DNA of 33,115 bases from Synechococcales cyanobacterium S06 (GTDB lineage: Bacteria; Cyanobacteriota; Cyanobacteriia; Cyanobacteriales; JAABRE01): positions 1 to 33,115 of the forward strand of contig JAABRE010000054.1 of assembly GCA_011391125.1 (NCBI GenBank), written 5' to 3'. The position numbers and the translations under genes are program-made. The notes under the pieces are model-generated. The model worked only from the letters and a program-made list of their open reading frames with translations. It was not told where the DNA came from and made no database searches. Positions 1 through 33,115 of this stretch are shown piece after piece. Numbering within the stretch: the stretch's first letter is position 1; each line of letters starts with the position of its first letter.

Positions 1-153
1 ACTACACATTGTTTATTTTTTTTATAAACCATTTTGATTTGAATGTAAGGTTTTTTTCTATTTTAAGGGCCAATCCTAGCATTTTTTGAAAAATTTTTGA
101 ACCGTAACTCTTTGATTAGTAAGGCTTTTGACTATCTTTCAGCAAGCCCTAAT
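1..153. repeat. Partial miniature element, right end only
   Basis: This stretch shares blocks with the element at 1323-1550. Both have a run reading AATGTAAGGTTTTTT followed by CTATT, and both end in a segment like CTTTCAGC...CCCTAATTA. The left end lies outside the window. No coding frame is convincing. It is probably a non-autonomous transposable element, but its parent family cannot be named from here. Confidence 0.5.
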
Positions 154-284
154 TAACTCCTTTTATTTGTTGCCATTTTTGTGAATCATTAATAAATAAA
201 TTACTCGTTTGAGTATATATATTTGGCAATTAAAGTAACCCGAAACTGAGAGTTATCATAAATAAACTAATTGTCACATAAAGA

Positions 285-410
285 TATAGTAATTCCAAAT
301 AAAAATTAAACAATATAATTTAATAGTTGGAAGCTATCTTGTAAAGTGGCGCTAAAGCGCCACAACGAACCTATTTTTTAATTGTTCTAATCTTAATTGG
401 AATTACTATA
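285..410. repeat. 126-bp MITE-like element with terminal inverted repeats
   Basis: The ends are TATAGTAATTCCAA at 285-298 and its exact reverse complement at 397-410, and similarity continues inward to about 30 bp. The middle holds a perfect GTGGCGC/GCGCCAC hairpin at 346-363. Ends that begin and finish with TA fit insertion at a TA target, as IS630/Tc1-type elements do. No transposase is present. A second family member starts at 33017 in inverted orientation. The element lies just upstream of the Uma2 remnant and may mark the point where that gene was cut. Confidence 0.8.
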
Positions 411-415
411 AATAG

Positions 416-829
416 GAATTAAATAAGTTTTTTAAGGGGAATAGAAAGAAAAAATTAGGAATTTGTTTCGATTCCTCCACCTGTTTTAAACTACCTTCAA
501 AAGGATTAAGATCGCCTGATGTTTCCTGGATCAAAAATGAACGATGGACACAATTAACCCCCGAAAAAAAGAAAGGATTTCCACCAATTGCTCCCGATTT
601 TGTCCTCGAATTAATGTCACCTAGTGACTATCTTAAAGACTTAAAAGAAAAAATGAGCGAATATATGGAAAACGGCGTCAAATTAGGCTGGTTAATTAAT
701 CTCAAAGACAAACAAGTAGAAATATATCGACAAGGGAAAGAAGTCGAAATCTTAGACTCACCTAAAACCTTATTTGGAGAAGAAATCTTACCCGAATTCA
801 CCTTAGATATTGACTGGATTTGGCGTTAA
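416..829 (+). pseudogene. 5'-truncated Uma2-family (DUF820) nuclease remnant
   Basis: The frame is open from 416, after a TAG at 413-415, to the stop at 829. It reads like the C-terminal two thirds of a Uma2-family protein: a segment with FDSST, then RSPDVSWI, then PDFVLELMSPSD, then an LGWLINLKDKQVEIY-like stretch. These are the usual PD-(D/E)XK core motifs (PDV...E-L). About the first 60-70 residues of a normal family member are missing, and similarity starts near 437. The first ATG is at 614, inside the conserved core after the catalytic aspartate, so a product from there would be inactive. The MITE at 285-410 ends six bases before this frame. It is best treated as a broken gene. Two intact family members lie at 1977-2540 and 28195-28941. 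Confidence 0.75.
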
Positions 830-893
830 TATTAATGAATAGTTATTAATGATCGATAATCAATAATCCCCTACTAATTACCCATTTTTGCCC

Positions 894-1340
894 ATGGAGT
901 CACAAAAAACCCAAACCAGTCACATTCCCTTAGCTAATAGTTATTATGGTCTGTTCGGATTGCATCCTAGAGCCTCAGTGCAAGAAATTAGGCGCAGTTA
1001 TCGAGAATTAAGTAAACAGTATCATCCCGATACCACCGAATTGTCTCCCGAAGAAGCCAAATTAAAATTTCACCAGTTAAATGAAGCTTACGGCACATTG
1101 AGCCATCCGGAAAAGCGATCGCTTTACGACTTAAAAATCGGCTATTCTCGGCTTAATGTCATACAAGCGAACTTAGACCCACAAAACCCCGAATCTAACC
1201 ATCAGTCTAACTCAGCTTACCTTAACGCCAGCGATCGCCCCCTCTCAGGAGGAGAAATTTTTGCCTTGTTTCTCATGGGAGTGAGTTTCCTAAGTTGTAT
1301 CTTATTAGCCTTAATAATGGCCCTAATTAGGGTTTGCTGA
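894..1340 (+). CDS. J-domain protein with C-terminal membrane segment
   Basis: This is a 148-residue protein with an N-terminal J domain (about residues 15-75) that carries the HPD tripeptide in HPDTTEL, the signature needed to stimulate Hsp70 ATPase. A linker rich in N, S and Q follows, then one hydrophobic helix at the C-terminus, so it is probably a membrane-anchored DnaK partner. I prefer ATG 894 to the in-frame TTG at 888. The last codons and the TGA stop (1323-1340) lie inside the miniature element 1323-1550, so the native C-terminus has probably been replaced by LIRVC-stop. A DUF3143 gene follows at 1637, a pairing I recall from other cyanobacteria. The family call is firm; the client and membrane are unknown. 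Confidence 0.85.
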   Translation: MESQKTQTSHIPLANSYYGLFGLHPRASVQEIRRSYRELSKQYHPDTTELSPEEAKLKFHQLNEAYGTLSHPEKRSLYDLKIGYSRLNVIQANLDPQNPESNHQSNSAYLNASDRPLSGGEIFALFLMGVSFLSCILLALIMALIRVC

Positions 1341-1550
1341 ATAAATGGCTGGTGAGGGCGAGTTGATAGTTGATAGTTGATAGTTGATAGTTTGACCGGG
1401 TCTTTTGACGAGCAAAAATCTTGATTAATCCCCGTAAATGTAAGGTTTTTTACTATTATTTGTTGAAATCCTTGCACTTAATTCAAGTCCCACCAACTTG
1501 AAAGTTTTGATCTACATAGCTTTCAGCTTTTTTCCGTAAACCCTAATTAG
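1323..1550. repeat. 228-bp miniature element with 13-bp inverted ends
   Basis: The left end CTAATTAGGGTTT (1323-1335) is matched by its reverse complement AAACCCTAATTAG at 1538-1550. The interior contains four or five copies of a TTGATAG-type heptamer near 1360-1391 and no credible gene. A minus-strand open frame crosses it but is most simply part of the element. A related copy runs off the left edge of the window (1-153). The element overlaps the 3' end of the J-domain gene. Confidence 0.7.
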
Positions 1551-1636
1551 AGGAGAAAATCTGTAACAGAAAGTAAAAGTAGAAAACAAGTTAAAATTAG
1601 CTAAAATAAATCATAATTCCTAACTCATAATTCACC

Positions 1637-1909
1637 ATGGTACTTCCGACCGCAGATACACCCTTATATAATCATCCCTTACCCGAAATCGAAATTTGGC
1701 TGAGAAAATTAGGTTGTGAACAAGACAAAAAGAATCTCCATTGTTGGTATATAAAAAAGCCTAGCTGGTCCGCAGAAATCAGTTTAGAAATAGAAGAATT
1801 AATCGTGTGCTATTTCAACGCCGGAGAAGGCAAAAAAGACCTTTATCGCTCCTTTAAATATTCCTTAAGTCGTCAGGACATTGAAGCAGCAGTCTTTAGT
1901 GGCCCTTAA
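1637..1909 (+). CDS. DUF3143 domain-containing protein
   Basis: This is a 90-residue soluble protein that I recognise as the cyanobacterial DUF3143 family. Its pattern is an N-terminal TPLYNHPLPEIEIWL, a central LHCWYI with SAEISLEIEEL, and a C-terminal FKYSLSRQDIEAAVF. It starts at ATG 1637 (context CACCATGG), and the length is normal for the family. In other cyanobacteria this gene usually follows a J-domain protein gene, as it does here, which suggests a shared role. Here a 228-bp element now separates the two, so they may no longer be cotranscribed. The biochemical function is unknown. Confidence 0.85.
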   Translation: MVLPTADTPLYNHPLPEIEIWLRKLGCEQDKKNLHCWYIKKPSWSAEISLEIEELIVCYFNAGEGKKDLYRSFKYSLSRQDIEAAVFSGP

Positions 1910-1976
1910 CAATTAACAATTGACAATTGAAACATAGCTGTTAATTAATAGTTCTTTAATGGTTAATTATCAGTTA

Positions 1977-2540
1977 TTAAACGTTCATTTTCAGCCAACT
2001 AAAAACATCATCTACTGTCAATTGTAATTTAATCCCTTCTAATATGGGGAGATTGTCATTACTATATAAAAGTTTGGGTTGTTGGTTAGGAATAAAGCTT
2101 AAAATACTGAGATCATCAGGGTCAATAAACCAACCTAATTGACATCCATAATCGAGACAATAGAGAATATTACCGATAACTTTATTTGGTTTTTGGTCGG
2201 GAGAAAGGATTTCTATAGTCCAATCAGGAGGTAAGATAAAATTATCGCTGACCTCTCCCTCCTTGGTAAAAGGAATCTGATCCCATTTACAAATTGCCAG
2301 ATCAGGAACAATGGATCGATCTCCAAAACTACATCGTAATTCAGGAAAAGCATAAGCTATTTTTTCAGTTTCACTAATCTGATTAATAACAGCACAAAGT
2401 TTACTTTGTAAACGACTATGTCTTCCTTTTGGCATTGGTTTTGCTATAATTTGACCATTAATATATTCACAATAGGGTTTAGTTTCCGGCAATTGCAAAA
2501 ATTCATTTAAAGTAATTGACGATAATTTAGCAATAGTCAT
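1977..2540 (-). CDS. Uma2-family (DUF820) putative endonuclease
   Basis: This 187-residue protein is typical of the Uma2 family, which is expanded in cyanobacteria and has a PD-(D/E)XK nuclease fold. The N-terminal half includes TLNEFLQLPETKPYCEYING and a RHSRLQSKL stretch. The catalytic core shows IVPDLAI, then WTIEILSPDQ, then a helix ending in GCQLGWFIDP. The acidic residues in VPD and IEIL match the expected metal ligands. It begins at ATG 2540 and is flanked by AT-rich STRR-like repeats. The cellular role of these proteins is not established. The call is firm for the family and weak for activity. Confidence 0.85.
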   Translation of the reverse strand: MTIAKLSSITLNEFLQLPETKPYCEYINGQIIAKPMPKGRHSRLQSKLCAVINQISETEKIAYAFPELRCSFGDRSIVPDLAICKWDQIPFTKEGEVSDNFILPPDWTIEILSPDQKPNKVIGNILYCLDYGCQLGWFIDPDDLSILSFIPNQQPKLLYSNDNLPILEGIKLQLTVDDVFSWLKMNV

Positions 2541-2637
2541 ATATTTTTACCTTTGAGAATTAACAATTAACAATTAAGAATTGACCATAAAAAAAGGTTT
2601 CAGGTTTCTTCCCCTTTCAAGGGGATTAATAAGAACC

Positions 2638-2762
2638 CCCCCTCACGATTCGAGAAGTAATAAAAATATTCCTTATTTCAAGCTACAGCCTAAAGGAGTA
2701 GGGGTTAACGGCCGTTAACCCCTACTGTTAACTGTTAACTGATAACTGATAACTGAAATGAC
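2638..2762. repeat. Intergenic repeat shared with 32287-32396
   Basis: The 311-bp gap 2541-2851 holds this repeat, a CCCCTT-TC-AAGGGG hairpin at 2611-2624 and the aldolase terminator. The repeat starts at a CCCCCCCTCACGA run, passes a CCTTATTTC block, and ends in TGTTAACTG/ATAACTG heptamer-like units. The same order of blocks recurs at 32287-32396, just before the GUN4 gene. It contains the palindrome 2698-2725. Confidence 0.5.
2698..2725. repeat. Perfect 28-bp palindrome
   Basis: GTAGGGGTTAACGG is followed directly by its exact reverse complement CCGTTAACCCCTAC, with no loop. It lies in the gap between two minus-strand genes. It could be the core of a REP-like element, or form a hairpin downstream of the aldolase gene after its own terminator. 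Confidence 0.7.
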
Positions 2763-2795
2763 AATTACTGTTTTTGTATTTATTATTAATAATTC

Positions 2796-2823
2796 AAAAA
2801 CTGGGTAGTTAATACCACCCAGT
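2796..2823 (-). terminator. Rho-independent terminator of the aldolase gene
   Basis: Read on the minus strand, ACTGGGT and ACCCAGT form a 7-bp stem around a 10-base loop and are followed by TTTTTG. It lies about 30 bases after the aldolase stop codon. Confidence 0.75.
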
Positions 2824-2851
2824 GTCATTAATAAGTCGGTAATTTTAGTGA

Positions 2852-3931
2852 CTAGACAGCCACAACTTTTTTGCTGGTAGCAGTTAAATCACCTTTTGCA
2901 TACTTGGCAGCGTAATCATCAAGAGTCATTTGCTTGATTTTGCTGGCATTGCCTGCCGTCCAGAATTGTTGATAACGTTCTGCACAAACCTGCTTCATGT
3001 ATGCGATAGAAGGTTTGAGGAAGTGACGGGGGTCAAAGTTAGAAGGATCTTTAGCCGCAGCTTCTCTGAAAGCAGCAGTAATGGCTAAACGGTTGTCAGT
3101 GTCAATATTTACTTTACGAACACCACTCTTAATACCTTTTTGGATTTCCTCAACAGGTACACCGTAGGTTTCAGGAATTGCTCCACCGTATTTGTTGATC
3201 ATATCTAACCACTCTTGAGGTACGGAAGAAGAACCGTGCATTACTAAGTGAGTGTTAGGAAGGCGTTGGTGGATTTCTTCGATACGGCTAATGGCGAGGA
3301 TTTCACCAGTAGGTTTACGGGTGAATTTGTAAGCACCATGGCTAGTACCAATGGCAACGGCTAAAGCGTCAACTTGAGTTCTTTCAACAAATTCCACCGC
3401 TTCATCAGGATCAGTTAAAAGTTGGGAATGGTCGAGTTTTCCTTCAAAACCGTGACCATCTTCAGCTTCACCTTGGCCAGTTTCCAAAGAACCTAAGCAA
3501 CCGAGTTCACCTTCGACACTAGCACCAACAGCGTGAGCTACTTTGACCACTTCAGTGGTGACGTTAACGTTATACTCAAAACTAGCCGGAGTTTTGGCAT
3601 CAGCTTCGAGAGAACCGTCCATCATTACACTGGTAAAACCATTGCGAATAGCCGAGTAACAAGTTGCTGGGCTATTACCATGGTCTTGGTGCATCGCAAT
3701 GGGTAAATGGGGGTAGGTTTCAGCAGCAGCGATGATTAAATGACGGAGGAAATTTTCCCCAGCATAGCTACGAGCTCCACGGGAGGCCTGTAAGATAACG
3801 GGGCTATCTGTTTCATTGGCCGCCTGCATGATTGAGATAATTTGTTCTAAGTTGTTAACGTTAAATGCAGGAATACCGTAATCGTTTTCTGCTGCGTGAT
3901 CTAACAGCAGTCTCATGGGAACTAGTGCCAT
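2852..3931 (-). CDS. fbaA: Class II fructose-bisphosphate aldolase
   Basis: Catalyses reversible aldol condensation of dihydroxyacetone phosphate with glyceraldehyde 3-phosphate (glycolysis and gluconeogenesis), and with erythrose 4-phosphate in the Calvin cycle. The 359 residues match the class II CbbA-type enzymes of photosynthetic bacteria. Visible motifs are [10 protein letters not shown] near the N-terminus, the zinc-binding MHQDHGNS (His81, His84), EGELGCLG in the middle, [20 protein letters not shown] and KVNIDTDNR (phosphate binding). It starts at ATG 3931 with a strong AGGAGGA site nine bases upstream. It is transcribed away from the phosphoribosyltransferase gene, and the AT-rich 3948-4135 gap must hold both promoters. 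A hairpin terminator follows. The symbols cbbA and cfxA are also used. Confidence 0.97.
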
Positions 3932-4135
3932 AGATAGATGTCCTCCTAAACTATTTTTTTTTACTTGGTGTTTGTCAAGAAAGTTAATTCTATTGTTTAT
4001 TAATCTTAAGATATTTTTTATCTTTTAGTTAATTTCTTTTTTTGTTCACCAAATGTGATCAAAAATGTTTTTTACTTCTCGCTAAGTTGCTATACCATAT
4101 TAGTGGTAGTTTGTCAAGATGGAGGTGGAGATTTT

Positions 4136-4789
4136 ATGTTTTTATTTGAAAATCGTCTTGATGGTGGAATACAATTAGCTAAGTTGATTGACAAGCTGGT
4201 CAAAAATAGTCCCAATCAGCCTTCCCCCGTCGTCTATGCTTTACCTCGGGGGGGACTTCCTGTTGGGGAAGCGATCGCCAATCGGCTTGAATGTCCTCTC
4301 AGTGTGCTTGTTTCTAAAAAAATCTCTTTACCCTCTAATCCGGAGTTGGCCATGGGAGCTATTACCGCTGAAGGTGACACTATTTGGACTTCTTATCTTG
4401 ATAATGTTACCCAACCGGAACTGATTCAAGCTAAGGAAAAAGCTTACCAAAAAGCTCGCCAACAGTGGGACTTATTTGCTCCTCTGTGTTCTAAAATTAA
4501 TTGTCAAGGTGCGATCGCCATTTTAGCCGATGACGGAATCGCCACGGGAATGACTATAGCAGCAGCGGCTATGTCCCTTAAAAAACATCACCCCCAAGCA
4601 ATTTGGATTGCGGCTCCTGTGGCTCCTCCACACATTAGTGAGGAACTTCGACCATGGTGCGATCGGGTTATAGTTATTAAGACCCCTGATCCCTTTTTTA
4701 GTGTCAGTCGCTTTTATGTTGACTTTCCTCAACTTTCTGATCAAGAAGCTTTAAACATTTTAGCTAACTTCAGAAACACTAATTCCTGA
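4136..4789 (+). CDS. Phosphoribosyltransferase family protein
   Basis: This 217-residue protein has a type I PRTase fold. The PRPP-binding loop is AILADDGIATGMT (about residues 128-140), with the paired acidic residues and small-residue turn typical of the family. ALPRGGLPVGEAIA (35-48) and a KKIS segment near 61-64 match a subgroup of predicted phosphoribosyltransferases. The substrate base is unknown and no purine- or pyrimidine-specific motif is evident. I chose ATG 4136 because GGAGGTGGAG ends six bases upstream. A longer frame from 4055 would add 27 hydrophobic, Cys-rich residues with no site of their own. It is divergent from the aldolase gene. The family call is firm, the role open. 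Confidence 0.85.
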   Translation: MFLFENRLDGGIQLAKLIDKLVKNSPNQPSPVVYALPRGGLPVGEAIANRLECPLSVLVSKKISLPSNPELAMGAITAEGDTIWTSYLDNVTQPELIQAKEKAYQKARQQWDLFAPLCSKINCQGAIAILADDGIATGMTIAAAAMSLKKHHPQAIWIAAPVAPPHISEELRPWCDRVIVIKTPDPFFSVSRFYVDFPQLSDQEALNILANFRNTNS

Positions 4790-4958
4790 TCACGAATCCG
4801 ATCAAGTTTTTTTCCCTTGCCTAATTTAATCTTTGCTTAAAAATCGGATTTCTGGTTCGATTTTAACAGACACTTACTTAATTGTCACAATCTTAAATCC
4901 TAAAAGATTGTTATCGAATTAAATTAGATACCAATAACCTGAACAACTATTAATTAAA

Positions 4959-5909
4959 ATGACAGAAAATTGGGCGATCGCCACTCAAAGATTAACCAAG
5001 CAATTTGACCGTCAAATAGCAGTTAATGAAGTGGAGTTACAGATAAAAACTGGCGAAGTTTATGGACTAATTGGACCTAATGGAGCGGGAAAAACTACCC
5101 TAATTAAAATGTTAGCAACGGCCGAAAAACCGACTTTAGGAGAAATTTATATAAATGGAGATCGCCTATTAAATGATGACAATCATCGCTATCTAAAACA
5201 AAGAATCGGTTATCTTCCCGACGACTTTCCCCTGTATGATGATTTAACAGTTTGGGAATATTTGAATTATTTTGCCAGATTATATCGTCTCAAAAAAAGT
5301 GAACGTCGTGAACGTATTTTTGAAGTGCTAGAATTAGTCCAATTAACATCAAAAATAAACAGCTTAATTGCCACCTTATCAAGGGGAATGAAACAAAGAT
5401 TAAGTTTGGCAAGAACAATCATTCACCAACCAATTATCTTATTATTAGATGAACCAGTTTCCGGTTTAGACCCGATTGCAAGAATGCAGTTTCGGGAAAT
5501 CATTAAAATATTACAAGAAGCTGGAATGACCATTTTAATTTCCTCCCATGTTTTAAGTGACTTGGCAGAATTATGTACTTCCGTGGGTATCATGGAATTA
5601 GGTTATTTAGTGGAAAGTTGCTCCTTAAAAGATCTTTATCAAAGGTTATCCGGCCAACAAATTATGATTTCAATCTTAGATCAATGGGACAGTTTAGAAA
5701 GTGAACTAAGGAATTATCCCCAAGTGGAGGGTTGGGAAGTATTATTAAATAAACAGTCCGTTAAAGTGAATTTTTCGGGAACTCCAGAACAAGCTTCGGA
5801 ATTATTAAAATTACTAATTATGGCCAAAATTCCCGTTACAAATTTTCATTCTACCCAAGAAGATTTAGAAACAATTTTCTTGAAAATGGGACATCAACAA
5901 GTTAGTTGA
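4959..5909 (+). CDS. ABC transporter ATP-binding protein
   Basis: This is a 316-residue nucleotide-binding subunit. Walker A is GPNGAGKT (39-46), the Q-loop region is near IGYLPDD, the signature is LSRGMKQ (140-146) and Walker B is IILLLDEP with Asp164-Glu165. The C-terminal hundred residues form an extra domain common in ABC-2/CcmA-type exporter ATPases. The partner permease begins 160 bp downstream on the same strand, so the pair probably makes an efflux transporter in the plasma membrane. Substrate is unknown. The last codons (AGT TGA) are already part of the first unit of the heptamer repeat 5904-5994. Confidence 0.93.
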   Translation: MTENWAIATQRLTKQFDRQIAVNEVELQIKTGEVYGLIGPNGAGKTTLIKMLATAEKPTLGEIYINGDRLLNDDNHRYLKQRIGYLPDDFPLYDDLTVWEYLNYFARLYRLKKSERRERIFEVLELVQLTSKINSLIATLSRGMKQRLSLARTIIHQPIILLLDEPVSGLDPIARMQFREIIKILQEAGMTILISSHVLSDLAELCTSVGIMELGYLVESCSLKDLYQRLSGQQIMISILDQWDSLESELRNYPQVEGWEVLLNKQSVKVNFSGTPEQASELLKLLIMAKIPVTNFHSTQEDLETIFLKMGHQQVS

Positions 5910-5994
5910 TAGTTGACAGTTGATAGTTGATAGTTGATAGTTGACAGTTGATAGTTGATAGTTGATAGTTGACAGTTGATAGTTGATAGTTGAT
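5904..5994 (+). repeat. 13-copy heptamer tandem repeat (STRR type)
   Basis: Thirteen uninterrupted units of AGTTGAT or AGTTGAC occur. The C variants fall at units 2, 6 and 10, giving a 28-bp higher-order period. It starts inside the stop region of the ATPase gene and lies before its permease gene. Short heptamer repeats (STRRs) are known in cyanobacteria. Shorter relatives occur near 1360, 2725 and 32365. Confidence 0.95.
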
Positions 5995-6069
5995 AACTAC
6001 CTAATTATTTTATTTTAATTATTGCCCTTATTGTGAGCAAAATCTTACCATTAATCGAGGACTTCAAAA

Positions 6070-7773
6070 ATGTTTAACCAAACCATAGACCAACTTGGCG
6101 ACTGGAATGCCCAATTATATCGCGAATTAAAAGGAAAATTAAACCAGAAAAATTTAACCATTACCATTATTTTTTCTTTGATAGTACAAGGTTTTATTTA
6201 TCTAGTTTATCAAAATAGTTTACCACTTCCTTTTAGTGAAACAAACCGTTATTGTTTGGGTAAATTTTCCGGAAATATTGATCCAGAATATTATGATCCA
6301 GAATATTATAAAGGCCTTAATTTTTGTGTAAAAAATGGGTTAGGAAAATTCATAATTAATTGGCCAGTTTGGCATTTAGATATTTTTGTTTGTTTAAGCA
6401 TAATATCAATTTTTACCCTGATAATTGCTGGTTCATATCTGTTAATAGCAGATTTAACCAAAGAAGAAGAAAAAGGAACACTTAACTTTATTCGTTTAAG
6501 TCCTGAAACAGCAAAAGGATTTTTTGTGGGGAAAATTTTGGGAGTACCAATTTTAATTTATCTCCTGATTTTAGCAGGATTACCCCTCCATTTAATTACC
6601 GGTTTAAATGCACATATTCCCCTCATTTTAATCCTGAGTTTTTATGCTGTTTTAATCGCAAGTTGTACCTTTTTTTATAGCTTATCTTTATTATATAGTC
6701 TCACCTTTTCCGAATTAGTGGGCTTGAAAATTTGGCTCGGTACTGGTATTTTATTCTTCTCAATGTACCTACTAGCAATCATAACTTTTGATACGGAATC
6801 TTTAATCGGTAATACCCTTGATTGGTCAATTATGTTTTACCCTGGTACAGTTTTAACCTACTTAGTTAAATCCACTAATTTAGGAGATGCAACCATTAAC
6901 TATTTACACCCTAATATGTTGGCTAATGTAACTTGGTTTCGTTTACCTTTATGGACTAATTCCTTCACCGGAATAGGATTTATTATAGTTAATTATTTAG
7001 TGGGAATTTATTGGATAGGAATTGGTTTAACTCGACGTTTTTATAATTCCAATGCTCAAATTTTAACCAAAAAACAGAGTTATTTGTTAACAGTTATTTT
7101 CAGTTTTGTCACCCTCGGTTTTAGTGTCCAATCCTTTGATAATTCCCATAATTCTTTCGGTAATCTCAGTGTATTATTAATCCTAAATTTTGTCTTCTGT
7201 TTAGGATTAATTATCATTTTAAGCCCTCAACGACAAACCTTACAAGATTGGTCCCGTTATCGTCATCAAACTCCCCGAAAACAACGCCATTTATTAACAC
7301 AATTAATCTGGAATGACAATACTCCTTCTACTTTAGCTATTGCTATTAATTGGTTAATTGTTTCACTAATAACTTTACCCGCAATTTTCTTTATTTCTCA
7401 AGAAAAACATCGTTTTGCTTTATTTTTGGGTTTACTTTTACAGTTTACTTTAATTATTTTGTTCACCACCATAACCCAACTATTACTAACATTAAAAACC
7501 AAAAAACGCAATTTATTCGCACTTTCTGGTTTAGTAATTATGCTTTTTTCCCCTCTCATTGTTGGACTAATTTTTAACTCTGAGCCAACTGAAAATCCTC
7601 TCATGTGGTTATTTTCCCTGGTTCCCATGTTAGCTTTAGAAAAATGCCCAATCCCCTTATTTTTTACTAGTTTTATTAGTCAAATAATGGCGATCGCCCT
7701 TCTCAATTTACAAATGACCAAAAAACTACAACAACTAGGAGAATCAACCAGTAAAGCACTTTTGGAACAATAA
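6070..7773 (+). CDS. ABC-2-type transporter permease
   Basis: This 567-residue polytopic membrane protein has roughly twelve hydrophobic segments in two groups (about residues 30-340 and 345-550), separated by a polar stretch with RQTLQDWSRYRHQTPRKQRH. The first external loop (about 55-95) is tyrosine-rich and has two cysteines. The cytoplasmic segment ADLTKEEEKGTLNFIRLSP is typical of ABC-2 permeases. It follows the ATPase gene on the same strand and is presumably its partner. A GAGGAC site sits 9-10 bases before ATG 6070. The TAA stop overlaps the first two bases of the miniature element 7772-7867. The substrate cannot be predicted. Confidence 0.87.
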   Translation: MFNQTIDQLGDWNAQLYRELKGKLNQKNLTITIIFSLIVQGFIYLVYQNSLPLPFSETNRYCLGKFSGNIDPEYYDPEYYKGLNFCVKNGLGKFIINWPVWHLDIFVCLSIISIFTLIIAGSYLLIADLTKEEEKGTLNFIRLSPETAKGFFVGKILGVPILIYLLILAGLPLHLITGLNAHIPLILILSFYAVLIASCTFFYSLSLLYSLTFSELVGLKIWLGTGILFFSMYLLAIITFDTESLIGNTLDWSIMFYPGTVLTYLVKSTNLGDATINYLHPNMLANVTWFRLPLWTNSFTGIGFIIVNYLVGIYWIGIGLTRRFYNSNAQILTKKQSYLLTVIFSFVTLGFSVQSFDNSHNSFGNLSVLLILNFVFCLGLIIILSPQRQTLQDWSRYRHQTPRKQRHLLTQLIWNDNTPSTLAIAINWLIVSLITLPAIFFISQEKHRFALFLGLLLQFTLIILFTTITQLLLTLKTKKRNLFALSGLVIMLFSPLIVGLIFNSEPTENPLMWLFSLVPMLALEKCPIPLFFTSFISQIMAIALLNLQMTKKLQQLGESTSKALLEQ

Positions 7774-7867
7774 TAGACATCAACCTAATTTTAAAATGCC
7801 TTGTCTGATAACCATTGTAGGGACCTACCATAGTAGGTCTCTACCTTAATTTATGGAGATGTCTATT
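7772..7867. repeat. 96-bp MITE-like element
   Basis: AATAGACATC (7772-7781) and GATGTCTATT (7858-7867) are exact inverted repeats, with TA at each outer edge as in IS630-type insertions. The centre is a hairpin GTAGGGACCTAC-CATA-GTAGGTCTCTAC (7817-7844) with one mismatch. It starts inside the permease stop codon. Because the permease and the protease genes converge here, the hairpin may act as a terminator. Confidence 0.75.
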
Positions 7868-7900
7868 AATTAACAACGAATAATCGTCAATTGTTAATTG

Positions 7901-10039
7901 TTATTGTGGTAAATCATTTAAGATCTTGATTACCTGTTGATAAGCTGTTTCTCTCCCCTCTTGTAAATAGAGGTTAGCCGCTCGTTGAAAATCTTGGCGA
8001 CACTCGGAAAATTGTTTTAAATTATAATAGACTAAACCCCGATTATAATAAGCATCAGCATAATTGGGTGAAATTTCAATCGCTTGAGAATAATCAGCTA
8101 TAGCTTTCTGGTATTCTTGTAAATTAAGGTAAATAATACCTCGATTATTGTAAGCAGAAACATAATTAGGATCAATCTTAATTGCTTGAGAATAATCAGC
8201 GATCGCTTCCTGATACTGTTCTAAATTATCATAGATTAAACCCCGATTATAGTAAGCAGAAACATAATTAGGATCAATCTTAATTGCTTGAGAATAATCA
8301 GCGATACCTTCCTGATACTGTTCTAAATTATCATAGATTAAACCCCGATTATAGTAAGCAGAAACATAATTAGGATCAATCTTAATTGCTTGAGAATAAT
8401 CAGCGATACCTTCCTGATACTGTTCTAAATTATCATAGATTAAACCCCGATTATAGTAAGCAGAAACATAATTAGGATCAATCTTAATTGCTTGAGAATA
8501 ATCAGCGATAGCTTCCGAGTATTTTTGTAAATTGTAGTAAGCTAAACCCCGATTATAATAAGCTAAACCATAATTAGGATCAAGCTCAATCGCTTTATTA
8601 TAATAACCAATGGCCTCATGATATTGCTTTAAATCATGATATACTAAGCCCATATTATTGTATGCTAAAACATATTTAGGATCAAGCCCAATCGCTTTAT
8701 TATAATTAGCAATGGCCAGAGGATATTGCTTTAAGTTTTGATAAACTAGACCCAAATTATTGTATGCTAAAACATAATTAGGATCAAGCTCAATTGCTTT
8801 ACTATAATCAGCGATCGCCTCGGCATATTGTTGTAAATTATAATAGATTAAACCGCGATTATTGTAAGCATCACCATAATTCGGCTCAATTTTAATCGCT
8901 TGAGAATAATCAGCAATGGCTTGTGGGTATTGTTTTAAATTCTCAAATGTTAAGGCTCTATTATAGTAAGCATAAACATAATTAGGATTCAAATTCAAAG
9001 CTTGAGAATAATTAGTAAGAGCATTTTGGTATTGTTTTAAATCATAATAGGCAATACCTCGATTATAATAAGCTAAATAATATTCAGGATCAAGCTGAAT
9101 GGCTTTATTATAATCAGCAATAGCTTCGGTATATTGTTTTAAATTAAGATAGATAATACCTCGATCATTATAAGCATTAACATAATTAGAATTTAAAGAA
9201 ATAGCCTGAGTAAATAAAGAAAGAGCAGCTTGATAATCACCTTGGTTATATTTTTCACTGCCCTGACTGTAATAATCATCAGCAGTTAAAGCCGTATTAT
9301 TCGCACTCGGATTAAAAGCAATTTGTTTAGTTAAACCGAGATAGGAATTAATCGGAATAGCCAAATTAAAACCACTTTTTACGCGAATAGTAGGATCATC
9401 CGTAGCTCTTGTTGTCTCAGCATCCGCATCAGCCTTGCCATGTACCCCAACAATCTGACCATTTTCATCTAAAACCACACCTCCACTCATACCCGGGAGA
9501 GTGGGATTGTCATAAACCAGACCATAACCATCCTCCAAAGGACGAGAAGTTACCGCCGTTAACTTACCCTCAATAAAATTTAAAAGGGGAATATTGATCG
9601 CAGCTGTCGCAATGGGAAAACCAGCCACATAAACAGTTTTACCTCGTTTTAAAGTGGAAGAATCGCCAAATTTCCCCAATTGATAACTTTTATCACTGGT
9701 AAATTCCACCACCGCCAAATCCCAATTGTCCCCAAAAGTCTGAATATTTTTCGTATTAACAGCGTGCAATTCTCCATCAAAAGTTTCGATGTCGGATTCT
9801 TCACTGGGATGAATACTGGCAATGACATGACGTGCCGTTAAAACTTTGTAGGTATTACCCTCTTTACTCACCAGAATACCTGATCCCGGACTCCCCGGAG
9901 TTAAAATACGCACCGTAATCTGATCAGCAATTTCCCCAATTTTGTCGGATGTTAGACTAGCAATACTAACCTGTGATGATAGAATAATTGTCGTTACAGC
10001 ACCAAAAATAGCCGTTGGTATTTGATAGAATTTAAACAT
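7901..10039 (-). CDS. Secreted trypsin-like serine protease with 13 TPR repeats
   Basis: This 712-residue protein begins with a hydrophobic signal-like segment (about 8-28). A trypsin-fold domain follows, with His71 in LTARHVIA, Asp107 in NWDLAVVEF and Ser185 in GMSGGVVL, a complete HDS triad. From about residue 248 to the end there are 13 tetratricopeptide repeats of 34 residues, each starting like YVxAYYNRG and ending near IKIDPN. It is probably exported and acts in the periplasm or outside, with the TPRs binding protein partners. I chose ATG 10039; the frame opens at a TTG at 10057 but that has no better signal. Repeats 9, 10 and 11 are nearly identical in DNA. The family call is firm; substrates are unknown. 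Confidence 0.9.
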   Translation of the reverse strand: MFKFYQIPTAIFGAVTTIILSSQVSIASLTSDKIGEIADQITVRILTPGSPGSGILVSKEGNTYKVLTARHVIASIHPSEESDIETFDGELHAVNTKNIQTFGDNWDLAVVEFTSDKSYQLGKFGDSSTLKRGKTVYVAGFPIATAAINIPLLNFIEGKLTAVTSRPLEDGYGLVYDNPTLPGMSGGVVLDENGQIVGVHGKADADAETTRATDDPTIRVKSGFNLAIPINSYLGLTKQIAFNPSANNTALTADDYYSQGSEKYNQGDYQAALSLFTQAISLNSNYVNAYNDRGIIYLNLKQYTEAIADYNKAIQLDPEYYLAYYNRGIAYYDLKQYQNALTNYSQALNLNPNYVYAYYNRALTFENLKQYPQAIADYSQAIKIEPNYGDAYNNRGLIYYNLQQYAEAIADYSKAIELDPNYVLAYNNLGLVYQNLKQYPLAIANYNKAIGLDPKYVLAYNNMGLVYHDLKQYHEAIGYYNKAIELDPNYGLAYYNRGLAYYNLQKYSEAIADYSQAIKIDPNYVSAYYNRGLIYDNLEQYQEGIADYSQAIKIDPNYVSAYYNRGLIYDNLEQYQEGIADYSQAIKIDPNYVSAYYNRGLIYDNLEQYQEAIADYSQAIKIDPNYVSAYNNRGIIYLNLQEYQKAIADYSQAIEISPNYADAYYNRGLVYYNLKQFSECRQDFQRAANLYLQEGRETAYQQVIKILNDLPQ
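8154..8509 (-). repeat. 102-bp near-identical tandem repeats inside the TPR gene
   Basis: Units of 102 bp (34 codons) encode TPRs 8-12. The middle ones are identical or differ by one or two bases, for example GATACC against GATCGC, the latter forming a HIP1 octamer at 8199-8206. Neighbouring TPR units have diverged much more, so this block was recently duplicated or homogenised. Confidence 0.9.
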
Positions 10040-10815
10040 AATTAAAAACTGAATCAATTAATTTTCTTCTCAATATAACTATTATTAAAATAATGTCAAG
10101 GAAATCGTTGCAAAACTTTATAATGACTAAAAAATTTAATGATATTTGAATTAAGGAGCTAACTGATTCAAAAGTTTAATTGTTTCTTGATACCAATAAT
10201 TGTTACCTTCTGAAGATTAAGAGCTTTGATATTACCCAATTAAATAATTGACAATTGACAATGAATCTACTTTTTACTTTCGTTAAACCGCTCATACATA
10301 TTTATGGAACTTTGTCAAGAGGGTAAGGGACACTTTTTATAACTGTCCACTTACCTAATCAATAGCCCTATTTAAAAATTAATTCGCTTCCAAACCATGA
10401 AACCCTTATGTAATCGGAATTGTGACGCTTTCTGAGGCAATTTTGGTCATAGCAATAGCTAATTATATAAAATGATGGTAACAAAAAAAAAGTAGTTTGT
10501 CAAGATCAAGGATGAAACAACACAAACTCGTTAGTTAATTGAGAATAATTCTCAGGTCATCATTCCTTGACAATTTTAAAGATTAAAACGAAAGTTATTT
10601 TTAGATAAGTTTTGCTTATGAATAAGCGGGTTTTTGGGGAACAAAACAGCAAGACAAACTAGGCAAAATGGTTCAAGGTTGCGAATTCTAGTCAAGAGAT
10701 GAAGTTCCTTCCCGACATCTTATCATGGAACAAGTAATGAATTTTAGATATAACATCCCAAGAAGGCAAGTTTAGACGTAACCTTAAATTTAGTAAATAA
10801 AATAAGAGATTGAGT
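10040..10815. other. 776-bp gene-free region upstream of pgi
   Basis: No frame longer than about 20 codons looks real on either strand. It must contain the promoter of the protease gene (minus) and that of pgi (plus). A GCTTA-TGAA-TAAGC hairpin followed by GGGTTTTTGG lies at 10614-10635 and could terminate a short plus-strand RNA. A 14-base string TAGTTTGTCAAGAT (10493-10506) also occurs at 4107-4120 before the phosphoribosyltransferase gene, and a similar TTTGTCAAGA occurs near 10310. I see no tRNA. Confidence 0.5.
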
Positions 10816-12411
10816 ATGAATAAAGAGCAATTGTGGCAAAGATACCAAGACTGGTTATATTACAACGAAGACCTAGGATTTTATCTCGATATCAGTCGGA
10901 TGGGGTTTGATGACCAGTTTGTAACCGAAATGAAACCTAAGTTTGACAAGGCTTTTGCAGATATGAAGGCTTTGGAAACAGGGGCGATCGCCAACCCTGA
11001 CGAAAACCGCATGGTAGGGCACTATTGGTTAAGGAATCCTGACTTAGCACCTGATGATGAGATCAAAGAAGCTATTATTAAAACGGTTCAAGACATCAAA
11101 AGCTTTAGTCAAAAGGTAATTAGCGGGGCAATTTCGCCGACGGGAGCTCATAAATTTACCGATGTGTTATCTATTGGCATCGGTGGTTCAGCATTGGGAC
11201 CTGAATTTGTAGCCGAAGCATTAGGGACAAATAATTCCCCTTTAAAGATACATTTTATTGACAACACAGATCCTGCTGGAATCGACAAAATTTTAGCCCA
11301 AGTACAAAAGCGTTTAAATACTACCTTAGTGTTAGTCATTTCTAAATCTGGAGGTACTCCCGAAGCTCGTAACGGAATGATCGAAGTCCAGAAATTCTAT
11401 CAAAAACATAACATAGATTTTTCTTCTCGCGCTGTCGCTGTAACGGGAATGGACATGAATAGTAAACTCGAAGCTACGGCTAAAGAGGAAAACTGGTTGG
11501 CAATTTTCCCCATGTATGACTGGGTAGGAGGCCGAACTTCTGAACTTTCCGCCGTGGGATTATTGCCAGCAGCTTTACAAGGGGTGGACATTAACGCTAT
11601 GTTAGAAGGGGCAAAAATTATGGACATTGCCACCAGAAAACCCGATTTAAAAACAAATCCGGCTGCTTTATTGGCCTTATCTTGGTATTTTGGCACTAAT
11701 GGTAAAGGTGAAAAGGACATGGTCGTCTTACCTTACAAAGACAGCCTTTTGTTATTCAGTCGTTACCTCCAGCAGTTGGTTATGGAATCCCTCGGTAAAG
11801 AACAAGACCTCGACGGAAATACTGTTTATCAAGGTATCGCAGTTTATGGAAATAAAGGGAGCACTGACCAACACGCCTACGTCCAACAATTAAGGGAAGG
11901 TGTGGCTAACTTTTTTGTCACTTTTATCGAAGTTCTAAAAGACAGAGAAGGCTTTTCCCCGGAAATCGAAACCGGAGTCACATCTGGAGACTACCTTTCT
12001 GGTTTCCTACAAGGTACTCGTCAAGCTTTATACGAAAATGGCCGAGAGTCAGTTACAGTAACAATTCCTGAAGTTAATCCTACCACCGTCGGCGCACTAA
12101 TTGCCTTGTACGAAAGAGCCGTTAGTTTATATGCTTCTTTAATAAATGTTAATGCGTATCATCAACCCGGTGTGGAAGCAGGGAAAAAAGCGGGCAATTC
12201 TGTGTTAAGCTTACAAAATGAGTTGGTTAAGGCCTTAAAAAATGCCCCTTCTGCACTCACTTTAACTGAATTAGCCAAGGAAATTAATGCCAGTGACGAG
12301 ATTGAGACTATTTACAAAATTCTACGTCATTTAGCGGCGAATAATCGAGGCCTTACCCTCGAAGGTGACTTGGCTAAACTTGACAGTTTAAGGGTGTCTT
12401 ACTCCTCGTAA
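10816..12411 (+). CDS. pgi: Glucose-6-phosphate isomerase
   Basis: Interconverts glucose 6-phosphate and fructose 6-phosphate in the cytoplasm, linking glycogen metabolism, the oxidative pentose phosphate route and the Calvin cycle. The 531 residues are close to the usual cyanobacterial length. Visible motifs are the sugar-phosphate-binding [11 protein letters not shown] and [13 protein letters not shown] (SIS fold), [13 protein letters not shown], and [11 protein letters not shown] in the second SIS domain. I take ATG 10816; the frame extends two codons upstream to a TTG. No strong ribosome site is seen. The leader is long and gene-free. A GC-rich inverted repeat follows at 12418-12468. One of only two GATATC sites I found in the window lies inside this gene (10888). 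Confidence 0.97.
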
Positions 12412-12417
12412 TTTAAA

Positions 12418-12468
12418 CTTTGCGCCTTTATGTCATTGTATCTCACGCAAAGGCGCAAAGGCGCAAAG
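12418..12468. repeat. GC-rich inverted repeat after pgi
   Basis: CTTTGCGCCTTT (12418-12429) pairs exactly with AAAGGCGCAAAG at 12449-12460 and again at 12457-12468, because the right arm is a short tandem of GCGCAAAG. It may serve as a pgi terminator, but no T-run follows, so a REP-like element is equally possible. Confidence 0.6.
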
Positions 12469-12610
12469 GTCGTATTTACTTTTAGGTGTCGAGAAAAAAA
12501 TTAAATCGCTATAATCACTACATAATTTTTGAAGATTTGCTTTTATCTTTGTGTATATTAGATAAAATATGTAACAATTCCTTAATAATTAATGATAAAC
12601 ACTTTAAATT

Positions 12611-13309
12611 ATGGTAAATACTGTGTCAGTACCTCGTTTTGTTTCTACTAGATTTAAAATTAATCAAGGGCTAAAAATTATCGCTTTAGGTGATAGTATT
12701 GTTTATGGTTTTGGTGATCCTGTTGGTGGAGGTTGGGTCGAACGTCTCCGTCGTCAATGGATGCAAGTTGATAGTCCAGGCCATGTAATTTATAATCTTG
12801 GTATCCGTGGTAATGGTGTTACTCAAGTGTTACAAAGATTACATCAAGAATTTAGCCAACGTGGGGAATTGAGAAATCGTTATCCTGATTTAATTATTCT
12901 GTCGGTGGGAATTAATGATTCGGCTCGTTTAGGACGAAAAGATGGTAAGTTGTTTACTGATTTACCTCTTTTTGACAAACAAATGAGGAAGTTGTTAGAA
13001 GAGGCACAAAATTTATGTCCTGTTATTTTTGTGGGAATGACTCCTGTTGATGAACACAAGATGCCTTTTTTAGACTGTTTTTATTATAACCACACTGACC
13101 AATATAATTATAAGGAAATAACTAAAAAGTTATGTCTTCAATTAGAGATTCCTTATTTGGATATCTTTGATTTATGGATGAAAAGAGGTCAGTTTTGGTG
13201 GCATTCTCGTCTTAGTCAGGATGGACTCCATCCTAATAGTCTCGGTTATGAAGAATTATTAAATGATGTCATGAATTGGCAAGCAATTAGACAAATTATC
13301 CCTTATTAA
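12611..13309 (+). CDS. SGNH/GDSL-family hydrolase
   Basis: This 232-residue protein carries the four SGNH blocks: IIALGDSIVYG with nucleophile Ser29, NLGIRGNG (block II Gly), LSVGINDSA (block III Asn) and DGLHPNSLGY (block V Asp and His). Such enzymes hydrolyse ester or acyl groups of lipids, polysaccharides or peptidoglycan; the substrate is unknown. I see no signal peptide, so it is probably cytoplasmic. It starts at ATG 12611 with only a weak upstream site. It converges with the LCP gene, and the two stop codons overlap within TTAA at 13306-13309, leaving no room for a terminator between them. Confidence 0.87.
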   Translation: MVNTVSVPRFVSTRFKINQGLKIIALGDSIVYGFGDPVGGGWVERLRRQWMQVDSPGHVIYNLGIRGNGVTQVLQRLHQEFSQRGELRNRYPDLIILSVGINDSARLGRKDGKLFTDLPLFDKQMRKLLEEAQNLCPVIFVGMTPVDEHKMPFLDCFYYNHTDQYNYKEITKKLCLQLEIPYLDIFDLWMKRGQFWWHSRLSQDGLHPNSLGYEELLNDVMNWQAIRQIIPY

Positions 13310-14712
13310 TTGTCCATTGTTTCTGACCAATCTTGACCAACTTTAATGGTTAGATCCGAGTCTAAGTCTCCAGTCGAAGAAACATCGATTTCCCCTATTC
13401 CTAATCTTTGTTGTATTATTTTTGCTGCTTCTAGGTTACCTTTTTGGACAATAATTTGGGTTTTTTCTAGGTTTAATTCTGAGTCATTTAAAAAGTAACA
13501 ATTGGTGAAGTTTTGCTTTCCTAAATGGTTAAAGACACTGGTTGCTAAACCATTTATTTTGGTAGTATTTTCAAGGGCAATTCGTAAATCTGTTACGGGA
13601 GTGTTATTGATTTCAGGAAAGTTGACCGAAGAAGGATTTTGATTAAAATAGGTTTTTAAAATGTTATCTTTGACATTATTATCCATAATCCAATAACTTA
13701 ATTCATATTCCTGGGGATAACTAAAACGCCCTGGTAGTAAAATCAGATTTAGGTTATCTTTATCTATATTCAGACTAAAACTAACTAAAGCAAAAATTTC
13801 TTCTGGTGTTAAATTCGTATCAATATATTGTTGCATAATCCGAATGGCTTCGGGTAATTTGGCTAAAATTAACGGGTTTTTTAAACGTTCTTTTAAGGCT
13901 TTTAAAACCATTTGTTGGCGTTGAACCCTTCCTATGTCGCCCTTCTGATCACCCCGAAAACGAGCAAATTGTTCAGCTCCTGCTCCATCTAACGTTTGCC
14001 AACCCGGTTGCAAATCAATGTTTAAATTTTGCGTAAGATCTTGATATAACATCCTTTGGGGTACATAAATTTCTATCCCACCTAATAAGTCCACTAATTC
14101 GCGAAAACCTCCTGTGGTAACGCGAAGATAACGGTGAATTGGTATATCATTAAAGGTACTACTAATTACTTTAGCCGCTAAAGTTGGTCCGCCATCAGCA
14201 TTTGCTTGATTAATTTTTGGTATGGTTAAACCTTGGTTTTCTACTCTTGTATCCCTCGGAATTGATAACATTTTTAACGATGGTTCCTGAGGATCAAATC
14301 TTAATAATAAGATGGTATCACTACGACTCTTAAATAAATCCGGAGAACCCGCCGACACGTTGGCAAGTTCATCTATGCCAAGGACGAGAATGTTTACTGG
14401 CCTACCTACAGAATAGCGAGAAACCCACTTGTAGTCTCCTATTCCCCCGGAATTATCGCTTCTAACCCCATTAAATTCGATTTTAGACAGGTCATTTACC
14501 ACCTTAGATAGGGGGGTATATAAAGCGGCAGTTGCCCCTAAAAGAGCGGAAATAATGGCAGTTAGACTAAATGCACTTCCCCAAAATAAACCTTTAATAA
14601 AGGGAGATTTGACTTTAGGAGGCTTATTTTGCTGTTCTGATTTGAGCATTATCACTGTATCTGGTAATTTTTCCTCTCCCTGTTCCACTTTTACCTCTTT
14701 ACAATTAACCAT
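13306..14712 (-). CDS. LytR-CpsA-Psr (LCP) family protein
   Basis: LCP proteins transfer undecaprenyl-linked polymers to peptidoglycan or a related acceptor outside the plasma membrane. This one has 468 residues: a short cytoplasmic N-terminus, one membrane helix at about 40-65, the LCP domain at about 105-290 and a LytR_C-like domain at about 365-460 (LRIALENTT...EAAKIIQQRLG). The LCP domain shows ILVLGID, RSDTILLLRFDP, LSIPRDTRV and QFARFRGDQKGDIGRVQRQQ, including the conserved arginines and aspartates for pyrophosphate binding. Start is ATG 14712. A divergent small membrane protein gene lies upstream. The domain order is normal for the family; the polymer handled is unknown. Confidence 0.9.
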   Translation of the reverse strand: MVNCKEVKVEQGEEKLPDTVIMLKSEQQNKPPKVKSPFIKGLFWGSAFSLTAIISALLGATAALYTPLSKVVNDLSKIEFNGVRSDNSGGIGDYKWVSRYSVGRPVNILVLGIDELANVSAGSPDLFKSRSDTILLLRFDPQEPSLKMLSIPRDTRVENQGLTIPKINQANADGGPTLAAKVISSTFNDIPIHRYLRVTTGGFRELVDLLGGIEIYVPQRMLYQDLTQNLNIDLQPGWQTLDGAGAEQFARFRGDQKGDIGRVQRQQMVLKALKERLKNPLILAKLPEAIRIMQQYIDTNLTPEEIFALVSFSLNIDKDNLNLILLPGRFSYPQEYELSYWIMDNNVKDNILKTYFNQNPSSVNFPEINNTPVTDLRIALENTTKINGLATSVFNHLGKQNFTNCYFLNDSELNLEKTQIIVQKGNLEAAKIIQQRLGIGEIDVSSTGDLDSDLTIKVGQDWSETMDN

Positions 14713-14839
14713 TAACCATTATCAATTATCATAAGTTATAACCTAAATAGATGCTATTTGATGGATGTCAAATCAATTAACTATTAACAATTATCTCCTC
14801 TTTCCAGAGAACATTTATAACCCAATTTTTTGGTCATCT

Positions 14840-15052
14840 ATGAATCCTCAACGTTTTTTAAAGATTTTAGTTCCCGTTTTGATTATTTTTGTGGTTTTTG
14901 GGGATCAATTTTTACCCCAACCTTTCAGTGGTGTTAGTAGTAGCATTAAACAGGGTGCAAATAACTTTCTTGAAGGTCTTTTTCCTCGTTATCAGCCAGT
15001 TAATCCCCATGAACGTACTGAAGATGCTATTGATAAAATGGATCAAAAATAA
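14840..15052 (+). CDS. Small single-pass membrane protein, conserved hypothetical
   Basis: From ATG 14840 this is 70 residues: a start MNPQRFLKILVPVLIIFVVF that forms one hydrophobic helix, then FGDQFLPQPFSGVSSSIKQG, then a polar tail ending TEDAIDKMDQK. I recall similar short cyanobacterial proteins but know no function. The frame is open from ATG 14765, which would add 25 residues encoded by a STRR-like AATTAACTATTAACAATTA stretch. I consider the later start more likely because the hydrophobic N-terminus is then intact, though neither start has a clear ribosome site. It lies divergent from the LCP gene. Confidence 0.6.
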   Translation: MNPQRFLKILVPVLIIFVVFGDQFLPQPFSGVSSSIKQGANNFLEGLFPRYQPVNPHERTEDAIDKMDQK

Positions 15053-15096
15053 TTGACAATTAACAATTATTAAAACTGTCAACTGTCAACTAAAAT

Positions 15097-16122
<1,026 letters not shown>

Positions 16123-16152
16123 TCATCATATCTTAAAATGTGTTCACAGTTC

Positions 16153-16746
16153 TTAAATTTGAAATAAGGCGGGTTGGTGAATAACCTCATGATCACCGAT
16201 GATTTTTCCCTGTAATGGTCGTAAATCTACAACTGCACCAAAGTGAATAAAGATGTCATAAAATCTGCCATAATTTTCCCCCCAATAAACCATTGAACAG
16301 GACATCGGCGCTCCTTTTCCCGTGTCAACTCCGTTGACTAAAAATTTTAGTCTTGTATCGTATAAAAAACACACCGAATTTGCTTTTCCCCACACATAAT
16401 TTTTCCAATGACCAGTGTTGCTTGCTACGGGGATAAGTGCCAAAACTTCAGCTTGATATTTTTGGTTTGCCTCTAAACATTTCGCCAACCACTGTTTGAT
16501 TTTTGTTCCTCGTTCGTTATCTGTACCATAAGGGGGGTTGACGTAAATATGGGGAAAATTCCATGATTCTTTCAACCCGTCATGGTGAGGTAAAATGTAT
16601 TCCTGTTCAGCTTTGACAACTGAGCAAATATTGGAACAGGGATCAAGATCGATTTTCCCTCCAAAAAATTCCCGAACTGCTTTGACATATTTTTCAGGTG
16701 TTCCCCAATCTTGACTTAATGTGTTAACTGTTCTTCCGGCCGTCAT
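16153..16746 (-). CDS. Phage-type DNA N6-adenine methyltransferase (Dam-like)
   Basis: This 197-residue protein resembles the phage DNA N-6-adenine-methyltransferase family (Pfam Dam, PF05869). It starts with QDWGTPEKYVKAV and has KIDLDPCSN (about 31-39), catalytic NPPYG (70-74), and LALIPVASNTGHWK. It is the last gene of a minus-strand trio with an EcoRV-like methylase and nuclease, only 23 bases downstream of the methylase. Its target is not predictable; GATC is a known target of some relatives. It may be a passenger from a phage, a second protective methylase, or unrelated. Start is ATG 16746; the ribosome site is weak, which suits translation coupled to the upstream gene. Confidence 0.82.
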   Translation of the reverse strand: MTAGRTVNTLSQDWGTPEKYVKAVREFFGGKIDLDPCSNICSVVKAEQEYILPHHDGLKESWNFPHIYVNPPYGTDNERGTKIKQWLAKCLEANQKYQAEVLALIPVASNTGHWKNYVWGKANSVCFLYDTRLKFLVNGVDTGKGAPMSCSMVYWGENYGRFYDIFIHFGAVVDLRPLQGKIIGDHEVIHQPALFQI

Positions 16747-16769
16747 TTGCGTATGTTACTCTAATTTTG

Positions 16770-17714
16770 CTAAAAATTTAAGCTGAATTGTTCTGGAGTT
16801 ACCTTTTTAATATTATTTGAAGTTAATTGCGATTCTTTATTGATAATTCTTTCTTTCATCTCTGAAATAGAGATACTATTTGAAATTTTTAGATTAGAAA
16901 TAATTGCTTCATAAACAGCATTTCGATTTATTTCTTTACCTCCCACATAATAAAAATGTTCTTTAGTTATTATCTGACAATCTTGCCAAATTGAAAAAAT
17001 ATATTCATTAGTTCGATATTTATTACTCAACCAAGTTGACAAGAGAAATTGTGCTTTTGAGTCTTTTAATCCTCTATTCAAAAGTATTTCTTGTTCTTCT
17101 AACCAAGAATCAAAATAATCTGTATGTCGATCAATATAAGGAGGGTCTAAATAAACTAAATCGTTAGAATTTATCTCTTTAAGTGTATCTTGAAAGTCCT
17201 GATTAATAAAAGTATAATCACCCGATTCTATTATTTGGGAAATATTCTGAACTTGGTTAACAATTTTAGTAATTAAAGCTGGAGCAAAACGATGGTTTTT
17301 TTTGCAAAACGGCACATTAAATCCCCCTTTTTTGTTAAATCTCATCATCCCATTAAAACAAGCACGACTTAAAAAAAGGAAGTCCAAAGAATCCCCATTT
17401 TTATTAAATCTATCCCTCACTTCATAGTAATATTTACCTTCACTTTCTAATAATTTTTCTCCTTCTTTTGTTAAATATTCTCTTACTTTTGCACTGGTTA
17501 TTTTCTGTTCTTTGATTCCCTGATAAAACTTAATTAAATGAGGATTACTATCACATAAAAGAGCTTTTTTTGCCCGAATATTAAAGGCAACTACTCCAGT
17601 ACCCATGAAAGGTTCAACCCACCTTTCATACTCAATTTCGGCCGTACTTTCCGCAATCCATTCAACCAGTTTGGTTTTTATTCCTTGGGATTTTATTGGT
17701 GGTATAAATATCAT
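16770..17714 (-). CDS. EcoRV-type DNA adenine methyltransferase
   Basis: This is a 314-residue alpha-class N6-adenine methylase. From memory of M.EcoRV, the N-terminus FIPPIKSQGIKTKLV, EPFMGTGVVAFN (motif I, 34-45), ALLCDSNPHL, FNKKGGFNVPFCKK and DPPYI (motif IV, 190-194) are near-identical. It should therefore methylate an adenine in GATATC and protect the genome from the neighbouring nuclease. I start it at ATG 17714 (one base after the nuclease TAA), which aligns with the M.EcoRV N-terminus. An extension to 17780 would lie over the nuclease gene and adds an unrelated sequence. The tight spacing implies translational coupling. The C-terminal 20-30 residues extend beyond M.EcoRV. Confidence 0.93.
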   Translation of the reverse strand: MIFIPPIKSQGIKTKLVEWIAESTAEIEYERWVEPFMGTGVVAFNIRAKKALLCDSNPHLIKFYQGIKEQKITSAKVREYLTKEGEKLLESEGKYYYEVRDRFNKNGDSLDFLFLSRACFNGMMRFNKKGGFNVPFCKKNHRFAPALITKIVNQVQNISQIIESGDYTFINQDFQDTLKEINSNDLVYLDPPYIDRHTDYFDSWLEEQEILLNRGLKDSKAQFLLSTWLSNKYRTNEYIFSIWQDCQIITKEHFYYVGGKEINRNAVYEAIISNLKISNSISISEMKERIINKESQLTSNNIKKVTPEQFSLNF

Positions 17715-17715
17715 G

Positions 17716-18561
17716 TTATTTTTGCTTTCTTTTCTGTTTTGGTTGATTGATAAGATTGACATATTTCCCTGTAAACTCAAGAAATTCGCTCAATTTGGTT
17801 AGTTTTTTGTATTGTCCTTTTGAATTCGGGTTTGGTACTTGTAAAACACCCTGATTTATCCAATAGTCATCAAAAACTTGTTCACCTAAATTAATAAAAA
17901 CTCCATTACCTTTTAAAATATCTTCAATACAATCTATACTACCAATATTTGCTGTGTTTCCACTACCTGATCGATCGCTAGAAATCTTCCATTTCTCCTC
18001 TGCAAAAAAGACTAAATCTTTAATTACCGATGTAATATTATCTAATTCAGATATTTCTAATATCTGTGTTTCATCAATATCTATTGATTTAGTTCTTGTG
18101 TATAAAATTCCTAAACAAATATGGGCTTTATATTCAGAATATGGAAATTGAATATTTTTTGAACTTGTCCTATTTCTAAAGTATTCACCATGTGAACCTA
18201 AAGTAAAACCATTACAAAAACCGGGATAATCTTCTAAACGATAGGTTGTTTTTATGTCCACTGCAAATTTAATATTCTGATCTGTTTTATTTACAAATGA
18301 TAAATCAGGATACCAGTTTTGTTTCTCTGCTAAAATAATTTCATATCCATTATTTTCTGCAAATTCTTTAAATTTCGGGAATAACTGAATTTCCAAAATC
18401 TTAGAAATTATCTTGGAATCTGATGATATTGTATAAAGATTTTTCTCAATATCAATAAACGCTTTTATACTCCAATCACCCCCATTTATTGAGACGTAAT
18501 CAGTTAATGTTTTTGCAAATTCTTTTAGTTTAATTAAAAAATCTTGCTTTATTTTGTTCAT
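17716..18561 (-). CDS. EcoRV-type type II restriction endonuclease
   Basis: This 281-residue protein matches R.EcoRV from memory along most of its length: NWYPDLSF for NHYPDFTL, VDIKTTYR for IDIKTTYT, FTLGS...NRTSSKNIQFP for FTLGG...NNTKNIVYP, and GSGNTANIGSI for GSGNTTNIGSI. The catalytic acids and lysine fall at Glu57, Asp86, Asp102 and Lys104, each exactly 12 above EcoRV Glu45, Asp74, Asp90 and Lys92, so spacing is unchanged. The recognition loop GSGNTAN is kept except for one T-to-A change. It should cut GATATC. It is the first gene of the operon, and the methylase starts one base after its stop. No controller gene is seen. The AT content is higher than in the adjacent housekeeping genes. 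Confidence 0.93.
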   Translation of the reverse strand: MNKIKQDFLIKLKEFAKTLTDYVSINGGDWSIKAFIDIEKNLYTISSDSKIISKILEIQLFPKFKEFAENNGYEIILAEKQNWYPDLSFVNKTDQNIKFAVDIKTTYRLEDYPGFCNGFTLGSHGEYFRNRTSSKNIQFPYSEYKAHICLGILYTRTKSIDIDETQILEISELDNITSVIKDLVFFAEEKWKISSDRSGSGNTANIGSIDCIEDILKGNGVFINLGEQVFDDYWINQGVLQVPNPNSKGQYKKLTKLSEFLEFTGKYVNLINQPKQKRKQK

Positions 18562-18678
18562 ATTTTCTTGTTACAAATTATTAAACACTTATTTGAATCA
18601 GAAGATTATATCAATATTTTTTAAAGTATAGCACAAATAAAGCTTATTTGTCTAATTGATAACCTATAACCATCAATA

Positions 18679-18704
18679 AAAAAGCTGAGTTATACCCAGC
18701 TTTT
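18679..18704. terminator. Bidirectional-looking hairpin terminator
   Basis: AAAAGCTG (18680-18687) and CAGCTTTT (18697-18704) form a stem. On the minus strand, the direction of typA, the stem is followed by a T-run. It lies 24 bases past the typA stop codon and separates typA from the restriction operon. Confidence 0.8.
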
Positions 18705-18727
18705 ATTAACAGTAATTAACTAAAAAA

Positions 18728-20521
18728 TTAACGCTTCGCTAACTTTTTGTTGCCCATTTTCCGTAAACGAATCGATTTAGGTGTTACTTCCACCAATTCA
18801 TCAGGACCGATGTATTCCAAAGCGCGCTCTAAACTCATATCTCGCGGCGCTTGCAGTTGTACCAATTCTTCACCGCCCGAAGCGCGATGGTTGGTTAATT
18901 GTTTTGTTTTGCAAACGTTCAAGTCAATATCTTGGGCGCGGTTGTGTTCACCAACAATCATCCCCCGATAAACTTTTGTCCCCGGTGTGATGAAGAATAC
19001 ACCCCGATCTTCACCACTTTTCATCGCATAAGCTGTAGCGACTCCCTCTTCAAAGGCGATCATTACACCGTTGAAACGAGTTTCTAATTCCCCAGAGAAA
19101 GGACGATAATCGAGGAAACTATGGTTCATGATACCGTCACCGCGAGTTGTACGGATAAATTCACCTCGGAAACCGATTAAACCACGGGCTGGGATCACAA
19201 ATTCAAGTTGGGTTCTACCGCCAGCACCAGGCTGCATATCCTGCATTTCCCCTTTCCGTTGCCCTAAACGCTCAATAACAGGGCCGACAGCTTCTTCGGG
19301 AACGTCGATTACTAAATATTCATAAGGTTCGTAGGGTTGTCCGTTTACTTCCCGGTAAATTACCTGGGGTTGGGATACCTGAAATTCGTAACCTTGACGA
19401 CGCATCGTTTCGATTAAAATTCCTAAGTGTAGTTCTCCCCTTCCTGAAACCAGGAATTGATCAGAACTATCTCCTTCTTCCACCCTCAAAGCAACGTTGG
19501 TCTCTAATTCTCGCATCAGGCGATCGCGTACTTGGCGAGATGTTACCAGTTTGCCTTCTTGACCAGCAAATGGTGAATCGTTCACACTGAAGGTCATTTG
19601 TAAGGTCGGTTCATCTACTTTGATTAAAGGTAGAGCTTGAGGATCATCTGGCGAAGTGATAGTTTCCCCAATGTTCGCATCGGCAAAACCCGACACAGCT
19701 ACTAGATTACCAGCAGATGCTTCGGGAATGTCAATCCGGTTTAAACCTTCAAAACCCATTAGTTTGGTAATTTTGGCTTTCGTAATGCTACCATCTTCTT
19801 TGATCAAAGCTGCTTGTTGACCGGATTTTAGAACTCCGTTGTGAATACGACCAATGACAATCCGGCCTAAATATTCAGAATAATCTAGGGTTGTCACCTG
19901 TAATTGTAAAGGTTTGTTGGCATCCCCAGCCGGTGGTGGAACATGGCACAAAATCGCTTCAAATAATGGTTTCATGTCTTTACCTTCTTCATCCACCTTT
20001 TCCTTGGCAAAACCACTGATACCCGAAGCGTAAAGGGTGGTAAAGTCACACTGATCATCATCCGCACCTAATTCGACAAATAGATCAAAAACTTTGTCCA
20101 CTGCTTGATCCGGATGCACATTTGGGCGATCTATTTTATTTACTACCAAAATCGGACGCAATCCCTTTTCTAAGGCCTTTTTTAACACAAAACGAGTTTG
20201 TGGCATTGGTCCTTCGTTGGCATCAACGATTAAGATACAACCGTCAACCATACCGAGCACCCGTTCCACTTCCCCGCCAAAGTCCGCGTGTCCAGGAGTA
20301 TCAACAATGTTGATAAGCACGTCTTTGTAGCGTACGGCCGTATTTTTAGAAAGAATTGTGATACCCCTTTCCCTCTCCAAATCATTGGAATCCATTACGC
20401 AATCAGGTATATCTTCCCCTTCGCGGAAAATTCCTGATTGTTTGAGAAGGGCATCAACTAGAGTGGTTTTACCATGATCGACGTGGGCGATAATAGCAAC
20501 GTTGCGAATGGGAAGAGACAT
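18728..20521 (-). CDS. typA: Translational GTPase TypA/BipA
   Basis: A ribosome-associated GTPase of the EF-G family that supports growth under stress and late assembly of the large ribosomal subunit. The 597 residues have the expected order: G domain with [10 protein letters not shown] (G1), RGITI (switch I), DTPGHADF (G3) and VVNKIDRP (G4); a beta-barrel domain II; EF-G III-like and V-like domains ([17 protein letters not shown], then PEEAVGPV); and the TypA-specific C-terminus with [13 protein letters not shown] and LTNHRASG. It starts at ATG 20521 without a clear ribosome site. A hairpin terminator follows at 18679-18704. It is a single-gene unit. Confidence 0.97.
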
Positions 20522-20655
20522 AATGATTAAATTGTCAGTGAAATATGTTAAACTTTTGTAAACAATTGTAGCCTATTTGGCGATCGATCGTTTATTTTAT
20601 TCCAAAATTTATTTTTTCTCGATCGCCTTTTGTCTTATTCAGCAAAAGCTAGGCC

Positions 20656-20792
20656 TTGTAACGTTTCCTTGAAATACCTTCCCTTGTCTGCTATCCCAGA
20701 AAAAAAAGCTCTGATTTTGCAGAGTCAAAACAATAAAGTAAGGAAATTATACCATGAATAATCTTAAATCCGAATTAGCTTTTGGCCGTCAT
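20656..20792 (+). repeat. Leader and N-terminus duplication, copy 1
   Basis: This segment runs from TTGTAACGTTT through a hairpin CTCTG-ATTTTG-CAGAG, a TAAGGAAATTATACC ribosome site and the first 13 codons (MNNLKSELAFGRH). It recurs at 20855-20996 with the coding part identical. The 232-bp gap 20522-20753 otherwise holds the typA upstream region with two CGATCG clusters. Confidence 0.85.
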
Positions 20793-20903
20793 CTTCTTAT
20801 ATCTGAGCAAAAATTAACCGCTGAACTTGATCAACAGTCTTGGAAGGTGAAGAATTGTAACGTTTTTTCTCTTTCACCTGATTTTGTGCTATCCTGTTGT
20901 TAA
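20754..20903 (+). CDS. Truncated 49-residue paralogue of the 20958 gene
   Basis: A short open frame shares its first 13 residues (MNNLKSELAFGRH), ribosome site and leader exactly with the gene at 20958, then diverges into LLISEQKLTAELDQQSWKVKN and ends after VLSCC. Its last third reads through the promoter-like start of the second copy (TTGTAACGTTTTTT from 20855). The leader suggests it can be transcribed and translated. It may be a decayed duplicate or a short regulatory leader product. I recognise no domain. Confidence 0.45.
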   Translation: MNNLKSELAFGRHLLISEQKLTAELDQQSWKVKNCNVFSLSPDFVLSCC

Positions 20904-20996
20904 AGAAAAAAAAGCTCTGATTTTGCAGAGTTGAAATTAAAGTAAGGAAATTATACCATGAATAATCTTAAATCCGAATTAGCTTTTGGCCGTCAT
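20855..20996 (+). repeat. Leader and N-terminus duplication, copy 2
   Basis: This is the second copy of the segment at 20656-20792, offset by about 200 bp and leading into the full-length gene at 20958. The hairpin CTCTG-ATTTTG-CAGAG (within 20911-20932) is preceded by an A-run, so on the minus strand it reads as a stem followed by TTTTTTT, the form of a rho-independent terminator. Confidence 0.85.
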
Positions 20997-21917
20997 GTCA
21001 CTTATTATCAAAAACCTGTTTATGACCCTTGTTTAGATAATCTTGATGATGATATTAGAAATGAATACCTGGATAATGATGACTCAATGCAGTTTTTGAT
21101 TGATTATGACTCTCAATTGCGCTATTCCATGAGGAGTGACAGTGGAGTTGAAAGTAATTTTCAGTGTTTAATGACGGAATATTCTTCCTTAAAATATACC
21201 TACATTCGCCAAGGTTGGATTTTCTGGCATTTCTGGCAAGATTTTGCTTGGCAAGAATCGAAATGCCGAAAATTTACTGAATTCTGCGTTACCTATTTAC
21301 AGTTACCTTTTTGGCGCGTTAGACAAACAATCAATGCGGCTGCTATTGCTACAGATTTAATGAAGTTGGGTTTTACCAATTTACCTTTAAATGAGTCTCA
21401 ATGTGAGGTTTTATCTGTTTTAAGAAATGAGACTGATGATGGTATTTCATTTGAAGATAAATTAACTCAAGTTTGGCGACAAGTTATCAAATTAAATCCC
21501 GTTGATCTTACCTGTAAAAATATCAAACATATCATCAAATTAACTTATCCCTATTTAATTCCTACCCCCAAAACTACCCCCCTACAATTAGATACTCAAT
21601 TAGTCAATGAGTATCAATTATTAGCTATGGATCAAGGTGTCACTATTCCATCTTATCTCCAATCCCTTGTCTATCAACATTCTCAACTTAAGGAGCAAGT
21701 CTCTTATTTACAACAAGAAGCTCAAAATAATGACAAATTAATGGACAAAATTAGAGATGAATTGCTGATTTTTCATGGTTTTAAAACCCTTTGTCAAAAA
21801 TATGACTTTAATTATATTCTTGTTCTCAAAGAGTTAATTATTGACAAGAATTTTCTTCAATCTTTCTTGGAAACACTTAAATTAAAACCTCTTTTTCCTA
21901 ATTTTAGTTATTCTTAA
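20958..21917 (+). CDS. Unrecognised 319-residue protein with ParB/HTH-like pattern
   Basis: No function recognised. The start at ATG 20958 has AAGGAAATTATACC before it. Residues 1-65 are acidic. Residues 70-125 are aromatic-rich, with YIRQGWIFWHFWQDFAWQ and a FTEFCVTYLQLPFWRVRQT segment. Residues 126-195 read AAAIATDLMKLGFTNLPLNESQCEVL, then WRQVI, then LTCKNIKHII. That LPxNESQ...W..V...T...I order resembles the helix-turn-helix part of ParB-like plasmid or phage regulators, so DNA binding is a reasonable inference. A predicted coiled-coil stretch lies near 240-265 (HSQLKEQVSYLQQEAQNNDKL). It follows a duplicated leader and a truncated copy, which suggests local recombination. Confidence 0.65.
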   Translation: MNNLKSELAFGRHVTYYQKPVYDPCLDNLDDDIRNEYLDNDDSMQFLIDYDSQLRYSMRSDSGVESNFQCLMTEYSSLKYTYIRQGWIFWHFWQDFAWQESKCRKFTEFCVTYLQLPFWRVRQTINAAAIATDLMKLGFTNLPLNESQCEVLSVLRNETDDGISFEDKLTQVWRQVIKLNPVDLTCKNIKHIIKLTYPYLIPTPKTTPLQLDTQLVNEYQLLAMDQGVTIPSYLQSLVYQHSQLKEQVSYLQQEAQNNDKLMDKIRDELLIFHGFKTLCQKYDFNYILVLKELIIDKNFLQSFLETLKLKPLFPNFSYS

Positions 21918-22010
21918 TTTATCTTTATTAATTGTAAATATTTGTAACAAATACTTTACTTTTTTCCTTAAATACCTTATAATCTTAACAGATATGAAAA
22001 AATGAGGGGT

Positions 22011-22107
22011 AAAAAAAACCGCGCGAAATTCCCAGCGCCGAGGTTAGCCGCAACTTTTTTAGGTGAGATGCTCGCTAATCATCTAAGCACCGCCTAAATA
22101 GTTTTTG
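22011..22107 (-). ncRNA. Candidate structured small RNA
   Basis: The 398-bp gap 21918-22315 contains a GC-rich island unlike its AT-rich flanks. On the minus strand a TATAAT box (22119-22114) is followed, from about 22107, by a strong hairpin GGTG-CTT-AGATG / CATCT-CACC around ATTAGCGAG. Next come GTTGCGGCTAAC and then GCGC-TGGGAATTTC-GCGC with an eight-T run (22018-22011). Promoter, stem, unpaired middle and terminator together look like an sRNA of about 95 nt. The terminator stem is short. I cannot assign a known family. There is no coding frame on either strand. Confidence 0.5.
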
Positions 22108-22248
22108 TATCAAATTATACCATTTGCCCTAAAATCGCAAAATAACCGTAATAGAGAGCAGATTTTAAAAATGACTTTTCACAAGTAAATTAACTTTTAA
22201 AGCACTTAAACCCTCTTTAAACCACCTTGGCTAACATATTTAGCAAAG

Positions 22249-22312
22249 GTAGGGTGCGTCACATTGTGAGAGTATGATTTATATTTTAGGTTATTTGTGT
22301 GACGCACCCTAC
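22249..22312. repeat. 64-bp inverted-repeat element
   Basis: GTAGGGTGCGTCACA (22249-22263) and its exact reverse complement (22298-22312) flank a 34-bp AT-rich centre. Similar GTAGGGTG-type palindromes lie at 28138-28161 and 28953-28977. It ends four bases before the RTX gene stop and may double as its terminator. Confidence 0.8.
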
Positions 22313-22315
22313 ATT

Positions 22316-23599
22316 TTAAAACAAGACAATATCTGCATTCGTAATTGCAGGAATATTATCCAACATGACTAAAGGTACAGGAGCTAAAGCCCCATTTGCG
22401 TCTTTGTCAAAGGATAAAATACCGGTACTGTTATCATAAATGAACACGTCATTATTGTCGATCGCCTTTTCCCCTGTGACGAATTGGTCTTGGGCGATCG
22501 CCCCTGTGGAATTAAAACCAAACGCTGAAGCTTTGATCTTGATGGTGTCATCGGTAGGGGAAAAATCAGTAATAATGTCTAAACCTTCATTGGGTGCTAG
22601 GAAAATAAAGTTATCTTTACCAGCACTACCCGTTAAAATATCTTGACCTGCTCCTCCTGTGAGGTTGTCATTCCCTAAACCACCACTGAGATAATCATTA
22701 CCAATACCACCATTAAGGGTATCATTTCCTGCTCCACCAAAAATGGAGTCATTCCCCGCTCCCCCAATCAGGTTATCATTGCCACCATAACCAAAAAGGC
22801 GATTATGACCACTATTTCCAGTGATATTATTATTAAGTACGTTTCCTTTGCCTGTTAAGCCGTTTGTTCCTGTCAGGGTAAGGTTTTCCACGTTATCAGG
22901 GAGTTTATAATTAGCACTAGCTTTAACTATGTCTGTACCTTGTCCTGCTAATTCTTTGACAATATCCCCGGAATTGTCAACAATATAAGTGTCATTGCCG
23001 ACTCCACCGACCAAGGAATCAATACCACCTCTTCCGTCAAGAGTATCGTTACCACCTAAACCACTTAAAGTATCATTAAAGTTCGTACCTTCAAGGGTGT
23101 CGTTTCCTGAAGTTCCTGTTAAATTGACAGGTTCAGTTACAGCAGTTCCCTCAAATTCTACAATATAGCTATAGATACCATTCCCATGATTATTGGAATT
23201 ATTATCATTCCAAGTACCACCATCCACATAATGAAGATAATCTTCGTTGTTAGCATTATCAGGTTGTCCTACATCCCAATTAGAATAGTTCCAAGGTTCA
23301 CCACTCACCCATTCCCACTTACCCTCGGTTACTTGATCTGTTGCTCCTAGCCAAGTCCAAGCACCGTTGGCCAATATATACACATTGTCAACAATAAACT
23401 TATTTTCGGACTCTGAAGTTACCGTCGCTAAATGACCATTCACTCCGTTATAAGTTATACTTTCTGAAGCTATTTTTGCATTTTTCCAGCTTATTGCTCT
23501 GTTGCTGGAAATAAAAGCGTAAGAGTTATCTTGAAAATCAAAGACTTCGACTTGAATTCCGTTAACTACAATGATATTTGAACTGTTTGCGATCGCCAT
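22316..23599 (-). CDS. RTX protein with N-terminal C-type lectin domain
   Basis: A 427-residue acidic, probably secreted calcium-binding protein. Residues 18-152 form a C-type lectin-like domain: YAFISSNRAISWKNAK, GHLATVTSESENKF, WTWLGATD, the sugar/Ca motif QPDN (112-115) and WND (130-132). From about 163 to 340 there are hemolysin-type nonapeptide repeats (GGxGNDxLxG), broken by a GTDIVKASANYKLPDNVENL-type insert. The last 90 residues have the FxxxxGxDIITDF form of type I secretion targets. No signal peptide, consistent with type I export. Ribosome site AAGGAG precedes ATG 23599. Likely roles are adhesion or surface-layer binding of glycans; this is inference. Confidence 0.9.
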   Translation of the reverse strand: MAIANSSNIIVVNGIQVEVFDFQDNSYAFISSNRAISWKNAKIASESITYNGVNGHLATVTSESENKFIVDNVYILANGAWTWLGATDQVTEGKWEWVSGEPWNYSNWDVGQPDNANNEDYLHYVDGGTWNDNNSNNHGNGIYSYIVEFEGTAVTEPVNLTGTSGNDTLEGTNFNDTLSGLGGNDTLDGRGGIDSLVGGVGNDTYIVDNSGDIVKELAGQGTDIVKASANYKLPDNVENLTLTGTNGLTGKGNVLNNNITGNSGHNRLFGYGGNDNLIGGAGNDSIFGGAGNDTLNGGIGNDYLSGGLGNDNLTGGAGQDILTGSAGKDNFIFLAPNEGLDIITDFSPTDDTIKIKASAFGFNSTGAIAQDQFVTGEKAIDNNDVFIYDNSTGILSFDKDANGALAPVPLVMLDNIPAITNADIVLF

Positions 23600-23902
23600 A
23601 ATTAACTCCTTTTATTCCTTAAAATTCGTTAATTTTTACTATACACTAAATTTAAACAATTTTTGGTTTTTTTTTCATTATAGCATAACACGGACTGGCC
23701 TAGTTTCTAGCGTTTTAATTGATTTATTTGGCTAGGACCGCAACGCTTGCGCCCCCCTTCATGTTTGCCACCGAAACCCAACCTACATTGGTTTTATCTC
23801 CCATATTGATCTAAAGTGCAATGCTTGCGACCCTACAGTTGGTTTTCTCTAGCTCATTGAAATATAGCGCAATGAAATTGGATTTCTGTCCACCTTTTGA
23901 CA

Positions 23903-23980
23903 TAAATTACAATCCAAAAAAACACGGGTAACTTCCCCCCTCGCGAGGGGGGGTACATCATTATATTCAGTTAAAATTCA
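23903..23980. repeat. 78-bp repeat with GC hairpin, copy 1
   Basis: The copy is identical to 24104-24181 except for one base that I can see (AATCC against AATCA). Its core is a perfect palindrome CCCCCCTCGCGAGGGGGG, followed by GTACATCATTATATTCAG. Confidence 0.9.
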
Positions 23981-24103
23981 AGTTAACCCCCCAAGAGCGA
24001 TCGATTCTTCTCATCGACAAGCTGCAAATATACAAAACCCCTTTATTAATCAGACTTTGTGCACTTTTAGCTGATTTTTTACTGCTATCTAATTTCTTTG
24101 CCC

Positions 24104-24181
24104 TAAATTACAATCAAAAAAAACACGGGTAACTTCCCCCCTCGCGAGGGGGGGTACATCATTATATTCAGTTAAAATTCA
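24104..24181. repeat. 78-bp repeat with GC hairpin, copy 2
   Basis: Same orientation as copy 1, 201 bp further on. A degenerate member of the same CCCCCCT...CGCGAGGG type appears at 32287-32310. Confidence 0.9.
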
Positions 24182-24262
24182 TCACAAATAGAGATAATTG
24201 CTAATTAATCTCTAGTAATTGATAATTAATTGATAACTGATCATTTATAGTTGATAACGAAT

Positions 24263-24424
24263 ATGGAATGGACTCCAGAAGCGGAAGCAAAACTTAAAGA
24301 AATACCTTTTTTTGTGCGCCCCGGAGCGCGTAAAAAAATTGAAAAATGGGCTCAGGAATTGGATGTCACTATTATAACTGAGGAAATATACCAACAAGCG
24401 AAAGCAAAATTTAACTCGAAATAA
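24263..24424 (+). CDS. PCP_red (protochlorophyllide reductase C-terminal-like) small protein
   Basis: A 53-residue frame, easily missed by length cut-offs. It starts MEWTPEAEAKLKEIPFFVRP, continues with ARKKIEKWAQE, and ends with TEEIYQQAKAKF. This is the PCP_red domain (PF08369), otherwise found at the C-terminus of ChlB, a subunit of light-independent protochlorophyllide reductase. Stand-alone copies occur in cyanobacteria; their role is not settled. Start is ATG 24263, with only a weak upstream site. It lies 83 bp before the pyruvate dehydrogenase E2 gene on the same strand and could share a transcript with it. Confidence 0.85.
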   Translation: MEWTPEAEAKLKEIPFFVRPGARKKIEKWAQELDVTIITEEIYQQAKAKFNSK

Positions 24425-24507
24425 GATTCAGTCAAGCTTAAACCTAAACGGTATAATGATAGTTTGTGTTTTAATCAGTAATTTTTTTAATTTAAGGACC
24501 ATTTTTC

Positions 24508-25767
24508 ATGATTCACGATATTTTTATGCCCGCTCTTAGCTCTACTATGACTGAAGGTAAAATTGTCTCCTGGACTAAATCGTCAGGAGATAAAGTAGCA
24601 AAGGGCGAAACTGTGGTGGTGGTTGAGTCTGATAAGGCGGATATGGATGTAGAATCCTTTTATGAAGGTTATTTGGCGGTTATTTTAGTTGAAGCAGGCC
24701 AAGCTGCACCTGTTGGCCAAGCGATCGCCTTAATTGCTGAAACAGAAGCCGAAATTGAGGAAGCGAAAAAACAAGGTGCAGCAGCGGTTACTGCTAAGGT
24801 TGAAGCTCCCGCCGCTCCTGCGGTGGTGGAAGCTGCTCCAGAGCCCGTAGCAACCGCCACCACTAGCAGTAATGGCCGCACTGTGGTTTCTCCCCGCGCT
24901 CGTAAGTTGGCTAAGGAGTTAAAGGTTGACCTCAAAACCTTGAAAGGTAGTGGTCCCTACGGCCGTATTATCGCTGAAGATGTGGAAAAAGCCGTCGGTA
25001 AAGTCTCTCAACCGGTAGCAACAGTAGCTCCTAGCCCTGTATTTACTGCCGCTCCTACCCCCGTATTTACTGCTCCAGTTATTCCCGTAACTCCTGGTGA
25101 AACTGTACCCCTTTCGACTTTACAGCAAGCAGTCGTCAAAAATATGATGGTTAGTCTGCAAGTGCCTACTTTCCATGTCAGTTATACTATTACTACTGAT
25201 GCTTTAGATGGCCTTTACAAAAAAATTAAGTCTAAGGGTGTGACGATGACTGCTTTGTTGGCTAAGGCCATCGCCAATACTTTACAAAAACATTCCATAC
25301 TCAATGCTACTTATACTGACGCTGGTATTAAGTATAATCAATCTATTAATGTGGCCGTTGCTGTGGCCATGGCCGACGGAGGTTTGATTACTCCTGTTTT
25401 GAAAAATGCTGACCAATTGGATATTTATTCCCTTTCTCGTCAGTGGAAAGGTTTGGTGGACAAAGCCCGCGCTAAACAGTTACAACCCGATGAATATAAC
25501 ACCGGTACTTTTACGATCTCCAATTTGGGTATGTTTGGTGTTTCCTCTTTTGACGCTATTTTACCCCCAGGCCAAGGTTCAATTTTGGCGATTGGTGCTT
25601 CAAAACCTCAAGTGGTCGTCTCTGAACACGGTTTAATGGGTGTTAAACATCAAATGACGGTGAGTATTACCTGTGATCATCGCATTATCTATGGAGCTGA
25701 GGCCGCTTCCTTCTTGCAAGATTTGGCCAAGTTAATCGAAACTGACTCTCATTCTCTCACTCTTTAA
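24508..25767 (+). CDS. pdhC: Dihydrolipoamide acetyltransferase, E2 of pyruvate dehydrogenase
   Basis: Carries acetyl groups from pyruvate dehydrogenase E1 to CoA and forms the core of the complex. In 419 residues: one lipoyl domain at 1-75 with lipoylated Lys43 in ESDKADMDVE; an Ala/Pro/Val-rich linker; an E3/E1-binding domain at about 128-170 (VVSPRARKLAKELKV, GSGPYGRI); a second Pro-rich linker with a TAAPTPVFTAP-like repeat; and the catalytic domain with TDHR-type motif CDHRIIYG (His391). ATG 24508 follows AAGGACC. No E1 or E3 genes are next to it, as is usual in cyanobacteria. The symbol odhB is also used in annotation. Confidence 0.94.
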   Translation: MIHDIFMPALSSTMTEGKIVSWTKSSGDKVAKGETVVVVESDKADMDVESFYEGYLAVILVEAGQAAPVGQAIALIAETEAEIEEAKKQGAAAVTAKVEAPAAPAVVEAAPEPVATATTSSNGRTVVSPRARKLAKELKVDLKTLKGSGPYGRIIAEDVEKAVGKVSQPVATVAPSPVFTAAPTPVFTAPVIPVTPGETVPLSTLQQAVVKNMMVSLQVPTFHVSYTITTDALDGLYKKIKSKGVTMTALLAKAIANTLQKHSILNATYTDAGIKYNQSINVAVAVAMADGGLITPVLKNADQLDIYSLSRQWKGLVDKARAKQLQPDEYNTGTFTISNLGMFGVSSFDAILPPGQGSILAIGASKPQVVVSEHGLMGVKHQMTVSITCDHRIIYGAEAASFLQDLAKLIETDSHSLTL

Positions 25768-25853
25768 GGAGTTGGGGAGTTAGGGAGTTGGGGAGTTGGG
25801 GATTTAAGAATATCGTTCTCCCCAATACCCCAATCCCCCAATACCCTAATCCC
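25768..25853. repeat. G-rich/C-rich repeat pair after the E2 gene
   Basis: Directly after the stop codon come four or five units like GGAGTTGGG, then a short AT spacer, then units like CCCCAATAC and CCCAATC. The two halves are roughly complementary and may fold into a long imperfect hairpin acting as a terminator. Confidence 0.6.
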
Positions 25854-25927
25854 ATAACTGATCCCAAAGAAATTGTTAAGTTTTATAACATTTTTTTCAT
25901 TTTGTAAAATTCGCTACAGAATTGTGA

Positions 25928-25933
25928 TATAAA
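25928..25933 (+). promoter_or_regulatory. Likely -10 box for the 25995 gene
   Basis: TATAAA preceded by TGA gives an extended -10-like sequence about 60 bases upstream of the ATG. No clear -35 box lies at standard spacing. Confidence 0.35.
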
Positions 25934-25994
25934 TAGAGATAAGGAAATAAAAAAAGCAATCACAAATCCTGTTTAAGCAATCGGAGATAAAATC

Positions 25995-26192
25995 ATGGAT
26001 ACCAATAATCAAGCAAGAGCTTTAATGATGCGTCATCACCACGTTATCAAAAATCGTCAACAATCATTATTGAGTCGTGCATCCGCAGAAATCGGCGTTG
26101 AATTTGATGGCGAATATAGTGGTGGTATTCAAGGCAAACCCCATTCTAGTTTCTCTACTTCCTACGATCGCAGTGGCGCAACTTTAAGCTAA
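25995..26192 (+). CDS. Small conserved-looking protein of unknown function
   Basis: A 65-residue polar protein. It starts MDTNNQARALMMRHHHVIKN, with three consecutive histidines, has a basic NRQQSLLSRAS stretch, and ends with an acidic/Gly/Ser tail (EFDGEYSGG, then SSFSTSYDRSGATLS). GGAGAT lies six bases upstream of ATG 25995, a -10-like box lies further up, and a strong terminator follows at 26260-26281. The well-formed expression signals make it a real gene. I do not recognise a domain; there is no membrane segment. Confidence 0.75.
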   Translation: MDTNNQARALMMRHHHVIKNRQQSLLSRASAEIGVEFDGEYSGGIQGKPHSSFSTSYDRSGATLS

Positions 26193-26259
26193 AATTCAAT
26201 GATAATTAATGAAATTTTGACAACTTAGCTTAATTAATAATGCAAACATCACAAAAAAC

Positions 26260-26281
26260 GGGTATTCTCAAGAGAATACCC
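26260..26281 (+). terminator. Rho-independent terminator
   Basis: GGGTATTCTC-AA-GAGAATACCC is a perfect 10-bp stem followed by AATTTTT, 67 bases past the stop of the small gene at 25995. Confidence 0.85.
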
Positions 26282-26382
26282 AATTTTTATGGCTAAAAAT
26301 TGGCTAAGGTGGGCAAAAATTACCTATAATTAATGTTAATCTAATTAACTTTTGTTTTGCTCACCTTCGGAGGTTTTATGAT

Positions 26383-27723
26383 ATGAAAAATTGTCGTCAA
26401 TTCGCTTATTTAGCTTTATTAGAAATTTATCAAAAAGGTGCTTATACTGATATTTCTTTAAACAAAATCTTAACAGAAAATCAGATTAATTTAGTGGATA
26501 AAGGGTTAATTTGTGAGTTAGTTTATGGGATTGTTAGAAGACAGAGAACTTTAGACCATTTAATAACTCAGTTTAGTAAAAAAACGGCTCAAAAACAACC
26601 TTTATCTTTAAGGATTATTTTACAAATTGGTTTCTATCAGTTACGTTATTTAAACCAAGTTCCACCTTCGGCTGCTGTTAATACCAGTGTGGACTTAGCT
26701 AAGATTAACCAATTAGGTAAATTGTCGGGGGTTGTTAATGGTATTTTACGGGAATATATTAGAAAGTCAGAGTTAAATGATCCTTTAATTTTACCCAATA
26801 ATGACGTAGCAAAATTAGGGATTTTAACCAGTTTTCCTGATTGGATTATCCAAAATTTTCTCACTCAAATTAGACCAGATGAAACCGAAAAATTATGCCA
26901 CTGGTTTAATCAAACTCCGACTATTGATCTCCGAGTTAATATTCTTAAAACTACCTTAGACGACTTAGAAAAACAGTTTCTTGAACAAAACATTAAAGTA
27001 GAGCGAATTAATAATTTACCCCAAGCTTTAAGATTAAGTCAAGCTAGTGGCAATATTGAAAAATTCCCCGGTTTTACCGCAGGTTGGTTTACTGTCCAAG
27101 ATGCCAGCGCCCAATTAGTCACCCATTTTCTTGATCCTCAACCCGAAGAAGTAATCATCGACGCTTGCGCTGCCCCGGGGGGAAAAACTACCCACATTGC
27201 CGAATTAATTGGTGATCACGGCGAAATTTATGCCTGTGATGTTTACCCCAAACGTTTACAAAAAGTACAGGAAAATTGCGATCGCCTTAGCTTAAAATCC
27301 GTTAAAATTCAATCAGGAGACAGTCGAAAACTGCCCCAATTTAATAGTTTAGGCGATCGAGTCCTGTTAGATGTGCCTTGTTCGGGTTTAGGCACATTGC
27401 ATAAAAGGCCAGATATTCGGTGGCGACAAACACAGGAAAAAATCCAAGAAATAGCGCAATTACAACAGGAATTATTAGAAAATAGCGCAAATTGGGTGAA
27501 AAAAGGCGGAATTTTAGTTTATGCAACCTGTACAATTAATAAAGCCGAAAATGAGGCTATTATTGAGCAATTTTTAGCAAAAAATCCTGATTGGGAAATC
27601 GAACCACCCTCCTTTAAATTTCCTTATGTTAACTTAGTAGAGTCAGAGAAATGGCTTAAAATTTGGCCACATAAATATAATATGGATGGCTTTTTTATGG
27701 TTAAATTACACAAAAAAGGATAA
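26383..27723 (+). CDS. rsmB: 16S rRNA (cytosine-967-C5)-methyltransferase RsmB
   Basis: Methylates C967 (E. coli numbering) of 16S rRNA using S-adenosylmethionine. In 446 residues: an N-terminal NusB-like RNA-binding domain (about 1-135, with LICELVYGIVRRQRTLD) and a C-terminal methylase. The latter shows DACAAPGGKTTHIAE (SAM motif I), DVPCSGLGTLHKRPD with the release cysteine Cys333, and YATCT with nucleophile Cys383. The family symbol sun is also used. A good site CGGAGG lies before ATG 26383; the ATG at 26378 is in a frame that closes after one codon. The next gene starts three bases after the stop, so they form an operon. Confidence 0.95.
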   Translation: MKNCRQFAYLALLEIYQKGAYTDISLNKILTENQINLVDKGLICELVYGIVRRQRTLDHLITQFSKKTAQKQPLSLRIILQIGFYQLRYLNQVPPSAAVNTSVDLAKINQLGKLSGVVNGILREYIRKSELNDPLILPNNDVAKLGILTSFPDWIIQNFLTQIRPDETEKLCHWFNQTPTIDLRVNILKTTLDDLEKQFLEQNIKVERINNLPQALRLSQASGNIEKFPGFTAGWFTVQDASAQLVTHFLDPQPEEVIIDACAAPGGKTTHIAELIGDHGEIYACDVYPKRLQKVQENCDRLSLKSVKIQSGDSRKLPQFNSLGDRVLLDVPCSGLGTLHKRPDIRWRQTQEKIQEIAQLQQELLENSANWVKKGGILVYATCTINKAENEAIIEQFLAKNPDWEIEPPSFKFPYVNLVESEKWLKIWPHKYNMDGFFMVKLHKKG

Positions 27724-27726
27724 ATT

Positions 27727-28128
27727 ATGGACACCAAAAAGTTACTTAAAATTCTCATCGGTGCAGCTTGGATTGATGGAATTATTCAGCCCGAAGAAAG
27801 AGTTTATTTACGGAAAATGGCCACCGAAAATGGTCTTGATGAAGACCAAGAAATTAAATTATTACTATCAGAAATTAAGCAAATTAAAGCGGAGCAATGT
27901 TATCAATGGTTAGAAGAATATTTAGGAGAAAAACCAAATGAAGAAGACTATCAACAATTAATGACGGCGATTAGTGCTTTAATTTATAGTGATGGTGAAG
28001 TGGATAGCGAAGAAGCCAAATTATTAACCAGATTACAACTGCTTGATCCCGCCAACGAACCTCCTCAAACTGTTTTTGATCGCCTCTTAAAAGGCATTCA
28101 AAAATTATATCGTCAAGCGATACAATAG
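27727..28128 (+). CDS. TerB-like (tellurite resistance B family) protein
   Basis: A 133-residue all-helical, acidic protein with the twofold pattern of TerB-like domains. The first half has ILIGAAWIDGIIQPEERVYL, the second AISALIYSDGEVDSEEAKLL, each with an Asp-Gly and acidic pair that could bind metal. Function is unknown in cyanobacteria; it is unlikely to be about tellurite as such. It follows rsmB after three bases and is almost certainly cotranscribed. A palindrome (28138-28161) follows. Confidence 0.8.
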   Translation: MDTKKLLKILIGAAWIDGIIQPEERVYLRKMATENGLDEDQEIKLLLSEIKQIKAEQCYQWLEEYLGEKPNEEDYQQLMTAISALIYSDGEVDSEEAKLLTRLQLLDPANEPPQTVFDRLLKGIQKLYRQAIQ

Positions 28129-28137
28129 TAATTAATA

Positions 28138-28161
28138 GTAGGTGGGCAATGCCCACCCTAC
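28138..28161. repeat. REP-like palindrome
   Basis: GGTGGGC-AAT-GCCCACC is a 7-bp perfect stem within GTAGGTGGGCAAT...CCCTAC, ten bases past the TerB-like stop. It may act as terminator although no T-run follows. Confidence 0.75.
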
Positions 28162-28194
28162 CGATAATAAAAGTTATTTTAAACAGCAAAAATT

Positions 28195-28941
28195 ATGACT
28201 ACTTTAATAGAAATTCCGGCCGTAGAATTACCCCCCACTGAGCTAATTTATGATGATGGAGAACCCATGGAAAGTAATCGTCACCGTATTGCCATGAATA
28301 CTTTAATTACCTCTGTTGAACAAGCATTTATTAATAAAAATGACTTTTTTGTCGGCGGTAATATGTTTATTTATTACAGCGTCAATCAAGTTAAAAACAG
28401 AGATTTTAAAGGACCAGATTTTTTTGTGGTTTTAGATGTCGAGAATACCGATATTTCTCGCAAAGCTTGGGTTGTCTGGAATGAAAATGGCCGTTATCCT
28501 GATCTAATTATCGAATTAATGTCACCTTCGACAGCGGAAATTGACAAAAATCAAAAGAAAGAAATTTATCAGAAAGTATTTAAAACTAGGGAATATTTTA
28601 TCTTTGATCCTTTTGATCCTAATTCCTTACAAGGATGGCGTTTAAACGGCGATTTCATCTATCAAGAAATACCAGCTAACGAAAATAATTGGCGTTTCTG
28701 TGAAACCTTAGATTTATGGTTAGGAAATTGGGATGGTATTATCCTCAGAGAAAAAGCAACTTGGCTGCGATTTTATGATAAAAATAGTAACTTAATCTTA
28801 TTACCAGAAGAAGTGGCCAAACAACAAATTTTAATTGCTCAAGAACAAAAGATCATTGCTCAAGAACAAGCTAGAAAAGCCGAAATTTTAGCTGCACGTT
28901 TACGGGAATTAGGCGAAAACCCCGATGAATTATTGCAGTAA
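28195..28941 (+). CDS. Uma2-family (DUF820) putative endonuclease with C-terminal coiled coil
   Basis: A 248-residue Uma2-family protein of the longer type. Core motifs are GPDFFVVLDVE, then YPDLIIELMSPSTAEID, a KKEIYQKVFKTREYFIFDP helix and strand, and LQGWRLNG. The C-terminal 45 residues (KQQILIAQEQKIIAQEQARKAE) are a charged, Gln-rich coiled coil ending LRELGENPDELL, a common tail in this family. The PD and E residues needed for a PD-(D/E)XK fold are present. It starts at ATG 28195 with no clear site. It lies between two palindromes (28138 and 28953) and directly before the type ISP-like gene, but no functional link is known. Confidence 0.87.
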   Translation: MTTLIEIPAVELPPTELIYDDGEPMESNRHRIAMNTLITSVEQAFINKNDFFVGGNMFIYYSVNQVKNRDFKGPDFFVVLDVENTDISRKAWVVWNENGRYPDLIIELMSPSTAEIDKNQKKEIYQKVFKTREYFIFDPFDPNSLQGWRLNGDFIYQEIPANENNWRFCETLDLWLGNWDGIILREKATWLRFYDKNSNLILLPEEVAKQQILIAQEQKIIAQEQARKAEILAARLRELGENPDELLQ

Positions 28942-28952
28942 AATAGTAATTA

Positions 28953-28977
28953 GTAGGGTGGGCCATTTTCACCCTAC
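28953..28977. repeat. REP-like palindrome
   Basis: GTAGGGTG (28953-28960) and CACCCTAC (28970-28977) form an 8-bp stem around GGCCATTTT. It shares its arm with the element at 22249-22312. Confidence 0.75.
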
Positions 28978-29028
28978 AGAAATTCAGCTTATCATGTTCA
29001 CTAATTAACTAAAATTACCAATTTAATT

Positions 29029-32000
29029 ATGTCTAAACTCTTAATTTCCCAATATCACAATGAAATAGCTAAAATCATTCAATATGGTGGTAGTCGTAAT
29101 GAAACCTCGATCAGATTTGCGTTTCAAAATTTACTAAATAGTTATTGTCAAATAAAGGATTTTATTTTAATTCCGGAATTAGCTTATAAACAGGAAAAAA
29201 TTCGACCTGATGGCACAATCAAAGATGCTTTAAGACTTGATTGGGGTTATTGGGAAAGTAAGGACCAAGATGATAATTTAGATGTCGAAATTCAGAAGAA
29301 ATTGGCCAAAGGTTATCCCGATGATAATATTTTATTTGAAGATTCCCAGACGGCAATTTTAATCCAAAATCGTCAAGAAACCCTGCGAGTTTCCATGACA
29401 AATATAGACGATTTAGATAAGATTATTAATACTTTTATTAATTATACTCGACCAGAAGTTAAAGATTTTCGAGAAGCAATTGATTCTTTTAAAGCAGATT
29501 TACCGACAATTTTAACCACCTTACGGGAGTTAATTGATAATACTCTCACTCCCTCACCCCCCCAACCCCCCTCTCTCTCAGAGAGAGGGGGGAGACTCCC
29601 CTCACCCTCTGGGATTCGGGTAGGGGGAGAGGGCAACAAAGAATTTCAGCAACGATTTAAGGCGTTTTTAAAGTTATGTCAAGAGTCAATTAATTCTAAT
29701 ATAACTTCAGAAGATGTGCGGGAAATGATCATTCAACATATTTTAACTGAAGACATCTTTTTAAACATATTTAATGAGTCACAATTTCACCGTGAAAATA
29801 ATATTGCCAGGGAGTTACAAAGATTAATTGAAACTTTTTTTACTGGTAATATTAAACGCCAAACTTTAAGCAGTATTGAAAGATATTATGGTGTAATTAG
29901 ACGCACTGCTGCTAATATTGTGAATTATCATGAAAAACAAAAGTTTTTAAAGGTGATTTATGAGAATTTTTATAAAGCTTATAATCCTTTAACTGCTGAT
30001 AGATTGGGTATTGTTTATACTCCTAATGAAATTGTTAAGTTTATGATTGAAAGTACGGATTATTTAACCCATAAACACTTTAATAAATTATTAGCTGATC
30101 CGAATGTTGAAATATTAGACCCTGCGACGGGTACGGGCACATTTGTCACGGAATTAATCGAATATTTGCCGAAGGATAAACTTAAATATAAATATCAAAA
30201 TGAAATTCATTGTAATGAGGTGGCGATTTTACCTTATTACATTGCTAACCTAAATATTGAGTATTCCTATAAACAAAAAATGGGGGAATATGAGGAGTTT
30301 AATAATATTTGTTTTGTCGATACTTTAGATCATACTTCTTTTCATCAGAAACAGGGCGATTTATTTGCAATGTCTTTGGAAAATACCACTCGAATTAAAC
30401 GACAAAATGACCGCAAAATATCAGTAATTATTGGCAATCCTCCCTATAATGCTAATCAACAAAACGAAAATGATAACAATAAAAATCGTGAATATCCCGC
30501 GATAGATAAGCGAATTAAAGATACTTATGTGAAGGAAAGTACCGCTCAAAAAACGAAGGTTTATGATATGTATTCCCGTTTTTTTAGATGGGCCACTGAT
30601 AGATTAAATGATAATGGAATTGTGGCATTTATTACAAATTCATCTTTTATTGATGCGAAAACTTTTGATGGTTTTAGAAAGTTAGTCAATGAAGAATTTA
30701 GCGAAATTTATATTATTGATTTAGATGGAGATGTCAGAAAAAATCCTAAAATATCAGGTACAACTCACAATGTTTTTGGTATTCAAACAGGGGTTGCAAT
30801 TAGTTTTATGATTAAGAAAATTAATAAAGAAAAAACACCTTGTAAAATATTTTATACTTGTCGTCCTGATTTAGAATTAGCAATAGATAAACTTAAGTTT
30901 TTATCTTCCCATAAACTAGATCAAATTAATTTTAAACATATACAACCAGATAAAAATAATAACTGGATTAATTTAGCAGAAGATAATGATTTTGAGAGTT
31001 TATTATCTTTAGCAAATAAAGAGACAAAATTAGCGAAAAAAATAAGTGATCAAAAAGCAGTTTTCAAGTTGTTTTCTAATGGTGTGGTAACTGCAAGAGA
31101 TGAATGGGTAACAGATGATAATTGTGAAAATTTAACGGAAAAAATACTGTATTTTATTAACATTTATAACTCTCTTAAAGAGCAAAATAACAACAATGAT
31201 TTAGATTATAGTATTAAATGGAGTGCTACTTTAAAAAATAACTTATCAAATTCTAGTAAGTTAAATTTTGATAAAAATTTGATCATTAAATTTTATTATC
31301 GGCCTTTTATTACTAAATTTTATTACTCAGAAAAAAGATTATCTGATAGATTGACTTCTAATCATTATGAGATATTTTCTAATAATTTAAGTCAAGATAA
31401 TATAGTTATAATTGTTAATGTAGGAAATAAATCATTTAATGTTATTGTTACGAATAAATTACCTGATATTCATACCAATGGTGATAGTCAATGTTTACCC
31501 TTATATACTTATGATGAAGAAGGAAACAGACAGGAAAATATTACTGATTGGGGATTACAACAGTTTAGGGACTATTATCAACCCTCACCCCCCCAACCCC
31601 CCTCTCTCTCAGAGAGAGGGGGGAGAAGACTTTCAGACAATTCTAACTCCCCTCACCCCGTGGGAGAGTGGTTGGGGGTGAGGGCAATCACCAAAGAAGA
31701 CATTTTCTATTACATTTATGGTGTGTTACATAATCCGAAATATCGCCAAAAATATGAGTTAAATTTAAAGCGAGAATTCCCAAGAATTCCCTTTTATGAT
31801 GACTTTAATCAGTGGAAAAATTGGGGTAAAAAATTAATGCAACTGCACATTAATTATGAGACAATTACACCTTATCCTGTGAAAAGAATTGACCTAACCC
31901 CCCCTAACCCCCCCTTGACAGGAGAGGAACAAAAAGCCACCCTTTCCAAGGGGGGTTGGGGGGTTATAAAACCCAAATTAAAAGCAGATAAAACCAAAGG

Positions 32001-32268
32001 TCAAATATTAATAGATGATGTCACCACTTTAACAGAAATTCCTCCCGAAGTATGGGAATATAAATTAGGAAATCGCTCCGCAATTGAATGGATTTTGGAC
32101 CAATATAAGGAGAAAAAAGCGAAGGATTCAACCATTGCTGAAAAGTTTAATAATTATTGTTTTTCTGATTATAAAGAAACCGTAATTGACTTAATAATGC
32201 GGATTACAACGGTAAGTTTAGAAACCATGAACATTATTGCCGAAATGAATCGAGAAGCTGTACAATAG
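29029..32268 (+). CDS. Type ISP-like restriction-modification protein without helicase
   Basis: One 1079-residue polypeptide that joins nuclease, methylase and specificity parts. An N-terminal PD-(D/E)XK motif is visible: Pro60-Asp61, then Glu76-Ser-Lys78. A helical spacer follows. The N6-adenine methylase has LDPATGTGTF (motif I, 363-372) and GNPPYNA (motif IV, 469-475). FRWATDRLNDNGIVAFITN and the later SGTTHNVFGIQTGVAI fit type ISP enzymes such as LlaBIII, and EDIFYYIYGVLHNPKYRQKY (891 on) resembles their C-terminal specificity domain. LlaBIII has about 1570 residues with a helicase between nuclease and methylase; none is present here. Three palindromic elements are inserted in frame (residues about 172-203, 852-886, 956-980). 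It starts at ATG 29029. Confidence 0.85.
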   Translation: MSKLLISQYHNEIAKIIQYGGSRNETSIRFAFQNLLNSYCQIKDFILIPELAYKQEKIRPDGTIKDALRLDWGYWESKDQDDNLDVEIQKKLAKGYPDDNILFEDSQTAILIQNRQETLRVSMTNIDDLDKIINTFINYTRPEVKDFREAIDSFKADLPTILTTLRELIDNTLTPSPPQPPSLSERGGRLPSPSGIRVGGEGNKEFQQRFKAFLKLCQESINSNITSEDVREMIIQHILTEDIFLNIFNESQFHRENNIARELQRLIETFFTGNIKRQTLSSIERYYGVIRRTAANIVNYHEKQKFLKVIYENFYKAYNPLTADRLGIVYTPNEIVKFMIESTDYLTHKHFNKLLADPNVEILDPATGTGTFVTELIEYLPKDKLKYKYQNEIHCNEVAILPYYIANLNIEYSYKQKMGEYEEFNNICFVDTLDHTSFHQKQGDLFAMSLENTTRIKRQNDRKISVIIGNPPYNANQQNENDNNKNREYPAIDKRIKDTYVKESTAQKTKVYDMYSRFFRWATDRLNDNGIVAFITNSSFIDAKTFDGFRKLVNEEFSEIYIIDLDGDVRKNPKISGTTHNVFGIQTGVAISFMIKKINKEKTPCKIFYTCRPDLELAIDKLKFLSSHKLDQINFKHIQPDKNNNWINLAEDNDFESLLSLANKETKLAKKISDQKAVFKLFSNGVVTARDEWVTDDNCENLTEKILYFINIYNSLKEQNNNNDLDYSIKWSATLKNNLSNSSKLNFDKNLIIKFYYRPFITKFYYSEKRLSDRLTSNHYEIFSNNLSQDNIVIIVNVGNKSFNVIVTNKLPDIHTNGDSQCLPLYTYDEEGNRQENITDWGLQQFRDYYQPSPPQPPSLSERGGRRLSDNSNSPHPVGEWLGVRAITKEDIFYYIYGVLHNPKYRQKYELNLKREFPRIPFYDDFNQWKNWGKKLMQLHINYETITPYPVKRIDLTPPNPPLTGEEQKATLSKGGWGVIKPKLKADKTKGQILIDDVTTLTEIPPEVWEYKLGNRSAIEWILDQYKEKKAKDSTIAEKFNNYCFSDYKETVIDLIMRITTVSLETMNIIAEMNREAVQ
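29551..29633. repeat. In-frame palindromic element 1 within the type ISP-like gene
   Basis: A GC-rich segment with ends CCCTCACCCC and GGGGAGAGGG and an inner hairpin CCCCCCTCTCTCT/AGAGAGAGGGGGG. It encodes a Pro/Ser/Gly/Arg-rich peptide (PSPPQPPSLSERGGR and following) between the nuclease part and the helical spacer. Confidence 0.85.
31582..31684. repeat. In-frame palindromic element 2 within the type ISP-like gene
   Basis: The left half is the same sequence as element 1, read in the same frame (PSPPQPPSLSERGGR), but the middle is different and longer. Its outer ends are CCCTCACCCCC and GGGGGTGAGGG. It sits just before the C-terminal domain. Confidence 0.85.
31894..31965. repeat. In-frame palindromic element 3 within the type ISP-like gene
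   Basis: A related but distinct 72-bp element: CTAACCCCCCCTAACC on the left, AAGGGGGGTTGGGGGGTTA on the right, encoding LTPPNPPLTGEEQKATLSKG and a short tail. It lies in a loop of the C-terminal domain. Confidence 0.8.
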
Positions 32269-32286
32269 GGTTAATTAATAATGATG

Positions 32287-32396
32287 TCCCCCCCTATCCC
32301 GAATCGCGAGGGAAAAGTAACCAAAATAGTCCTTATTTAAAACTACTACATTTAGGTAGTAATAACTGTTAACTGATAATTGATAACTGAAATGAC
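32287..32396. repeat. Intergenic repeat shared with 2638-2762
   Basis: Order of blocks: CCCCCCCTATCCCGAATCGCGAGGG, then TCCTTATTT, then ACTAC, then TGTTAACTGATAATTGATAACTG and AAATGACA. The last block overlaps the ATG of the GUN4 gene. Confidence 0.5.
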
Positions 32397-33012
32397 AGAA
32401 ACCGAACAATTTGCACAAATAAAAGAGTTACAAAATTCGATTAAACAAATCGAAAAACAATTAGAGGAATTAACTGAAATAGCAGCCTTAAAAGAGCGTA
32501 TTTTGCAATTAGAAAATCAGTTAGAATCTTCTTTAATCTTATTAAGTGATGTTTATCGCTATGGTAAATTAAAGGATTTCTTAGCTGCAAAAAAATGGCG
32601 AGAAGCTGATCAAGAAACCACGAAAATAATGTTAATTTTAGCAGGAGAAAATTCCCAAGAAAATGTGACTCCAGAAGATTTAGAAAAAATCCCCTGTGAT
32701 GCAATTAATGTAATTGATCAACTATGGTTAAAATATAGTGACAATAAATTTGGCTTTTTTATCCAATTAGAAATTTATCAAAGTCTTGGGGGTAGTATGG
32801 AAGCGATTATGACTCAAGATATGAGCATTTTACAAGCTGTGATGGACCAAACTGGTTGGCGCAAAAATGGTCAATTGGTTGATTATGGGGATTTTGATTT
32901 TCAGGGCGAAATGAAGAAAGGGGCATTACCCGGAGAATGGTGGTTTTCGCCTTATGGTGCAAAAATGGCCAACTTTTTTTTAGCCCGTTTAATTGCTTGT
33001 CAATTCAGTTAA
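32392..33012 (+). CDS. GUN4 domain-containing protein
   Basis: GUN4 proteins bind porphyrins; the canonical one stimulates magnesium chelatase in chlorophyll synthesis. Here 206 residues hold an N-terminal coiled coil (about 5-50, ELQNSIKQIEKQLEEL) and a GUN4 domain from about 57 to the end: YGKLKDFLAAKKWREADQET, IPCDAINVIDQLWLKYSD, FGFFIQLEIYQSLGG and ALPGEWWFSP. Cyanobacteria carry several paralogues, so this may not be the chelatase activator; the coiled-coil N-terminus argues for a paralogue. I choose ATG 32392; an in-frame TTG at 32380 lies within a repeat. The start codon directly abuts a STRR-like block. Confidence 0.85.
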   Translation: MTETEQFAQIKELQNSIKQIEKQLEELTEIAALKERILQLENQLESSLILLSDVYRYGKLKDFLAAKKWREADQETTKIMLILAGENSQENVTPEDLEKIPCDAINVIDQLWLKYSDNKFGFFIQLEIYQSLGGSMEAIMTQDMSILQAVMDQTGWRKNGQLVDYGDFDFQGEMKKGALPGEWWFSPYGAKMANFFLARLIACQFS

Positions 33013-33016
33013 CAGT

Positions 33017-33115
33017 TATAGTGATTCCAATTAAGATTAAAACAGTTGAAAAATAGGTTCGTAGTTGCGCTTTAGCGCTTCTTAGGACTAAAGTCCAACA
33101 ACAAACTAAAAACTT
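33017..33115. repeat. MITE-like element, runs off the window
   Basis: It begins TATAGTGATTCCAATTAAGA and continues through AAAATAGGTTCGTAG and a GCGCTTTAGCGC hairpin. That matches the reverse complement of the right half of the element at 285-410. Its far end is outside the window. It starts four bases after the GUN4 stop. Confidence 0.8.

Follow-up and report, generated by a model that had tools for sequence, protein, structure and literature searches.

In-frame palindromic insertions in a DrdV-like Type IIG restriction-methyltransferase gene of a cyanobacterium, and their probable relation to a DUF559-bearing element

How a gene for a large restriction-modification (R-M) enzyme comes to carry palindromic repeats within its coding sequence and still remains open is the question raised by a locus of Synechococcales cyanobacterium S06, situated in a 33,115-nt stretch of DNA (the window). 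Three GC-rich palindromic inserts, A, B and C, lie in frame in a single gene, and the ORF is open across all of them (Table 1). An initial annotation of the window described the gene as Type ISP-like, a label that suits the coupler and TRD domains, though not the architecture. Pfam domains ISP_coupler, N6_Mtase, Eco57I and Type_ISP_C were found in the encoded protein, and PADLOC called it REase_MTase_IIG (E=6.8e-279). The nearest solved structures, DrdV 7lo5 and 7lvv, are co-linear with it from end to end (45% identity to 7lo5 in a structure search, with aligned blocks at residues 1-170, 206-851 and 886-1076), whereas the true Type ISP enzymes LlaGI and LlaBIII match only from residue 208 onward; by these alignments, the host enzyme is therefore of Type IIG and DrdV-like, with coupler and TRD domains of the Type ISP kind. 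LlaGI and LlaBIII have the methyltransferase and TRD in common with it but carry in addition a helicase between nuclease and methyltransferase, a Type ISP trait, and no helicase domain was detected in the 1079-aa protein by Pfam scan. The plan is that of DrdV, a single chain with nuclease, coupler, N6-methyltransferase and TRD, except that DrdV is without the three inserts. The methyltransferase motif I region is intact, as are the two motifs listed in Table 1.

Table 1. Positions of the host gene, its motifs, the three inserts and the six insertion sites of the gene family
Feature	Position in window	Strand	Description	Basis
Type IIG (DrdV-like) restriction-methyltransferase gene	29029..32268	+	1079 aa; carries inserts A, B and C	Pfam, PADLOC, DrdV 7lo5 full-length match
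Nuclease E-x-K motif region	29251..29262	+	WESK, residues 75-78, intact	sequence, alignment to homologues and DrdV
Methyltransferase motif IV	30436..30447	+	NPPY, residues 470-473, intact	alignment
Insert A, whole	29551..29634	+	GC-rich, palindromic, in frame
Insert A, module F1	29551..29595	+	45-bp palindrome, peptide PSPPQPPSLSERGGR, site 2
Insert A, module F2	29596..29634	+	39-bp palindrome, peptide LPSPSGIRVGGEG, site 2
Insert B, whole	31582..31685	+	GC-rich, palindromic, in frame
Insert B, module F1	31582..31626	+	identical to F1 of insert A, site 5	45/45 identity
Insert B, F1-F2 spacer	31627..31646	+	20 bp; encodes RLSDNSN with adjoining bases
Insert B, module F2	31647..31685	+	peptide SPHPVGEWLGVR, site 5
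Insert C	31895..31967	+	GC-rich, in frame; F3-family two-armed palindrome, TPPNPPLTGEEQKATLSKGGWGVI, site 6
Site 1			behind nuclease motif
Site 2			ahead of coupler; holds insert A
Site 3			ahead of NPPY
Site 4			between methyltransferase and TRD
Site 5			after TRD; holds insert B
Site 6			near C-terminus; holds insert C

Inserts A and B are composites of an F1 and an F2 module, which abut in A and are separated by the spacer in B. Their left halves (F1) agree at all 45 bases and share one reading frame, so that the common half and common peptide reported for them are confirmed. Insert C, previously described as a related 72-bp form, is likewise a palindrome of similar C/G-rich kind, but belongs to a different family (F3), its 17-bp arms being 82% complementary. 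The representative module lengths (F1 45, F2 39 and F3 42 bp) are all multiples of three, and F1 contains no stop in any of the three forward frames. In the AlphaFold model of the protein (mean pLDDT 80), residues with pLDDT <50 include 178-201, 863-883 and 966-977, which are the inserts, and all three are coil between helices or strands; the model thus places them in surface loops, where they appear to be tolerated as disordered peptides. The proposal of in-frame palindromic insertion in loops is supported by this low-confidence coil, by the uninterrupted frame, and by gaps at these places in relatives and in DrdV.

The gaps were examined by comparison with homologues in 60 related genomes and at 80 loci from public genomes. 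With relatives in other genera the alignment breaks at residues 170/203 and 851/886, and the place of insert A is occupied by about 20 residues in homologues versus 47 in the window gene, that of insert B by 23 versus 55. The expectation that the inserts would be gaps in relatives was borne out in nearly all homologues. The exceptions are two Prochloron genes of a single genome (L060 and L286, genome G022), which have an F1/F2-type pair at the site of insert A, and gene L033 of genome G012, in which related palindromes occupy each of the three sites. The initial annotation had set one outcome against insertion, namely that distant genomes share these peptides and their positions. This is seen in part, with an F1/F2-type element at one site in Prochloron and related elements in G012, but most homologues are empty. 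Divergence between occupied and empty alleles is too great for a target-site duplication to be visible. Loop length among distant homologues is variable at sites 4, 5 and 6 (percentiles 0.86, 0.77 and 0.95) but not at sites 1 and 2, so that a preference for any variable loop fails as a whole account of site choice.

The genome (4.81 Mb in 168 contigs, a fragmented and probably short-read assembly) contains more than 25 relatives of the window gene, counting genes and fragments. Twenty-three DrdV-like genes and fragments were aligned (at least six further ones turned up later), and palindromes of at least seven families were found at six sites. Site 1, directly behind WESK, and site 3, about 10 residues ahead of NPPY, are empty in the window gene. 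Site 2 holds F1+F2, F4 (GTAGAGACGTTGCATGCAACGTCTCTAC), F6 (GGTAGGGTGGGCA type) or F7 (AGAAACC..GGTTTCT type) in different paralogues, site 5 holds F1+F2 or F3, and site 6 holds F3, F4, F5 or F7, giving at least 15 combinations of site and family. Since different families occupy one site in different paralogues, the conserved feature is the insertion site and not the peptide sequence. Insertion is not always harmless, because two paralogues (L171, G000:C113:66000-76000, and L180, G000:C88:49500-56402) have an F3 palindrome at site 3 with an in-frame TGA just ahead of NPPY, and these genes are probably inactive or split. In L174 and L175 an F3-type insertion at site 1 (residue ~77) turns the nuclease WESK into WEGIK or WESIK, and judging from the altered motif the products are possibly methylases without nuclease activity. 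At site 5 of L178, L179 and L181 there is a 36-bp unit (ANLPTGEGLGVR), the copy number of which differs among paralogues, with the frame always kept.

The wider distribution of the palindromes was assessed in an unbiased sample of 27 stretches of 20 kb each (540 kb, 82% coding), picked regardless of palindromes. Fifty-five clusters of families F1-F7 were present, 46 of them intergenic, six at gene ends and only three intragenic, versus 56 clusters in the 49.9 kb of the 23 DrdV-like genes and fragments (1.12 per kb). Among the individual families, the 23-bp core of F1 occurs at 19 places genome-wide, 18 of which are in R-M genes (16 in DrdV-like genes and two in one Eco57I/MmeI-type R-M gene, the remaining place being just past the latter). 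Chance can be excluded for F1, since reversed-pattern controls gave no matches in the same genome. A whole-genome pattern search placed F3 in R-M genes at 29 of 31 places, and for F2 (0-1 mismatch) the figure was 59 of 77, with 16 places outside ORFs; here, too, the reversed patterns matched nowhere. The families of R-M genes concerned, assigned by Pfam, include the unrelated MmeI-like, Eco57I/TaqI-like and DUF7149/DUF7814 types, and the genes together sum to about 100 kb, or some 2% of the genome, which has more than 100 copies of F1-F3. R-M genes are thus the habitat of these three families in this genome, a concentration that goes beyond the initial annotation. F4 has about 63 sites, seven of them in the R-M genes concerned, and its sampled copies are intergenic. 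The F1 left half has just two matches in G012 (3.3 Mb, three contigs), both in the DrdV-like gene; the reversed-pattern control there also gave two, and the count relies on the matched places rather than on the specificity of the pattern.

Several other occurrences were recorded. The main non-R-M hosts found are large proteins encoded at loci L176, L186 and L190, with in-frame F1-type palindromes near the N-terminus and, in L186 and L190, RTX calcium-binding repeats. Genes outside R-M systems can also tolerate such insertions: two housekeeping-type genes, for GltB (glutamate synthase, L199) and a protein that is SufD-like by eye (L182:2229-3617), each carry an in-frame F3-type palindrome. The Eco57I/MmeI-type R-M gene at L170:2968-7066 contains numerous F2 copies in tandem and in frame, and a further array follows just past its stop codon. 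Within the window, a further palindromic repeat, CTTCCCCCCTCGCGAGGGGGGG, is found twice in an identical 45-bp context (23920-23964 and 24121-24165), with a related form just 3' of the R-M gene (32289-32312); F6 palindromes at 28150-28161 and 28953-28964 are intergenic, as elsewhere in the genome, and an F5 palindrome is found at 2698-2725.

A second feature beyond the initial annotation is a DUF559 nuclease domain lying between palindromes in related loci. In the MmeI-like methyltransferase gene L191, such a domain is present in frame in mid-gene, between F3-type palindromes and just before NPPF, and its paralogue L208 has a palindrome alone at this place. A search of 120 genomes for high-scoring DUF559 domains within frames longer than 360 codons recovered 11, all of which lie between palindromes by inspection, and nine of which do so by an automatic two-sided signature. 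Their hosts are DrdV-like genes at site 5 (three), MmeI-like genes (four), Eco57I-like genes (two), a DUF1156 methyltransferase-type protein (one) and L327 (one), the flanks of which match the L170-type R-M gene; the L327 frame is broken upstream, with an apparent frameshift just before the insertion. In the DrdV-like gene of G012 (L033), F1 and F2 flank the DUF559 domain at site 5, a position filled by F1-spacer-F2 in the window gene, and in L033, L324 and L326 alike the DUF559 coding segment takes the place of the 20-bp spacer of insert B. Three host families therefore show both states, palindrome alone and palindrome-DUF559-palindrome, at one and the same site: DrdV-like site 5 (the window gene versus L033, L324 and L326), the MmeI-like gene (L208 versus L191, L328 and L329) and the L170-type C-terminus (L170 versus L327). 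This pattern points to the palindromes as the two ends of a DUF559 element, of which inserts A and B may be forms without the nuclease.

The association extends to free-standing DUF559 genes. Of the 24 top-scoring matches, 18 have a palindrome within 350 bp on at least one side, as against 16 of 87 small control ORFs from other loci (Fisher 4e-7), and palindromes are found on both sides in 8/24 versus 1/87 (Fisher 1e-5). The 11 embedded domains fall into three clades and do not form one group separate from the free-standing ones. No intein domain was found in the nine occupied genes that were scanned with Pfam, only DUF559 and host domains. The genome of the window gene has seven matches to the Y1 transposase (PF01797, Y1_Tnp) and a single DUF559 gene. 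Multi-copy DUF559 as a present driver in that genome was accordingly discarded, and a recent DUF559-driven spread there is doubtful, given one such gene against the copy number of F1-F3; a large share of those copies arose when the R-M genes themselves were duplicated.

Taking these results together, inserts A, B and C are probably coding-compatible palindromic insertions of the R-M-dwelling families F1-F3 and miniature forms of a palindrome-DUF559-palindrome element. Selfish, translatable palindromes would be tolerated where they settle, in loops of defence enzymes that are large and modular. What lets F1-F3 spread and persist may be the nature of R-M genes, which are long, modular and dispensable, form a large duplicated family, recombine and move between genomes. 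The palindromes would be non-autonomous, in the manner of MITEs, with the full unit consisting of a palindrome, a DUF559 nuclease ORF and a second palindrome and inserting in frame into R-M genes; DUF559 would mobilise the palindromes, and the window copies would have been derived by loss of the nuclease. The reverse order, in which a DUF559 gene recombined into pre-existing palindromes, might also apply. More tentatively, with the balance somewhat against it, these loci may represent a class of mobile element specialised for in-frame entry into methyltransferase and restriction genes, persisting unspliced as an additional domain that the host tolerates, and leaving behind miniature copies, A, B and C among them, with DUF559 standing to the palindromes as RAYT does to REPs.

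The enrichment in R-M genes could instead be hitch-hiking, if a few old insertions were copied along with the duplication and recombination of these genes and are now inert. The more than 25 DrdV-like or ISP-like genes and fragments in the genome fit such a history, as do a site-5 composite that is common to ten paralogues even in its non-palindromic spacer, site-2 junctions shared with a Prochloron homologue, and the confinement of the element to the R-M gene in G012. However, the combinations of site and family in the DrdV-like family alone are too many for it to be easily accepted, and F1-F3 are also present in the unrelated R-M families. The ten paralogues differ by a mean of only 2.9% in the site-5 composite but by 33-46% at their fourfold-degenerate sites, which would not be expected from plain descent without constraint; homogenisation, recent copying and nucleotide-level constraint would each produce this, and the data do not discriminate between them. 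We regard ancestral insertion as unlikely. It is much harder to see the inserts as products of misassembly or as a pseudogene. Short-read repeat collapse can create false joins, and many of the contigs end inside R-M paralogues, but the window gene is intact over its 1079 codons with catalytic motifs present, and insertions of this kind recur across numerous distinct genes as well as in further assemblies, among them a G012 chromosome contig of 3.16 Mb, so an artefact is scarcely credible.

Two explanations would give the palindromes a use. As substrates for recombination they could serve the exchange of TRDs among paralogues and be kept for diversifying specificity. Backbone DNA is 90-97% identical among paralogues but the TRD (~655-840) only 40-55%, and in L171 and L176 the tract 647-854 is 96% alike while the backbone is less similar; domains have therefore been exchanged, although short-read assembly of near-identical genes may contribute to the mosaics. 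Sites 4 and 5 flank the TRD on either side, and the F1 and F2 modules are near-identical between genes. Nevertheless, breakpoints were no nearer to palindromes than expected by chance (over 73 unique bins, a median of 46 residues as against 51, p=0.22), synonymous divergence showed no general dip around site 5 and no fall toward the elements on the downstream side, and the conserved backbone by itself offers ample homology, all of which makes this role improbable. Alternatively, the peptides could be selected linkers that tune domain spacing, specificity or stability, an option raised in the initial annotation and in keeping with the preserved frame and the location of the peptides at or near domain junctions. 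This we consider very unlikely: sister genes carry differing families and peptides of other sequence or length at the same site, or a whole DUF559 domain, most homologues have no insert, and two copies introduce a stop ahead of NPPY.

The interpretation of the inserts as miniature forms of a DUF559 element can be set against known systems. In-frame palindromes are known from Rickettsia (RPE), Wolbachia and an archaeon (Methanocaldococcus), where they are stop-free and encode unstructured protein segments, and intragenic REPs occur in a number of bacteria (PMC3733652, PMC2996958). The hosts of protein-coding palindromes are varied, many of them acting in DNA synthesis and repair (PMC3733652). 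The likeness to Rickettsia drawn earlier is sound as an analogy, since A, B and C are also stop-free and in unstructured parts of the protein, and module lengths are multiples of three. It does not extend to the hosts: those of RPE are assorted and often housekeeping genes, whereas F1-F3 are found almost solely in R-M genes, the GltB and SufD copies excepted, and here several families occupy the same sites, with a DUF559 nuclease between palindromes in related loci. REP/RAYT systems (GTAG/CGTC palindromes, PMC3733652) resemble the present one in having small, many-copy palindromes, some of them intragenic, and a small associated enzyme, but they are mainly intergenic with Y1 transposases, whereas F1 (18/19) and F3 (29/31) lie in R-M genes and the enzyme is DUF559. 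MITEs share their ends with an autonomous element, and the F1...F2-type ends that enclose DUF559 in L033, L324 and L326, at the homologous site, may correspond to such a pair.

Cyanobacterial genomes contain small dispersed repeats and MITEs that are short and present in many copies; the repeats of Elhai et al. from 2008 and Nezha are said to be of this kind. The mostly intergenic F4-F6 fit the description, but F1-F3 shun other genes and fill R-M genes. Inteins and free homing endonucleases (Vsr-like EDxHD family) place a nuclease gene inside a host protein gene. The DUF559 loci likewise have an in-frame nuclease in a host gene, with occupied and empty homologues, but they are without a splicing domain, have palindromic flanks, and presumably retain the extra domain. 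No literature on a concentration of palindromes in R-M genes, or on DUF559 together with palindromes, was found in a search that left subscription journals mostly outside its range.

Intragenic palindromes have hitherto been viewed as scattered noise, and here they have a defined habitat, R-M genes, and a candidate partner enzyme. Even on a modest reading, length differences of Type IIG enzymes at these loops are due to insertion elements and not to changes in specificity. If the proposed relationship is true, DUF559, a widespread domain of unknown function, would gain a testable role, the in-frame gain of disordered insertions by proteins would be explained, and the palindromes would represent a selfish element that exploits a family of defence genes which duplicates, swaps domains and crosses species.
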